A stretch of 64,000 nucleotides of DNA, taken from positions 62,001 through 126,000 of the forward strand of contig NZ_QMIE01000004.1 in assembly GCF_007625075.1 (NCBI RefSeq), written 5' to 3'. Position numbers and translations under genes: made by a program. Shown here piece after piece: positions 1 through 64,000 of this stretch (position 1 is the first letter of the stretch; each line of letters starts with the position of its first letter). Under the pieces are notes generated by a model. It had not been told where the DNA came from. It worked only from the letters and a program-made list of their open reading frames with translations, and did not search any database. Source of the stretch: Oceanidesulfovibrio indonesiensis. Lineage in GTDB: Bacteria; Desulfobacterota; Desulfovibrionia; Desulfovibrionales; Desulfovibrionaceae.

Positions 1-407
1 ATCCATTCGATCATCACGGCTTCGATGTTGATGTTGCAGAAGCCGCGGTTGCCCTCCACGATCTTCATGGCGTGGTGTCCGGGCGGCCGCACGAGGGCGA
101 AAGCGCGATCCGCCTCCTTCTCCATAACCAGACGCGCCGCGCGGATGGCGCCGCCGGCCGAGATCATGTGCGACTTTGTGGCCACGGTCTCCACGCTGGG
201 CAGGCAGAAGTGCACGCGCTCCACGTCCCGTCGGGTGGCGACCTCTGGCTTGTATTCGGTGATGCCCTCGATATCGAAAAGGCCCTCTTCGCGCAGTTGA
301 TCCTGCGTGTAGAGAAGCCGCTCCTCCCGCTCCGGATGCGTGGGCTCGATGGCCCAGTCGAATGCCGGGAAGAAGATGACGCCGAGGCTGTTCTTGGCTT
401 CGAGCAT
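1..407 (-). CDS. Histone deacetylase-family protein, C-terminus cut off by window edge
   Basis: An open frame starts with ATG at 407 and runs off the left end of the window, leaving about 135 residues. It contains LVRPPGHHA, the hallmark metal-site motif of the HDAC / acetoin-utilisation / acetylpolyamine amidohydrolase superfamily, followed by GNRGFCNIN, which matches the 'GFC.fNN' segment of these zinc deacetylases. Family members remove acetyl groups from lysines or small amines; the substrate here cannot be told. It starts 43 bp after the hydantoinase-like gene on the same strand, so it is probably the last visible gene of that operon. The remaining catalytic Asp/His residues lie outside the window. 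Confidence 0.85.
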   Translation of the reverse strand, partial: MLEAKNSLGVIFFPAFDWAIEPTHPEREERLLYTQDQLREEGLFDIEGITEYKPEVATRRDVERVHFCLPSVETVATKSHMISAGGAIRAARLVMEKEADRAFALVRPPGHHAMKIVEGNRGFCNINIEAVMIEW

Positions 408-450
408 GTTGGTACCTCGCGACTATCGGATTCCGGGAAGCCCCGGAGGA

Positions 451-2112
451 TCAGTCCAGTATGCCGGGCCGAAGCTGCGCCTTGACCCGGATGTTGCGAA
501 ACGCCCCGCCGAACAGGTCGACCATGTTGAAGGCGTTCGATTCCACGATTTCCACCTCGTCCTTGTACTCCCTCGTACCGGGCAGGCCGAGCTCGTCCAG
601 ATAGGCCGCCATGAGTTTGCGCAGGTCATCCTCGGCGGCGTCCTGGCTGTAGCCCCTGGGAATTGGATGTTCGATGGAGAGCGCCGGCACGTGGAGCAGT
701 TCCTTCTCCGTGTCCGCGAACAGCTCCAGCTCGGCAGTGGTCCGCGTGAGCGCCGCGCCGATGGCGTTGGCCACCTGGAAATCCGGCGGCAATTCCACGC
801 GCATGTCCAGCGCCTCTTTGAGGATGGGCTGAAAAGCTGCAGCCGGACCGCCCATGACGTACGCTTTTTTCGGCTCGATCTGCCTGCCCTGGAGCAGCTC
901 GTAGATGGTGTACACAGGTCGTTCGTTCAGCATGTCCACCATGTCGCGGCACTCGTCCACGATGGACCGCACGGCGAAATCCACGGCCTGGCGGGCAAGC
1001 TTGTCCGGATACATGTCCCACAGCCGCGCGAGCCGTTCGATGCCTCGGGCCGAGGCGTGGCGGTCGCGAAAATCTGCGAGCTTGAGGAAGTTCATCGCAT
1101 CGATGAGCGTAGGCGCCTCGCCTCCCTGGGCCATGCTGGGACCCTCGCGTTCCGGCCCCACGCGGACCTGGCCGGTGCGGGTGATCTTGATGACCGAATC
1201 GCCGCCGATGCCGATGGAGCGCGTCTTCAGGGCGCGCACCAGTGTGGGGTACGAGCCGACCTCGATGCCCCGAGGCTCCAGCACGGGCGCGCCGCCGGCG
1301 AAAACCGCAATGTCCGTGGTGGTGCCGCCGATGTCCATGATGAGTGCGTCCTCGTGTATCTCGCACAGCGCCACGATGCCCATGACCGACGCCGCTGGTC
1401 CCGAAAGGATGGACTCCACCGGGAACTGCCGGGAACGCGCCAGAGGCATGGTGCCTCCGTCCGCCTTGAGCACGTGTATGGACGCTTCCAGGCCGTACTC
1501 GTCCACGCTCTGGGCGATGGCGTCCGCGAACTTGTTGTACAGCCGCCACACCGCGGCGTTGTAGTACGCCGTGGCGATGCGGCGGGGAAAATTGAGCATG
1601 CCGGAGATGCGGTGGCCCATGGTCACGTGGTCCGAGTCCGCTTCCACGGCGCTTTTCATGGCGATTTCGTGGGCCGGGTTGCGCACCGAAAACTTGCCCA
1701 CAGCGGCGTGCACGCGCATGCCCAGCTCGCGGAACATCTGCGCCGCATTCTGCAACTCCTTGCGGTTCAGCTCCTTCACCTCGAAGCCGCGGTGGTCCAA
1801 GGAACCGTCAATCACGGCGTAGCCGCGGCCTATATGGTAGTTCTCCGGGTCGATGCCGGGTCCTGCGGAAACGAGCACGCCGGCTTCTTCGGTCTTGTGC
1901 TCCACGATGGCGTTGGTGGAAAGCGTCGTGGAAAGCGCGATGCGCTCCACGCGGTCCTTTTTCACCTGGGAGAGCACGTCCTCCATCGCGGCGCGCACGG
2001 AGACGAGCAGGTTGTCGTGGTCCGTGACAACCTTGGAGAAGGCCCGCACTTTGCGTCGGTCCACGACCACGGCGTCCGTATGCGTGCCGCCCACGTCTAT
2101 TCCGAGATACAT
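451..2112 (-). CDS. Hydantoinase/oxoprolinase family protein (HyuA-like)
   Basis: This is a 553-residue cytoplasmic protein. The N-terminus carries GIDVGGTHTDAVVV (residues 4-17), the phosphate-binding start of the Hydant_A_N domain. A second ATPase-type motif, DIGGTTTDIAV, lies at 260-270, and ADGGTMPL at 217-224 is typical of the HyuA domain. Members hydrolyse cyclic amides such as hydantoins or 5-oxoproline using ATP, usually with a HyuB partner; no HyuB is visible here. The ATG at 2112 overlaps the end of the pdxA-like gene by 16 bp, which implies co-transcription and translational coupling. The family is secure; the substrate is unknown. Confidence 0.88.
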   Translation of the reverse strand: MYLGIDVGGTHTDAVVVDRRKVRAFSKVVTDHDNLLVSVRAAMEDVLSQVKKDRVERIALSTTLSTNAIVEHKTEEAGVLVSAGPGIDPENYHIGRGYAVIDGSLDHRGFEVKELNRKELQNAAQMFRELGMRVHAAVGKFSVRNPAHEIAMKSAVEADSDHVTMGHRISGMLNFPRRIATAYYNAAVWRLYNKFADAIAQSVDEYGLEASIHVLKADGGTMPLARSRQFPVESILSGPAASVMGIVALCEIHEDALIMDIGGTTTDIAVFAGGAPVLEPRGIEVGSYPTLVRALKTRSIGIGGDSVIKITRTGQVRVGPEREGPSMAQGGEAPTLIDAMNFLKLADFRDRHASARGIERLARLWDMYPDKLARQAVDFAVRSIVDECRDMVDMLNERPVYTIYELLQGRQIEPKKAYVMGGPAAAFQPILKEALDMRVELPPDFQVANAIGAALTRTTAELELFADTEKELLHVPALSIEHPIPRGYSQDAAEDDLRKLMAAYLDELGLPGTREYKDEVEIVESNAFNMVDLFGGAFRNIRVKAQLRPGILD

Positions 2113-3128
2113 GGCGAATTCCTTTGCGAAATCAATGTGGAAGCGAGAGTGATGGCGGCTTTGAGGCTGCCGGTGGAGGCGGTGTGCCGGCCCACGAGAT
2201 CGTAACCTGTACCATGATCCACGGATGTGCGTACGAAGGGCAGGCCCAGCGTGACATTCACGGCTTCATGGAAGTGCAGAAGCTTGAGCGGGGTGAGTCC
2301 CTGATCGTGGTACATGGCCGCCACGGCTTCGAACTCGCCGTGCACGGCGCGGTAGAAAAGCGTATCCGCCGGATACGGACCGTAGGCGTCTATACCGCGG
2401 GCCTGGGCCTCGGCCACTGCCGGACCGATGATGTCGATTTCCTCACGCCCGATGGCGCCGGACTCCCCGGCATGCGGGTTGAGACCGCATACGGCGATGC
2501 GCCGACGATCTTCCTCCAGGCCGAGGTCCGTGAGAAAACCGTCCGTGTGAGTCAGACATCGCAGGACTCGCTCATACGTCACCAGACGCGGCACGTCCGC
2601 AAGAGACGGATGTGTCGTCACTAGGCTGACGCGCAGTTTGTCCCCGCACAGATGCATGGTCACCTCGTCGGGCTTCATGCCGGCGGCTTCTGCCAGAAAC
2701 TCCGTATGGCCGGGGAAATCGAATCCCGCGGCCTGAAGCATGGCTTTATTGAGCGGCAGCGTGACTACCGCTCCCGCAGTGCCGGCAAGCAGCGGCTCGC
2801 ACACCGTGGCAAGCGATATGCCTGCAGCGCGGCCGCCCTCCGGCGTGGGTGTGCCGGGTTCCGGAGTGAAATCGCGCAAAGGCTCGGGTTCGTATAGATA
2901 GATTCCTGGCTCGAGGGCATCCTGAAATTCCAGGGAACCGAGCTTCTTCCAGAACGGTTTGCGATTGCCCAAATGAACTTCGAGAGACGCCGCCGGCCCG
3001 ATGAGAACCCAGGCTGTGTATTCATCGCACGGCAACGCAGCCGACGAATCCGGCGCGAGCAGACGGCACACGAGCTCCGGTCCCAGACCGTTTGGGTCGC
3101 CGAGCGTGATGCATAATGGTCGTTGCAT
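2097..3128 (-). CDS. pdxA: 4-hydroxythreonine-4-phosphate dehydrogenase (PdxA family)
   Basis: PdxA oxidises 4-phosphohydroxy-L-threonine in the DXP-dependent route to pyridoxal 5'-phosphate. The 343-residue product has the PdxA N-terminal motif TLGDPNGLGPE, the metal-binding segment around PGHTEFLAEAAG, NPHAGESGAIGREE, and the C-terminal YHDQGLTPLKLL...GLPFVRTSVDHGTGYD block. I chose the ATG at 3128 because homology begins there and CAGGGA sits just upstream; an in-frame start at 3179 would add 17 unrelated residues. It overlaps the following hydantoinase gene. Because PdxA paralogues also occur in catabolic clusters (PdxA2) and this neighbourhood is not a B6 operon, a catabolic role is possible. 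Confidence 0.88.
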   Translation of the reverse strand: MQRPLCITLGDPNGLGPELVCRLLAPDSSAALPCDEYTAWVLIGPAASLEVHLGNRKPFWKKLGSLEFQDALEPGIYLYEPEPLRDFTPEPGTPTPEGGRAAGISLATVCEPLLAGTAGAVVTLPLNKAMLQAAGFDFPGHTEFLAEAAGMKPDEVTMHLCGDKLRVSLVTTHPSLADVPRLVTYERVLRCLTHTDGFLTDLGLEEDRRRIAVCGLNPHAGESGAIGREEIDIIGPAVAEAQARGIDAYGPYPADTLFYRAVHGEFEAVAAMYHDQGLTPLKLLHFHEAVNVTLGLPFVRTSVDHGTGYDLVGRHTASTGSLKAAITLASTLISQRNSPCISE

Positions 3129-3311
3129 GAATCCCTGTCCTTGAAGCGGCAAGCAACGATGCGACAGGCAATCGAACACTCGCCACTATGGATTGAGATA
3201 TCAGAGCCCCGGCAAGTATGGCAATGAGGGTCCGACGAGTTGCGTTTCCTTACGGATGAACGGTGGCATAGACGGTCTTGCCGGCGCTGACAGTCAGCTG
3301 GAATGACTTGT

Positions 3312-3671
3312 TCAACGGCCCAAAAGCCGATGCAACCTGTCCGCCATACGCATGCCGAGCCACCAGCCCAGGACCACGCCCAAGGCGTTGGCCCCCATGT
3401 CCAGCAATGAGAAGAACCGCCCCGGCACGAACGTCTGAGCGAACTCCAGGCCGATACCAAGCGCCAGCACGGCCCACACTCGCACGGAAGCTGCCCTTCC
3501 GGACCAGGCGGAAGCGGCGAGACAGGCCAGCCAGGCATAGGCGAGACAGTGCGCGACCTTGTCGCTCTGCGGAAAATCCACAACTGGCGCGGCCTTGGGC
3601 AGAAGGGAAAGTACTGCGACCAGCACGACGGAAAGCCCCCAGAGAACACGAAGCGAGGATATCCTGAACAT
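3312..3671 (-). CDS. VanZ-like membrane protein
   Basis: A 119-residue hydrophobic protein with an N-terminal membrane segment (WGLSVVLVAVLSLLP), then the VanZ signature DKVAHCLAYAWLA and GIGLEFAQTFVPGRFFSLLDMGANALGVVLG. About three to four membrane helices are expected. VanZ proteins are small integral membrane proteins of unclear biochemical role; the founding member gives low-level teicoplanin resistance, but most chromosomal copies are not resistance genes. It is divergent from the exonuclease gene that starts at 3777, sharing a roughly 105-bp intergenic region. Confidence 0.8.
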   Translation of the reverse strand: MFRISSLRVLWGLSVVLVAVLSLLPKAAPVVDFPQSDKVAHCLAYAWLACLAASAWSGRAASVRVWAVLALGIGLEFAQTFVPGRFFSLLDMGANALGVVLGWWLGMRMADRLHRLLGR

Positions 3672-3776
3672 TGCGTGTGGCTACCGCACCCTCCGCGGTC
3701 TGTCGAGGCCCGAAGCTTGCATTTCCGTCGGGAAACGGGCATTAATTCGGACCCGCCGTCTTTCGGATTGTACGTC

Positions 3777-4391
3777 ATGCATATCACCAAGGATTCAATC
3801 CCCACACTGACCAAGGACGAGGTCAACTCCCTGCCGTTGCGCCGTTACGAAGGCCCCGTGGAGGTCGTTCGCACCAGAACCCAACTGGAAGCATCCCTTG
3901 CCGAGCTCGAGTCCGAAGGTCTTCTCGGATTCGATACGGAAAAGCGGCCTTGCTTCACCAAGGGGCATTTCGAGCCCACCTCGCTGCTTCAGCTCGCAAC
4001 AGCCGAGAAAGTTTATATTTTCCAGCTCCTCAAACTCAAACTGCCGACCGAGCTTACACGCATTCTGGCCGATCCCCAAATTACCAAGACCGGAATCGCC
4101 GTGCGTGACGATCTGCGCGACCTAAAAAATCGTCGAAATTTTGACGAGGCCGGTTTCGTGGATCTGGCGGATGTAGCCCGTCGGCACGAAATGGAAACTC
4201 TCGGTCTGCGCAACCTCGTGGCCACGTTCCTGGGCTTCCGTCTCTCCAAGAAAGAACGCTGCTCCAACTGGGCGCGGGGGACGCTCACCCCGCAGCAGAT
4301 CACCTACGCCGCCACGGACGCCTGGGCCAGCCGAGAGCTCTATCTGGCCATGGAACGCGCCGGCCTAGAGCCGATCGACAGCGCCTCCTGA
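3777..4391 (+). CDS. 3'-5' exonuclease domain protein (RNase D-like)
   Basis: A 204-residue DEDD-superfamily exonuclease. Exo I is seen as LLGFDTEKRP (Asp and Glu ligands), Exo II around KTGIAVRDDLRDLK, and Exo III as ITYAATDAWASRELY, giving the DEDDy pattern shared with RNase D and Werner-type exonuclease domains. There is no HRDC domain, so it is a stand-alone exonuclease domain of unknown substrate (RNA or DNA 3' ends). The ATG at 3777 is chosen because homology starts shortly after it; upstream in-frame starts run into the divergent VanZ gene. The next gene begins 26 bp downstream and may be co-transcribed. Confidence 0.85.
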   Translation: MHITKDSIPTLTKDEVNSLPLRRYEGPVEVVRTRTQLEASLAELESEGLLGFDTEKRPCFTKGHFEPTSLLQLATAEKVYIFQLLKLKLPTELTRILADPQITKTGIAVRDDLRDLKNRRNFDEAGFVDLADVARRHEMETLGLRNLVATFLGFRLSKKERCSNWARGTLTPQQITYAATDAWASRELYLAMERAGLEPIDSAS

Positions 4392-4417
4392 CTACTTCTT
4401 CTCACTCCAGCGCCGCC

Positions 4418-5107
4418 ATGATCCGCTCGCTTATCCGCCTTGCCGCCCTGCTCCTTGCCACCGCATGCGTCACCCATGCGCTCCACGGCGCGGCAGAGGC
4501 GCAGCGTTTTCGCGTGCTGATCTCCACGGAAAACCGGCAACTGCGCTCCATGATTCTCGACGTCACTGGATACGCGACCTCGTCGGACGGACCGGAAGAT
4601 AAGCTGCGGCGCGAAGCCCTGGACGACGCCCGGCGCCGAGCCCTGGCGCTCGCCCGCGAGGATTTGCAGGCGAAGCTGGAGGCCCGCAACCTGAAACTGC
4701 ATCTGGCGTTTCTCGGCGAACCCGAGGTCGGTCCGCTGGCCGAAATTCGTGGAAACCAGCACAAGCCCAGCCCGGAGGACATAGCCCGCACCGCCGTGTT
4801 CATCCACAACGCCGAGAAACTCGCCCTGACCGGAACAGGCGACCGATCCGCCGGCGTCTATTCACTCTCGGTCCGCGCCGAAGTGGTGTACGTGCTGCAA
4901 CCCACCGATGAACCGCAGAACACCCTGCGCAAGCCGCCGCCACTGCCCATGACGCCTCCGGGACAGTCGCCGTCCAGGCTCGATGGCGATGCAGGCAGAC
5001 AAATGCGCGAGGAGGCGGAGGAATCCATGGCCCGGCAGCTTCTGGAGGCATTGACCAAAGGCGGCAACAACATCGGCGTCGACGGGCAGCCGTCGCCGCT
5101 GGATTAA
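4418..5107 (+). CDS. Exported protein of unknown function
   Basis: A 229-residue protein that I do not recognise. The first 28 residues form a signal peptide: basic RSLIR, a hydrophobic LAALLLATACVTHAL core, and an AEA-Q cleavage-like site. A Cys inside the core does not sit in a clear lipobox. The mature part is mixed alpha/beta and charged (DDARRRALALAREDLQAKLEARNLKLH), then becomes Pro-rich (PPPLPMTPPGQSPS) and ends in an acidic helix (REEAEESMARQLLEAL). This suggests a small periplasmic domain with a flexible tail. It follows the exonuclease by 26 bp on the same strand, but nothing links the two functionally. Confidence 0.7.
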   Translation: MIRSLIRLAALLLATACVTHALHGAAEAQRFRVLISTENRQLRSMILDVTGYATSSDGPEDKLRREALDDARRRALALAREDLQAKLEARNLKLHLAFLGEPEVGPLAEIRGNQHKPSPEDIARTAVFIHNAEKLALTGTGDRSAGVYSLSVRAEVVYVLQPTDEPQNTLRKPPPLPMTPPGQSPSRLDGDAGRQMREEAEESMARQLLEALTKGGNNIGVDGQPSPLD

Positions 5108-5346
5108 CCGCCTGCGCATCATGCCATGCGACCTTCTCGACGCAAGCGCCACCATGGTGATATGAACGATTTCGTGCTCTCGCGACATGCATCGCGTCAT
5201 TATCGCCGAGGGCATGGCTGTCCATGGCAATCCGGAGCAATCACAAAAGAGCTTTCTGCTCCCGATGTTACTTCCCGTGAAGGCTGCGGCAGCCTGCACC
5301 GTAATTCCTTTGCAAACTGAGCCGCCGCCTGCAGGATGACCCCCTC

Positions 5347-7002
5347 ATGAAAATCGCCCTTCTCCAGATGAATCTCATGGTCGGCGACATTGCCGGCAAC
5401 CGAAAAAAGATCACCGAGTACGTTCGCGAAGCGGCCGCCAGGGGTGCCGACCTCTGCGTCACGTCCGAGCTTGCCATTTGCGGCTACCCGCCGCGCGATC
5501 TTTTGTTGCAGGAAGATTTTGTGGAGCGCTGTCTGGACGAGATCCACGCCATGGCCCAGGATCTTGCCGGTGCGCCCCCCGTGCTCGTAGGCACCCCTTC
5601 CCTGCGGCAGGCAAATACGGGCAAGCCCCTGTCCAACTCAGTTGCTCTCTGCCGAGGCGGAAAGATCGAGGCCCTGTTCCACAAGAGCCTGCTGCCAAAC
5701 TACGACGTCTTTGACGAACGCCGCTACTTCGAACCCTCGCCCAGGCAGGACCGTTTCGAATGCGCCGGTCGGCGCGTGGGCGTCACGGTATGCGAGGACA
5801 TCTGGAATGACCCGGATTTCTGGCCGCACCCCATGTACGCCGAAGACCCCATCAAGGCGTTCGAGGCTAAAAGCGTGGACTGCCTGGTGAACCTCTCGGC
5901 CTCTCCGTTCTCCATGCGCAAGCAGATATTCCGGCAGAATATGGTGGCGAGCCTGGCCCGCAAGTACGAGACGCCCATCGTCTTCGCCAACCAGGTGGGC
6001 GGCAACGACGACCTCGTCTTCGACGGCCGCAGTTTTGCCGTAAGCGCAGATGGCGGCATCATCGACCGCGCGCCCGGTTTCAAAGAATCGATCCTTCTGG
6101 TGGCCCCCGAAGCCCCGGCCAATCCGAAAATCCCCACGGACGATCTGGGACGCGAGGCCGAGGCATGGAAAGCCCTCTGCCTGGGGCTGGCGGACTACAC
6201 AGCCAAGTGCGGGTTCTCCTCCGTGCTGCTCGGCCTGTCCGGCGGCATCGACTCCTCGCTAACAGCAGCCATAGCCGTAGAGGCGCTGGGACCGGAAAAC
6301 GTGCTCGGCGTGCTCATGCCCTCGCCCTACACGAGCGAGGCGAGCGTGGACGACGCCCTGGCCCTGGCAAACAACCTCGGCATGCGAACCGCGACCCTGC
6401 CCATCGAGCCGCTCATGCACGATTTCGACGCGACTCTCGAACCGGCCCTGGGCGAGTACAAATCCCATCTCACACGCGAGAACATCCAGGCGCGCATCCG
6501 GGGCAACCTGCTCATGGCCATCTCCAACGACCGCCGAGCCATGCTGCTGGCCACTGGCAACAAGTCCGAGCTCTCCGTGGGCTACTGCACCATCTACGGC
6601 GACATGAACGGCGGCTTCGCAGTGCTCTCGGACGTGCCGAAGACCCTCGTTTTCCGCCTCTCGGAATGGCTCAACGAGTTCCGCGGTCGGGAGATCATCC
6701 CTGGCAACGTCCTGACCAAGGCGCCATCTGCCGAGTTGGCTCCGAACCAGAAGGACCAGGATTCCCTGCCGCCCTACGAGCAGTTGGATCGGATTCTCGA
6801 ACGGTACGTGGAGCTGCGCCAATCCGTGGAGACCATTGCCGCGCACGGTGCGGTGGAAGGCTACGACCGCGCAACTGTGGAGCGCGTTGCCCGGCTCGTT
6901 AAGATATCGGAATTCAAGCGCCGTCAGGCCGCGCCGGGCATCAAGATAACGGACCGCGCCTTCGGCACGGGCTGGCGCATGCCGCTGGCCGCCAGGTGGT
7001 AG
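5347..7002 (+). CDS. nadE: Glutamine-dependent NAD+ synthase
   Basis: Catalyses the last step of NAD biosynthesis, amidating nicotinic acid adenine dinucleotide with glutamine and ATP. The 551-residue chain has the two expected domains. An N-terminal nitrilase-type glutaminase carries the catalytic triad Glu41 (TSELAICGYPP), Lys113 (FHKSLLPNYDVFDERRYF) and Cys149 (GVTVCEDIW). The C-terminal synthetase has the PP-loop SGGIDSS at 298-304, then ATGNKSE and GYCTIYGDMNGG. The start has AGGA about 9 bases upstream. It is convergent with the endonuclease-fold gene, ending only 14 bp from it. Confidence 0.96.
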   Translation: MKIALLQMNLMVGDIAGNRKKITEYVREAAARGADLCVTSELAICGYPPRDLLLQEDFVERCLDEIHAMAQDLAGAPPVLVGTPSLRQANTGKPLSNSVALCRGGKIEALFHKSLLPNYDVFDERRYFEPSPRQDRFECAGRRVGVTVCEDIWNDPDFWPHPMYAEDPIKAFEAKSVDCLVNLSASPFSMRKQIFRQNMVASLARKYETPIVFANQVGGNDDLVFDGRSFAVSADGGIIDRAPGFKESILLVAPEAPANPKIPTDDLGREAEAWKALCLGLADYTAKCGFSSVLLGLSGGIDSSLTAAIAVEALGPENVLGVLMPSPYTSEASVDDALALANNLGMRTATLPIEPLMHDFDATLEPALGEYKSHLTRENIQARIRGNLLMAISNDRRAMLLATGNKSELSVGYCTIYGDMNGGFAVLSDVPKTLVFRLSEWLNEFRGREIIPGNVLTKAPSAELAPNQKDQDSLPPYEQLDRILERYVELRQSVETIAAHGAVEGYDRATVERVARLVKISEFKRRQAAPGIKITDRAFGTGWRMPLAARW

Positions 7003-7016
7003 GCTGTCGCTTCCTG

Positions 7017-7751
7017 TCAACTGGCCCCGTCGCTCCCGGGCTCCTGCGCAGGCATTACGTCCCCCACCACGGGCAGATGGTCCGAGGCTTCCCGCGCCAG
7101 TCGTGAACGATGCGCATGCGCGTTCCACAGCCGCAGATCAGGCGTCACGCCCAGACGATCCAGCGGCAGCAAGGGGAAATGCGCCGGAAACGTCATGCCG
7201 CAGGGCGGTGCCCCCAGCTTTCTGGATATCCGCCATGCCGAACGGCTCAACGGGTTCCATTCGTTGAAATCACCGAGGATGACGGTCCGCTCGTTGCCCC
7301 ATTGTTCCACCAGCTCCACCAGATGCCGAATCTGGCCGAGACGTTCTCCGAATCCCAGGCCTACATGCACCGTGGCCACGCGCACGTTGTTCGCCGCCGT
7401 GCCAAGCACGGCGCTGACAACCTCGCGTGGTTCGCGCTCGTGCAGAGAGATGTCCAGGGCGGTTACGTCCCGCGGCAGCGTCTTTACCAACAAGGCATTG
7501 CAGCATGGGCTGCGTCCCGTCGCCATGTTGATGCCCGTGATGGCGTGATGACCTGTGAGTCCTGCAAGATCGGCAAGTACGCTGCGGGGATCGCCGAACT
7601 GCATGGTCCTGGGGCAGTCCCTTTTGCAGACGACCTCCTGCAAACCTACCACGTGTGCGTCCAGCTCGCGTATCACCTCGGCGATTCGCTCCATGTTCCA
7701 GCGCCCATCCCTGCCGCGGAAGCCGTGGACGTTGTAACTCGCCACACGCAT
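7017..7751 (-). CDS. Endonuclease/exonuclease/phosphatase-fold protein
   Basis: A 244-residue member of the Mg-dependent DNase I-like superfamily. Visible motifs are MRVASYNVHGFRG at the N-terminus (Asn ligand), VVGLQEV (Glu ligand), VATVHVGLG, VILGDFNEWNP (Asp/Asn catalytic pair) and ASDHLPV at the C-terminus (Asp-His). Such proteins cleave phosphodiesters in nucleic acids, phosphoinositides or sphingolipids. The ATG at 7751 is preferred because an earlier in-frame start would overlap the PLD-VTT gene by more than 130 bp. It follows that gene by 41 bp; the same three domains occur fused in some bacteria, so a membrane-lipid or extracellular phosphodiesterase role is plausible. Confidence 0.85.
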   Translation of the reverse strand: MRVASYNVHGFRGRDGRWNMERIAEVIRELDAHVVGLQEVVCKRDCPRTMQFGDPRSVLADLAGLTGHHAITGINMATGRSPCCNALLVKTLPRDVTALDISLHEREPREVVSAVLGTAANNVRVATVHVGLGFGERLGQIRHLVELVEQWGNERTVILGDFNEWNPLSRSAWRISRKLGAPPCGMTFPAHFPLLPLDRLGVTPDLRLWNAHAHRSRLAREASDHLPVVGDVMPAQEPGSDGAS

Positions 7752-7792
7752 GGGAAAGACGCCGTTCGCATGTACTTTGTGCGCGGAGGTCG

Positions 7793-9958
7793 TCACGATG
7801 TCTTGCGGCCTTCTGTCTCTTCTGGGTCTCCGTTCGATTCCCCCCCTTCCTGTCCGCCGGAGCGCTTGCGCAGCAGCCGCAGGAACAGAACGAACACGGA
7901 GATAGCGGCTACGGGCACAGCCACGCTCCACCAGGTGGGCTCACGGAACGCATTGATGATGCTGCCGGAGAACACAGTGAGGGCAATCACTCCGGGCAGC
8001 ATGCCGAGGAACGTGCCCAGGAGGTAATCCCAGAAGCGGATGTGCGATGCTCCGGCCACCATGTTCACTACGCTGAAGGGCGCGATGGGAAGGTTGCGCA
8101 CCAGCGCCACGGTCAGCACGCCGCTGTGTGCGAGCCGTCTGCTCAACTCGTTGATCCGCTTTCCGGCCAGTTTGCGGACGAAGCGGCTGCCAAGCATGAG
8201 TCCCAGGCCATATGTCACAGCTGCGTTCGCAAGACACCCAGCCATGGAGTAAACAGCTGCCAGAAAAGGTGAAAATATGAGTGCAGTGGCGACAATAAGC
8301 ACGGTGATCGGCGCCATGAGCACGCCGCCGATGCTGTATATTCCTATCAGCACGGGCAACGCCCAGACCTTGTCGTGAAGTTCACCGCCCAGTCCGGCCA
8401 GACTTTCGGCCGAAATATCGTCGCCCAGCCCGCTGAACTTCCAGACCACCACGCCGGCAATCACCAGCAGTATCATGGTTGCGGCCTTGAGGATGAGCTT
8501 GCGATGTTCCCTGGATTCGGAACGGCGCTCCTCGGCGAGAAACAGATCGAGCATCCGGCTCAGGGACACGGGCCGTTCCGGGTCCAGGATACGGTCCTCG
8601 CCGTTCAGCTTTTCAAGTGAGGCAGCAAGGGTCTCGTCGTACTCGACCGGCTGGAGGCTGTATCCGTCGCGCCCCAGGGAGCCGGCAACGAGGTTGAACG
8701 ACGGGTGTTCGTTCCAGTATGTCTGGACATCAGGGCTGTCCATGTGCAGGAACTCGCCGAGCAGTGAAGCTCGAAACGAGGCAATGCATTTCCGGATATG
8801 GGCAGCGTTGTCCGCACTGCCAGCCTCGATGGCGATGTTGAGTTCCGTATCCAACCCCATGGAGCGGTTCGCCAGGTTCGCCGACCCCACGGTGACGAAC
8901 TCGTCATCCGCAATCATCAGCTTGGCGTGCACATAGGTCGATTTGCCATTGGGACACGCCGGATAGCACACCAGGAGCCTGCCGTTGACGTCGGCTTCGT
9001 ACAGGTCCTTCAGAGTTTTGGCGCGTAATGCATCCATGGACTTGCGCGCGAGCCAGCTGCCGGATTTTTTCGGAAGCACTATGAGAATCTCAGGGCAGTC
9101 GTCTTCTCGCAGGCGCTCCACAAGGGCCTCGCGCACTGAAGCCGAACTGAAGTACTGGTTCTCGATGTACAGGTGCTTTTTCGCGCGGCGGATGGTCTCC
9201 AGCACCATGGCTTCCACTTCGCGGATTTCTGGAAAGCCCTTGTGCCGAGGCTCGGTTCGCGCCAGGTAGACATCCACGTCCCGGCACAACGGCGGCACGC
9301 TTTCAGGCCAGAGGTCCTCTCCCGGTCCGCGAATTTCCTGGTCCGGTTTTTCGAGTCGCTTACCCGTAGCACGCAACCAGCGCTGCCGGAAATAATCGCC
9401 CAGCACTGCGCCGCCCTCGCCGTCGAACACGGCATGCACGTCGTGATATGGGTCGTAGGGCTCGCCCTGGGGATCGAGGCGTTCCGGATCGTCCGGATAG
9501 TGTTCGGCCCGATCCCAGCGCCTGACAGCCAGGTCCATGCCGCCTGCGAAGCATAGGGTGTCGTCCACAACTACAAACTTCTGGTGATGGGAGGCGCCGA
9601 AGGGATGCTCGCCGTCCGCATGGTAGTGCACTCGCACATGACGCTTCCACCCCAGGGATATGATAGGCGCCGGCTCACGTTCCGCCACGAAGAGGATCGA
9701 GAAGTCCCAGACCAGCAGATAGATGTTGAGCTCCGGACGCTCCGCCGCGACCTGATCCAGAAATTCGCCGAGCCGCAAAGGGTGCTTCGATCCCATGCCC
9801 GTCAGGACTACGCGGCTGTCCACATCCCAGCCGGCGATATAGACCGCGCGCTTTGCCTTGCGGACGGCCTCCACGAACGCAGGAAAATACGCGGCTCCGT
9901 TCTGCAAAAAGGCCAGACGGTCGCTGCGAACCTTTTGCCAGTAGAACGCTCCGTTCAT
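7793..9958 (-). CDS. Phospholipase D-like protein fused to a VTT/SNARE-associated membrane domain
   Basis: A 721-residue fusion. The N-terminal half has two phospholipase D catalytic motifs: HHQKFVVVDD at 124-133 and VHAKLMIADD at 343-352 followed by GSANLANRS, as in cardiolipin synthases and phosphatidyltransferases. A membrane segment around 490-510 (ILKAATMILLVIAGVVVW) leads into a C-terminal VTT domain (TVP38/TMEM64/DedA-related), recognisable from ITVLIVATALIFSPFLAAVYS, GLMLGSRFVRK and LVRNLPIAPFSVVNMVAGAS. Known proteins of this type remodel or transfer phospholipid head groups; VTT proteins are linked to lipid scrambling. Its ATG overlaps the stop of the small lipoprotein gene (ATGA), indicating coupled translation. 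Confidence 0.9.
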   Translation of the reverse strand: MNGAFYWQKVRSDRLAFLQNGAAYFPAFVEAVRKAKRAVYIAGWDVDSRVVLTGMGSKHPLRLGEFLDQVAAERPELNIYLLVWDFSILFVAEREPAPIISLGWKRHVRVHYHADGEHPFGASHHQKFVVVDDTLCFAGGMDLAVRRWDRAEHYPDDPERLDPQGEPYDPYHDVHAVFDGEGGAVLGDYFRQRWLRATGKRLEKPDQEIRGPGEDLWPESVPPLCRDVDVYLARTEPRHKGFPEIREVEAMVLETIRRAKKHLYIENQYFSSASVREALVERLREDDCPEILIVLPKKSGSWLARKSMDALRAKTLKDLYEADVNGRLLVCYPACPNGKSTYVHAKLMIADDEFVTVGSANLANRSMGLDTELNIAIEAGSADNAAHIRKCIASFRASLLGEFLHMDSPDVQTYWNEHPSFNLVAGSLGRDGYSLQPVEYDETLAASLEKLNGEDRILDPERPVSLSRMLDLFLAEERRSESREHRKLILKAATMILLVIAGVVVWKFSGLGDDISAESLAGLGGELHDKVWALPVLIGIYSIGGVLMAPITVLIVATALIFSPFLAAVYSMAGCLANAAVTYGLGLMLGSRFVRKLAGKRINELSRRLAHSGVLTVALVRNLPIAPFSVVNMVAGASHIRFWDYLLGTFLGMLPGVIALTVFSGSIINAFREPTWWSVAVPVAAISVFVLFLRLLRKRSGGQEGGESNGDPEETEGRKTS

Positions 9959-10116
9959 TCCTGTTCGCCTTGATGGTATCCTTTCTTGAAGTCTCGCACG
10001 CTTTCTTTCACGGCGCGTTTGGTTTCACCCGTCGCCTTGCCCATCTGGTAGCAGCCGGTCAGCCCGGAGACGACAAGCGCCGCCACGATACAGAAAACCA
10101 TCATTTTTGCTTTCAT
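9955..10116 (-). CDS. Small putative lipoprotein
   Basis: A 53-residue product beginning MKAKMMVFCIVAALVVSG and continuing LTGCYQMG, a good lipobox with Cys at position 22; the mature part would be only about 32 charged residues (GETKRAVKESVRDFKKGYHQGEQE). The ATG at 10116 has AAGGAAG eight bases upstream, favouring it over a longer in-frame start at 10143. The stop overlaps the PLD-VTT start by four bases. It resembles entericidin-like or osmotically induced small lipoproteins in size and build, but I cannot assign a family. Confidence 0.65.
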   Translation of the reverse strand: MKAKMMVFCIVAALVVSGLTGCYQMGKATGETKRAVKESVRDFKKGYHQGEQE

Positions 10117-10143
10117 TTCATCTTCCTTCGTTCTGGGTAACAT

Positions 10144-10672
10144 TCAGCGGGAGCAGAAACTTCTGGATTTTCGCTTCCCGCCGCAAGGACTGCCATGTTC
10201 GATGGCGCCAAACAGCGAATGCCGCGGGTGAGCTAGGCCAACACCATTCTGCTTCCAGCACGCATACCGCCTTGGGCGGCTCGAATGATTTCGATCCTGC
10301 GCTTTCATGATTATTTCCGACCGGTGGTTGCGCCGCTCAAGTCCGACCCGACAACCCGGAGCATGGCAAACACCCTTGCGACTGGTCCGACAGTTCATTA
10401 CTGTTGCTCGGCCACACAATTTATTGATGCCCGGCTCATTTTGACAACGAATCCCTGTATTCTATACGGAACAGTGGAATCGGAAGCAAGTTCGCCAGGA
10501 AGGACGGCCGCGCTTCAGGCGGAGCCCTGCTGCGAATGCCGCGAGAGCAGGAAATTGAAAATCTCGTGCTGCTTACATGCTTCTGCAATGCTTCGGGCAA
10601 GACAAGTTACAATTCGGTAAACGCCCCGACTCCGCTCTTCCGTATCGCACCTTCAACATATACAGTGCGCCG
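10144..10672. other. Intergenic region between divergent genes, with a repeat fragment
   Basis: About 530 bp separating the small lipoprotein gene (minus) from the penicillin acylase gene (plus). Both genes must be transcribed from here. I see no convincing coding frame or tRNA. A 19-base segment at 10532-10550 matches 62311-62329 with one mismatch (GCGAAYGCCGCGAGAGCAG) and is followed by an imperfect hairpin (AGCAG ... CTGCT), so it looks like a remnant of a dispersed palindromic repeat. Confidence 0.5.
10532..10550 (+). repeat. Copy of a dispersed palindromic repeat core
   Basis: GCGAATGCCGCGAGAGCAG here differs by one base from the segment at 62311-62329, where it forms part of a cloverleaf-like set of hairpins. 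In both places an AT-rich loop and a CTGCT-type return arm follow. Both copies are intergenic. Confidence 0.5.
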
Positions 10673-12967
10673 ATGTCTGCACGAAATCATCGATTCTCCA
10701 CATCTCTGTTCTCGTTCGCTGTTCTCATTCTTTTGGGACTTGCCGGCTGCTCGCTTCTCGCCCCCCTTCCGCCAGCCTCCTCTCTCGAAGAACGCCTCGC
10801 GGCATTCCCTGCGAAGGATCTTCCCCTGGAGCAACCGGCCATAGTCCGCTGGAACAAGCACCAGATTCCGTACATCGAAGCCGCCACGGACGACGACGCG
10901 GCGTTTCTGCTGGGCATGGTCCATGCCCATCTCCGGCTCGCGCAACTCGAAGTGGGCAAGCGCCTTTCCCAGGGCCGGATGTCCGAGCTTGGCGGCCCGT
11001 TCCTGGAAGATCTGGACCGCGCCCTGCGCGCCATCGATTTCGGATATGCATCGCGGGACATGTTCGATGCCATGAACCCGACCGCAAAACGCTGGTTGTC
11101 CAAATTCGTAGACGGTATCAACCATTACAAGAAGCAGTTGAGCCCGAAGGACTACCCGCACGAATTGGGCGTGCTCGCCGTGAAGGACGAACCATGGACA
11201 CCCCTCGACGTGCTCACCATGGGACGCCTGGCCTCCATAGACGTGAACTGGATATCCTACTACACCCTGCTTTCCATCGACGACCCTGAGCAGCGCGAAG
11301 ACGTGCGGCAATATCTGGTGGATGTGGGCCTGGCCGGAGCGGTGAGCTTTGCCGGCGAAGGCGGCATTGAGGCGACCGAACTCCTGCTGTCCAGCGCCAA
11401 GCCGGGCTCCAACTCCGTGGCCGTATCCGGCAACCGCACCGAAACCGGGGCCGCTCTCATGGCAAACGACCCCCACCTGGGCATGCTGCTTCCGAACTTC
11501 TGGCTCATTGCCGGTGTCGAATGCCCCTCCATGCATGCCGTGGGATTCATGCCCCCGGGGGTGCCCGTCTTCGCTATCGGCCGCAACGAGAACATATCCT
11601 GGGGAGGCACCAATCTGCGCGCCCTGTCCAGCGATCTTGTGGATGTCTCCTCCCTGCCGGACACCGCCTTTACTGTGGAACGGAGCGAGCTGAGCACTCG
11701 ATTCTGGGCGGACCAGGATTTCAACCTGCGCCGTTCGCCCTATGGCCCGGTGATTACTGACGTCGACGTAATCCCCTCTGCCGGAGGGCGTGAGCTGGCC
11801 CTGCGATGGATAGGCCACCGGCCGAGCGACGAAGTGGGTGCCATGTTCGCCGCCAATCGCGCGACCAACTGGGAGGAATTCAGGAACGCATTCGAGAGCT
11901 TCGCCGTGCCGGCGCAGAATATGCTGTATGCTGACGTGGAAGGAAACATCGGCATGGTGCTCGCCGCTCATCTCCCCATGCGCCCCGATTGGCACGCCTC
12001 CCAGTTCATCCTCTCGCCGGAGCAGGCCGACGAGGCCTGGAACACGATTCTGAACACACTGGAGCTACCCGCCTCCTACAATCCCCATGAAGGCTACCTG
12101 GCTTCCGCCAACAACCGCCCCACGCAAACCTTGTTCCAGATCGGCTACTTCTTCCCGCCGGACTTACGCATCCGTCGTCTCCTTGAGCTTCTGGAAGCAA
12201 GGGACATCCACACGGTGGAAAGCTTGGCTGCGCTGCAGCGGGACGTATACTCCACCGAATCATACGATCTGGCGCAACGTCTGATGGGGATGATGAATGA
12301 AGGCGATTTCGCCGAAACCCCGCGCTCCATGGTTCTCTGGAACACGATTCGGTCATGGGATGGGACCTACGAGGAGGACTCGCTCGGTGCGTTCGCCTTC
12401 GAATCTTTCCTCGTGGAGTTCGCGCCGCGTGTTTCCGAATTGGCCGACAAGATACTGGTGTTCGAGGAACTTCGGGGCTCGGCCCATCTCCGGGGATTTC
12501 TGCTGCGTCTCATGGCCCGGATGGATGAGGACGCGGTGCGCGACACCGTTGCCGAATCCCTGGCCAGAGCAGCGGAAAAGGGACGGGACGGCACTGTCTG
12601 GGGTGACGTCCATCGGCTTGAAATACGACACATGCTGGCCAGCGTGCCGGTTATCGGTTCGCGTTACGTGTTCGGCGACTATCCTGTGGCTGGCTCCCAG
12701 GAAACCGTCATGAAAACTGCCCACTCGCTTTCCGACGAACGCCACCGCACTACTTACGGAGCTCAGGCACGGCACATTTCGGATCTCGCGGACCCGGACG
12801 CAAACTTCTTCGTTCTTCTGGGGGGAGAAGACGGTTGGCTGAACAGTGAAAACTTCATGGATCAACTGCCGCTCTGGCGCAACGGCGAGTACATCCGCAT
12901 GCCGCTCACCGAGGCAGGCCGAAATACCGAGTTCACACGCGCCCTGGCACTGCGGCCTGCCAAATAA
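10673..12967 (+). CDS. Penicillin acylase family lipoprotein (Ntn-hydrolase)
   Basis: A 764-residue exported amidohydrolase. The N-terminus is a lipoprotein signal (SLFSFAVLILLGLAGC), so the protein is probably anchored in the periplasm. The proenzyme is expected to cut itself before the nucleophile Ser246 in KPGSNSVAVSG, followed by the conserved ANDPHLGM that opens the beta chain; RWNKHQIPYIEA in the alpha chain and VEGNIGMVLAAHLPMR also fit. Known members cleave penicillins, cephalosporins or acyl-homoserine lactones. A lactone or N-acyl amino-acid substrate seems more likely here than an antibiotic, but the sequence does not decide. The ATG at 10673 is chosen because the lipoprotein signal starts there. 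Confidence 0.9.
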   Translation: MSARNHRFSTSLFSFAVLILLGLAGCSLLAPLPPASSLEERLAAFPAKDLPLEQPAIVRWNKHQIPYIEAATDDDAAFLLGMVHAHLRLAQLEVGKRLSQGRMSELGGPFLEDLDRALRAIDFGYASRDMFDAMNPTAKRWLSKFVDGINHYKKQLSPKDYPHELGVLAVKDEPWTPLDVLTMGRLASIDVNWISYYTLLSIDDPEQREDVRQYLVDVGLAGAVSFAGEGGIEATELLLSSAKPGSNSVAVSGNRTETGAALMANDPHLGMLLPNFWLIAGVECPSMHAVGFMPPGVPVFAIGRNENISWGGTNLRALSSDLVDVSSLPDTAFTVERSELSTRFWADQDFNLRRSPYGPVITDVDVIPSAGGRELALRWIGHRPSDEVGAMFAANRATNWEEFRNAFESFAVPAQNMLYADVEGNIGMVLAAHLPMRPDWHASQFILSPEQADEAWNTILNTLELPASYNPHEGYLASANNRPTQTLFQIGYFFPPDLRIRRLLELLEARDIHTVESLAALQRDVYSTESYDLAQRLMGMMNEGDFAETPRSMVLWNTIRSWDGTYEEDSLGAFAFESFLVEFAPRVSELADKILVFEELRGSAHLRGFLLRLMARMDEDAVRDTVAESLARAAEKGRDGTVWGDVHRLEIRHMLASVPVIGSRYVFGDYPVAGSQETVMKTAHSLSDERHRTTYGAQARHISDLADPDANFFVLLGGEDGWLNSENFMDQLPLWRNGEYIRMPLTEAGRNTEFTRALALRPAK

Positions 12968-13133
12968 ACGTCCTTCAAAAGACGAGTTGATCTGTGATAC
13001 CGTTTGAAGTGATCAACCCATGATTCAGGCAGGGAGCGTTGTTCCAGGACCTTCGCGGAATCCGAAAAACCGTGGGCCCTGCCGGAGGATGCGGGAGAAC
13101 AGCGCCCCACCAGCCGCTCCTGAATATTGTTGA

Positions 13134-14111
13134 TCACCAGCCGCGAGCGCTGGAAATAATTTCCACGTTGCGCAGCCCGTCCTCGCCGGTCACGCGGAGT
13201 TCTTCCTCGCCGCGCAAGGCAGCGCAGAAGTGGTCCACCTGCGCCTCGTAGAGGTTGATCTCCTCCACCTCGTTTTTCTCCACCCCGGGCCAGCCGGATT
13301 CCATCAGCATCATGGAGCCTCCCTGGCCGAACATCACATCCTTTGCCACGGCAAAGCCTTCGGTGCCGTACACTTCGAGCAAAAACCCCGGTCCGGGAGC
13401 GCCTGTGGAGCACTCCATGAGCCCCAGGCCGCCGGAGTCGAAACGCGCCATGACTACCGCGTGGTCGTCAGCTTCCACATGGAAACGCTTTGTGGCCAGC
13501 TCGCCGCGGACTGTCTCCGCCTCGCCCAGGAACCAACGCAGCAGGTCGATGAGGTGGGTGCCGATATCATTGATGGCCCAGCCTCCCGAGGTCGCTTTCT
13601 TGGCCCTCCATGTGGGGGGCGGCGCCGGATAGGCATGGAACATCCGCGCCCGCGCTTCCACCGGCGGCCCGAAATGACGCGCGGCGAAACGCTCCTGCAA
13701 TCGGCGCAGTTCCGGATGGTGGCGCATGTGGTAGCCCACGGAGAGGAGCACGCCATTGTCCTCGGCCGCGTCCACCATCTCCTCGCAGTCCTCGGGCGTA
13801 ACGGCCATGGGCTTTTCACAGAGCACATGCTTGCCCTCGGACAGCATAGCCAGGGCATGTTCCTTGTGCATGTGGTTGGGACTGGCGATCCATACAGCCT
13901 CGATTTCCGGATCCTCCGCCATGTCGTCCACAGACTGATGGACCTTGACCGCGCCGAGCCGTGCCGCAAAGTCTCTGGCGCGGGAAATGTCGCTGCCGAC
14001 GCAGCCGTACAACTCGCCGCGCCGTGAACCGACGATCGCCGGGCCGAAGGTATGGCGAGCGAAACCGGAGGTTCCCACGATGCCCCATCGTACTTTTGCG
14101 TCTCCAGCCAT
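13134..14111 (-). CDS. Gfo/Idh/MocA family oxidoreductase
   Basis: A 325-residue NAD(P)-dependent oxidoreductase. The N-terminal Rossmann fold begins VRWGIVGTSGFARHTFGPA; the middle has ASPNHMHKEHALAMLSEGKHVLCEKPMAVT, in which the EKP lysine is the usual catalytic residue; GGWAINDIGTHLIDLLRWFLG matches the conserved G.(D)..H.iD motif of the C-terminal domain. Substrates of this family are sugars, inositols or related polyols; none is indicated. ATG at 14111 has AGGAGA nine bases upstream. It stands alone, with 343 bp before the sensor kinase that ends at 14456. Confidence 0.9.
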   Translation of the reverse strand: MAGDAKVRWGIVGTSGFARHTFGPAIVGSRRGELYGCVGSDISRARDFAARLGAVKVHQSVDDMAEDPEIEAVWIASPNHMHKEHALAMLSEGKHVLCEKPMAVTPEDCEEMVDAAEDNGVLLSVGYHMRHHPELRRLQERFAARHFGPPVEARARMFHAYPAPPPTWRAKKATSGGWAINDIGTHLIDLLRWFLGEAETVRGELATKRFHVEADDHAVVMARFDSGGLGLMECSTGAPGPGFLLEVYGTEGFAVAKDVMFGQGGSMMLMESGWPGVEKNEVEEINLYEAQVDHFCAALRGEEELRVTGEDGLRNVEIISSARGW

Positions 14112-14455
14112 TTCGTGTCTCCTGGTTTTTCCTCGGTACAACAAGAATACGTCGCGCCTGGACGAAACCACCGCATGGAGTTGTATCACATCCTCCACCC
14201 GGGTGCACGAAGAATGGATTAGTCATGCGCAGAAACGAATCCGGCTTATGACTTGAAACAAGCAATCCCTGTATTTTTGAATCTTTCCCACACAAACAGA
14301 CAACTGCGGGATGCTGCGGCGCGCAAAAAATGAATGGCTGTATGCTCCCAGTAATATCTATCGACAAGACAGGTCTCCCCGCAAATGCGAGCAGCCTGAC
14401 TTCCGAAAAAGAAACCGGCAGGGCAACGCAGCAATCGACGTTTATTGATATCCTG
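14112..14455. other. Intergenic region, no gene seen
   Basis: About 340 bp between the end of the haem-motif sensor kinase and the start of the Gfo/Idh/MocA gene, both on the minus strand. It should carry the promoter of the latter. I find no convincing open frame, no tRNA and no terminator with a clear U-tract. Confidence 0.5.
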
Positions 14456-16738
<2,283 letters not shown>

Positions 16739-16822
16739 GGCTTCCCTCCGGGGACTGGCAATAGAGGACCAAACGAACGACACCGCGACAAACTCCGCGG
16801 AGCCGTATGGCGATGCAGGTGA

Positions 16823-17275
16823 TCAGGAGGAGGAAGAGCTCTGCTCCAGATTCTGGGCCGGGCATAATCGCGCGTCCTTGATAAGGTCGGCCAGGGTGTA
16901 GGAGTCCAGCATTTTGTACATTGCCTGGTGGGCGTCGTCCCAGATGGAACGGCGCAGACATACGGCGGCGCGATTGCATTGTTCGATGTCGCCGCAGCAA
17001 TCCAGCACGCGGTCTTCCTCGCCTTCCAGAATCCGCGCCACGGCGCCTATGGTGATTTCATCGGGCCGCCTGGTGAGGATATTGCCGCCGTTGGGACCGC
17101 GCTTGCCCTTGAGGTAGCCGGCCTCGTTCAGAGTCTTGATCATTTTCTCAAGATACTTCAGCGAAATGCCCTCGCGCTGGGCTGTATCCTTGCTCGGCAC
17201 GGGTCCGTGTTCCGAGTGCAGGGCAATATCCAGCAACAAACGCGTACCATATCTGCTTCGGGTGGTGAGCTTCAT
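16823..17275 (-). CDS. rrf2: Rrf2 family transcriptional regulator
   Basis: A 150-residue winged-helix regulator beginning MKLTTRSRYGTRLLLDIALH, the standard Rrf2/IscR start, with recognition-helix region QREGISLKYLEKMIKTLNEAGYLKGKRGPNGG. The C-terminal half has Cys93, Cys94, Cys100 and Cys106 (LDCCGDIEQC...AVC), enough to hold an iron-sulfur cluster as in IscR and NsrR, though spacing differs from IscR. In D. vulgaris rrf2 follows the hmc genes and hmc expression depends on the rrf locus; here it lies about 3.4 kb beyond hmcF on the same strand. A perfect inverted repeat at 17323-17340, 48 bp upstream, is likely its own operator and resembles sites before hmcA. Confidence 0.92.
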   Translation of the reverse strand: MKLTTRSRYGTRLLLDIALHSEHGPVPSKDTAQREGISLKYLEKMIKTLNEAGYLKGKRGPNGGNILTRRPDEITIGAVARILEGEEDRVLDCCGDIEQCNRAAVCLRRSIWDDAHQAMYKMLDSYTLADLIKDARLCPAQNLEQSSSSS

Positions 17276-17322
17276 TTATTTTGCGCCTTCGTGCATTGGT
17301 TGTGCACGGCATGCGGACTCGC

Positions 17323-17340
17323 ATACCCAGTTCCGGGTAT
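17323..17340. promoter_or_regulatory. Candidate Rrf2 operator upstream of rrf2
   Basis: ATACCCAGTTCCGGGTAT is a perfect 6+6 inverted repeat with a 6-base spacer, 48 bp before the rrf2 ATG. The same half-sites (TACCC...GGGTA) recur at 28165-28181 in the hmcA upstream region. Binding by Rrf2 is inferred from position and the shared sequence. Confidence 0.55.
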
Positions 17341-17414
17341 TGTGTATTCCGGATGGAACATCAATGCAAGGATGCGGCATGATTGGCTTATGTGAAACCA
17401 ATTCGGTATGAAAT

Positions 17415-19376
17415 CTATTCTTGTCCACATTCCTCCTGCAGGTGATGCGCCTGCCTGACGTGATCCGGAAGCTGTCTGGGCATAGTGATGACGAATTTGG
17501 AGCCTTTGTCGAGCTCGGATTCCACGCTGATGGCCCCACCGTGTTGTTCGATGGTCTGATTGGAGATGAACAGGCCCAACCCCGTGCCCTTCTTGCCTTT
17601 GGACGAAAAGAAGAGTGTGAATATCTTGTCCCGGGTTTCGCGGTCCATGCCCATGCCATTGTCTTCTATGGTGATTTCGATTTCATCACCGTTGCCGGCA
17701 GCCCGGAAGCTGATGACCGGTGGGCCGTTGCGACGGGACTCGCATGCATCCACGGCGTTTTCCAGGAAATTTACCAGCGCCGCGGAAAAAGCGCTGCTGT
17801 CAACCTCCATTGCGCCGAGGCCGGACGGGATGTCGCATTCGTAGGCGATGCCGGCTGATTCAGCCTTGTCCTTGATGAGCGCGGCCACGCCGTTCAGGAA
17901 CTCGGCGGCGTCGACTTCCTCGGAGTCCAGGGCGCGGGACTTGGCGTAGTACAGGATGTCCAGGATCATCTTCTTTATCCTGTTGATCATGTGCTTGAGC
18001 GTATCCATGGCCTGTTCGATGCGATCCTGGTCTTTCCTGCGCAGACCGGACTCCAGCCGGTACACGCCGCCGTCCAAGGCGGTGAGCATGCCCTTGACGC
18101 CATGGGACATGGAGCCGAGCATGATGCCCAGGGAGGTGAGGTGGTCCTGCAGCCGCCTGATTTCCGTGATGTCCGTTGACATCTCCATGACCTGGGTAAT
18201 CTCGCCGAAAGCGTTGCGTATGGGCGCGGACCAGACAAGGATGTTCTTCTGCTCGCCCTTGGCCGTGGTGACAACGGTTTCCATCTGGTGGCTCTCACCG
18301 TCCTCCAGGGTCTTGTTCACCAGGCATTCATGGCATGGCGCCCCGCGGTGCTTGTAGACTTCGTAGCAGTAGCGGCCCGCGGCGTCCGGAAAGTCCTCGT
18401 CGAAGCGGCGGTTGACCTCGGCTATGGTGAGGTCCGGATTCTGCACGGAGATGTAGCACGGCGCTTCGTCGAAAAGACGCTGGAATTTGAGTTGGGTGGC
18501 GAGCAACTCTTCCTTGAGGCGGGAAAGCTCGGTCATGTCCACGGAAATTTCAAGCACCAGATCCAGATTGCCCTCGGTGTTGTGGATTGGCGCGGTGTAG
18601 ACGGTCACAGGAATGCGCTCTCCGGTTTCGCTGACCACAACCTCCTTGCTGTGCTGGCCCTTGCCGGTGGCGAATGTCTTGCGCACCGGGCAGTCCACGC
18701 ACTCTGCGCCGCGGCCTTCGAAGATGGAGTAGCTCTTCTGGCCGATGAACTCCCCGAGCCGTTGCTTGAACAGCGCGTTGGCGGCGACAATCTCCTGGTT
18801 CCTGTTGTGGACAGAGACGAGGCACGGCAATTCATTGAACAGGCCGGACTCTTTCTCCACCTGATTGGCCACATTGCTCAGGGCGGTGCTCAGCCCTTCC
18901 ACCACGCGGCAGGCCGCGGTTTCACGTTCGAGATCGATGATGCGCTGAGTTTTTTCCTCCACCAGATGTTCCAGGTTCTCGGTGTACTCGCGCAGCTGGC
19001 GCTTCATCCCGATGCGCTCGCAGAGGCGCTCCAGGGAGATTTCCAGAACATCGTTGTTGATGGGCTTGGTGATGAAGTCCGCGGCGTCGTTCTTGAGCGC
19101 CTCGATGGCCAGTTCGAGGTCGCCGTGGCCCGAGATGATGACCACCTCGGTATCCGGGGAGATTTCCTTGAGTCGCCGCAGAAGCTCGATGCCGTCCATG
19201 ACAGGCATCTTGATGTCTGTAAGGACGATAGGGGGCTTGAATTGCTCGAAAAGTTCGAGTGCTTCCTGTCCGTTGGCTGCGGTTTCCACCTCGTATCCCA
19301 TGTCCTGGAGCGACAATCCCAGAAACCGTCGGATACCCTCTTCGTCGTCAACGAGCATCAGCTTCCTGACGTCCAT
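17415..19376 (-). CDS. Hybrid protein: receiver, two Cys-motif PAS domains, histidine kinase
   Basis: A 653-residue cytoplasmic protein with no membrane segment. It opens with a CheY-like receiver (acid pair Asp10/Asp11, phosphorylation site Asp54 in VLTDIKMP, Lys in FITKPIN), then a coiled linker (REYTENLEHLVEEKTQRIIDLE). Two PAS domains follow, each with a cysteine motif (CVDCPVRKTF and CHECLVNKTL), then a non-standard dimerisation box (GSMSHGVKGMLTALDGG) and HATPase (LVNFLENAVDA, DNGMGMD, GKKGTGLGLFISNQTI). A receiver ahead of a kinase suggests phosphorelay input from another kinase, perhaps the membrane haem-motif kinase next to it. AGGGGAAGC before ATG 19376 supports that start over 19397. 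Confidence 0.9.
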   Translation of the reverse strand: MDVRKLMLVDDEEGIRRFLGLSLQDMGYEVETAANGQEALELFEQFKPPIVLTDIKMPVMDGIELLRRLKEISPDTEVVIISGHGDLELAIEALKNDAADFITKPINNDVLEISLERLCERIGMKRQLREYTENLEHLVEEKTQRIIDLERETAACRVVEGLSTALSNVANQVEKESGLFNELPCLVSVHNRNQEIVAANALFKQRLGEFIGQKSYSIFEGRGAECVDCPVRKTFATGKGQHSKEVVVSETGERIPVTVYTAPIHNTEGNLDLVLEISVDMTELSRLKEELLATQLKFQRLFDEAPCYISVQNPDLTIAEVNRRFDEDFPDAAGRYCYEVYKHRGAPCHECLVNKTLEDGESHQMETVVTTAKGEQKNILVWSAPIRNAFGEITQVMEMSTDITEIRRLQDHLTSLGIMLGSMSHGVKGMLTALDGGVYRLESGLRRKDQDRIEQAMDTLKHMINRIKKMILDILYYAKSRALDSEEVDAAEFLNGVAALIKDKAESAGIAYECDIPSGLGAMEVDSSAFSAALVNFLENAVDACESRRNGPPVISFRAAGNGDEIEITIEDNGMGMDRETRDKIFTLFFSSKGKKGTGLGLFISNQTIEQHGGAISVESELDKGSKFVITMPRQLPDHVRQAHHLQEECGQE

Positions 19377-19602
19377 GCTTCCCCTCGGTCTGTGCAATAT
19401 ATCGTCAAACCCCGTGCCGGGATTATTCTTCGAAAGGGCCAGACTACTACTTATGCGTTACATGCTGTGTGTGCGACTCACGAAACGTCCTTGATTTCCA
19501 GTAATGATGAAGGCCAGACGTGCGTTTACGAGGTACAAGCTCTACACGCATGCCTTGCAGGGTCAGGCATTTGTTTTGCCCTGAAGCCGCCAGCATTCGG
19601 GT

Positions 19603-19959
19603 CTATTTCCCGATGGTTTCCCGAACTATCTGGATAACCTCCACCGGGTCGAAGGGCTTTTTGATGGTGGCAACCGCGCGCTTGATCGCCAGATGGATTC
19701 CGGAGAGTCCGCTGATGACGATCACCGGCAGGTCCGCAAACTCGTCGGTCTGTGTCAGCTTGCGATAGAAACGCGGCCCCCACTCGTTTGGCATCTCCAG
19801 GTCCAGAGTGATGAGGTCAGGCTTTTCGGCCATGGCGACCTCGTAAGCGGTGACACCGTCCTGGGCGCGGCAGGTGGTGTATCCGTGATCCTCGAAAACG
19901 CTGACGAGGTAATCGACTATCGCTTCGTCGTCGTCAATCACCATGATCTTCTTTGACAT
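19603..19959 (-). CDS. Single-domain response regulator (Rrf1-like)
   Basis: A 118-residue lone receiver. Asp9-Asp11 form the acidic pocket (VIDDDE), Asp53 in LITLDLEMP is the phosphorylation site, the switch Ser is in VIVISGLS, and Lys is in TIKKPFDP. There is no output domain, so it signals by protein contact or phosphotransfer. It begins MSKKIMVIDDD, as does its upstream tandem neighbour, and shares the uncommon LEMPxEWGPRFYRKLTQ stretch with it, so the two are a recent duplication. D. vulgaris has a receiver gene, rrf1, between hmcF and rrf2; this pair is in the corresponding place. Confidence 0.88.
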   Translation of the reverse strand: MSKKIMVIDDDEAIVDYLVSVFEDHGYTTCRAQDGVTAYEVAMAEKPDLITLDLEMPNEWGPRFYRKLTQTDEFADLPVIVISGLSGIHLAIKRAVATIKKPFDPVEVIQIVRETIGK

Positions 19960-20102
19960 ACGCTCCCTTGCATATTGGTGTTGAAGGTTCAGCGCGGTCC
20001 GCACGACGAGCGAGCCCGGAAGCAAGGCGCCAATTCGGGGTTTGAACTGCTCCGGCCCGCCCCAGCTCAGCCGTTACGGACCGGAGCATTGTAAGACTGC
20101 CG

Positions 20103-20456
20103 CTAGCCGATGGTATCCTTGACGATCCGCATGAGCTGATCAGGGTCGAACGGCTTTGACAAGCTTGCAACCGCTTTTGGAATAGCGTATTTGTTCGCGC
20201 TGAGTCCGCTGATGACGATCACCGGAATGCGTTTGAGCTCCGGATTTTGCGTCAATTTGCGGTAGAAGCGGGGCCCCCACTCCTCTGGCATTTCCAGGTC
20301 CAGCGTGATGAGGTCCGGCATTTCCTTGACAACCACCTCATCTGCAACGGAACCATCGGCCGCAGTGACGACCTCGTATCCATTGTCGGTGAACAGATCA
20401 GTCAAGTAGGAGCGGATTTCCTGGTCATCGTCAACGATCAGAATCTTCTTGGACAT
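20103..20456 (-). CDS. Single-domain response regulator (Rrf1-like), tandem paralogue
   Basis: A 117-residue lone receiver beginning MSKKILIVDDDQ, with Asp53 in LITLDLEMPEEWGPRFYRKLTQ, VIVISGLSANK and SKPFDP. It is clearly paralogous to the receiver 143 bp downstream; the two differ mostly in the second helix and around residues 40-45, which could give different kinase partners. The upstream gap to the universal stress protein holds several strong hairpins. Confidence 0.88.
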   Translation of the reverse strand: MSKKILIVDDDQEIRSYLTDLFTDNGYEVVTAADGSVADEVVVKEMPDLITLDLEMPEEWGPRFYRKLTQNPELKRIPVIVISGLSANKYAIPKAVASLSKPFDPDQLMRIVKDTIG

Positions 20457-20474
20457 TCTGCCCTCCTGATAAGT

Positions 20475-20545
20475 GACTGGGGTCGCCCCCCAGTCTCTTG
20501 ACGTTGCCGCAATCAGCCGCTGCCACGGCTGATTGCGGTTTTTTT
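20475..20545 (+). terminator. Two hairpins with a U-tract reading on the plus strand
   Basis: GACTGGGG (20475-20482) pairs with CCCCAGTC (20488-20495). A second, perfect 12-bp stem, CCGCAATCAGCC (20507-20518) with GGCTGATTGCGG (20527-20538), is followed directly by seven Ts (20539-20545). This is a canonical intrinsic terminator for plus-strand transcription, yet all recognised genes for several kilobases are on the minus strand. On the minus strand the stems lack a U-tract. It may end an antisense or small RNA, or act as mRNA structure. Confidence 0.6.
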
Positions 20546-20593
20546 GAGCCTTCCGTATATGCTGCAAACCGGATCAAGGCGGTTCTGCGACCA

Positions 20594-20649
20594 GCGCATT
20601 AGCGTCTTGAAACAAGACTCCTATCTGAAACGATTTCAGACAAATGCGC
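20594..20649. repeat. Branched inverted-repeat structure (three-way junction)
   Basis: An outer stem GCGCATT (20594-20600) / AATGCGC (20643-20649) encloses two perfect hairpins: GTCTTG-AAA-CAAGAC (20604-20618) and TCTGAAA-CGA-TTTCAGA (20624-20640). All three stems are perfect. It sits between the universal stress gene and the receiver genes, so it would be transcribed in any read-through mRNA. Function is unknown. Confidence 0.55.
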
Positions 20650-20682
20650 AAGAGCATCTAAACCTTTCCAGGGCATGATGTT

Positions 20683-21582
20683 CTAAACCTTGTCCGGTTT
20701 GTTGACGCTCACCACGGGACAACTGGCGCGCAGGATGACCTGCTCCAGAGTCGAGCCCAGACGCGCTTCGTCCGAGTCCGATTCGCCAGCGTGGTGCGCC
20801 ATGACGATGAGGTCCGCCATGCGCTCGCGAGCGAGCTTGACGATTTCCATATAGGGAATTCCTTCCCACGCTTCCACATCGTAGTTTTTGAAATCGCCCA
20901 TCTGGGAGCCATACAGCGAACGCATACGTTTGCGGGCTTCGATGAGACGATCTTCGATCTCGTTCTGTGCGAGCACTTTGCCGCCCACGTCCAGAGCGTG
21001 GAACATGGTCATGTCGCAATCGCACTCCCTGGCCGTGTTCAGCGCGTACTTGAACGCGTGGTTCGCCTGCTTGGAGAAGTCCGTGCAGAAGAGGACGTGG
21101 TTGAAACCGCCGCGGTATGCCGCTGACTCTCTGTGCACGGTCATCACCGGGCATTTGGCGGCTTTGGCCACCTTCTGCAGTGTGCTGCCGGTGTAGCCTT
21201 TGTAATCGATGTGATCGATGCTTCCGGAGCTGGCGCCCATGATGATCAGGTCCACATCCTCGCTGCGCGCCGTGCGCAGGATTTCACGATGCGGCACGCC
21301 GGTGGTCAGAACGAAACTGACTCCACCTTCAGCCTCTTCGATCTGCCTGGCGTAGGTGTTGCGCAGCTCGTCCTCGACCCAGCTCTTGTAATCGTCATCC
21401 ACCTGGACTTCGTCGCCGGTCCGTACGTCATGCACGATCTGGGAGTACGCCTTGGTCGGCAGACCGATCACGTGGAACACGATGATCTCGGAGCCGTACC
21501 GTTTGGCCATCTGGAACGCCACCCTGGCCGCTCCGAAGCTCGCCGGCGAACCCGTGGTAGCCAACAGGATTTTCTTGGACAT
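20683..21582 (-). CDS. Tandem-domain universal stress protein
   Basis: A 299-residue protein with two UspA domains. The first starts KKILLATTGSPASFGAARVA and ends with the ATP-binding motif GASSGSIDHIDYKGYTGSTL (G-2x-G-9x-G-S/T). The second starts NHVLFCTDFSKQANHAFKYA and ends MAHHAGESDSDEARLGSTLEQVILRASCPVVSV, where the nucleotide motif is altered. Usp proteins bind ATP or AMP and respond to stress and energy state. It follows hmcF by 48 bp on the same strand and so probably belongs to the hmc transcript or its read-through, ahead of the receiver pair. Confidence 0.92.
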   Translation of the reverse strand: MSKKILLATTGSPASFGAARVAFQMAKRYGSEIIVFHVIGLPTKAYSQIVHDVRTGDEVQVDDDYKSWVEDELRNTYARQIEEAEGGVSFVLTTGVPHREILRTARSEDVDLIIMGASSGSIDHIDYKGYTGSTLQKVAKAAKCPVMTVHRESAAYRGGFNHVLFCTDFSKQANHAFKYALNTARECDCDMTMFHALDVGGKVLAQNEIEDRLIEARKRMRSLYGSQMGDFKNYDVEAWEGIPYMEIVKLARERMADLIVMAHHAGESDSDEARLGSTLEQVILRASCPVVSVNKPDKV

Positions 21583-21630
21583 GTATTACCTCGCAAATGC
21601 TGACGGTTCTTGCGACAGGGTCGGGTTCCC

Positions 21631-23019
21631 CTACTCCTCCGGCTTCAAATGATCCGGCACGATCATCATATTGATGACCAATGGTTTGAGGAAGCTCCAG
21701 CGGATGCCGATCTCGTACTCTTCTTCGAGGTCGCGGATGGCGTCCCAGCAGTTATGACACGGCGCGATAACGAGCTTGGCTCCGGTATCCTGAATCTGCT
21801 GAAGTTTCTTGAGCAGTGCCACGTTCCGCTGCGGGCGGTACTTGCCGATGCCGTTGAAACCGCCGCCGCCACCGCAGCAATAGTTGTACTCCTTGTTCGG
21901 AGCCATCTCCCGGAAGTAGCCGGGCTCCACGATGTACTCAATGATCTTGCGGGTAACGTTCTTCAGACCCTGGTTGCGCACGTAGTTGCAGGAGTCCTGC
22001 AGGGTGACTGGTTCCTTGATGCGCTTGGCCGGGTCTATTTTGATCTTGCCTGTCTCCAGCGCTTCGAGCAACCATTCCACGTAGTGCATGAAAGGCACGG
22101 GCGGCTGGCCATCCTCGCGGCCCACCCAGTAGGGCCCCTCGATGACCGTGGCGCGATGCGCATGGCCGCACTCCGTGCCGATGGCGCGCTTAGGCTTGAG
22201 TCGCTCGATGGCGGCGTAGACGTTTTCCACGTTGTCCTTGCAGCATTCCCAGTCGCCGGCGAACATGGACAGGGAGGTCTGCTCCCAGCCCTCGGAGGGC
22301 ACGGTCCAGTTCTCGCCCGCCACGTGGAAGAGGATGGCGGCTTCGGCCAGGTCTTCCGGATAGTGCTTGGGCTCGCGGGCGTTGCAGGTGTACATGATGT
22401 CCGCGCCTTCCTTGTCCACCGGGATCTCGAGGCCGGGCCATTCTTCCTCGTTCTCCTCGGCCATCCACTCGCAGGTCTCCACCCAGTCTTCGGTGGTCAC
22501 GTCCATCTGCGCGCGGTACACGCGGTGCATGCCCGAGCCGATTTTCAGCTCCCACGGCACGAAGCCCTGGGAGTACAAAAGCCCCCGCAGGTAGGAGAAC
22601 ATGACGCCCATGTCGATGCCGTGCGGGCAGAACTGTCCGCAGCGGTTGCAGCATGTGCACCAGCTCCAGGCCACGTCCATGCAGTGGCGCATGAACTCGT
22701 TGGACACCTGGCCCTTCTTCTTCACGATCTCGCCCAGGGTGGACTGAATCTTGTACGAAGGGACCTGCTCCGGTTTACGGCCGTTGACCTGGTACAGAAA
22801 ACAGCTCTCGGAGCACAGGCCGCAGTGGGCGCATATCTCCAGCCAGGTCTTGAGCCGGGATTTCATGGTTTTCTGAATCGTGTTCCAGAGCTTCTCCGTA
22901 TCCACGTCCAGCTGTTCCATTTCCGCATAGTATTGCTTGCCGCCCTTATCGTTGAGGACCAGCTTGAGCTGTTCATCGGTATTGATGGGCTGCTTGTTGC
23001 AAAGCGTTCCTTCAGGCAT
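21631..23019 (-). CDS. hmcF: HmcF, cytoplasmic-side iron-sulfur subunit of the Hmc complex (HdrD-like)
   Basis: A 462-residue protein with two [4Fe-4S] ferredoxin motifs near the N-terminus ([11 protein letters not shown] at 63-73 and [12 protein letters not shown] around 123-134) and heterodisulfide-reductase-type CCG regions: MYTCNAREP...WECCKDN and [10 protein letters not shown]...[12 protein letters not shown]...[10 protein letters not shown]. This is the HdrD/GlpC-like build of HmcF and of DsrK. In Hmc it is thought to pass electrons between the membrane subunits and cytoplasmic reactions. It is the last structural gene of hmcABCDEF, 51 bp after hmcE. Confidence 0.93.
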
Positions 23020-23070
23020 TGTGCTTCTCCGTATCTTTGAAGCTAGGGGATCGTAATGCGCGGCTCGCCG

Positions 23071-23748
23071 CTACCACGACATGCTCGTGCCTTTCATGCC
23101 GCCGCGCTTGATGCCGTAGTCCATGCCCAACTGCATGCGGGACATGAAGAACAGCACCACGTGGGAGAGCTTGGTGAAGGGCAGCGCCAGCAGCCATATC
23201 TCGCCGGTCAGGATGTGCGCGATGAGCCAGAAGTCGTAGTTTCCGAGCTCGTAGCGGGCGATGAGGCCGGTGGCGAACGGCGCAACCGAAATGACGATCA
23301 GTATATAATCGTAGGCCGTGGTCAGGATGCGGACATCCGAAAAGGCGATGCGCCGCAGGACCATGAACAGGCCGCCCACAACCACGGTCCAGGCCAGCAT
23401 GTCGGCCACGCCGGCAGGCAGGCCCGGCAACCGGATGCCCAGGCTTTTTTCGAGCATCACGTTGTGTGCTTCCAGGAATATCGGCGTGACCAGCAGGCCG
23501 ATGTGGAAGGCGAAGAAAAGGATCGTGAACAGAGGCCTCGACCGCCAGCTGTGCGTGCCGAACGGGATGAGGAAGAATACGATCGAGCGCGCCGCATGCT
23601 TGAGGCCGTGGCCCAGATGGGGACGGTAGGCGACGCGGTCCAGTTTCCAGTTGAGCCCCCGGATGTACATCACCACCCGCACGATGAGGCCGACGAAGGT
23701 GACGATGAACACCAGCCAGAGCAAGGGGCCTGTCAGCAGATCATACAT
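23071..23748 (-). CDS. hmcE: HmcE, membrane subunit (NarI/DsrM-like)
   Basis: A 225-residue integral membrane protein with about five helices: an N-terminal LLWLVFIVTFVGLIVRVVMY, FTILFFAFHIGLLVTPIFL with a histidine, GVADMLAWTVVVGGLFMVL, YILIVISVAPFATGLIA and ILTGEIWLLALPFTKLSHVV. Conserved histidines inside helices fit a NarI-type haem b protein, as reported for HmcE-like and DsrM-like subunits. It sits 20 bp after hmcD and 51 bp before hmcF. Confidence 0.92.
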   Translation of the reverse strand: MYDLLTGPLLWLVFIVTFVGLIVRVVMYIRGLNWKLDRVAYRPHLGHGLKHAARSIVFFLIPFGTHSWRSRPLFTILFFAFHIGLLVTPIFLEAHNVMLEKSLGIRLPGLPAGVADMLAWTVVVGGLFMVLRRIAFSDVRILTTAYDYILIVISVAPFATGLIARYELGNYDFWLIAHILTGEIWLLALPFTKLSHVVLFFMSRMQLGMDYGIKRGGMKGTSMSW

Positions 23749-23768
23749 GGTGCATCTCCTCGTGCGGC

Positions 23769-23933
23769 TTAGTCGTGGTTGTGCTTGTATTTGGAGAACT
23801 CGTCACCGGATTCGTCCTTGCCGCCGACGAGGAACGATATGAAGAGCACCGCCGCGATAAGGATGCCCCCCATAATAAGATAGATGTTCCCCTTCGTATA
23901 GGTCATGAAATCTTGCAGTGTATAGAATTCCAT
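23769..23933 (-). CDS. hmcD: HmcD, small membrane subunit
   Basis: A 54-residue product found by reading between hmcC and hmcE: MEFYTLQDFMTYTKGN, one membrane helix (IYLIMGGILIAAVLFISFLV), then a charged tail GGKDESGDEFSKYKHNHD ending in TAA. Size, position and single helix match HmcD of the Desulfovibrio hmc operon. Eighteen bases separate it from hmcC. Confidence 0.9.
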   Translation of the reverse strand: MEFYTLQDFMTYTKGNIYLIMGGILIAAVLFISFLVGGKDESGDEFSKYKHNHD

Positions 23934-23951
23934 GGCGTTTTTCTCCTTGGA

Positions 23952-25124
23952 TTAATGATCGCTCTTGTACAGCGGGTGCTCGTAGAATATGGGCATCCGC
24001 GTGGAAATGAACCGGAAGATCACCACGCCGATTGTCACGATGAAGACCGAAATGATGATCTCCATGATGTGCGGGAAATACCGCTCGGACGACGGCAGGT
24101 GATAGTTGTAGGCGATCAGGGAGATGTTGAACCGGTTGAACACGATGCCCAGCACGGTCAGAACAGCTGTCCACTTGATCAGCTTCGTGTTCTTGTCCCG
24201 GGCGCCCACTGCGTACAGGAAGCACGGCAGCGCCACGAACACCAGCATCTCGATGAGGAACCACGTGCCGTATCCCGTGGCGAGGTAGTGCCAGGTATTG
24301 TCGTAGGCCACGCCGATCACCTTGATCATGAAGTAGCCGAAGAGCACGAAGGAACAGGCCCGTGCAAAGCCCAGCACCACGACGTCGTGATGGCGCTGGT
24401 ACTCCTGGTCCATCATGCGGTGCAGATACTTGTGCGAGAGCGTGCCCTCGAAGATGACCATGGACAAACCGGCCGCGATGCTCGACACGAAAAAGAACAC
24501 CGGCAGGTATGCCGAGTACCACAACGGATGCAGTTTGGACGGCGCGATGGTGTACAGCGCTCCCAGTGACGACTGGTGCAGGGTGGAGAGGACAACGCCG
24601 AAGATGGTGAGCGCCAACGTGGCCTTGACCAGGATATTGCGCACCTTGGTCTTCTTCAGCCATTCGAAGGGCACCGGCAGGAACTCCAGGAAAAGCACCG
24701 TGAGGTACAGGAACACGCACAGACCCACTTCGAAAAGCAGCGACGTGTAACCCTGCTGCACGAAGATGGGATACGGCAGACGCCATGGCCGGCCCACGTC
24801 GTAGTGCAGCGCGAAGACGACCAGGGCGTAGCCCAGGAAGGCCGTGAGGATGGCCGGGCGAACTGCGGAATGGTACCGCTTCAGGCCGAAGATGTAGCAC
24901 GCGGCCGAGGTGGTGTAGCCTCCGGCGGCCAGCGCGACGCCGCAGAGCAGGTCGAATCCGATCCAGATGCCCCACGGGTTGTTGTCGTCGAGATTGGTGA
25001 CAGCTCCCAGTCCGCCGGTGAAGCGCAGGACCGTCACCACCAGGCCGGCTGCGATGATGATGCCGGCTACGATGTTGAACGGAGTCATGACCGACTTGGA
25101 GCCGGTGTGAGTTTCAGCGGACAT
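23952..25124 (-). CDS. hmcC: HmcC, NrfD-family membrane subunit
   Basis: A 390-residue polytopic protein of the NrfD/PsrC family with about ten helices. Recognisable pieces are NPWGIWIGFDLLCGVALAAGGYTTSAA near the N-terminus and the central HQSSLGALYTIAPSKLHPLWYSAYLPVFFFVSSIAAGLSM, the quinone-site region in this family. It is expected to exchange electrons between menaquinone and the HmcB clusters. Its ATG shares one base with the hmcB stop (TGATG), showing coupled translation. Confidence 0.94.
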   Translation of the reverse strand: MSAETHTGSKSVMTPFNIVAGIIIAAGLVVTVLRFTGGLGAVTNLDDNNPWGIWIGFDLLCGVALAAGGYTTSAACYIFGLKRYHSAVRPAILTAFLGYALVVFALHYDVGRPWRLPYPIFVQQGYTSLLFEVGLCVFLYLTVLFLEFLPVPFEWLKKTKVRNILVKATLALTIFGVVLSTLHQSSLGALYTIAPSKLHPLWYSAYLPVFFFVSSIAAGLSMVIFEGTLSHKYLHRMMDQEYQRHHDVVVLGFARACSFVLFGYFMIKVIGVAYDNTWHYLATGYGTWFLIEMLVFVALPCFLYAVGARDKNTKLIKWTAVLTVLGIVFNRFNISLIAYNYHLPSSERYFPHIMEIIISVFIVTIGVVIFRFISTRMPIFYEHPLYKSDH

Positions 25125-26203
25125 CAGGCGCCCTCCCCTTCGTCTTGTTTGCTGTCTTCGCCTTCGCCCTTGGCCTCTTCTTCCTTGGCCTTGAGCGCCT
25201 CGTCCACGGCCTTCTTGACTTCGTTGTCGATCCGGCGCTGGGCGGATTCTTCAGCCTTGGTCAGCGCTTCCGACATCTTCTGCTGCGCTTTTTCCTGGGT
25301 TTCGGCCACGGCGTTTTTCACCGCTTCTTCGCGTTCCTGCGCAGCGATCTTTTCCTTGCGCTTGTTCACGGCCCAGATGCCGCCCAGCAGCACGGGCCAC
25401 AAGCCCACGACTACAGGCACGGCGGCCAGGGCGCCGGCGGTGAGCTCAGGCGCGGAGGTGGTGCCCACGTCGCGCATGCCGATCTGGTCGAACTGCACGC
25501 CGGAGACATAGAGCCAACTCGTGCCGCCCATCTCGTGCTCGCCGTAAATGTGGTCGATGTATTTTCCGGGGTTGGTCCTGATGCGCTCACGGGCGATCTT
25601 GATGATCGTGTCTCGGTCGCCAAAGGTCAGGGCCTCTTTGGGGCAGGCCTGCACGCAACCGGGCAGCTTGCCTTCAAGCTGGCGCTCGTAACACATGTGG
25701 CACTTGCGGATTCGCGGGGTCAGCGCTTCGTGGTACTCATAAGTAGGCACCTCGAAGGGGCATGCGATCATGCAGTAGCGGCAGCCCACGCATACCGAGG
25801 CGTCGTATGTCACGGAACCGTTGGGCTCCTTCTTGAACGCGCGAACAAAGCAGGCCGAGGCGCAGGCGGGTTCCAGACAGTGGTTGCACTGGAACTTGCG
25901 GAACACCGGTTTTTCCCGGCCGACATCATACTTGTTGACGATGGTGAAGTTGTCGGAATTGGTACGGCGCTTCTGGTCCAGGACAGTCAGATCGTCGAAC
26001 GGCTTTTCCGGCATGGGCAGGTCGTTGACCTTCTGGCAACCGGCCTCGCATTCGCGGCAGCCGATGCAGCGGGTCGCATCGAAGAGCACGGCGTTGCTTC
26101 CGGGATAGCCGTGAAACTCCTTTCCCGCGGCCTTCGCCTTGCCGGACGCAGCAAGGCTTACGCCGGCCGCGCCCATCAGTCCGAGGAATCGTCTGCGTTG
26201 CAT
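25124..26203 (-). CDS. hmcB: HmcB, periplasmic ferredoxin-type subunit with membrane anchor
   Basis: A 359-residue protein with a twin-arginine-type signal ([24 protein letters not shown]) and four cysteine clusters for [4Fe-4S] centres: [37 protein letters not shown] and CHMCYERQ...GCVQACP. One membrane helix follows near 238-262 ([20 protein letters not shown]), then an unusually long, highly charged coiled-coil tail (about 265-359) ending in an acidic [14 protein letters not shown]. It links HmcA haems to the HmcC quinone site. The cytoplasmic tail could bind a soluble partner. Confidence 0.94.
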
Positions 26204-26229
26204 CTATCTACTCTCCTTCGGCTATCCGT

Positions 26230-27945
26230 TTATTCTTTCTTCTCGTGACAGGCGACGCAGTCGGTGTTCGCCGGCTTCTCGAGCTTCATCTCCGTGTGAC
26301 AGTCCATGCACTGGCCGTGGTAGGCGGCCTTCAGGCCCGGACGGCCCGCCCGTGCTTCCATGAACGGCTCGCCGTGGCAGCTCGCGCAACGCGGGGGCGT
26401 CTTGGAGGCCGGGCTGTTGTGGTGGCAGCCCTGGCACATGGTCAACTCGGTCTCGTGGAACACGGAGGCGAGCTGGTTGTCCTGCATGTTCTCCAGAAGC
26501 TTCAGCACGATCTTGCGGTGCGGCATCTCGCTGGGCTTGTACTCGTCGGCGAGCACGCCGATGGTCACGGTTTCCGGAATATCGCCGACGGCCAGCGCCT
26601 TGTGCGTATCGGGACGACGCTCGATCATACGCTTGGCAAGGGCCTCGCGTGCGTCCTTGTCCTTCGGCAACCGGGCGGTCTGGCCTGAAGCGGCGACGAC
26701 GTAGATCCCGTCGTTGCTCACAGCTTGTTCAGCGGACTCGACCGGCTGATGGCAGGTGGTGCACGAATCCGCCGCCGGGGTGGGTTCCGTGGGCATGGCG
26801 GCGTGGCAGCCGGCGCATTCGGGCCTGGCCTGTTCCTGCTGGTGGCAGCCAACGCAGCTGTATTCGCTGCTCACCTGGTGCATGGCCTGTTCCAGGGCGA
26901 TGAAGTCGCCCTTTTCAGAACCCTGAACCGTGTGGCACTCGGAGCACGCCTGCACACTCTTGTGGTGGCAGCTGGAGCAGGAGTCCGTGGTCTCTTCGTG
27001 GTAGAGGTGGTTGAACGCCACAGGCATGGCGCTGGCCTCAAGCATGTCCCTGTTCTGGGCGTCTTCCGGTATGGGCGGAGTCATCAGGACGGCGTCCGGC
27101 TGTTTGCGGGGCAGGCGAGGGAGCTTGCCGATACGCTGCTGCATGGTCTCGTTCTTTTGCTCGATCTTCTGCTGGCCTTCGGCGCTGTGGCAACCGGCGC
27201 AGTCCACGGGCCCCACGTCCTCGGGTTGCGTCTCGCTCATGGTCTGGTGGCAGACAACGCACTGCTGGTGGAAAGCAAGCTGCCGCGGAGTCTTGACCGG
27301 CTCCTCAGGAGTGTCGGTGTGACAGTAGCTGCAGCTTTCCTCTTCGAATTTTTTGTAGACCAGCTTTTCAGCCTGCTCGTCCCACTCGTGGTGGCAGCTG
27401 CCGCAGTTGGTCTCCTCGCCGGCATCCTTGGCGATCTTGTCCGAGCCCCAGTGGCGATAGTGGAGGGCGTTGTCCATGCCGGAGTCGAGACGCACGGCCG
27501 TGACCTGCGGATTCTCGACGTGGCAGCGGCGGCACTCACCGGATTGCGGTCCATACTTTTCGACGCCCGCGGCCCGGTCTTCGGCGTGGCAGGAAATACA
27601 ACCGTCGTGATAGATATTCTTGAGCTCCTCAAAGCTGCCGTCCTCAGTCCGCATGAACTTGAGCGACATGACTTCCTCGCCGCTCTCGTTCGTCGTGGTC
27701 TTGTGGCAGGCGGAACAATCCTTGTCCTGCTCCTTCAAGGCCGCGGTATGCTTGTCGTGCATGAACACGGAGGCCGGCATCTCCAGCTCACCCTGCCCGG
27801 CAATGGTGATCATGATCAGATCGGCCCTGGCTGTGACGTTCTCGTCCGCCGCGGGCTTGCTCATGACGTCCCCGCCGAGCACAAGCACGGCTGCCAGGGC
27901 GACCAGGAATCCTGATAACCCTGCGACTACTTTCCTGTGTGCCAT
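26230..27945 (-). CDS. hmcA: HmcA, 16-haem high-molecular-weight cytochrome c
   Basis: A 571-residue exported multihaem cytochrome. I count exactly sixteen CxxCH motifs, from CSACH near the N-terminus to CVACH at the end, the number known for HmcA, plus many extra His residues for bis-His ligation. A signal peptide (VVAGLSGFLVALAAVLVLGG) directs it to the periplasm. HmcA takes electrons from periplasmic hydrogenases through type I cytochrome c3 and delivers them to the HmcB-F complex. The ATG at 27945 with GAGGGAG upstream is preferred to one at 27969. It heads the operon; the 575-bp upstream region carries operator-like repeats. Confidence 0.96.
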   Translation of the reverse strand: MAHRKVVAGLSGFLVALAAVLVLGGDVMSKPAADENVTARADLIMITIAGQGELEMPASVFMHDKHTAALKEQDKDCSACHKTTTNESGEEVMSLKFMRTEDGSFEELKNIYHDGCISCHAEDRAAGVEKYGPQSGECRRCHVENPQVTAVRLDSGMDNALHYRHWGSDKIAKDAGEETNCGSCHHEWDEQAEKLVYKKFEEESCSYCHTDTPEEPVKTPRQLAFHQQCVVCHQTMSETQPEDVGPVDCAGCHSAEGQQKIEQKNETMQQRIGKLPRLPRKQPDAVLMTPPIPEDAQNRDMLEASAMPVAFNHLYHEETTDSCSSCHHKSVQACSECHTVQGSEKGDFIALEQAMHQVSSEYSCVGCHQQEQARPECAGCHAAMPTEPTPAADSCTTCHQPVESAEQAVSNDGIYVVAASGQTARLPKDKDAREALAKRMIERRPDTHKALAVGDIPETVTIGVLADEYKPSEMPHRKIVLKLLENMQDNQLASVFHETELTMCQGCHHNSPASKTPPRCASCHGEPFMEARAGRPGLKAAYHGQCMDCHTEMKLEKPANTDCVACHEKKE

Positions 27946-28110
27946 GATGAATGCTCCCTCTTTACTCATATGTGTTGGAATCCCTGCGTCGAAGACTGTC
28001 TCTCAAGCGTCCTGTCGCTGCCGTCGGTGTCGGCGCGGCTCCCTCCAGCCTGCCGCCCATCTGGCATGTCCCGCATTGCATCCTCGCGTATATGACGGCG
28101 GACCACCCGC

Positions 28111-28181
28111 AGATTACCCGCCTAAAAAGTAGGGTTAATTACCCACTTGTCGTGTATGTATTAATACCCACTCGACGGGTA
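28111..28181. promoter_or_regulatory. Candidate hmc operator: three ACCC repeats on a 25-bp period
   Basis: ATTACCCGCC, ATTACCCACT and AATACCCACT place ACCC at exactly 28116, 28141 and 28166, a 25-bp period. The second forms GGGTTAATTACCC (28132-28144). The third forms TACCCACTCGACGGGTA (28165-28181), which shares half-sites with the inverted repeat before rrf2 (17323-17340). Likely the target of the Rrf2 regulator; binding is inferred. Confidence 0.5.
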
Positions 28182-28199
28182 GATTATATTTTATGCTGA

Positions 28200-28217
28200 T
28201 GTCAAGGTTTTTTGACA
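28200..28217. promoter_or_regulatory. Palindrome TGTCAA-N6-TTGACA upstream of hmcA
   Basis: TGTCAAGGTTTTTTGACA is a perfect 6+6 inverted repeat whose half-site equals a sigma-70 -35 hexamer on either strand. It may be a promoter element, a regulator site, or both. Confidence 0.4.
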
Positions 28218-28520
28218 TGAAACATGTAAACTTTTTCACCCTGCGCGGACAGCAACTTAACCACTAGTCTTTCCAATATATTTAAGCCGGACAGCGTGCA
28301 CCTAATCCTACCATAATCGTCTGAAAACCAGGGGTGGCTGTCCGTTTTCGGACACTCCGAATGAGGCTGTCAGCATTGCGTTACATCGCCTTGCCGCTAT
28401 GGGCCGTATCAACCACTTGCTGTATGGTGGCCTCGGCGCTATCAGGGAAGCTAAAGGACTCGCCTTTCGCCCCGGATAATTCGCTTCACACTTTGCCCGT
28501 ACCGACACCAGGAATCAGCC

Positions 28521-30137
28521 ATGTCATACTGTTCGAGCATCTGCGCCGTGATTCTTGCCATGCTGCTGACCACGCCTCTTGTCTGGCACCGCGTCCATGC
28601 TGCGACTGCCGCACAAACCGGGCAGAATGCTGCGGCGGAAACGCCGTCCCGCAAGCCCGCCATGGCCCTGGACGAGTTGTCTCGCCGGTTGGAGACATAC
28701 GCCGACAATGTCTTTGCGGCGACCAATGTGCCTGGAATGGCAATCGCCCTGGCCCATGGCGATTCAATAATCCTCGAAAAGGTCTACGGCGTGCGAAGCC
28801 TCGTATCCCGCGAGCCCGTCACCCGCGACACCGTCTTCCCCCTGGCGTCGCTCTCCAAGGGCATGGCAGGGATATCCGCAGTTCTCGTGCATCTCGACGC
28901 CGTGGAGAACGACACTGCCTCATTCGACATCGACGCGCCGTTGCAACGATTCCTGCCCCGTTTCGAGCTGGCCGATCCGTGGGTCTCGCGTCACGTGACG
29001 GCGGCGGACTGTCTGAGTCACCGTACTGGCCTGCCCCCGGATGCCGGCGAGTTGCTCAAATCCCTCTTCGGCTACTCAAACTGGGAGATATTCAAACGAT
29101 TCCGCCAACTGGAACTCGCCAGGCAGTTCCGCGACGACTTCACCTACCAGAACTACGTCTTCACTCTGGGCGCGCTGGCAGCGGCCAACGCCGCCGGCCA
29201 CGCCACCTGGAGCGAACTGGCAAATGAACGGCTCTTCGCCCCGCTTGGCATGAACGCGACCACCTCCCATGATGCTTACATTCGCGCACCCAACCACGCC
29301 GTACCGCACATTCTGCAGCCGGAAGGATTTGTCCCGAACACGCTGCCTGAACGCGAGGACCAGGACGCCGCCAGCGGGGTGTTCGCCTCCTTGAAAGACA
29401 TGGAGCGCTGGATACGTGCTCTGGCAAACGACGGTGTAGTCGACGGTTCCCGCGTCCTGCCGGAAAAGGCGCTGGAGCTGGCCTTCAAGCCGCGCAACCT
29501 GGTGAGCACCAGCGGCCCCACCGCCACGCTCTACGGCCTGGGATGGCAGGTTTCGTTCATGGACAGCGCGCGTGTCGTGCACCACCAGGGTTCGCTCGGC
29601 GAAGGCGTAAACACCGTGGTCGCGTTACTTCCGGACTATGACCTGTGTCTTGCAGTGCTGACAAACGGCTTCATGGTCGGGGCGCCCGGAGCCATCAAAA
29701 GCAAGTTCGAGGAGCTTGTTATTCTTGGCGAGGATGTGCAGAATCAGCTGCCGCATCACATGGAACTTGCCGGGTTCATGTTGAAGACAATGGCTGAATC
29801 CTATGGACGAATGCCGCCTCCTCCGGCTATACCCCGCACTGCGGCGCCGCATGAAAGATGCACCGGCGTGTACGAAGCCGCATACTGGGGCCGTGTAGCG
29901 ATAGAGCACGATGCTTCGGGCAATCTTGTGGCGATTTTCGGGAACTCACCCGAGCGGCGCGTGCTTCGCCATTATGATGCTAATGTCTACAGCATGGAGG
30001 TGGCCGTACCGCTCGCCGGGCCGGATGCCGCCTTTCCAACCGCTGTGGAGTTCACCTGCCCGAACGACAAACCGTGCGAGTCGGTCCGCTTCCGGCGATT
30101 AGACACGGAGGGCCGGAGCGGTGTATTCTCCAGATAA
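28521..30137 (+). CDS. Secreted serine hydrolase, class C beta-lactamase family
   Basis: A 538-residue exported protein with signal peptide (SICAVILAMLLTTPLVWHRVHA). The serine beta-lactamase/esterase fold is clear: catalytic Ser-x-x-Lys in ASLSKGMAG, YxN-type YQNYVF, and HHQGSLGEG in place of KTG, plus CLSHRTGLPPDAG typical of the EstB/AmpC-like group. A C-terminal domain of about 130 residues follows. Most such proteins are peptidases or esterases rather than true beta-lactamases. AGGAATC precedes the start. It is divergent from hmcA, across the shared control region. Confidence 0.88.
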   Translation: MSYCSSICAVILAMLLTTPLVWHRVHAATAAQTGQNAAAETPSRKPAMALDELSRRLETYADNVFAATNVPGMAIALAHGDSIILEKVYGVRSLVSREPVTRDTVFPLASLSKGMAGISAVLVHLDAVENDTASFDIDAPLQRFLPRFELADPWVSRHVTAADCLSHRTGLPPDAGELLKSLFGYSNWEIFKRFRQLELARQFRDDFTYQNYVFTLGALAAANAAGHATWSELANERLFAPLGMNATTSHDAYIRAPNHAVPHILQPEGFVPNTLPEREDQDAASGVFASLKDMERWIRALANDGVVDGSRVLPEKALELAFKPRNLVSTSGPTATLYGLGWQVSFMDSARVVHHQGSLGEGVNTVVALLPDYDLCLAVLTNGFMVGAPGAIKSKFEELVILGEDVQNQLPHHMELAGFMLKTMAESYGRMPPPPAIPRTAAPHERCTGVYEAAYWGRVAIEHDASGNLVAIFGNSPERRVLRHYDANVYSMEVAVPLAGPDAAFPTAVEFTCPNDKPCESVRFRRLDTEGRSGVFSR

Positions 30138-30252
30138 CGCTATCAGAGTTCTGCGCCGAGACCTGACCGACATGACATTGTCACGACGTGCGGGCACGAT
30201 GCACGACGCGATATACGCACCACATAACACGCGTGCCATGAGGATTTCGTAA

Positions 30253-30519
30253 ATGTCTTGCCCTTTGGATGACCTGTTGCGTTACGAAGCGAACGAGCTC
30301 GACAAGGAAGAGCGGCGCAAGCTCGAAGCGCATATCGCGGAATGCAAGTACTGCCGCGAGACCCTGAACACCTTGCGGACGGTCTCGGACTCGGGATACG
30401 GCGAATTGCCGCCGCCTTCCCTGCGCCGGCGCCGGCTCCGCCAGTCCGCCACTTTCACCGCCCGCATCTTCAAGCGGATTTCCCGCCTCTGGCGTCCGCT
30501 GGACGACGTGAACTCCTGA
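30253..30519 (+). CDS. Zinc-finger anti-sigma-factor-like protein
   Basis: An 88-residue protein with the zf-HC2 pattern HIAECKYC (His-x3-Cys-x2-Cys) plus an N-terminal Cys3, as in ZAS-domain anti-sigma factors such as RsrA and ChrR. The C-terminal half is very basic (LRRRRLRQSATFTARIFKRISRLWR) with no membrane helix, so it would be soluble or bind nucleic acid or membrane peripherally. No ECF sigma factor gene is adjacent, so the partner is unknown. It follows the serine hydrolase by 115 bp. Confidence 0.7.
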   Translation: MSCPLDDLLRYEANELDKEERRKLEAHIAECKYCRETLNTLRTVSDSGYGELPPPSLRRRRLRQSATFTARIFKRISRLWRPLDDVNS

Positions 30520-30895
30520 CCGACTCCGGCCGGACTCCGCTCCGGCCGGGGGAAACTGCGCCCCCAGCTTCGGCCGGTTGCCTTTGGAATGCTCAGGATT
30601 TCGAACTACTGAATCAGCCTGAAGATATATTTTGGGTCACAAAATTGTGGAACACCTTCGCCTTTAAGCTTTTTCTTTCCACCTTTGCTGTTTCCCCGAT
30701 TCGCGAACAGAACCTCCACGCCTCCCAAAGTGACGCCAATTTTTCGCGACGCCGTTCTTTCTTCAGGCGCCTGAGCCCGCGCCCCTTGTCCCCGCTCCGC
30801 CTTTGTCGTAGTGTCCTGTTTTCTGCGATCTTCACCCGCCCGCGGCGGGTCCCGCATACTACGCCGCATCGAACGCGACCACAAGGAATCTGCAC
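30520..30895. other. Intergenic region, no gene seen
   Basis: About 375 bp between the zinc-finger protein and the M20 hydrolase. Near 30530-30580 the sequence CCGGCCGG repeats and could fold, but lacks a T-tract. A long open frame on the opposite strand covers this area and the whole M20 gene; its composition and lack of homology mark it as spurious. Confidence 0.45.
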
Positions 30896-32146
30896 ATGAG
30901 CAACCCCGTTTACGAATACATCGACAAGCAGCGCGAAACCGTCATCGACCTGCAGAAGCACCTCGTCTCCCTGCCGGCGCTGGGGCCTGAAAACGAAGGC
31001 CCGGCAGACATGGGCCCCGGCCACGGCGAGATGGACAAGGCCCGCTACCTGGAGAAATATCTGAACGATCTCGGCATCGGTCCGGTGGTCTGGGTCAACG
31101 CGCCGGACCACCGCGTGCCCGAGAGCGTGCGGCCCAACATAGCCGCCACCCTGCCCGGCAGGAGCCCGCGCACCCTGTGGGTCATCTCGCACATGGACGT
31201 GGTGCCCTCGGGCGACCTTTCCCTGTGGATAGGCGACCCCTTCACCCTGCGCGTGGAAGGCGATGTGCTTTACGGCCGCGGCGTGGAGGACAACCATCAG
31301 GGCATAGTCAGCTCGCTCGTGGCGGCCAGGGCCTTCAAGAGCCTGGACATCACCCCGGAGATGGGCCTCGGCCTGCTCTTCGTGGCGGACGAGGAAACCG
31401 GTTCCGGCTTCGGGCTGGACTACGTGCTCAAGCACAGGCCCGAGCTTTTCGGGGCCGACGACCTCTTCCTCGTGCCGGACTTCGGCACCTCCGATTCCAC
31501 GCTCATGGAGGTGGCGGAAAAGCACATGCTCTGGCTCAAGATTTCGGTCATCGGCCGGCAGTGCCACGCCTCCACCCCGAATGAGGGCGTGAACTCCCTG
31601 GTGGGCGCTGCTGCGTTTATCATGAAGCTGCGCGAACTCTACGCCATTTTCGACAAGAAAGACGCCTTGTTCGATCCGCCCGTCTCCACCTTCGAGCCCA
31701 CGCGCAAGGACGCCAACGTGCCAAACGTGAACACCGTGCCGGGCAAGGATGTCTTCTATCTGGATTGCCGCATCCTGCCGGAATACGCCATCGACGACGT
31801 GCTCGGTAGAATCAAGGAGATAGGCGCCGCGGTCACGCGCAGCTACGGCGTCACTCTCGAATACGAGGTGGTGCAGCGCAACGAGGCGGCCCAACCAACG
31901 GACGTGAAGAGCGAGGTCGTCAGCAGGCTCGCAGACGGCATCAAGGACGTGTACGGCGTCACGGCCAAGCCCCAGGGCATCGGCGGCGGCACTGTGGCCG
32001 CGTTCCTGCGCCGGGCCGGTCATCCGGCCGTGGTCTGGTCCACATGCATTCACAACGCGCACCAGCCCAACGAGCGCTCCCTCATTTCTTCCCAACTGGG
32101 CGACGCCAAGGTCATCGCGCACATGCTGGGCGCAAACGGCAAGTAG
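30896..32146 (+). CDS. M20 family metallo-hydrolase (ArgE/DapE-like)
   Basis: A 416-residue zinc peptidase/deacylase. WVISHMDVVPSGD holds the first metal His and Asp, YGRGVEDNHQG the bridging Asp, and VADEETGSGFG the catalytic Glu-Glu pair; a C-terminal His lies in STCIHNAHQPNE. The dimerisation domain (about 200-310) is present. Members deacetylate N-acetylornithine or succinyl-diaminopimelate or cleave small peptides; the sequence does not tell which. AAGGAATC precedes the ATG. Confidence 0.9.
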   Translation: MSNPVYEYIDKQRETVIDLQKHLVSLPALGPENEGPADMGPGHGEMDKARYLEKYLNDLGIGPVVWVNAPDHRVPESVRPNIAATLPGRSPRTLWVISHMDVVPSGDLSLWIGDPFTLRVEGDVLYGRGVEDNHQGIVSSLVAARAFKSLDITPEMGLGLLFVADEETGSGFGLDYVLKHRPELFGADDLFLVPDFGTSDSTLMEVAEKHMLWLKISVIGRQCHASTPNEGVNSLVGAAAFIMKLRELYAIFDKKDALFDPPVSTFEPTRKDANVPNVNTVPGKDVFYLDCRILPEYAIDDVLGRIKEIGAAVTRSYGVTLEYEVVQRNEAAQPTDVKSEVVSRLADGIKDVYGVTAKPQGIGGGTVAAFLRRAGHPAVVWSTCIHNAHQPNERSLISSQLGDAKVIAHMLGANGK

Positions 32147-32302
32147 CGGCCGGCAGACATTCCCATGCTGGCTGCTTCGAGCAGTTCAAGGCTTCACGCA
32201 TGTCCATTCAGTGGTCGGCCTTGAACGTTTAGTGCGCCCTGCCGGCATGATTTCTGAACTGCTTGTCGGAAAACGCCTTTTTCAACAGTCGGTCAGGGAC
32301 TC

Positions 32303-34207
32303 ATGATTCCAACACAGGATGAACGCTTCGACGTCGTTGTCGTCGGCGCGGGCCACGCGGGCTGCGAGGCGGCCATGGCCTGCGCGCGCATGGGCATGTC
32401 CACGCTGCTGCTCACACTGAACGTGGACCGCATCGGCCACCTCTCCTGCAATCCGGCCATCGGCGGCCTGGCCAAAGGCCACATGGTCAAGGAAATAGAC
32501 GCTCTGGGCGGCATGATGGGCCTGTGGGCGGACGCCGCCGGCATCCAGTTCCGCATCCTGAACACGCGTAAAGGCCCTGCCGTGCGCGCCAGCCGGGCGC
32601 AGATAGACCGCGAGCGCTACATGAAGGCGGTCAAGGCCACGCTTTTTGCCCAGCCGGGACTCGCTATCCGCGAGGATCAGGCCGTGGCGGTCATCAAAGA
32701 GAACGGCCGCGCCGCCGGCGTGCAGACGGCACTGGGCGAGACGTTCCGCGCGCGCCACGTGCTGCTCACCACAGGCACGTTCCTTATGGGCCGCATCCAC
32801 GTGGGACTCACCAACTTTTCAGGCGGCCGGCTGGGCGACGCCGCCGCCGTGGGGCTTTCGCAATCCCTTTCCGAGCACGGCCTTGCCCTGGGCCGGCTCA
32901 AGACCGGCACCACGCCGCGGCTTCTGTCATCGAGCATCGACTACTCACAAATGGAGGTCCAGCCCGGGGACGATCCGCCCAAGCCGTTCAGCTTCCGGAC
33001 CCCAAACATCACCCTGCCGCAGGTGCCCTGCCACATCACCTGGACCACGCCAGAAACACATGAAGCGATACGTGAAGGTTTCGACCGTTCACCTTTGTTC
33101 ACGGGCGTCATCGAGGGGACAGGCGCGCGGTACTGCCCGTCGATTGAGGACAAGATAGCCCGCTTCCCGGACAAGGACCGCCATCAGCTGTTCATCGAGC
33201 CTGAAGGCCTGGAGAGCCCGGAGGTATACCCCAACGGCATCCCCACATCGCTGCCGCTGGACATCCAGAAGCGGCTTCTGGCCACCATCCCGGGGCTGGA
33301 AAATGCGCGCATCGTACGGCCGGGCTACGCCATAGAATATGACTACGCCAACCCCACACAGCTCAGGCCCACGCTGGAAACCAAGGCGTTGGACGGATTG
33401 TGGCTCGCCGGCCAGATCAACGGGACGTCCGGATACGAGGAGGCCGCGGCCCAGGGGCTGTGGGCCGCGTGCAACATCGTTTCGGCCGAGCGCGGCGCCG
33501 AGCCGTTTTTGCCGGGCCGCGACCAGGCGTACATGGCCGTGCTCGTCGATGATCTGGTGACCAAAGGCACCACGGAGCCGTACCGCATGTTCACTTCCCG
33601 CGCCGAGCACCGGCTGCTGCTGCGCGAAGACAACGCGGACCAGCGCCTTACCCCGCTTGGGCGGGACATGGGGCTGGTGGATGATGCGCACTGGGATATG
33701 TTCAAGGAAAAAGAACGCGCCCTGGCAGCCATTACCGAAGGTCTTGAGCAGCGCATGGTCCGCCCCGACGCCGCCACCCGCGAGACGCTGGAGACGCTGG
33801 GCGCCTCCGTGCCGCACAGGGCCGTGAGTCTTGCAGAGCTTTTGCGCCAGCCACAGCTTGGCATCGATGATCTCGCCGCATTCTGGCCGGACCTCGCCGA
33901 ATACGCAAAGACGCGTCCAGACGCCCTGGCCGAGGCTGAAACCATGGCCAAATATTCGGGCTACCTCGCGCGGCAGGCGCATCTGGTGGCGCGCGCCGCT
34001 GAGCAGGAAAAAAAGACGTTGCCAGCGGACATTGACTATTCCGCGGTGGCCGGCCTCTCCCGCGAGGCTGTGGAGAAGCTGGAAACGATACGGCCGCAAT
34101 CGCTGGGGCAGGCAGGCCGTATCTCGGGCATCACGCCAGCCGCTCTTTCGTGCATCGAGATCCACCTGAAAAAAATGGAGCGGGCCCGAACCCCCCAAAA
34201 CGATTGA
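32303..34207 (+). CDS. mnmG: tRNA uridine-5-carboxymethylaminomethyl modification enzyme MnmG
   Basis: A 634-residue FAD enzyme that with MnmE builds cmnm5U/nm5U at the wobble position of several tRNAs. The FAD Rossmann motif [19 protein letters not shown] is at the N-terminus. The family signatures [61 protein letters not shown] and [12 protein letters not shown] follow, and the C-terminal MnmE-binding helical domain is complete. The length is normal. No mnmE is nearby. Confidence 0.97.
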
Positions 34208-34227
34208 CGGACTGCATTTTGCATGAA

Positions 34228-34359
34228 TATTACTGGATCCACGCAGTTTTTTCCTTCGTGCTCCCTCGGCATTTATCGCGCGGTCCCGCCTTGGGGCGTG
34301 GCTCCACGACAACTGGAAACGCAAGAAACACGATCTTTCAGCTCTGAGTTATAATTGCA
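34228..34359. repeat. Degenerate copy of a palindromic intergenic element
   Basis: The ends match those of the cloverleaf element at 62270-62366: TATTACTGG at the left, and GCTCTGAGTTATAATTGCA at the right against GCTCTGAAGTAATAATTGCA. The interior differs in length (132 versus 97 bp) and sequence but also contains inverted segments. It lies in the gap after mnmG. Confidence 0.45.
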
Positions 34360-34466
34360 GGCAGGCAGAAACTTCCATCCACATCGCCCAATGTATCGAG
34401 CAGTCCACGGCCGTCGCCCAATCATTTGCACCGCGCCGCGGAACCCAGCGCCGAGGATAACCGGGA

Positions 34467-35546
34467 ATGCTACGTCCCTTTATACAACAAACGCCCGCGC
34501 CGAGCTTCGATAGACCCTTTCTCAACGAGATCAAGGAAAGCTTCCAGCAGCTGTGGCACAGTCCGGAAGCCCTGCCCTACCTGCTGGCTACGCTCCTGGC
34601 CATTTTTTTCGTCGTCCTCCTCGGCCTTCTCTACAATCGCTTTGCACGGCACCGTTACAAGAACGTGCTGCCTCCTGGCTGGTACGTCGATGCGGACAAG
34701 ATTCAGGAGATATTGGAGGTCGCGCTGGAACAGCGCTCCAAGTTCGAACTGCGCTTTTTGCCGACGGACTACACCCGACGCGCCGCTGCATGCACGCTGC
34801 TGGATATCGGCGCGGAAACATTGACGCTGGAGCCGCCAACATACGTGGAAGCTGGGCAAAACTGGGTGGACCGCGAAATCGAATGCTTCTTCCGGATCAA
34901 TGAAGAACGCGGCCAGGTGTTTTTTTACCGCTTCACCTCCACTATCCGGACAGTTTCGTATGCTCCGCAAAATATCGCGCGGGTCGAGGTGGAGTTCCCC
35001 AAGCTACTGCACAACCACCAGAAACGTGGTTTCCTGCGCATCTCGCCGCCAGCGCATCTGTTCATGGGGGTGGCTATATGGCTGGAAAGGAGTCTCCCGC
35101 AGGACGAACGCGGCGCGCCGGTCGCCGACCTTTCGCGATGGAGCAAGCCGCTTTTCACATACATACCGGACAAAAAGAGCAACCCCGTTCAGGTGAAAAA
35201 CATCTCGGCGGGCGGGTTGCGACTGGGCATCGAGCGTTCCGCAGTGAAGGGCCGGGACATCGAGATGCGGCTGTCCGACCGGATTGTCATTCTTCTGGAT
35301 CTGTATGATCCGGACTCCGAACGCAAAAAGCGTTTCTGGCTGCGCTGCCGGGTGCAGAACTTCCAGGAAGATTTCGACACCAAAGACCTGGAAATCGGCC
35401 TCCAGTTCGTCGGGGTCGGCCGGCTCGAAGAAAACGGCGAGAAACGGGTTACCTGGTTCGACGTAGGCGAGGATGGCATAGAACCCATGGCGGTGTGGGT
35501 CATGCAACGCCACCTGGAGCTTTTCCGCGAGAAGGGCCTGGACTGA
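34467..35546 (+). CDS. PilZ domain protein with membrane anchor
   Basis: A 359-residue protein with one N-terminal membrane helix (LPYLLATLLAIFFVVLLGLLY), a YcgR-like N-terminal domain, and a C-terminal PilZ domain with the cyclic-di-GMP motif: basic QKRGFLRISPP (R..xR type) and NISAGGLRLGI (the D/NxSxxG part). It should bind c-di-GMP and pass the signal at the membrane, for example to motility or secretion machinery. A GGEEF cyclase (39416) and a CBS-GGDEF protein (44700) lie within 10 kb. GAGGATAACCGGGA precedes the ATG. Confidence 0.82.
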   Translation: MLRPFIQQTPAPSFDRPFLNEIKESFQQLWHSPEALPYLLATLLAIFFVVLLGLLYNRFARHRYKNVLPPGWYVDADKIQEILEVALEQRSKFELRFLPTDYTRRAAACTLLDIGAETLTLEPPTYVEAGQNWVDREIECFFRINEERGQVFFYRFTSTIRTVSYAPQNIARVEVEFPKLLHNHQKRGFLRISPPAHLFMGVAIWLERSLPQDERGAPVADLSRWSKPLFTYIPDKKSNPVQVKNISAGGLRLGIERSAVKGRDIEMRLSDRIVILLDLYDPDSERKKRFWLRCRVQNFQEDFDTKDLEIGLQFVGVGRLEENGEKRVTWFDVGEDGIEPMAVWVMQRHLELFREKGLD

Positions 35547-35754
35547 GTCTGCCGAAAAAATCCGGGAAATGTCTCTGTTCTCCTATTGATTTGTCGCCTT
35601 CGAGGATTTATTCGTTTCATTATGGATACGGCACGGGTCGCGACGGACCTCGGACAGTTTCGGGATCATCGTCTGATCCGCAGTGATCCGTCCTTTCCGC
35701 CCCGCTCGTCGGGCGGAACCCCGCATCACAAATCTCCAGCAAGGAGCGCCAGAA

Positions 35755-36618
35755 TTGGACGAAGGCTCAGAGAGCGGTTTTTGGCCGTTTCTCAGTAAAC
35801 TTTTCAGCACGAGAAACGGCTCTTCCATCGAGCAGTACATTCTCGAAGCCAAACGCGAGGGGAAGCTCGACACCGACGAAGTGACCATGCTCCTCAATGT
35901 TCTGCGCCTCGGCAGACGCCAGGTCCAGGAGATCATGGTGCCACGGACGGATATCGTCTGCGTGGAGGAAGGCGCCCCTCTGTCCGAGATCGTGGCGGGC
36001 ATAATCGAGTCGGGTCACTCCCGCATTCCCGTCTATCACGAAAACCGCGACAACATTATCGGCATCGTTCACGCCAAGGACCTGCTCAAGACGCTCGTGC
36101 ATTCCGACGGCGATCAATGCGTACCGGCCACCACCGAGTTGGGCGACCTCATACGTACGCCATTTTTCATTCCGGAAACCAAGAACGTCCTCGAACTGCT
36201 CCAGGAATTCCGGCTCAACAAGATACATCTGGCCATCGCTCTCGACGAGTACGGCGGAACTTCCGGCCTCGTCACATTCGAGGACGTGCTCGAAGAAATC
36301 GTCGGCGAGATCGAGGACGAATACGACGCGCCGCGGCCGGATGAAATCCAGCCCATGGACGACGGCTCGTACCTGCTATCGGGCCGCACCTCTCTGGAAG
36401 ACCTGCAAATCCACACCGGGCTGGACCTCGAATCCGATCAGGTGGAGACTGTGGGCGGCTATATCAGCGAGCATGCCGGGCGCGTTCCGTTGGAAGGAGA
36501 ACGCTTCCAGCTGGATGACCATGAGTTCGAGATCAAGGAAGCGGACCAGAAGCAGATCCGCTGGATTGTGCTGCGTCCGGCATCCCACGATGAAACACAA
36601 ATGGCCGACGAACACTGA
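35755..36618 (+). CDS. corC: CorC/HlyC-type CBS domain protein, TTG start
   Basis: A 287-residue cytoplasmic protein: two CBS motifs (MVPRTDIVCVEEGAPLSEIV...IGIVHAKDLL and TPFFIPETKNVLELLQEFR...GTSGLVTFEDVLEEIVGEI) and a C-terminal CorC_HlyC domain (GRTSLEDL...TVGGYI). The family is tied to Mg/Co export and the lnt-prfB neighbourhood is typical. I start it at TTG 35755, which has AAGGAG eight bases upstream and lies just before homology begins; an in-frame ATG at 35683 lacks a ribosome site. Confidence 0.9.
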   Translation: MDEGSESGFWPFLSKLFSTRNGSSIEQYILEAKREGKLDTDEVTMLLNVLRLGRRQVQEIMVPRTDIVCVEEGAPLSEIVAGIIESGHSRIPVYHENRDNIIGIVHAKDLLKTLVHSDGDQCVPATTELGDLIRTPFFIPETKNVLELLQEFRLNKIHLAIALDEYGGTSGLVTFEDVLEEIVGEIEDEYDAPRPDEIQPMDDGSYLLSGRTSLEDLQIHTGLDLESDQVETVGGYISEHAGRVPLEGERFQLDDHEFEIKEADQKQIRWIVLRPASHDETQMADEH

Positions 36619-36699
36619 ACCAAACGCGGGCCATGCGCTGCACCACCAACATTGCGCACATGACATTCAGCCCTCCGGCCTGATCCTCCACATTTCCTC

Positions 36700-38256
36700 A
36701 TGACACGACGCGAAACGGCCTTTGCCGGGCTTGCCATTGCGGCGCTGAGCTTCTTTGGGTTCGCCAACCCAGTATGGCACATACCCCTCGCCGCTTTGGC
36801 ATTGCCCGGCGGACTCTATTGCATCGCCGTCGGATCGCCCAGCCAGTACGCCGCCTTTGTCCGGGGTTTGCTTACTGGCGGGCTGGCCTATGCGGCGTGT
36901 CTGTACTGGGTGGCCGTGCCCGTGCACGACTACGGCCTGCTGCCGTGGGCGCTGGCGGCGCCGTGCCCTGCGTTGCTGGGGCTCGCTATGGGCGGTTACG
37001 CCGGCATATTCACCATGCTGTCGCGGCTGGTGGGACAACGGCTTCCGGTGGTCCTGGCGGTTCTCGGGGCCGGCGTGCTGTGGGGCGCCCTGGAGGGGCT
37101 CCGCGGCATCCTGTTCACCGGCTTCACCTGGCTGTGCCTGCCCTCGGCGTTCGTGCCGTGGCCGGCCATGGTGCAGACAGCCTCGCTGATCGGAGCGCAA
37201 GGTCTCGCCGCCGTGCTTGCAGCTCTGGCCTGCCTGCCGGCTGCCGCCCTTATGCGGTGCGACCTCAAACGGGCCTCACGGATGGGACTGTGCATCGCCT
37301 CTGCCGGCGGCCTTGTGCTGCTGTGGCTCGTCGGCGCGAACGGACCACTCTTTCCCCTGGAAGAACTGCGTAAAGTGCGCGTAGCCATGGTGCAGGGCAA
37401 TATTGATCAGAGCATGAAATGGGAACCGGCGTATCAGCGTGAAACCGCGGACCGTTATCTGCGGGCTTATGCAATAGCTGTGAAGGACGCGGAAACGCCG
37501 CCGGAACTCGTCATCTGGCCTGAAACCGCCATGCCCTTCTACTTCCAGGAAAACAGCGTCCTGTCCCTGCGGGTGCGGCAGATGGCCGACGACCTGGGCG
37601 TGCCTCTACTGCTGGGATCGCCCGGCTATGAGCGTGACGGCGACGAACTGCGCTACTACAACCGCGCGTTCCTGCTCGATGCCAGTGGCGAGATAGCCGA
37701 CATCTATGACAAGGAACACCTCGTCCCGTTCGGCGAATACATTCCTTTCAGCGACTACCTGCCGATCGACAAACTGGTGCACGGGGTGGGAGACTTCGCA
37801 GCAGGCGAGGATTCCGGCCCGCTGACCCTGCCTCCCAACGGCGACGCAGAGCAGATCAGGCTTGGCCTGCTCATCTGCTACGAAACCATCTTTCCCGAAC
37901 TGGCGCGCAAACGCGCGGTCAAGGGATCCACCATTCTCGTCAACATCTCGAACGACGCGTGGTTCGGACGCACCTCCGCGCCAGTGCAGCACCTGCACCT
38001 GTCGGCCTTGCGCGCCGTGGAGCAGGGCCGCACCCTGCTGCGCGCAACCAACACCGGCATATCAGCCGTCGTGGACCCGGCAGGACGCATTCTGAACGCG
38101 ACCCCTCTGTTCGAGGAAGCGACCATCCATGCTGAAGTCGCGCTGCGCAACGGCCTCACGCCGTACGGACGTCATGGTGGTCTCGTCTTGCCGGCGCTGG
38201 TGGGAATGGGTATACTTTTGGTGTTCTACGCCGCTCGCAAAAAACATAAAGCCTGA
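36700..38256 (+). CDS. lnt: Apolipoprotein N-acyltransferase
   Basis: Lnt adds the third acyl chain to the N-terminal Cys of lipoproteins in the inner membrane. The 518-residue chain has about six N-terminal helices, a periplasmic nitrilase domain with Glu275 (WPETAMPF), Lys338 (DIYDKEHLVPFGEYIPF) and Cys393 (LLICYETIFPE), and a final helix (GLVLPALVGMGILLVFYAA). It lies between corC and prfB, a common arrangement. Several lipoproteins in this window would be its substrates. Confidence 0.96.
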   Translation: MTRRETAFAGLAIAALSFFGFANPVWHIPLAALALPGGLYCIAVGSPSQYAAFVRGLLTGGLAYAACLYWVAVPVHDYGLLPWALAAPCPALLGLAMGGYAGIFTMLSRLVGQRLPVVLAVLGAGVLWGALEGLRGILFTGFTWLCLPSAFVPWPAMVQTASLIGAQGLAAVLAALACLPAAALMRCDLKRASRMGLCIASAGGLVLLWLVGANGPLFPLEELRKVRVAMVQGNIDQSMKWEPAYQRETADRYLRAYAIAVKDAETPPELVIWPETAMPFYFQENSVLSLRVRQMADDLGVPLLLGSPGYERDGDELRYYNRAFLLDASGEIADIYDKEHLVPFGEYIPFSDYLPIDKLVHGVGDFAAGEDSGPLTLPPNGDAEQIRLGLLICYETIFPELARKRAVKGSTILVNISNDAWFGRTSAPVQHLHLSALRAVEQGRTLLRATNTGISAVVDPAGRILNATPLFEEATIHAEVALRNGLTPYGRHGGLVLPALVGMGILLVFYAARKKHKA

Positions 38257-38297
38257 GTGTGTTCGAGCACGCCCGGGCATTCCGGAGATATGATCCG

Positions 38298-39414
38298 ATG
38301 TTGCAACTTACTGATTTGAAGACGCAGACCACCCCGCTTCTTGAACAATTCGAATCTCTCTGGAGGCGTCTTTGACCTCGATCAGACCAAAACACGCCTC
38401 GAAGCCATAGAACACGAACTCGCCAAGCCGGAGTCGTGGGAAAAGCCGGAAACCATGACCCCGCTGCTCCAGGAAAAAAGCCGGCTGGAAGACAAGATGG
38501 CCGACTGGAAAAGCCTGCTGAAAGCCAAGCAGGACCTGGAGGAGTGGCTCGTCTTCGCCCAGGAGGACGACTCCCAGGAAATTCTGGAGAACCTCGGGAC
38601 TCAGTTGAAAGTGCTCGATGAGAAGCTCAAGCAGACCGAGATGAAACTGCTTCTGGCCGAGCCCGAGGACAAGAACGACGCGATTCTGGAAATCCACCCC
38701 GGCGCCGGCGGCACGGAAGCGCAGGACTGGGCCGAAATGCTGCTGCGCATGTACCGCCGATGGGCGGAACGCAACGACATGAAAGCCTCCATCCTGGATC
38801 TGCTGCCCGGCGACGAGGCCGGCATCAAAAGCGTGGCCCTGAACATCAAAGGCGACAACGCCTACGGATTGCTCAAGGGCGAGACAGGCATTCATCGCCT
38901 TATCCGCATTTCGCCGTTCGACTCTTCAGGAAGACGCCACACCTCCTTTGCCTCGGTCTCGGTGTTTCCGGACATCGACGACGAAATCGTGGTGGATGTG
39001 AAGGAAGAGGACCTGCGCGTGGACGTCTTCCGTTCCAGCGGTCCCGGCGGCCAGTCCGTGAACACCACGAGTTCTGCCGTGCGCGTCACGCATATTCCCA
39101 CCGGCATCGTAGCCCAGTGCCAGAACGAGAAGTCCCAGCTGCGAAACAAGGAGACCGCCATCAAAATCCTCAAGGCGCGCCTCTACGAACAGGAACTCAA
39201 ACGCCGCCAGGAAGAGCGGCAAAGCGAGTACGACAGCAAGGAAGCCATCGCCTGGGGCAGCCAGATCCGCACCTACACGCTGCAACCCTATCGACTGGTC
39301 AAGGACCACCGCTCCGGCAGCGAAATGGGCGACGTGGAAGCCGTTCTCGACGGCCGCATCAACTCGCTCATTCGCGACTATCTGCTGTTCAGACATGGGG
39401 AGACATCCAACTGA
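38298..39414 (+). CDS. prfB: Peptide chain release factor 2, programmed +1 frameshift
   Basis: RF2 ends translation at UGA and UAA. The gene is read as 38298-38372 (25 codons), then shifts +1 over T38373 and continues at 38374, giving 371 residues. The first part ends CTT TGA C at an in-frame stop; after the shift it reads DLDQTKTRLEAIEHELAKP. The stop-codon recognition motif SPF (ISPFDSSGRRHT) and catalytic GGQ (residues 250-252, SSGPGGQSVN) are present. The shift lets RF2 limit its own synthesis. RF2 matters especially here because UGA is probably also read as selenocysteine nearby. Confidence 0.96.
38362..38376 (+). promoter_or_regulatory. prfB programmed frameshift site
   Basis: GGAGG (38362-38366) acts as an internal Shine-Dalgarno three bases before the slippery CTT (38370-38372), followed by the stop TGA (38373-38375) and C. 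This reproduces the spacing of the E. coli RF2 site (SD-like, 3-nt gap, CTT TGA C). Confidence 0.95.
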
Positions 39415-39415
39415 G

Positions 39416-40261
39416 ATGAGTGTCGGCAACAATACGCCCGAGATCGAAGAGCTCAAAGCGGAGATGACCAGGCTCGGCGAGCGCCTCGGCTCGGCCATGC
39501 ATACTGATGCGCAGCGAAGCAGTTGCTTTCGCTCCGCTCTCGTGCGTATTCTGCCCGGGCTCGGCGAGGCCGAGTTCGAGTTCATAGCCCAGGACCCGGA
39601 GCTGCGGAGCTGGATCACCGTCCCTCTGGACGGAGGGGACCTGTACCCGCATCTCGTGCACCTGCAGAAACGGCTCGAAGAACTCTCCTACAAAACCGAC
39701 CACGACATGCTCACCGGCCTGCTCAATCGCAGGGCCTTCGAGCGCTTTCTGGAGCAGGAGCTCAACCGCGCCAAAAGGCAGCGCACCCGCCTGGCGCTCG
39801 CCGTCCTGGACGTGGACGACTTCAAGATAATCAACGACACGTACGGCCATCTGTGCGGCGATCAGGTGCTCGCTACCCTTGGCCGGATCATCGACGACTC
39901 CACCCGCGCCTACGATACGGCCGCACGCATCGGCGGCGAGGAATTCGCAATCATTCTGCCCGGCTCGGGCCCTCTCAAATCACGCGCCCTGCTGGAACGC
40001 CTGCTCAACATCTTTCGCTGTACGGAGTTCCATTGCGAGGGATACCCCTCTTTCAACGTGACATTTTCAGTCGGCCTCGCCTATTTGCGCGGCGGAGACC
40101 ACTTCACGCCGAAAAACGTGCTGGAAATTGCGGACAAGGCGCTATATACCGCCAAGGGAAAAGGAAAAAATACCGTGGAGATGGTTAAAATAGCCGTGGA
40201 AGAATTATATCCCAAAGCCACAATGGTCCACTCGGACGAGAAACGCTTTCTCTTCGGTTAG
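39416..40261 (+). CDS. Diguanylate cyclase (GGEEF)
   Basis: A 281-residue cytoplasmic protein. The C-terminal half is a GGDEF domain: DHDMLTGLLNRRAFE, DVDDFKIINDTYGHLCGDQVL, and the active-site loop RIGGEEFAIILPG with GGEEF at 173-177. RAYD five residues before it fits the RxxD inhibitory site, so product feedback is likely. The first 110 residues form no known sensor domain I can name. It starts one base after the prfB stop; an alternative ATG at 39395 would overlap prfB. Confidence 0.9.
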   Translation: MSVGNNTPEIEELKAEMTRLGERLGSAMHTDAQRSSCFRSALVRILPGLGEAEFEFIAQDPELRSWITVPLDGGDLYPHLVHLQKRLEELSYKTDHDMLTGLLNRRAFERFLEQELNRAKRQRTRLALAVLDVDDFKIINDTYGHLCGDQVLATLGRIIDDSTRAYDTAARIGGEEFAIILPGSGPLKSRALLERLLNIFRCTEFHCEGYPSFNVTFSVGLAYLRGGDHFTPKNVLEIADKALYTAKGKGKNTVEMVKIAVEELYPKATMVHSDEKRFLFG

Positions 40262-40278
40262 AGCCTCAGGAACCGAAC

Positions 40279-41106
40279 ATGAACACCAACGCGACGTTTT
40301 CCATCTCGGTTCTCTCCGGCAAAGGGGGAGTGGGCAAGACCAACGTGGCCCTGAACCTTGCCTACTGCCTGTACAAGGGTCGGCACGACCTCCTGCTTAT
40401 GGACTGCGACATCGGCCTGGCCAACCTGGACGTGCTCCTGGGCATAACTCCGGAACGGAACATCCAGGACCTGCTGGATACCGACGTTTCACCCGAGCAG
40501 GTCACCGTGCCGCTGGCCGAAGGGAAAGGATTCGACTTCCTGCCGGCTGCATCCGGCGTGCCCGAGCTCCTGGAGTTGGACGAAGAGATGCAGGCCACCC
40601 TCTTCGAACGGCTCACACCGCTTTTCAGCCGCTACCATTTCCTGTTCATGGACCTGGGCGCCGGAATCACCCCCACAGTGCTTTCCTTTGCCAGCATGGC
40701 CAAGCTGCGCCTGGTCGTGGTCACGCCGGAGCCCACATCGCTCACAGACTCCTACGCCATGATAAAGGTCCTGGCCACGCAGCACAACGTCAAGGACTTC
40801 CATGTGGTGGTGAATCAGGTGGAGTCCAAACGCGACGAGCAGGAAACCTTCGGCAGACTGAATGCGGCGTGTGAGCGGTTCCTCGGCTTTCAAGTCCAAC
40901 TGCTCGGCAGCATCAGCTACGACAAGACCATCTCGGAAGCGGTGCGCCGACAGGTTCCTCTCATGAAACATGCGCCGAACAGCCCCGCCGCCAAGGATAT
41001 CTTCCAGCTTGCGCTACGGCTTGCCAAGATTCGCGAGGAGCGCCGCGCAATCCTGGAAAAGGAGCCGATCCTCAATCTGCCCTCTGGTTGGGATTTCGGA
41101 GTCTGA
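40279..41106 (+). CDS. MinD/ParA-family ATPase (FlhG-like)
   Basis: A 275-residue deviant Walker A ATPase: SGKGGVGKTN near residue 13, MDCDIGLANLDVLLG as Walker A', and DLGAGITPTVLSF as Walker B region. It has a short C-terminal extension (RLAKIREERRAILEKEP) that could form an amphipathic helix. This group includes FlhG/FleN and MinD, which set flagellar number, division site or cargo position. The gene is 18 bp after the GGEEF cyclase; no flhF or minC is next to it, so I do not choose between FlhG and MinD. Confidence 0.85.
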   Translation: MNTNATFSISVLSGKGGVGKTNVALNLAYCLYKGRHDLLLMDCDIGLANLDVLLGITPERNIQDLLDTDVSPEQVTVPLAEGKGFDFLPAASGVPELLELDEEMQATLFERLTPLFSRYHFLFMDLGAGITPTVLSFASMAKLRLVVVTPEPTSLTDSYAMIKVLATQHNVKDFHVVVNQVESKRDEQETFGRLNAACERFLGFQVQLLGSISYDKTISEAVRRQVPLMKHAPNSPAAKDIFQLALRLAKIREERRAILEKEPILNLPSGWDFGV

Positions 41107-41119
41107 CGAACCCTGCTGC

Positions 41120-41146
41120 TTGACGACCTGAACGTTCGTGTATAAT
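41120..41146 (+). promoter_or_regulatory. Candidate sigma-70 promoter for the HU gene
   Basis: TTGACG (41120-41125), 15-base spacer, TATAAT (41141-41146), about 110 bp before the HU ATG. The -10 is a consensus match; the spacer is shorter than usual. Confidence 0.5.
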
Positions 41147-41254
41147 CCTCTGAGAATTTAGAAGATGTATCGTTGCATGCAGCACCTCGCGGGGGGCGGG
41201 GCGCTTTTTCTCGCTATGCGAGTCACCGGGGGGAGAACAATACCGGAGACTGCC

Positions 41255-41530
41255 ATGAACAAGAGCGAGCTTATCAAGAAGCTGTCCGAAGAGACGCATA
41301 TCCCACTGGACGAAGCGGCTTTGGTGGTGAACACCTTCGTCGGTTCGGTCAAGGAATCCCTCTTCAGCGGGGATCGGGTGGAAATCCGCGGATTCGGATC
41401 GTTCAAGATCAAAGAATATGGCGGCTACACGGGCCGCAATCCCAAAACCGGCGAGATCGTGGACGTGCACGCAAAACACCTGCCCTTCTTCCGCGCTGGT
41501 AAAGAACTCAAGGAATATCTCAACCAATGA
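41255..41530 (+). CDS. HU/IHF family DNA-binding protein
   Basis: A 91-residue nucleoid protein: MNKSELIKKLSEETHIPLDEAALVVN helical base, then beta arms with VEIRGFGSFKIKEYGGYTGRNPKTGE, the HU/IHF signature including the RNPKTG tip, and a C-terminal helix (FRAGKELKEYL). It bends DNA and compacts the chromosome. The ATG at 41255 (CCGGAG upstream) gives the normal family length. Its stop overlaps the start of the next gene by four bases (ATGA). Confidence 0.94.
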   Translation: MNKSELIKKLSEETHIPLDEAALVVNTFVGSVKESLFSGDRVEIRGFGSFKIKEYGGYTGRNPKTGEIVDVHAKHLPFFRAGKELKEYLNQ

Positions 41531-42423
41531 CTTTTTCGCGTTGCGCAACCGGTCTTGTCGTCGCCCTGCTCCTGTGCGTATTGAGCGCGTGCTCCTTTCA
41601 GGCATCCCCCGCTTACGCCAGAGAGCCTGTCCTCGTCCTGCTGTTCAGTTCGGACTCCAAGGGACATTTCGATCCCTGCCCCTCCTGAGGGGGCCAACTG
41701 GTAGGAGGGCTGGCCCGGCGGGCCGCCAGCATCAAGAGCATCGAGACAGTCGTGCCTCCCGAAAGGATTCTTCTCCTCGCCGGACAGCATGAGTTTCTCG
41801 ACCCCCGCGACCGTTCCGGCGGTCCGAAAACCCGACACGCCTCGGCGTTTGTGGATGCATATGCACGCATGGGATATGACGGCGTGTACCCTTCGGTCGT
41901 GGAGGCTGACTGGCTACAGGAGTATTCCGGAGACCTGCCGGATTTCTTCCGGCCTGCAGGGCATGCCGGTTTCGTGGACACATTCACCGTGGGCGAACGC
42001 ACCATCGCTGTGGTCGTGTATCCGGAGCCGGCGCGCGGCCCCTTCCCCACGGACGAACAAACTGCTTGGGTCGAACAGACTATCGCCGCGCTCGCCGGCG
42101 AAGCAGACCTCGTGGTGGGCGTGTGCAACTGGAGCAAATCCGGAGAAGAGGCGTACCTGGAGCAGGCAAAGAACCTGCCGGACATCCTCCTGGGCGGGGG
42201 GCCAGGTCCCAGCCACCCGGAAATGCTCGCCCACAATGGCAGGACTCTCTGGGCGCGTTCTTTCACCAAGGGCCGCACGGTGAACAAGATCACGCTGTAC
42301 GAATGGCCGGAAGCGAAAGCAGGCCGTACCTGGCACCTGGGACAGAACGTTCTGGCTGAGACCATTGTTCTGGACGATTCGATCCGTGGCGACGCCGAAA
42401 TAGACGCGCTGTTCCAGCCCTGA
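41527..42423 (+). CDS. UshA-like lipoprotein, probable selenoprotein (in-frame TGA at codon 54)
   Basis: Read through one TGA (41686-41688), the frame gives 298 residues. The first 53 codons encode a lipoprotein-type signal (LVVALLLCVLSACS, lipobox LSAC) and VLLFSSDSKGHFDPCPS. Directly after TGA, in the same frame, comes GGQLVGGLARRAASIKS, the 'GGLARR' block conserved in UshA/5'-nucleotidase-like metallophosphoesterase relatives, then RILLLAGQHEFL and an intact domain to 42423. The stop would become Sec in CPSU, a CxxU redox motif. Usual metal ligands (DxHG, GD) look altered, so phosphatase activity is doubtful. Start is coupled to HU. The alternative is a nonsense-mutated pseudogene, less likely since no other lesion exists. 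Confidence 0.72.
41686..41716 (+). promoter_or_regulatory. Candidate bacterial SECIS hairpin after the in-frame TGA
   Basis: Immediately 3' of TGA (41686-41688), GGGCCA (41691-41696) pairs perfectly with TGGCCC (41711-41716). The 14-base loop can close further through CT/AG to expose GGTAGG, giving the exposed GGU typical of bacterial SECIS elements. The stem is closer to the UGA than in E. coli fdhF. A competing GC-rich hairpin (41709-41714 with 41725-41730) is also possible. Confidence 0.5.
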
Positions 42424-42586
42424 TGGTCTTTTGATACGCTGTTCATATTGATGGACGCCGTACAACGTATTGGACATATCGACAGATTGCTGATTTTCTG
42501 AGTCCACGCGCAGGATGAGGAATACGAAACGTTTTGGGTCCGACGCGTTCTTCTCAGATAATCAACAATCATATAGAGGCATTATT

Positions 42587-43417
42587 GTGAGTGTTCATTT
42601 CTACAAGATGCAAGGGTGCGGCAACGACTTCGTGCTCATCGACAACCGTGAGTTAGGCGTCCCAGTGGAAGTCATGGCCGAATGGGCCTGCGCCATATCC
42701 CCTCGCGCGTTCCGCGTGGGCGCGGACGGCGTCATCTTTCTGGAGAACCCGCCCGAAGGCTCGGAAGTCGACTACATCTGGCATTTCTATAATGCGGACG
42801 GCTCCCGCGCCGAGATGTGCGGCAACGCCTCCCGTTGCGCCGCGCGTCTGGCCGCGCGCATCGGCCTGGCCCCGGCGCGCCACGTGCTGGGCACGGACGC
42901 CGGTCCGGTGCAAGCCGAGGTGGACGAACTGTCCGGCCGCGCAAAGGTGCAGCTCACCCCGCCCAAAAACCTCCAGCTCGGCATGAAAATCACTGTGGCC
43001 GGTACTGAATTCGAGGTCCATCACGTGGACACGGGCGTCCCGCATACGGTACTTTTCTACGAGGATGCGTCCTCCGTGGACGTAGCGGGACTTGGTCGCG
43101 CTATACGGTTCCACGAAGCTTTCGCTCCAGCAGGAACCAACGTCAACTTCGTCCAGGTTGTCTCGCCGGAGCGAATGGAGCTGCGCACCTACGAGCGCGG
43201 CGTGGAAGCTGAAACGCTGGCATGCGGCACCGGCGCCGCCGCTTCGGTCGTTGTGGCCAACGCCCTGGGCCGTTCGAGCGCCCGGGTGGAGCTGCGCACC
43301 ACCGGTAAGGAGCTGCTGACCATATCACTGGAGGACGGCGACGTCTTTCTGGAAGGCTCTGCGAGCTTCGTATATCATGGGGAATTCGAGCCGGTTGATC
43401 TGGGCTTGACCCTGTAA
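42587..43417 (+). CDS. dapF: Diaminopimelate epimerase
   Basis: Converts LL- to meso-diaminopimelate for lysine and peptidoglycan. The 276-residue chain has the two catalytic cysteines in MCGNASRCAARL and TLACGTGAAASV, plus MQGCGNDFVLID at the N-terminus and NADGSRAEMCGN. I start at GTG 42587 (AGAGG eight bases upstream), giving the family length; an in-frame ATG at 42515 would add 24 residues without homology. The 163 bp before it show no gene. Confidence 0.95.
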   Translation: MSVHFYKMQGCGNDFVLIDNRELGVPVEVMAEWACAISPRAFRVGADGVIFLENPPEGSEVDYIWHFYNADGSRAEMCGNASRCAARLAARIGLAPARHVLGTDAGPVQAEVDELSGRAKVQLTPPKNLQLGMKITVAGTEFEVHHVDTGVPHTVLFYEDASSVDVAGLGRAIRFHEAFAPAGTNVNFVQVVSPERMELRTYERGVEAETLACGTGAAASVVVANALGRSSARVELRTTGKELLTISLEDGDVFLEGSASFVYHGEFEPVDLGLTL

Positions 43418-43489
43418 CGTCTCCGACCGCCCGATACCCGGGAGGGCGGATGGGGACAGCCGCATCCGCCCGGTCCGCAGGAATACGCC

Positions 43490-44533
43490 GTGCCTAGAAT
43501 GCTGCATGCGGCGTGGGATTACCTGTGCCGGCTCAATCCCATCTACTTCGAGTGGATTCAGGTCGACCTTTCCACGCGCGTTGCTACCCGCTCGCCGCTG
43601 CATCCGGCCATGTCGTACCGTGAATCCTGGATAGCCAAGGACCTGAGCTTTTCCGTCTTCTCACGCTTGACGCCCGTTCTTGAACGAACCAAAAGCGTTT
43701 TCCTCCACGGCTGGGGCGACCCTTTCGCCAACCCCTCCTTCTTCACCATGGCGCGCATCTGCAAGGAAAGGCGGTGCACGGTGTGTACTGCCACGCGAGG
43801 CGGACTGCTGGACGCCGCAGGCTGGGACCGCGTCGTGGAGTCCGGCATCGACCAGGTTGCCTTCCCCATAGACGCTCTGGAGGACCACACCAGCCGTGAG
43901 CGGACCGGCATCGGGTTGAACGAAACGTGCGAAGCCATAGCCATGCTCCAGGAGGCCAAGCGCCGTGCGGACAGCGCCAAACCTGCCATTGATGTGCGCT
44001 ACACGCTCACCAGGTCTCGCCTCGACGAAGTGATGCTGCTGCCGGAGTTTTTGCAGCGGGTGGGCGTGGATAGCGCCATCGTGGCGACCCCGTCCTTTGT
44101 GGCCTCGGAAGACCTGGCGGAAGAGTGTCTGGTGCCGCGCCGGCACGAGCAGCTACGCTGGCTGCTCTCACATCTCGATACGTTGTTTTTCAAGGGGCTG
44201 GAATATGGGGTAGTTATCCGATATTTCGCCATATCCCCCGGCGTGAAACGCAGGACCTGTATCGAAAACGTCACCGAATCCATATACGTCGGCGCGGACG
44301 GTCGGGTCTCCCCCTGCGCCATGGGCGCCCTGCCACTGGATGACGACGTGACTCACTGGTACCTCGGAGACAAGGTGGCGTACCGGCCGCTGGTGTTCGG
44401 GTCCCTGGACGAATTGCAACTGGAAGACATCTGGCATTCGGACGAGTACCGGCGCTTTCGCCGACCGTTCTACTGGAACCGCCTTTCGTCGCGATGCGAG
44501 AACTGCTTGAACCCGTTCCGGGTGGGGGGCTGA
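43490..44533 (+). CDS. Radical SAM/SPASM-like protein lacking the N-terminal CX3CX2C
   Basis: A 347-residue protein with the overall build of radical SAM-SPASM enzymes: barrel strands with FLHGWGDPFANPSFF (the GGEP-like strand), VCTATRGGLLD, IDQVAFPIDAL, and a C-terminal SPASM-like set of cysteines (Cys257 in RRTCIENV, Cys276 in GRVSPCAM, Cys336 and Cys339 in CENCLNPF). Where the CX3CX2C cluster should be, the sequence reads VDLSTRVATRSPLHPAMSYRE with no cysteine, so it cannot bind the SAM [4Fe-4S] cluster in the usual way. GTG at 43490 with AGGAA upstream is the start. It follows dapF by 72 bp. Function unknown. Confidence 0.72.
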   Translation: MPRMLHAAWDYLCRLNPIYFEWIQVDLSTRVATRSPLHPAMSYRESWIAKDLSFSVFSRLTPVLERTKSVFLHGWGDPFANPSFFTMARICKERRCTVCTATRGGLLDAAGWDRVVESGIDQVAFPIDALEDHTSRERTGIGLNETCEAIAMLQEAKRRADSAKPAIDVRYTLTRSRLDEVMLLPEFLQRVGVDSAIVATPSFVASEDLAEECLVPRRHEQLRWLLSHLDTLFFKGLEYGVVIRYFAISPGVKRRTCIENVTESIYVGADGRVSPCAMGALPLDDDVTHWYLGDKVAYRPLVFGSLDELQLEDIWHSDEYRRFRRPFYWNRLSSRCENCLNPFRVGG

Positions 44534-44611
44534 AGAACACGTGGAAGCCCGCCAGTGCCCGATCCCGCGGCAGGCATACTATTGCGGGCCATTCTTTCCA
44601 AAGCAGAAACG

Positions 44612-44702
44612 TTGTCCCTAGCTTTTCTAGGACAATGCGCGCCTTGCGCACGAAACGATTGAGGCCTCGGCTCTGCGCCGAAGCATTTAGAAGCTGCTTC
44701 TA
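44612..44702. terminator. Hairpin cluster between convergent genes
   Basis: Hairpins follow in a row: TTGTCC/GGACAA (44612-44635, one bulge), TGCGC/GCGCA (44636-44650), CGGC/GCCG (44668-44680), and a perfect TAGAAGC-T-GCTTCTA (44688-44702) that includes the stop codon of the minus-strand gene. There is no clear U-tract. They probably end or stabilise the transcripts from both sides. Confidence 0.45.
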
Positions 44703-46439
44703 GTCGGCCATCACCACATTGGAGCGGCCGTTGCGTCGCCCCATCTCCTTGGCGCGATACATGGCCTCGTCGCTGCAAATGTAGAGCGCTTCCGAATCGC
44801 AGCCATGTTCCGGAAACATAGCGATGCCGATGCTGAACTGCACGTGCAGGCTGTGCTCGCCGATTGCGAATGGAGCAGCGAGACAATGAAGAATGTTTCG
44901 CGCGATGCGGAGCATGGATTCATTGTTGCCAACATCCGGAAGGATGAAGGCGAACTCGTCGCCTCCCAGCCGCGCAGCGGTGTCCGTTTTTCTGAGCAGG
45001 CTGTCCAGGCGCTGTCCCACTTCTTTCAGCGTATTGTCGCCGGCGTGGTGTCCGTAAGTATCGTTGATCTTCTTGAACAGGTCGATATCCATAATCATGA
45101 GGCCGAACCGGCTTTGTTGCCTGCGCGCCCGTGCAATCTCTGAGTACAGCCTCTCATAGAAAAGCACCCGATTGGGCAGACCGGTGAGCATGTCGTAGAA
45201 TGCGAGTCGCCGTATGGTGTCCTCGGCCTGCTGCTGCTCGGTGATGTCCTGCACTGTGACCACATAGCCGATGCGTTCGCCGTTGTGCTGTCCCTGAATG
45301 GAAGACAACCGGGCCTGCAGATGCAGCACGCCGCAGCCGCGTTGTCTGCTGAAGTGGAACGTATGGAACTGCTTTTCATTGACATTGCGCATGGCTTTGG
45401 CGATGCGTTCCTGGGATACATGCTCCACGGCATGTATCTCCGCAATGGACTTCCCCAGGGCGTCGCTTGCCGGAACGCCGAGGATCTCCTCGGCCGCGGA
45501 GTTGTAATAGACGATCGTCATGTCGGCATCCGTTGCGATGATTCCCATGTCGATGGACGAGTGCAGGATGCTGTCCAGATAGAGCGTCTTTTCGGACAGC
45601 CTGTTGACCATCGAGTCCAGCTCCCTGCCCTGCTCCTGGATGATGGTCTTCAGACTGTCGATGTACCGGCTTTCGAGACCGTGGATCATGTCGGTCTGCG
45701 TCATCACGCCTGTGACGTCGCCCTCGTCGTTCACAACCACGAGTCTGCGGATATTCTTCTCGCGCATCATCTCCGCCGCTGCGTATACGGATTTTCCGGG
45801 ATGCGTGGTGTGCACAGGGCTGCTCATCACCTCTGTGGCCAGACAGTTCCAGTCCATGTGCTTGTCCGCGGCCAGGCGCGTCATGTCGCGTTCCGTGAGC
45901 ACACCGACCGGCTTGGCGCTCTCGTCGCAGATTACGAGGAAACTGACCTTCATCTCGGCCATCTTCTTCGTGGCCTCGAACAGGGTTGTGTTCATCCCGA
46001 TGACGTAGACCTGCCTGTTCATGACCTGATCCACCGTCTTGACCTTGATGAAGTACTCATATCCGAGATGATTGAGCAGATCGGACTGCGTGACCACGCC
46101 GACAGCGTCACCGACATCGTCCACCACCACAAGGTGACGGACATTGTTTTCAGCAAGCGCCTGAAACGCTTCGAAAACAAAGCTGTCTTTGTGAACGGTC
46201 TGAACGGTTTTGGAATGGCTTTCGCCTATGGGCAGGTCCATGAAGCTCAAGCCGAACGCGGAAATTGAACGGACGATATCGCGTTCGGTAAGAATGCCCA
46301 CGGGCTTCTTATCGTTCGCAACGACAATGCAACTGATGGAATTGTTTCGCATCAGGGTAATAGCGTCACCCATGGCCGTCTCAGGGGAAACAGCCATGAT
46401 TTCGCTACAGTAGATGCGTTCAATGGTATCCTTCACCAT
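44700..46439 (-). CDS. CBS-CBS-PAS-GGDEF diguanylate cyclase
   Basis: A 579-residue soluble protein. Four CBS motifs in two pairs (MAVSPETAMGDAITLM..., TVHKDSFVFEAFQAL..., QVYVIGMNTTLFEATKKM..., SSPVHTTHPGKSVYAAAEMM...) fill about 1-265, followed by a linker helix, a PAS domain (about 290-410) and GGDEF with LTGLPNRVLFYERL, DIDLFKKINDTYGHHAGD and RLGGDEFAFILPD. RKTD before GGDEF is an RxxD feedback site. The CBS modules may sense adenosine nucleotides, coupling energy state to c-di-GMP synthesis. GAGGGA precedes the ATG at 46439; longer in-frame starts lack homology. Confidence 0.92.
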   Translation of the reverse strand: MVKDTIERIYCSEIMAVSPETAMGDAITLMRNNSISCIVVANDKKPVGILTERDIVRSISAFGLSFMDLPIGESHSKTVQTVHKDSFVFEAFQALAENNVRHLVVVDDVGDAVGVVTQSDLLNHLGYEYFIKVKTVDQVMNRQVYVIGMNTTLFEATKKMAEMKVSFLVICDESAKPVGVLTERDMTRLAADKHMDWNCLATEVMSSPVHTTHPGKSVYAAAEMMREKNIRRLVVVNDEGDVTGVMTQTDMIHGLESRYIDSLKTIIQEQGRELDSMVNRLSEKTLYLDSILHSSIDMGIIATDADMTIVYYNSAAEEILGVPASDALGKSIAEIHAVEHVSQERIAKAMRNVNEKQFHTFHFSRQRGCGVLHLQARLSSIQGQHNGERIGYVVTVQDITEQQQAEDTIRRLAFYDMLTGLPNRVLFYERLYSEIARARRQQSRFGLMIMDIDLFKKINDTYGHHAGDNTLKEVGQRLDSLLRKTDTAARLGGDEFAFILPDVGNNESMLRIARNILHCLAAPFAIGEHSLHVQFSIGIAMFPEHGCDSEALYICSDEAMYRAKEMGRRNGRSNVVMAD

Positions 46440-46636
46440 GAGCAAATCCCTCGGCCCCCCTGCGGCAAGCCATCGGCAACGCCTCCCCCGTAAGCATCGG
46501 AAGCGCGCCGGTCTCAAGCCGCTCGCTACAGGATTATGCATGCACGATGGAATCGAACAGCATGTTTGTTGAACAGCACAGTCAAATCTTTCCCTAGAAA
46601 TGTCATGCTCTATCAGGAAATTGTGATCAACGAAAG

Positions 46637-46670
46637 CAAAAAGCCCCGGCGCAACGAATTGCACCGGGGC
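46637..46670 (-). terminator. Intrinsic terminator of ppaC
   Basis: On the minus strand, GCCCCGG (46664-46670) and TTGC form a stem with their complements 46643-46654 around a short loop, followed by five Us (46638-46642). It lies 26 bp after the ppaC stop. Confidence 0.85.
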
Positions 46671-46695
46671 CTTGAAGAGGCGGATTGAGAGCGGC

Positions 46696-47616
46696 TTACA
46701 GAGAGGCGAAAGCCTTCTCGAAGTTGGGAACAACCTGCTTCTTACGGCTCATCACGCCGTCCAGCCACACTTCGGTGTCGCCGGCAACGCCGAAGGCCTT
46801 CTCGACCACGGACGCATCGTCGGAGACGATCAGCATGGCCGAGCCTTCCTTCATGATGTCGGTAAGCAGGAGGAAGACGGAGTGGCGGCCTTCTGCCTTG
46901 ACCTTCTTGATCTGCTCGGCGAGCTCGGCCTTGCGGGGCTCCAGCATGGAGAGGTCCACGACCTCGAGCTGGCCGATGCCGACCTTCTTGCCGGACATAT
47001 CGAAGTCCTTGTAATCGCGGAACACGAGCTCTTCGGCAGTGGCGTCGTCCACAGCGGACTTCACCTTGAACATCTCCATGCCGAGATCCATCATGTCGCC
47101 GATGCCGGCGATCTTGGCCAGCTCATCAGCCACTTCCTTGTCCTTGTCGGTGCAGGTGGGCGACTTGAACATGACGGTGTCGGACAGCAGAGCGCAGAGC
47201 ATGGCGCCGGCGAGGTCCTTGGGAATTTCGACGTTGTTGTACTGATATGCCATATACAGCATGGTGGCGGTGGAGCCCACGGGGCCAACCCACATTTCCA
47301 GGGGATTGGTGGTGGTCAGGCTGCCGAGCTTGTGGTGGTCGTAGATGGCCAGCACGTTGGCTTCGGCGATGTCGTCAGGCAGCTGGGAGAGGTCGGTGGT
47401 GTCCACGATGACCACGTCCTGGCCGGCTACGGAGGTAACGACCTCGGGCTTGGCAATGCCGAACTTCTCGAGCACGAACACGGTCTCGGGCGGGCATTCG
47501 CCCAGGGTCACGGCCTTGGTTTCGGTGCCGGTCTTGGTCTTCAGATCGGCCGCAGCCAGAGCGCTGACTACGGTATCGGTGTCGGGGTTCTTGTGTCCGA
47601 AAGCTAAAGCGGCCAT
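46696..47616 (-). CDS. ppaC: Manganese-dependent inorganic pyrophosphatase (family II)
   Basis: Hydrolyses pyrophosphate to phosphate. The 306-residue chain has the DHH-family metal motifs GHKNPDTDTVVSALAAA, VIVDTTDLSQ and AIYDHHKLGS, and C-terminal SRKKQVVPNFEKAF, which binds PPi. In sulfate reducers this enzyme pulls the ATP sulfurylase reaction forward by removing PPi from APS formation. It is a single-gene unit, with its own terminator and a 348-bp upstream gap. Confidence 0.96.
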   Translation of the reverse strand: MAALAFGHKNPDTDTVVSALAAADLKTKTGTETKAVTLGECPPETVFVLEKFGIAKPEVVTSVAGQDVVIVDTTDLSQLPDDIAEANVLAIYDHHKLGSLTTTNPLEMWVGPVGSTATMLYMAYQYNNVEIPKDLAGAMLCALLSDTVMFKSPTCTDKDKEVADELAKIAGIGDMMDLGMEMFKVKSAVDDATAEELVFRDYKDFDMSGKKVGIGQLEVVDLSMLEPRKAELAEQIKKVKAEGRHSVFLLLTDIMKEGSAMLIVSDDASVVEKAFGVAGDTEVWLDGVMSRKKQVVPNFEKAFASL

Positions 47617-47964
47617 TTCTACCTCCTCAGATGGTTGGTTGCACGGTTGCGAATCGCCGCAGCAGAAATCCTGAACTGGCGCCGCCTGATCGATCGAAGG
47701 ACAGTGTCCCGATCCGAGTTCGAGCCGGCAGGGATTGCGGGTGCAGCGAAATATAAATTTCCTGTCTATTCAGACACTTGACACAGAACAACGCCATCTC
47801 GTGGCGGATTGCCGCGAGTAGCTAGTGCGAAATATCACAATCTCTGCTGGCTGACAACCGGCAATTCGCGTCTGTGGCTTTCAACAACCCAAGCATTCCA
47901 GGCGACGCGAGAGACAAGGACCAGTCCGGACACCCTTGAGATGACTCGTCGCCGGGAATCACAT
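47617..47964. other. Intergenic region upstream of ppaC
   Basis: About 350 bp between the end of the PTS IIC gene and ppaC. It should hold the ppaC promoter; an AT-rich patch at 47745-47775 is the likeliest place, but no standard -35/-10 pair stands out. No EIID gene is present here, although IID commonly follows IIC. Confidence 0.45.
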
Positions 47965-48671
47965 CTATTGCAGGAGCAAAACCAGGAAGACCAATGATAC
48001 GCCCAGTGCGAAGCCGCGGTAAGCATCCTTCACGCGCAGGGCGAGCACGCCGCCCACGGCGGCCGTGAGCCACAGCATGGGCCAGCTGAAGTGAGACAAC
48101 GGCAGGAACAGCGCAGGACCTGAAAGGTGAACTGCTAGTCCAAAAATGGACAAGGCGGCGAGCATGCAGATCAGCACCAGGAGCAGATTGACCGAGGCAA
48201 GCTGAATAAGAGAGTAGCGGACGATGGCCTGTGGCGAGCTGCCGCGGCTGCTGCCTTTGGCCCAGGCCAGGAGGCGATTGTAGCCCCGGTCCTGCCAGGA
48301 GCGATGCATGCGCTCCAGCCAGGCGCCGATATAGGCTCCCGGAATGCCCAGGATGAGCGCCGGCAGGCACTCCCCTGCTCCCTCCAGGTGGTAATGGCGG
48401 ATGAGTCCCAGAGTGATGCACACCGAAAGCAGGGAGTTGGGCGGAATGTAGGTGCCGGCCGGGATGAGGTCCAGCCAGAAAAGCTCGAAAAACAGGCCGA
48501 CGGCGATGCCGCTTTGCACATCGCCGAGGACCAGGCCGAGAATGGCGCCGAAGACGAGCGGCCGTTCAAGAATGCCGAGATTCAGCGAGAAGCGCAGTCC
48601 CGAAAATACCACAAAAAAAAAGCGCTGACGACGACGTAGAGCACGTCCATGAATGTGGGAACGGTCACCAT
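47965..48671 (-). CDS. PTS mannose-family IIC membrane subunit, frame broken at a nine-T run
   Basis: The natural start is ATG 48671 (MVTVPTFMDVLYVVVSAFF), overlapping the IIB stop. At a run of nine Ts on the minus strand (48613-48621) this frame goes on to a stop near 48582, while the conserved IIC sequence (VVFSGLRFSLNLG, PLVFGAILGLVLGDVQSGI, GLFFELFWLDLIPAGTYIPP) continues in the -1 frame to 47965. Ten Ts would join them into one protein of about 235 residues with six or so helices. A GTG at 48612 could start the second frame but has no ribosome site. This is an assembly error, a phase-variable gene, a recent mutation, or a slippage site. Confidence 0.7.
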
Positions 48672-49132
48672 GTGGTTTTCACCTGGACAGGTTCCGTAGG
48701 CAGGCAGCGGAAATCGAGCTCCACGCCCCGTTCTTTGAGGTCGCGCAGACAGGTGGCGTCCTCGCGGGAGAGCGCCACGTGCGGGCATATCTGCTCGCGG
48801 CCCGGTTCGTAGTGCAGGTTGCCGATATTGAGTGTCTCTATGCTCAGACCGTTTTCCATGGCAAGACGCGCGTCCTGGCAGTCCGCAAAGAGCACGAGCA
48901 CGGATGAACGGTCGGTACGCGAATCGTATTCGATGAACTCATTGGCCTTCTCGGCCGAGATGAATCGAGCGCGCACGTTGGAGGGAATGGCTAATGACAT
49001 GATCTCCTGGCGCAGCACGTCGTGAGACAGCTCGGAGTTGCACACCAGCAGCGTCTTGGCGCCTGTGTATGGCAGCCAGGCTTCGATCACCTGGCCGTGC
49101 ACCAGTCGATTGTCCACCCGCGCCCAGAACAT
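48665..49132 (-). CDS. PTS mannose/fructose/sorbose family IIB
   Basis: A 155-residue phosphotransfer protein beginning MFWARVDNRLVHGQV; His12 in RLVHGQV is the phosphorylated residue. LVCNSELSHDVLRQEIMSLAIPSNV and LFADCQDARLAMENGL fit the IIB fold. It takes phosphate from IIA (next upstream gene) and passes it to the sugar at IIC/IID. Its stop overlaps the IIC ATG by seven bases. Without IID it may have only a regulatory role. Confidence 0.9.
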   Translation of the reverse strand: MFWARVDNRLVHGQVIEAWLPYTGAKTLLVCNSELSHDVLRQEIMSLAIPSNVRARFISAEKANEFIEYDSRTDRSSVLVLFADCQDARLAMENGLSIETLNIGNLHYEPGREQICPHVALSREDATCLRDLKERGVELDFRCLPTEPVQVKTTW

Positions 49133-49134
49133 GG

Positions 49135-49602
49135 CTATTTCCCGCCTACTTTGGAGCGCAGAATCTCGCCAGCAACAACGATCCCCTGGCTGCCCGCAGC
49201 CTTGGCGTCTATGGCCAGGTCCGAGGGCGCCTTGGAGCGGCTGCCCAGCACTTTGAGCAGCATAGGCAGATTGACCCCCGTGACAACCTCAAGGTGTTGC
49301 GCGCCGAGCAGGGACAGGCTGAGGTTGGTCGGCGTGCCGCCGAACATGTCCGTGAGAATGATGACCCCATTGCCGGTATCGCACTGCGCGACGGCCTCCT
49401 GAATCTCATTGCGGGTGTCTTCCACGGCGCGGGTGCCATCCACGCTGACGAAAGCACAATGCGATTGCTTGCCGAGAATGAACTCGGCGGCTTCGATGAG
49501 GCTGGCGCCGTATCCCGCATGGGTCACGACGACCACGCCGGTCACTGCCGGCGCGTCGGCATTGGTGTTGTGTTCGTTCTGAATGGTGTTGGTTTCCCGC
49601 AT
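49135..49602 (-). CDS. PTS mannose-family IIA
   Basis: A 155-residue EIIA(Man)-type protein. VVVVTHAGYG with His28 is the phosphorylation site, and LTDMFGGTPTNLSLSLL is the second signature. It is two bases from the IIB start and in one operon with it. The first 20 residues are a polar extension (QNEHNTNADAP). HPr and enzyme I are not in the window. Confidence 0.9.
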   Translation of the reverse strand: MRETNTIQNEHNTNADAPAVTGVVVVTHAGYGASLIEAAEFILGKQSHCAFVSVDGTRAVEDTRNEIQEAVAQCDTGNGVIILTDMFGGTPTNLSLSLLGAQHLEVVTGVNLPMLLKVLGSRSKAPSDLAIDAKAAGSQGIVVAGEILRSKVGGK

Positions 49603-49678
49603 GAATACAATCCTGAAAAATAGAATCCCGCGGCAATGACATGCGCATCGCCGTGTGAGCGACAGGCCAGGGCTCGGG

Positions 49679-50620
49679 TCAACCGAGCTCTACGTGCCGG
49701 TGCTCCAGGGATACTACATAATGTGATTCTTTCAAAGACTTGCTCAGAGCCTCGCTGACGGCCACGGAACGGTGCCTGCCGCCGGTGCAGCCGATGCCGA
49801 TGGTGACGCGATAGCGCCCTTCCGCTTCGTAGAGCGGAAAGAGGTACTCAAGGAACTCCGAGAGTTTGGCCAGGAACGTCTTGCCCGGGTCCTCGCCGAG
49901 CACGTAGTCGGCCACAGCCGTGTCCATGCCCGTCATGGGCCGCATGGATTCCACGAAGTACGGGTTGGGCAGAAAACGCAGGTCGAACAGAAGGTCGGCT
50001 TCCGCAGGCGGACCGTACTTGAAGCCGAAGGAAATGATCTGGATGTGCAGTCGACCTGTGCCCTCTTCCACGGCTGTCCACTTCTGCTGAATCATCTTGC
50101 GCAGGTCGTGGACCGAGTAATCCGAGGTGTCGATGACGATATCCGCCATCTTCTTGAGGGGATAAAGCCGTTCACGCTCCAGGGTGATGGCTTCGTCCAG
50201 GCTCGTGGGGCCGTTCTCCGCGCCCTCCTCGCCGTCCACAGCCATGAGCTGGGCCACGGGATGCGGCCGCCGCGTGGAGGAATAGCGCCGGACGAGGATA
50301 TCGGTGCGAGCTTCCATGTAAATGATCTGGGGATGGAGTCCCAGACGCTTGAGCTCCTCGATAGCCTCGAGCCATGAGTCCGGGAAGTTGCGGTCCCGGA
50401 AATACATGCCTATTACCAGTCCGCGGAAATGGAGCTGGTTCTGGCCCATGAACAACCCGGTGAGCTTGGGCACGATGGATGCCGGCAAGCCGTCGACCAC
50501 AAAGAACCGAAGATCCTCGAAAACGTCGATGGCCGTGGACTTGCCCGCGCCGGAAAGACCGCCAACGATGATGAGTGGGAACGGACCGCCTGGCGTTATG
50601 TCCTCGCGAGCAGGTCCCAT
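49679..50620 (-). CDS. rapZ: RNase adapter protein RapZ / YvcJ-type nucleotide-binding protein
   Basis: A 313-residue P-loop protein: Walker A GGLSGAGKST at 20-29, FFVVDGLP, IYMEARTDILVRRYSSTRRPHP, and a C-terminal domain with SFGFKYGPP...DLRFLPNPY and GIGCTGGRHRSV. In enterobacteria RapZ senses glucosamine-6-phosphate and guides RNase E; in other bacteria the role is less clear. It overlaps ptsN by 25 bp, as is usual for rpoN-linked clusters. Confidence 0.94.
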   Translation of the reverse strand: MGPAREDITPGGPFPLIIVGGLSGAGKSTAIDVFEDLRFFVVDGLPASIVPKLTGLFMGQNQLHFRGLVIGMYFRDRNFPDSWLEAIEELKRLGLHPQIIYMEARTDILVRRYSSTRRPHPVAQLMAVDGEEGAENGPTSLDEAITLERERLYPLKKMADIVIDTSDYSVHDLRKMIQQKWTAVEEGTGRLHIQIISFGFKYGPPAEADLLFDLRFLPNPYFVESMRPMTGMDTAVADYVLGEDPGKTFLAKLSEFLEYLFPLYEAEGRYRVTIGIGCTGGRHRSVAVSEALSKSLKESHYVVSLEHRHVELG

Positions 50621-51045
50621 AGCTGTTCCTTGTCTCCCGCTTCCAGGAACTGTCGGCGGAAGGACTCTTCCTTCAGCAGCCTGGAGATGTGGGCCAGGAT
50701 GCGCAGGTGCATGCCCGCCACTTTTTCCGGCGCGAGCACGAGGAAGAAGATCGTACAGAGCTTGAAATCGAGCGCTTCGAAATCCACGCCCCCCGGACTG
50801 CGCCCCACCACGAGCACTATTTCGTCGAGATCTTCGAGCTTACCGTGGGGAATGGCAATGCCGTCGCCAATGCCGGTGGTGCCCAGGTACTCGCGTTCGA
50901 GCAGCACTTTGAGCGCCTTGTCCGCATCCAGGTTGGGAATTTTTTCGGAAACGGGCGCAATAAGCTCCGCGAGCACGGCGCCTTTTTCCGTTGCCTGGAT
51001 ATTGGAAATCAGCAGGTCCTTGTCCAGATAATCCGCAAGTCGCAT
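50596..51045 (-). CDS. ptsN: Nitrogen-regulatory PTS IIA (PtsN)
   Basis: A 149-residue EIIA(Ntr) with the phosphorylated His67 in GDGIAIPHGKL and the fructose-type IIA fold (VVGRSPGGVDFEALDFKLCTIFFLVLAP, HLRILAHISRLLK). It links PTS phosphorylation to nitrogen, potassium and sigma-54 functions. It lies four bases after hpf and overlaps rapZ, in the classic rpoN-hpf-ptsN-rapZ order. Confidence 0.94.
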   Translation of the reverse strand: MRLADYLDKDLLISNIQATEKGAVLAELIAPVSEKIPNLDADKALKVLLEREYLGTTGIGDGIAIPHGKLEDLDEIVLVVGRSPGGVDFEALDFKLCTIFFLVLAPEKVAGMHLRILAHISRLLKEESFRRQFLEAGDKEQLWDLLART

Positions 51046-51049
51046 GGAG

Positions 51050-51595
51050 CTATAGTCCCGGGTCGATAAGACCGAAATCGTGTTTGTTCAGGCGGTAAAT
51101 CACGTTGATGCGCTCTGTATCCGCATTCCGGAAGACAAGAAAGCTGTAGTCCATCGTGTCCAGCTGCATGGCGGCTTCATCCACGAACATGGGTTTGGGC
51201 TCTATGGAGTCCGTGGCCACGATGGTGCGCTCACGCTTGCCGGCTTCGCTTTCCGAGAGTGTGAAAGTTTCGATGGACACGCGGCTTCGGTCGCCCTTGC
51301 GGCGGTCCTTGTCGCGATCCTTGAGCTTCCGGAGTTGCGATTCGAGCTTGTCCAGGACCATGTCGATGCTGGCGTACATGTCCTCGCTCGATTCAGTGGC
51401 GGAATGGTTGATCTTGTCGCCGCTCACCGTGACCTCGGCCAGGTGGCGGAATTTTTCCACGCCGAGATTGACCTGCACCTCGGTGGTGTCTTCCCTGGAA
51501 TCCACGTATTTTTTGAGCTTCTCGAAGCGCCTGTGGGCGTACTTTTTAAGGTGCTCGGAGGGTTCGAACCCTTTGAAGGTAATGGCGATGTTCAT
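51050..51595 (-). CDS. hpf: Ribosome hibernation promoting factor, long form
   Basis: A 181-residue protein. The N-terminal half (MNIAITFKGFEPSEHLKKYAHRRF) is the ribosome-binding domain; the C-terminal half (KPMFVDEAAMQLDTMDYSFLVFRNADTERINVIYRL) is the dimerisation domain that joins 70S ribosomes into 100S particles. It acts in stationary phase or stress. It follows rpoN by 37 bp. Confidence 0.95.
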   Translation of the reverse strand: MNIAITFKGFEPSEHLKKYAHRRFEKLKKYVDSREDTTEVQVNLGVEKFRHLAEVTVSGDKINHSATESSEDMYASIDMVLDKLESQLRKLKDRDKDRRKGDRSRVSIETFTLSESEAGKRERTIVATDSIEPKPMFVDEAAMQLDTMDYSFLVFRNADTERINVIYRLNKHDFGLIDPGL

Positions 51596-51632
51596 AGGCT
51601 CACTCCTTTTCTGAACAGGCGCATGTCGCGTA

Positions 51633-53048
51633 TCAGAAGACCTGCTTGCGCTTGGAAGACGACGCGATGTTCAAGGCGGACCGGTACTTGGCCACCGTTC
51701 TGCGGGCGATGTTGACCTGCAGCTTGTCCTTGAGCATCTCCGCTATCTTTTCATCGGAAAGCGGCTTCTTTGGGTTCTCATCGGCTATCATCTTCTTGAT
51801 CAAGGCCTTCACGCTCTCGGATCCCACCTGAGAACCGTCATCCAGCCCCAGGGCGGAGTTGAAGAAAAACTTGAGCTCGAAAATGCCGTGGGGCGTGGCG
51901 ACATATTTACTGGTCGTAATACGGCTGACCGTGGACTCGTGCATGCCGATGTCCTCGGCCACGTCCTTGAGAATCAACGGTTTGAGATGCGTGACGCCGT
52001 GCTCGAAGAATTCGCGCTGGTAGCGCACCACGCTCTCGGTCACCTTGTACAGGGTGCGCTGGCGCTGGTACAGACTTTTCATCAGCCACACTGCGCTGCG
52101 CATCTTGTCCTGAAAATATTCCTTTTCTTTGGAGGGCCTTGTCTCCAGCGCGTTCATATAGTCGGAGTTGAGCTCCAGCCTGGGCAACCCTTCTTCGTTA
52201 AGCAGGATGACGAAGTCGTCACCATACTTGTACACGTATACGTCCGGAGAAACGTAAATCGGCTCCTCGCTGCCGAAACTCGCGCCCGGCATGGGGTCCA
52301 GTTCGGTGAGCCTGTCCAGGTACTCCTTCAGCTCTTCCATTGAGATGCGGAATTTGCGGCACAGCGGCTTGTAGCGCTTTTTCTCCAGATCCTCCAGATG
52401 CTCGCGCACGATCTCCTCGAGCACAGGGTCGTCGATACCGTAGGCCTCCAACTGCACGAGCAGGCATTCGGACGGCGTGCGCGCGGCTACGCCAACAGGG
52501 TCGAACAGCTGAATCTGTTTGACAACAGCCTCGACTTCTTCGGGCGTTGCGTCGGACAGCGCCGCCAGTTCCTCATCACTGGCTTGCAGATACCCGGCAG
52601 AATCGAGGTTGTTGATGACCGCGAGCCCGATTTCGACCTGTTTCTCGTTGAGCCGCGAGAGCCGCAGTTGCCATTCCAGATGGCCTTCCAGAGAATGCTT
52701 GCCGGAAATGCGAGCCTCGAAGGAAAGCGTCTCCTCGGCATCCACCTCCCGGGCGTGGGCCTGCTTGGAAGTGGACGAGAAATCGCCGAGATAGTCTTCC
52801 CAGTCCGCACTGCGCATGAGCTCCTGCTCGCTGGCAGGAGTTGTCTCCACCTCGGCCGGCGCTTCAACCTGCTCCTGCGCCTCTGTCTCGACTCCCTCCT
52901 CCAGGAAGGGATTCTCCATGAGCTCTTGCTGCACGGTGTCCAAGAGCTCCAGGCGGGAGAGCTGCAAAAGCTTGATCGCTTGCTGCAGCTGGGGAGTCAT
53001 GACCAGCTGCTGACTGAGTTTGAGCTGTTGTCTGAGTTCCAGACCCAT
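51633..53048 (-). CDS. rpoN: RNA polymerase sigma-54 factor
   Basis: A 471-residue sigma-54. Region I is Gln/Leu-rich (LELRQQLKLSQQLVMTPQLQQAIKLLQLSR), region II acidic (EEGVETEAQEQVEAPAEVE), the core-binding and HTH regions follow (VAEDIGMHESTVSRITTSKYVATPHG), and the RpoN box reads ARRTVAKYR at the C-terminus. It directs transcription from -24/-12 promoters with enhancer-binding proteins. It heads the rpoN-hpf-ptsN-rapZ-PTS cluster; lptB, often upstream, is absent. Confidence 0.97.
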   Translation of the reverse strand: MGLELRQQLKLSQQLVMTPQLQQAIKLLQLSRLELLDTVQQELMENPFLEEGVETEAQEQVEAPAEVETTPASEQELMRSADWEDYLGDFSSTSKQAHAREVDAEETLSFEARISGKHSLEGHLEWQLRLSRLNEKQVEIGLAVINNLDSAGYLQASDEELAALSDATPEEVEAVVKQIQLFDPVGVAARTPSECLLVQLEAYGIDDPVLEEIVREHLEDLEKKRYKPLCRKFRISMEELKEYLDRLTELDPMPGASFGSEEPIYVSPDVYVYKYGDDFVILLNEEGLPRLELNSDYMNALETRPSKEKEYFQDKMRSAVWLMKSLYQRQRTLYKVTESVVRYQREFFEHGVTHLKPLILKDVAEDIGMHESTVSRITTSKYVATPHGIFELKFFFNSALGLDDGSQVGSESVKALIKKMIADENPKKPLSDEKIAEMLKDKLQVNIARRTVAKYRSALNIASSSKRKQVF

Positions 53049-53475
53049 AGCGGCTACGGTCCTTCACCGTGAATGGTGAGGATGGACGAACAAGGGCGTT
53101 TCCTGGCGAATCCAGCCTTAGACGTCCTGAAGACAAATGTTTCAAACATCCGGCGTGGATTCACAAACCTGCAAAAACGCCCAAGCATTGCAGGGAAAAG
53201 TAAAGACGGCATAGTTGTTGCTGACACGCCGTACCTTCTGCCACATATGAAGCACGGTGGCAACGGGTTTTCCCGTACTCGGCTATTCTAGTCATGACCC
53301 TTGGTATCTTCAAACGCGAAGGCCGCGTCTACCCTGACTGCAGCAAGCCGATTTCTTAGGCTACACCTTGAATACCACCTTTTTGACACTGATGGTGGGG
53401 ACAATCAGCATATTCTTGCTCATGAACGCGGTTCGCTTGTGGCGGCAGTAACCTTCCCTTCTGTATCTCCAATAC
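53049..53475. other. Intergenic region upstream of rpoN, no gene seen
   Basis: About 430 bp between the lon terminator and rpoN. Short open frames exist on both strands but have no recognisable sequence or ribosome sites. It presumably carries the rpoN promoter, which I cannot place. Confidence 0.45.
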
Positions 53476-53507
53476 AAAAAGCGGGACTCCCACCCCGGGA
53501 GCCCCGC
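53476..53507 (-). terminator. Intrinsic terminator of lon
   Basis: On the minus strand GCGGGGCTCCC pairs with GGGAGTCCCGC (one mismatch) around a five-base loop, followed by five Us (53476-53480). It lies about 50 bp after the lon stop. Confidence 0.85.
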
Positions 53508-53559
53508 TTCGTTATTTCATTCTTCCGGACCATGCTGTCCGGAAATCTATCCGTGATCG

Positions 53560-56028
<2,469 letters not shown>

Positions 56029-56483
56029 GTAATAAACTCCTCGAGAGGTTGTTCGTTGCGTTTGGCGCCCCGCACGAACACGCGCAGGTTACGTCAGTAT
56101 TCTCTAGAGTAAAACGCTGTACGGGGTTGTCAACGCAACCGCCCCCCAAATGCGCCGAAGACGGCGTTTTGAGCGTTTCCTTTAAATCACGCTTTTCAAA
56201 GAACTGACGTTTCACGGCTTGCGTCAGGAGGGGAGACCCTGCGAGAGTGGGCGTTGTCCTCCGCGGAGGCGACGCCCAGTTCTTTCAGGCGCCGTGCATC
56301 CGCTGGAAGGCGTCCGCTAAACACGAACGAAACCTTGAGTCCATTTCGCCCGGCGCAGCCGGCTCCTGGCTTCGTCAACCTGCATCGGCAAAGTTCGCTT
56401 CGCCTGTTTCGGGTTTTTCGCCAAAAACCAATACGCTCGGGCTCTTCGGCGCGACAGGTTTTGCTGGTGGCTCAATGACCGGA
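56029..56483. other. Intergenic region between clpX and lon
   Basis: About 455 bp with no gene. It holds a perfect palindrome over the clpX stop, a GGTTTTT-CGCC-AAAAACC hairpin near 56425, a CGCCG/CGGCG hairpin near 56153-56172, and a candidate lon promoter. No CIRCE or clear sigma-32 element was seen. Confidence 0.5.
56106..56133 (-). promoter_or_regulatory. Candidate sigma-70 promoter of lon
   Basis: On the minus strand TTGACA (56133-56128), a 16-base spacer, and TACTCT (56111-56106), about 80 bp before the lon ATG. The -35 is perfect; the -10 is a partial match. Confidence 0.45.
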
Positions 56484-56497
56484 TCAGGATCCGGTCT
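56478..56497. repeat. Perfect palindrome across the clpX stop codon
   Basis: GACCGGATC-AG-GATCCGGTC (9+9 with a 2-base centre) spans the last clpX codons and stop (56484-56486). No U-tract follows on the minus strand, so it may protect the mRNA 3' end rather than terminate. Confidence 0.5.
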
Positions 56498-57749
56498 TCT
56501 TGTTGGCTTCCTGGTCCTGCCGATAGATCAGCAGGGGGTCGATGCCCTTTTCCACCACGCCCTTGTTGATGACGCATTCCTTGACGCCGCTGAGCGACGG
56601 CAGTGTGTACATGATGTCCAGCATGATGGACTCCATGACATTGCGGAGGCCGCGTGCGCCGGTTTTGCGCTCGATGGCCTTCTGGGCAATGGCTCGCAAC
56701 GCGTTCTGGGTGAAGCGGAGTTTCACTTTGTCCAACTCGAACAGCTTCATGTACTGCTTGGTCAGAGCGTTTTTGGGCTCGGTCAGGATGCGCACGAGGT
56801 CATCCTCGCCCAGTTCCTCCACGTGCGTCACCACGGGAATGCGGCCCACAAACTCGGGAATGAGCCCGAATTTGTTGAGATCCACCGGGTGCACCTGGGA
56901 ATAGATGGCAGCCAGGTCGTCCTCTGCCTTGCGTTTGAGCTGCGCAGAGAAGCCGAGGGAGCTGCCGGACATGCGCTGCTCGATGATCTTTTCCAGGCCA
57001 ATGAACGCACCGCCCATGATGAACAGAATGTTCGAAGTGTCCAGCCGGATGAACTCCTGCTGGGGGTGCTTGCGGCCACCTTTGGGCGGGATGTTGGCCT
57101 CGGTGCCCTCGATGATCTTGAGCAGGGCCTGCTGCACGCCCTCGCCGGAAACGTCCCGCGTGATGGATGGGCTGTCGCCCTTGCGCGCCACCTTGTCGAT
57201 CTCATCGATGTAGATGATGCCGCGGGAGGCGGACTCGATGTCGTAATCCGCATTCTGCAGGAGCTGGACGAGGATGTTCTCCACGTCCTCGCCCACGTAG
57301 CCGGCCTCGGTGAGGGTGGTGGCGTCCACGATGGCGAAGGGTACGTTGAGCACCCGCGCCAGGGTTTTGGCGAGCAGGGTCTTGCCGCAACCCGTGGGGC
57401 CCACGAGAAGGATGTTAGACTTCTCGAGCTCCACGTCGTCCGCTGCGGCCTGGGAGGAGAAGAACACGCGCTTGTAATGGTTGTGCACCGCCACGGCGAG
57501 GATCTTTTTGGCCTGCTCCTGGCCGATAACGTATTCCTGCAACTTGTTCCGGATCTCTTCGGGCGAGAGCAGACGGCCCTCTTCCAGGTCCTCGTTGATG
57601 TTCTCCTGGGCGATTATCTCGTTGCACAACGAGACGCACTCGTCGCAGATGTAGACATCAGGGCCGGCGATAAGGCGCTGGACCTCGTCCTGGCCTTTGC
57701 CGCAGAACGAGCACTGAAGCTCGGAAGGCGTGGTGCCTTTGTTCGACAT
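56484..57749 (-). CDS. clpX: ATP-dependent Clp protease ATP-binding subunit ClpX
   Basis: A 421-residue unfoldase. The N-terminal zinc domain has CSFCGKG and [11 protein letters not shown]+ motifs are [21 protein letters not shown] and [14 protein letters not shown]. It feeds proteins to ClpP. I start at ATG 57749 (AAGGA upstream, typical MSNKG start); a GTG at 57779 would add ten residues and abut clpP. It follows clpP by 29 bp. Confidence 0.96.
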
Positions 57750-57778
57750 ATCAAAACGATCCTTGTTCGACTCGGTCA

Positions 57779-58384
57779 CTATTTGGATTTCATGTCCTGA
57801 CGGGAGGCGAGTATCTCGTCCACGAGCCCGTACTCCAAAGCGTCCTTGGCGGACATGAAGTTGTCACGGTCCGTATCCCTGGCCACTTTTTCGATGTCCT
57901 GTCCCGTGTGCTTGGCCATGATCTGGTTCAGGGAGTCCTTGGTTCGCAGAATTTCCCGCGCGTGGATATCCACGTCAGTCGCCTGGCCGGAAAAACCGCC
58001 CAGGGGCTGATGGATCATGATCCGGCTGTGCGGCAGCGTGTAGCGCATGCCCTTGGTGCCTGCGCAAAGCAGCAACGCAGCCATGGAAGCAGCTTGTCCC
58101 AGGCACAGAGTCGCCACCGGCGCCGAAATATACTGCATAGTGTCGTATATAGCCATTCCGGCCGTCACGATGCCACCCGGGGAGTTAATATACAGATTGA
58201 TCTCTTTCTCCGGGTTCTCGGACTCCAGGAAGAGAAGCTGCGCGCAGATGAGGCTCGCGATCTGATCGTCGATGGGCGTGCCCAGCAGGATGATCCGATC
58301 TTTGAGCAGACGGGAATAAATGTCATAGGCGCGTTCGGTGCGGCCTGTCGTCTCGATGACGATGGGCACGGAAGCCCAGCTCAT
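57779..58384 (-). CDS. clpP: ATP-dependent Clp protease proteolytic subunit ClpP
   Basis: A 201-residue serine peptidase with the triad Ser100 ([11 protein letters not shown]), His125 ([10 protein letters not shown]) and Asp174 (DRDNFM). It forms tetradecameric chambers with ClpX. AAGGAGCGAAGACC precedes the ATG at 58384, which is why the longer frame to 58432 is not used. Order tig-clpP-clpX-lon is conserved in many bacteria. Confidence 0.97.
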
Positions 58385-58525
58385 GGTCTTCGCTCCTTGG
58401 TTACGTAATTCAATTCGGCAATCCTGAGCCATACATTAGGTCTCGCGTATACCATACGCAAGAGGCATTCCATGCGTCCATAGAAAAAATCTAAAGTCGT
58501 GACCATAGCCGGACCGCCCGAAACA

Positions 58526-58561
58526 AGCAAAGGGGAACAGCCTGCGTCCAGGCCGCTCCCC
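58526..58561 (-). terminator. Intrinsic terminator of tig
   Basis: On the minus strand GGGGA...GCCTG pairs with CAGGC...TCCCC (58532-58561), followed by a T-rich stretch TTTGCTTGTTT. It lies about 40 bp after the tig stop and before clpP, so the two may be separate units or partly attenuated. Confidence 0.7.
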
Positions 58562-58601
58562 TCGGTGTAACATCGTTGGCGCATCAGACTCGTCGCCGCG
58601 A

Positions 58602-59933
58602 CTAGCTTACGGCCTCGTCACCCTTGGTTGCGTCATCCTTTTGCGGCGGAACTTTGGTGACCGCGGCCTTGGAGTACAGAAACTCCGTGGCCTTGTCCGC
58701 AAGGAGCTTGTCGCGCACGGCCCAGATGAGGTTGTTTTCCATGTACAGCTGCTTGAGCTGATTGTAGTCCTCGCCACTGCGGGCGGCAATCTGGCGGAAG
58801 TAGAAGTCGATCTCCTGCTCGGAAACCTCGATGCCTTCCTTCTTGGCCAGGGTCAACAGCACTATCTCGCTGCGGGCCAGCTCTTCGGCCTGGGGCTTGA
58901 GCTCTTCGCGAAGCTCCTCCACGGTCTTGCCTGTGGACTCCAGGCTCTTGCCCCGCTGTTCCATGCGGTGGCGCTGATCCTCCACCATGGAATTCATATG
59001 GCGCTCCAGAATGGCCTCAGGGATATCGATATCCACCATCTTGAGCAGCTTGTCGATAAGCTGCTTCTGCGCCTGGGAACGCGTCAGCTGGGTGCGGCTC
59101 TGCAGGTAAGACTGCTCCACGGCTTCCTTCATCTGGTCCACGCTCTCGAATCCGCCGGCCTTCTGAGCGAAGTCCGCGTTCACTTCGGGAAGCTTCTTTT
59201 CCTTGATTGCGTGGAGCTTGACCTTCATGGTCACTTTTTTGCCGGCCAGTTCCTCGTTGAGGAAGTCATCGGGGAAGGTCACTTCGCCCTCGCCTTCCTG
59301 GTCGGTCTTCAGGTTCTTGATGATGGACTCGAAGTCCACCAGGGCCTGGCCCTCGCCCAGGGGCAGCTCGAAGTTCTCAGCCTTGATGCCCTCGATGGGC
59401 TCGCCCTTTTCATCGAACGCCTGGAAATCGATGACCGCCACTTCGCCGTCCTGCGGCGCGCGATCCTCGGAGATGGGTTCGAGCTCGGCCATCTGGTTGC
59501 GGATGCGGTCGATAACGGCCTGGACCTCGTCCGGATTCACTTCCGGCTCTTCCTCTTCCACCTCGATGCCTTCATAATTGGGCATCTCGAACTCAGGCAT
59601 GATCTCGAAGCTCAACTGGTAGGCGAACTCTTCGCCGCGTTTGAGCAGATCGCCGTCGAAATCGATGCGGGAGACGGGGTTCACGTCCATCTCGCCCACG
59701 ATCTCGTTGATATGCACGTTCACGAGTTCCGTGGTGGCCTCATTGTAAATCTGCTTCTGAAAGCGGCTCTCCACCACGGATGCGGGCACCTTGCCCTTGC
59801 GGAAGCCGTCGATCTGGACGTCGCGACCGTACATCGCGATCGTCGCGGACAGGGAGGCGTCCACCTCTTCGGCGGGCACGGTCACGTGGATGGTCCGCTT
59901 GACCGGCGAAACTTTCTCGACTCTGTACTCCAT
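58602..59933 (-). CDS. tig: Trigger factor
   Basis: A 443-residue ribosome-bound chaperone and prolyl isomerase. The N-terminal ribosome-binding domain contains GFRKGKVPASVVESRF (the GFRxGxxP signature), the middle FKBP-like domain has DRAPQDGEVAVIDF and LPLGEGQALVDFE, and the long C-terminal helical arm ends ILLYSK-like LYSKAAV. AGGAGGAATCTC before ATG 59933 fixes the start. tRNA-Leu lies 144 bp upstream on the same strand. Confidence 0.96.
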   Translation of the reverse strand: MEYRVEKVSPVKRTIHVTVPAEEVDASLSATIAMYGRDVQIDGFRKGKVPASVVESRFQKQIYNEATTELVNVHINEIVGEMDVNPVSRIDFDGDLLKRGEEFAYQLSFEIMPEFEMPNYEGIEVEEEEPEVNPDEVQAVIDRIRNQMAELEPISEDRAPQDGEVAVIDFQAFDEKGEPIEGIKAENFELPLGEGQALVDFESIIKNLKTDQEGEGEVTFPDDFLNEELAGKKVTMKVKLHAIKEKKLPEVNADFAQKAGGFESVDQMKEAVEQSYLQSRTQLTRSQAQKQLIDKLLKMVDIDIPEAILERHMNSMVEDQRHRMEQRGKSLESTGKTVEELREELKPQAEELARSEIVLLTLAKKEGIEVSEQEIDFYFRQIAARSGEDYNQLKQLYMENNLIWAVRDKLLADKATEFLYSKAAVTKVPPQKDDATKGDEAVS

Positions 59934-60077
59934 GAGATTCCTCCTCAAGAATCGCCCGGGCCGCTTGGGGCGGGCATTCACTTCAAATCTCGACGCGGTC
60001 CCGGGTCATGCCGGCGGGGAGGGAAACTGCCGCCCGGCATGGATTCGTCTCATTCGGACCGGACGAAAAATATGGCC

Positions 60078-60162
60078 TGGTGCGAGAGGGGAGACTCGAA
60101 CTCCCACGGACAAGGCCGCCGGACCCTAAACCCGGTGCGTCTACCAATTCCGCCACTCTCGC
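60078..60162 (-). tRNA. tRNA-Leu (anticodon UAG)
   Basis: An 85-base tRNA including an encoded CCA. Acceptor stem GCGAGAG (60156-60162) pairs with CTCTCGC (60082-60088). The anticodon arm is CCGGG-TTTAGGG-TCCGG, giving UAG for CUA/CUN Leu codons. There is a long variable arm, as in all class II Leu tRNAs, and a T arm GGGAGTTCGAGTCTCCC. Confidence 0.95.
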
Positions 60163-60419
60163 GTTGAAAACACGTACAATACACGTCCCGCACGCCTTGG
60201 CGTCCGGGAAACGAGGTTCGTTACATGAATATCGCCAAGAAATAAAGCCCGGAATGCGGGTGTAAAGGGCAGAACCTCTCCCTCGTCCCGCAGATGGCGC
60301 CACGGGCAATTCCCCGTACCGTAACATTATTTTCACACTTCCCACGCCCTGCTCCCCTTGAACTCGCTTTCGAAAGGCCCTATGAATCGGCTTCTTACCA
60401 ATTTCACCAAAGAACACCC

Positions 60420-62156
60420 ATGCAACAACGCCTTCTTTTACTCGTCATCGCCCTCTTGCTTCTCTTTCCGGCGCAGGCCCTTGCCCAGCGCGAGATCACC
60501 GGACCACGCACCGCCACGCTCTATGTGGATACGGAACCGGAAAACGCCGAGGTGCGACTTCTCGAGATCAAGCCCAAGTTCGAGCAAGGCATCGCCCTGC
60601 CGGCCGGCAATTACGTCATCGACGTGCGCAGCACAGGCTACCTGACCCAGTACAAGCAGTTCCGCCTGGACGACGGCCAGACCCTGCGCCTCAACGTCAA
60701 GCTCGAACGCGATCCGGCCGTGCCCCTGCCTGACGACGGCTTGCCCGAGCCAGACGCCCCGGGCAAGCTCTTCGTGGACATCGAGCCAGAGGACGCCAGA
60801 ATCCGCATTCTCAACGTGCGGCCCAGGTTCGAGCAAGGCATCGAGTTGCCTCCGCGCACCTACAGCCTGGACGCCACCAAAGAGGGGTACGAAACAGCTG
60901 TATTCACGGCCACGGTAGAGCCGGGCAAGGAAACCCGCGTAAACGTGACCTTGTCTCCCACGGATGCGCAACATGCTGGCGATGCTGACAATCCAGATGC
61001 GGAACACGCCGAGGCGCCTCACGGCACGCTGCGCGTCGAGACCTCGCCGGACGGCGTCAGGGTTGACGTCGAAAACGTCGAACAGCCCTATGTCCCAGGC
61101 ATGAATCTGCCTCCTGGCGATTACACTGTGACGGCCAAGCGCGAGGGGCACTCGCCGGTGCGCAAACACATCACCATACAACCGGGCGCCGAGACAAAGA
61201 CGCGCATAGTGCTGGCCCCCATCGAAGAACACGAAACGCCGGATGATCTGCCCGCCCCCGAAAACGCCGGCATCCTCACCGCGCAGGTCGCTCCGGCGGA
61301 CGCAACGCTCACCCTGCATGGAACAGAGTTGCCCTTCACCCAGGGCATGTTCCTGGACCAAGGTGAATACATACTGGAAGCACAGCGCCCTGGTTTCGAT
61401 TCACAGAACGCCACGTTCGAAATCACGGCGGGCAAGGAAACCAGAGTCGCCATCCAGCTCGATGAAAACCCGGAAGTTCTTCCGCCTGATTCGCCATCCC
61501 TTTCTGCGCCGCCGGTCAAGCTTTTATCCGAAGATGAGTTGGATGATGCCGAGCCTAAAGGCAGGCTCTTTCTGAAAACGGACCCGGCCGATGCCGAAAT
61601 CATCATTTTGAGCATCAAGCCGAAGTTCGAACAGGGCATGGAGCTTTCGCCCGGGAAGTATCGCCTTGAAGTACGCGCTGACGGCTACATATCCCGCCGG
61701 ATACGGCTGGATGTAACACAAGGCAAGGCGTCCACCTACCTCGTAGCCCTGGAACCCTCGGCTCCCAAAGCGACCACGCTTGCGAAATCCCCCCCGGAAA
61801 TGGCAGTCCTCGCCGAAACGCTGCTCGAAGAAGCGCAGAGCAATGCACGCAACGAGCAGAAACAGACTGCTCTCGTAAAGGCCAGCGAGGCCGTTGCCCT
61901 TGACCCCACGAACCCGCAGGCATTCCGCATACGCGGCTCCATTCTGCGCGCACTCAAGAAATTCGAACTCGCCATGGCGGACTACAACCGCGCCATCCAG
62001 CTGGCGTCGGAAGAACCGCTCTACTATGTGGAACGCGCCGTAACCCTTGTGGAAATGGGCGACGTGGACTCCGCATGCTACGACTTCTGGAAAGCCTGCG
62101 CTTTGGGACAATGCAAACCAATCACCATGGCCCGCACCGAAGGCGTCTGCAGATGA
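60420..62156 (+). CDS. Exported five-repeat PEGA domain protein with TPR-like C-terminus
   Basis: A 578-residue secreted protein with signal peptide (LLLLVIALLLLFPAQALA-Q). Five PEGA repeats follow, each of about 70-75 residues with the pattern [ILV]YVDTEP.nAEVRLL.I.PKFEQGI.LP.G.Y.I.V...GY; repeats 1, 2 and 5 share PKFEQG-type loops. Acidic linkers join repeats 2-3 and 4-5. The last 120 residues form TPR-like helices (ALDPTNPQAFRIRGSILRALKKFELAMADYNRAIQ). Such proteins usually bind surface layers or cell-wall material; the TPR suggests partner binding. The ATG 60420 has only a weak ribosome site; an earlier in-frame start lacks a signal peptide. Confidence 0.85.
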   Translation: MQQRLLLLVIALLLLFPAQALAQREITGPRTATLYVDTEPENAEVRLLEIKPKFEQGIALPAGNYVIDVRSTGYLTQYKQFRLDDGQTLRLNVKLERDPAVPLPDDGLPEPDAPGKLFVDIEPEDARIRILNVRPRFEQGIELPPRTYSLDATKEGYETAVFTATVEPGKETRVNVTLSPTDAQHAGDADNPDAEHAEAPHGTLRVETSPDGVRVDVENVEQPYVPGMNLPPGDYTVTAKREGHSPVRKHITIQPGAETKTRIVLAPIEEHETPDDLPAPENAGILTAQVAPADATLTLHGTELPFTQGMFLDQGEYILEAQRPGFDSQNATFEITAGKETRVAIQLDENPEVLPPDSPSLSAPPVKLLSEDELDDAEPKGRLFLKTDPADAEIIILSIKPKFEQGMELSPGKYRLEVRADGYISRRIRLDVTQGKASTYLVALEPSAPKATTLAKSPPEMAVLAETLLEEAQSNARNEQKQTALVKASEAVALDPTNPQAFRIRGSILRALKKFELAMADYNRAIQLASEEPLYYVERAVTLVEMGDVDSACYDFWKACALGQCKPITMARTEGVCR

Positions 62157-62464
62157 GCATGGCCGCAGGTGGGCCAACTCTGGCTTGATCCGCCCCGAAA
62201 TGATTGAATCGAAGTCGCCCGAGGCGACGTTCCGGGCGGCTGAAAAAGCCCTGGCCTATTGAAGTGAACTATTACTGGGAGCAAGAAATTTTAAACTTCT
62301 TGCTCCCCCGGCGAACGCCGCGAGAGCAGAATATTTTGAACCTTCTGCTCTGAAGTAATAATTGCAATGCTTGATCGTTTGAACGCAATACAGCAATGAG
62401 ACGTTTTTGACTGCCTGCTGAGTCGATGTTGATCCAGCAGGCGCCGGACTCCGGATGCTGTTGT
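62157..62464. other. Intergenic region between convergent PEGA and mgtE genes
   Basis: About 300 bp. Its central part (62270-62366) is the cloverleaf element described separately. No coding frame or U-tract terminator is seen in the remainder. Confidence 0.5.
62270..62366. repeat. Cloverleaf-forming palindromic element
   Basis: An outer stem TATTACT (62270-62276) / AGTAATA (62354-62360) encloses three perfect hairpins: GGGAGCAAGAA/TTCTTGCTCCC (62277-62307), CGGCG-AA-CGCCG (62309-62320) and AGAGCAGAA/TTCTGCTCT (62323-62351). The right end continues to AATTGCA. A degenerate copy with matching ends lies at 34228-34359, and the middle segment recurs at 10532. It may be a REP- or MITE-like element. 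Confidence 0.65.
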
Positions 62465-63907
62465 TCAGCGCAACAGGAATACAGTGGCCATGCCCAGGAA
62501 GATGAAGAACCCGGCCATGTCCGTAACCGTGGTGAGAAAAATGGATGATGCATGTGCTGGATCGCGGCCCAGGCGTTTGAGCACAAGCGGAATCAATGAG
62601 CCGGCGACAGCGCCCAGGAGCATGTTCAATCCAAGGGCCGCACCCATGACGCGAGCAAGAACGCCGTTTCCCGTGACGAGATAGGCTGCAAGGAACACCA
62701 GCATTCCGATTACCAGGCCGTTCAGCATGCCGATACGCGCCTCACGACCGACGGCAAGCAGCGCCTTTCTTTTATCCAGAGGGTCCACGGCCAACTGACG
62801 GATCATGACGGCCAGGGACTGCTGGCCCGAGTTGCCGCCCTGGTTCGCGACAATCGGCATAAGCACGGCGAGCATGGCCATCTGCGCGATGGATCCCTCA
62901 AAAAAACGGACCACGCTGGCGGCGAGCACGGAGTTGGCGATGTTCACCAGCAGCCAAGGCAGGCGTTTGGACACGGACTTGCGCCACGGCGTATCCACGG
63001 TCTCGTCCTGACCGGCGCCCACCATGCCAAGCATATCCTCGCTGGCCTCATCGTGCAGAATGTCCATCACATCGTCGTGCGTCACCACGCCAAGAAAGCG
63101 GCCGTCGTAGTCCAAAACAGGAAGAGCGAGGTAGTTGTAGCGGCGCAGCAGGTGCGCGACCTCTTCCTGGTCCGTGTCGAAACGCACCGAGATGACCGGA
63201 TGGTCGCCGGCCAGATCTTTGAGCAGCCGGCCAGGCTTGGACAAAAGAATGTCCCGCAGGGAAAGCACGGCTACGAGCTTGTCGTCCACGTCTACCAGGT
63301 AGGCGTAATACGGAATCTCGATGTCCTCGTCCTCGATCTCCCGACGAATGAAGGTGATGGCCTGATCCGCCGTGAGCATGGGGTCGAGGACCAGGTTGTC
63401 CGTGTTCATCACGCCGCCGGCGGTGTCCGGATCGTAGCGGTACAGATGCCAGATCTCCGCCTTGTCCTCTTTGCGGAGGCGGCGCACTATGCGTTCGCGC
63501 TGCTCGTCTTCAAGCTCGTGGAGCACGTCGGCGGCGTCGTCCGGGTACATCTGCTCCAGGATGTCCGCAGAGAGCTCGGGGTTGAGGCGGGCTATGAGTT
63601 CCGCGCGATGCGGGGTGTCCATCTCCGATATTGTCGCGGCGGCGTCTTCCGGGCTGATGGATTCGATAAGTGCCAGCTGTTGACCCAGCGTCATCTGTTC
63701 CAGATGGTCAGCGGCGTCGGCAGGATGCACCGTGTCGAAGTTGTCTGAATCGAGCACAATATACTCGGTTTCTTCAACAGGCTCTTCCTGCGGACGAGGT
63801 GCGTCGTCCACAGGATGCACCTGCTCCTCGCCGACGACTTCGGGAGAACGGGTCTTCTCGCTGGCCTGGTGCTCGATATGCTCGTCGCGGCGTTCCGTAT
63901 CGCTCAT
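62465..63907 (-). CDS. mgtE: Magnesium transporter MgtE
   Basis: A 480-residue Mg2+ channel. An acidic leader (about 1-55) precedes the MgtE N domain (LARLNPELSADILEQMYPDDAADVLHELEDEQRERIV-type repeats), two CBS domains (VMNTDNLVLDPMLTADQAI; HPVISVRFDTDQEEVAHLLRRYNYLALPVLD), and five membrane helices with the pore signature MPIVANQGGNSGQQSLAVMIRQLA. Mg2+ bound by the cytoplasmic domains closes the pore. The protein ends FLGMATVFLLR. It is convergent with the PEGA gene. Confidence 0.96.
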   Translation of the reverse strand: MSDTERRDEHIEHQASEKTRSPEVVGEEQVHPVDDAPRPQEEPVEETEYIVLDSDNFDTVHPADAADHLEQMTLGQQLALIESISPEDAAATISEMDTPHRAELIARLNPELSADILEQMYPDDAADVLHELEDEQRERIVRRLRKEDKAEIWHLYRYDPDTAGGVMNTDNLVLDPMLTADQAITFIRREIEDEDIEIPYYAYLVDVDDKLVAVLSLRDILLSKPGRLLKDLAGDHPVISVRFDTDQEEVAHLLRRYNYLALPVLDYDGRFLGVVTHDDVMDILHDEASEDMLGMVGAGQDETVDTPWRKSVSKRLPWLLVNIANSVLAASVVRFFEGSIAQMAMLAVLMPIVANQGGNSGQQSLAVMIRQLAVDPLDKRKALLAVGREARIGMLNGLVIGMLVFLAAYLVTGNGVLARVMGAALGLNMLLGAVAGSLIPLVLKRLGRDPAHASSIFLTTVTDMAGFFIFLGMATVFLLR

Positions 63908-64000
63908 GGGGAACCTCTTTCCTCAAAAAAATGGTGCGACAGCGCAGAGTTGAAAACAAACACCGCCCCGAACACCATGGAATCCCTTTATAATAGACCT

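What the first reader, a model, noticed from the sequence alone, without database searches (positions are those of the whole stretch)
41527..42423. Probable new selenoprotein: UshA-like lipoprotein with CPSU motif
One TGA interrupts an otherwise open 298-codon frame. Both sides are coding in the same frame: signal peptide and SSDSKGHFDPCPS before, GGQLVGGLARRAAS after. The TGA falls where it makes CxxU, the commonest redox selenocysteine motif, and a hairpin exposing GGU follows at once. No second lesion is seen. Selenoproteins are known in sulfate-reducing deltaproteobacteria. Metal ligands of the phosphatase family look lost, suggesting a redox rather than phosphatase role.
Basis: partly seen in the sequence, partly recalled or inferred. 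Interest (0 to 1): 0.85.

Follow-up and report, generated by a model that had tools for sequence, protein, structure and literature searches.

The report
Selenium-containing dead-nucleotidase periplasmic protein

Summary
Observation confirmed: window 41527-42423 is one 298-codon frame with a single in-frame TGA at codon 54 (41686-41688), giving CPSU-GG. The selenoprotein reading is strongly supported. In 136 family members from 112 genomes this codon is TGA in 104 and Cys in 32, nothing else. The genome has tRNA-Sec, SelA and SelB; SelD was not found in the draft, though a same-genus genome has it. The family is not new: NCBIfam NF049981 'UshA-like (seleno)protein family 2' matches at 257 bits, cut-off 140, and a 2026 review lists it. 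The fold is the metallophosphatase domain of UshA/SoxB (Z 23.8) with nearly all metal-ligand positions lost, so it is probably a periplasmic CxxU redox protein. Function, partner and selenium content are unproven; 'lipoprotein' is doubtful. Verdict: new member of a known, unstudied family.

The parts
41527..42423 (+). UshA-like selenoprotein family 2 gene (298 codons, internal TGA read as selenocysteine)
   Evidence: (NF049981, 256.6 bits, cut-off 140)
41527..41619 (+). Signal peptide (AYA-R cleavage site likely; LSAC lipobox-like alternative at 41581-41592)
   Evidence: read by eye from the translation; lipobox-like motif in 4 of 136 members, A-x-A in 119 of 136
41677..41688 (+). CPSU motif; Sec codon TGA = 41686-41688
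   Evidence: site is TGA 104, TGC 31, TGT 1 of 136
41711..41725 (+). Candidate bSECIS hairpin TGGCCC-GGC-GGGCCG, 3-nt loop GGC at 41717-41719, 28 nt after the TGA
   Evidence: model constraints from PMC13188914
41255..41530 (+). HU DNA-binding protein gene, overlapping the selenoprotein start by ATGA; conserved upstream neighbour
   Evidence: PF00216 98.2 bits; HU cluster upstream in 62 loci
40279..41106 (+). MinD/ParA-type ATPase gene, conserved second upstream neighbour
   Evidence: PF01656/PF10609; cluster in 61 loci
42515..43417 (+). Diaminopimelate epimerase (dapF); the true start may be further in, near 42587. Context only
   Evidence: PF01678 139.8 bits; a dapF-like cluster next to the gene in 15 loci

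Best explanation
The gene encodes a secreted (periplasmic) selenoprotein of NCBIfam NF049981. The TGA at codon 54 is decoded as Sec by tRNA-Sec, SelA and SelB, directed by the GGC-loop hairpin 28 nt downstream (inferred from comparison, not shown by experiment). The protein keeps the N-terminal metallophosphatase fold of UshA/SoxB, has no C-terminal nucleotide-binding domain and has lost the metal-ligand positions. So it is most likely a dead phosphatase re-used as a thiol/selenol oxidoreductase whose only conserved redox pair is CPxU (CPxC in relatives that switched). Electrons probably come from a periplasmic DsbD/CcdA-thioredoxin path; the substrate is unknown (both inferred, weak).
For: Sec/Cys exchange at one codon only: TGA 104, Cys 32, other 0 of 136, with at least 6 changes on the tree, 2 of them forced by starred branches. 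tRNA-Sec 81.6 bits, anticodon TCA, SelB 375.4 bits, SelA 613.5 bits in the same genome. SelB over its cut-off in 91 of 98 genomes with a Sec copy against 4 of 14 with only Cys copies (Fisher p 2.6e-7, genomes not independent). Synonymous codon choice at L-A-R-R-A: Arg codons CGG/AGG in 101 of 104 and 98 of 104 Sec members at the two sites against 34% elsewhere in the same genes; in Cys members 16 of 31 and 13 of 31, not different from background. Stem of 4 or more pairs in 95 of 104 Sec against 7 of 32 Cys members; pair 27/39, both third codon positions, occurs as G-C, G-U, U-G, U-A, C-G. NF049981 matched by 68 of 68 scanned members. AlphaFold mean pLDDT 95.2; Foldseek E 3.5e-15 to a 5'-nucleotidase; VIA Z 23.8 to SoxB and 23.6 to a 5'-nucleotidase, tied. 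Ligand positions replaced. Purifying selection after the TGA.
Against: No experiment shows selenium. SelD was not found in this 330-contig draft. 7 of 98 Sec-copy genomes lack SelB over cut-off (G014, G022, G076, G108, G144, G173, G188; drafts) and 4 of 14 Cys-only genomes have it; 8 of the 14 Cys-only genomes are one genus group (g19), so the p value overstates. The generic bSECIS model is met by 19 of 32 Cys members too, so it is not specific here; 48-nt MFE does not separate the groups; the hairpin is not significant by single-sequence folding. The Ala codon before the Arg pair is GCC in 23 of 24 Cys members as well as 93 of 97 Sec members, so that site does not separate them. The tree gives only 2 supported independent Sec/Cys contrasts, too few for a sign test. 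The own-genome paralogue, whose front half is one of the 104 Sec entries, has an apparent frameshift. The redox role rests on CxxU and ligand loss; one member (G002) reads EAGU and lacks the Cys.
Confidence: 0.7

Rival explanations
1. Pseudogene: the TGA is a nonsense mutation and only a truncated signal-peptide product is made.
For: A paralogue in the same genome does carry an apparent frameshift. One stop codon is what a young pseudogene would show.
Against: The codon is TGA in 104 of 136 members and Cys in the other 32; dN/dS 0.28 after the TGA; Sec machinery present.
Confidence: 0.02
2. Selenoprotein, but with a structural, sensing or ligand-binding role rather than a catalytic redox one (for example a Sec/Cys site that binds a metal or sulfur species on the dead phosphatase scaffold).
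For: No telling partner is conserved: the main locus lies among HU, a ParA-type ATPase, prfB and dapA/dapF-like genes; extra Cys copies in three genomes lie beside prepilin-like genes; other positions (S169, W171, G172, E176 of the model) are nearly invariant too. Cys is lost but the TGA kept in one member.
Against: CxxU with recurrent CxxC replacement is the classical thiol-redox pattern (recalled); the own-genome paralogue lies in a DsbD_TM/thioredoxin/rhodanese/MauE cluster.
Confidence: 0.25
3. The protein is still a metallophosphatase/nucleotidase and the Sec is an accessory.
For: Same fold as UshA, CD73 and SoxB. One of 68 members matches NCBIfam SoxB TIGR04486 at 9e-6 and one of 68 Pfam PGA_cap at 0.022.
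Against: The positions of DxH, GD, GNH, H and GHxH (ligand roles recalled) read otherwise in the family; P0001 has no Pfam match, and no Pfam family is matched by more than one of 68 members at E <= 0.1.
Confidence: 0.03

Closest known systems
NCBIfam NF049981 UshA_like_Sel_2 (UshA-like (seleno)protein family 2; WP_420705249.1 in PMC13188914)
   Same: Full-length match 1-262/262 at 256.6 bits against cut-off 140; CxxU as listed
   Different: Nothing found that separates it; this is a member. The passages of the review that I saw give only a table row, without the ligand loss, hairpin or Sec/Cys history reported here
NCBIfam NF041198 UshA_like_PCGU (UshA-like selenoprotein, CxU; also in the GOS survey PMC2398784, passages seen)
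   Same: N-terminal ~100 residues alignable (51.9 bits); 67 of 68 members match at E <= 0.001
   Different: 519-position model, CxU rather than CxxU; far below its cut-off of 275
UshA / CD73 5'-nucleotidases and SoxB thiosulfohydrolase
   Same: Metallophosphatase fold spanning the 267 modelled residues, about 246 aligned (Z 23-24)
   Different: No C-terminal domain, metal-ligand positions lost, added CPxU

Membership tests
NF049981 UshA-like (seleno)protein family 2 | Score over the curated cut-off, full length | tested here: met
   256.6 bits, cut-off 140, profile 1-262/262; 68 of 68 aligned members match at E <= 0.001
NF049981 UshA-like (seleno)protein family 2 | CxxU motif as listed in PMC13188914 | tested here: met
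   CPSU at residues 51-54
Bacterial selenoprotein | In-frame TGA aligned with Sec or Cys in homologues | tested here: met
   TGA 104, TGC 31, TGT 1 of 136
Bacterial selenoprotein | bSECIS: loop 3-9 nt, stem 4-16 bp, G in first two loop positions, 16-37 nt spacing, MFE <= -7.5 | tested here: met
   Window: 6-pair stem, GGC loop, 28 nt, -8.8 kcal/mol for the hairpin alone (model). Met by 91 of 104 Sec members, but also 19 of 32 Cys members and 27 of 408 control windows
Bacterial selenoprotein | tRNA-Sec, SelA, SelB in the genome | tested here: met
Bacterial selenoprotein | SelD in the genome | tested here: inconclusive
   TIGR00476 and NF002098 give only weak hits in G000, the best to an ORF that looks like HypE; 9 of 9 other genomes searched have a strong hit with one TGA, below that model's cut-off, incl. 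same-genus G001; G000 is a 330-contig draft
Bacterial selenoprotein | Selenium actually incorporated | not testable with these tools
   needs mass spectrometry or 75Se
UshA-type metallophosphatase | Fold | tested here: met
UshA-type metallophosphatase | Di-metal ligands DxH, GD, GNH, H, GHxH (ligand roles recalled) | tested here: not met
   sequence alignments to 5'-nucleotidases 2z1a/5h7w, SoxB 2wdc and a nucleotidase-like ORF of G003; the window keeps only the first Asp. No residue-level structural superposition was seen
UshA-type metallophosphatase | C-terminal nucleotide-binding domain | tested here: not met
   298 residues; only the N-terminal parts of ~500-residue chains are aligned
NF041198 UshA_like_PCGU | Score over cut-off 275 | tested here: not met
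   51.9 bits
Lipoprotein | Lipobox | tested here: inconclusive
   LSAC present, but a lipobox-like motif in 4 of 136 members only

The most novel reading that the evidence does not exclude
A periplasmic selenol-thiol oxidoreductase class built on a metal-free, dead 5'-nucleotidase/SoxB fold rather than a thioredoxin fold, widespread in the bacterial family of the window, fed by CcdA-thioredoxin and acting on a periplasmic sulfur species or oxidant.
Probability: 0.35. Interest if true: 0.6.

Novelty: new member of a known kind. Interest (0 to 1): 0.38.

Why it matters
Such genes are easily mis-called as truncated or as pseudogenes (inference). The protein has a relative in 132 of 199 sampled genomes of the window's family, the window's own included; the sources I saw give it no function. 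It is a selenoprotein outside the thioredoxin fold. Its Sec and Cys copies, side by side in Solidesulfovibrio-type genomes, make a natural test of what selenium buys an exported protein. The codon-level hairpin signature, and its possible relics in some Cys copies, could help to read the direction of Sec-to-Cys switches.

Tried and rejected
Pseudogene: rejected by TGA/Cys at the site in all 136 members and selection after it. Active nucleotidase: rejected by ligand loss; Pfam gives no match for the window protein and only scattered single-member weak matches among 68. TAG at the Sec site (hinted by 'stops_inside 1 TAG'): L017, L019 and L025 read Cys there and L030 reads TGA; in L019 and L030 the TAG was seen to be the terminal stop. 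SelD: weak hit L057 looks like HypE beside a HypD-like ORF (by eye). P0001 against genome contigs found no relative. No relative in viral contigs (the patterns demanded Cys or LARRA, so this is weak). Phylum search: 23 of 297 genomes matched; the 19 outside the window's family are below the family cut-off, 18 of the 19 with a TGA; not studied, not counted in the census. Not counted either: the 36 loci (patterns biased to Cys; the weaker ones are Chloroflexi and other phyla, unexamined) and the 20 of the 132 matching genomes that are not among the 112 of the census. Dropped from the 138 stretches: L055 (26 bits, nucleotidase-like) and the motif-less half of the broken paralogue. Stretches identical over residues 20-120 of the match were counted once. 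One search used 135 of the 136 (one Cys member reads KR, not RR). My first motif regex found nothing because it was badly written.

Full report
Observation. The frame 41527-42423 (+) holds 298 residues with one internal stop, TGA at codon 54 (41686-41688), in the context DPCPSU-GGQLVGGLARRA. The start overlaps the stop of an HU gene (PF00216).

What family. Pfam has no match. NCBIfam release 20.0 gives NF049981 'UshA-like (seleno)protein family 2' at 256.6 bits (cut-off 140), full length, and a partial, sub-cut-off match to NF041198 'UshA-like (seleno)protein' (51.9 bits, cut-off 275). In PMC13188914 (passages seen) a table lists NF049981, CxxU, WP_420705249.1, 'GenBank annotated'; it is the only paper of the searched library that holds the accession. 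UshA-like with CxU goes back at least to PMC2398784 (passages seen); PMC9312934 lists it too (passage seen). So the claim of a new selenoprotein family is not right, but the prediction of a selenoprotein is.

Machinery. The window's genome (330 contigs, completeness 99.74) has tRNA-Sec (81.6 bits, ARAGORN SeC, anticodon TCA), SelB (375.4 bits) and SelA (613.5 bits). SelD: TIGR00476 and NF002098 give only weak hits, the best to an ORF that looks like HypE. The nine other genomes put to the NF002098 search each have a strong hit with one in-frame TGA, incl. the one-contig same-genus genome G001, though none passes that model's cut-off. A gap in the draft is the simplest reading, not shown.

Relatives. 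A relative is found in 132 of 199 sampled genomes of the same family, the window's own included. In the fetched loci 138 distinct stretches were found; 136 carry the motif region, from 112 genomes. One of the 136 is the front half of the broken own-genome paralogue. The codon at the Sec site is TGA 104, TGC 31, TGT 1. The tree of 135 rows needs at least 6 Sec/Cys changes, 2 forced by starred branches (quick tree without mixture model). Solidesulfovibrio-type genomes carry a Cys and a Sec copy side by side. SelB passes its cut-off in 91 of 98 genomes with a Sec copy and in 4 of 14 with only Cys copies (p 2.6e-7); genomes are not independent (8 of the 14 are genus group g19), and the 7 Sec genomes without SelB are drafts of 67-100% completeness.

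Hairpin. In Sec members the codons of L-A-R-R-A form GGCCC-GG[C/A]-GGGCC with the loop 28 nt after the TGA: 4 or more stem pairs (G-U allowed) in 95 of 104 Sec and 7 of 32 Cys members. The amino acids are mostly the same in both groups; the synonymous codons are not. Arg codons CGG/AGG: 101 of 104 and 98 of 104 at the two sites in Sec members against 34% elsewhere in the same genes; 16 of 31 and 13 of 31 in Cys members (not significant). The preceding Ala codon is GCC in 93 of 97 Sec members, but also in 23 of 24 Cys members. The pair at positions 27/39, both third codon positions, occurs as G-C, G-U, U-G, U-A and C-G. Some Cys copies (for example L022, L027, L028, L029, L034 of tandem pairs) keep the stem, which I read as relics of a Sec past (inference). 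In the window the hairpin is 41711-41725, -8.8 kcal/mol, and meets the four constraints of the published model. Against: that generic model is met by 91 of 104 Sec but also 19 of 32 Cys members (27 of 408 control windows); overall folding energy does not differ between Sec and Cys members; single-sequence folding is not significant and the 50-nt minimum-energy fold pairs otherwise; the tree gives only two supported independent contrasts. Nine Sec members have fewer than 4 pairs: six (L026, L031, L036, L072, L073, L101) have 0-1, of which L031 and L072 fit a shifted GCCU-GGCU-AGGC hairpin, and three (L102, L105, L108) have 3.

Structure and chemistry. AlphaFold with 68 relatives gives mean pLDDT 95.2 (Sec modelled as Cys). 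The best PDB matches are 5'-nucleotidases (Foldseek E 3.5e-15) and, tied on Z, SoxB (23.8) and 5'-nucleotidases (23.6) over 246 residues. Only the N-terminal metallophosphatase domain is present. Aligned by sequence with solved nucleotidases and SoxB and with a nucleotidase-like ORF of G003, the DxH, GD, GNH, H and GHxH positions (ligand roles recalled) are replaced: mostly N-T-x, AGxxEF, a non-NH stretch, SPWG, GSGxG. The window keeps only the first Asp. Invariant in 68 sequences: the Sec/Cys site, the GG and RR of GGLARR, and two Gly. CPxU is the only conserved thiol/selenol pair.

Context. The window has prfB - GGDEF - ParA-type ATPase - HU - this gene - dapF. In one search (136 stretches in loci of differing length) the HU cluster is upstream in 62 loci, the ATPase in 61, prfB in 43; a dapA-like gene (named by eye) is adjacent in 45 and a dapF-like one in 15. 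These are housekeeping genes and give no function. The paralogue in the same genome (PCPTU, apparent frameshift) lies between DsbD_TM and thioredoxin on one side and rhodanese and MauE on the other, with an ArsP_1 permease beyond, which hints at periplasmic thiol or sulfur redox. Extra Cys copies in three genomes (L068, L069, L070) lie beside prepilin-like genes (named by eye), which does not.

Judgement. Selenoprotein: about 0.97 (inference from several lines, no experiment). Periplasmic: about 0.95; lipoprotein: about 0.3. Dead phosphatase: about 0.95. Catalytic CxxU redox role: about 0.7. CcdA-thioredoxin as reductant: about 0.35. The finding is a correct call of a catalogued but, in what I saw, unstudied family.

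Noticed in passing
L059, about 4095-4900 (-) (own genome, C2 about 107100-107880): Second family member with PCPTU and an apparent frameshift, inside a cluster ArsP_1 permease - thioredoxin - DsbD_TM - this gene - rhodanese - MauE.
   Followed up: partly
L017-L022, L024, L025, L027-L029, L034, L060, L063 (genus group g25; Solidesulfovibrio): Tandem pair of the gene: a Cys copy followed by a Sec copy, some Cys copies keeping the hairpin.
   Followed up: partly
L068, L069, L070: Additional Cys copies beside prepilin/pseudopilin-like genes (named by eye).
   Followed up: no
L051 (G002): A member reading EAGU: the resolving Cys is lost but the TGA is kept.
   Followed up: no
G000 (window's genome): SelD not found although SelA, SelB and tRNA-Sec are present; the SelD hits in nine relatives carry a TGA themselves.
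   Followed up: partly
L005:955-1003 (own genome, C3 near 43022-43070): Guanidine-II (mini-ykkC) riboswitch match, 33.1 bits against gathering score 32.
   Followed up: no
window:38341-39411: prfB (release factor 2, which reads UGA, recalled) lies in the same gene cluster as this UGA-decoding gene, with a prfB cluster upstream in 43 loci; probably coincidence.
   Followed up: no
L170-L188: More distant relatives in other families of the phylum, below the NF049981 cut-off, 18 of 19 with an in-frame TGA; not examined.
   Followed up: no
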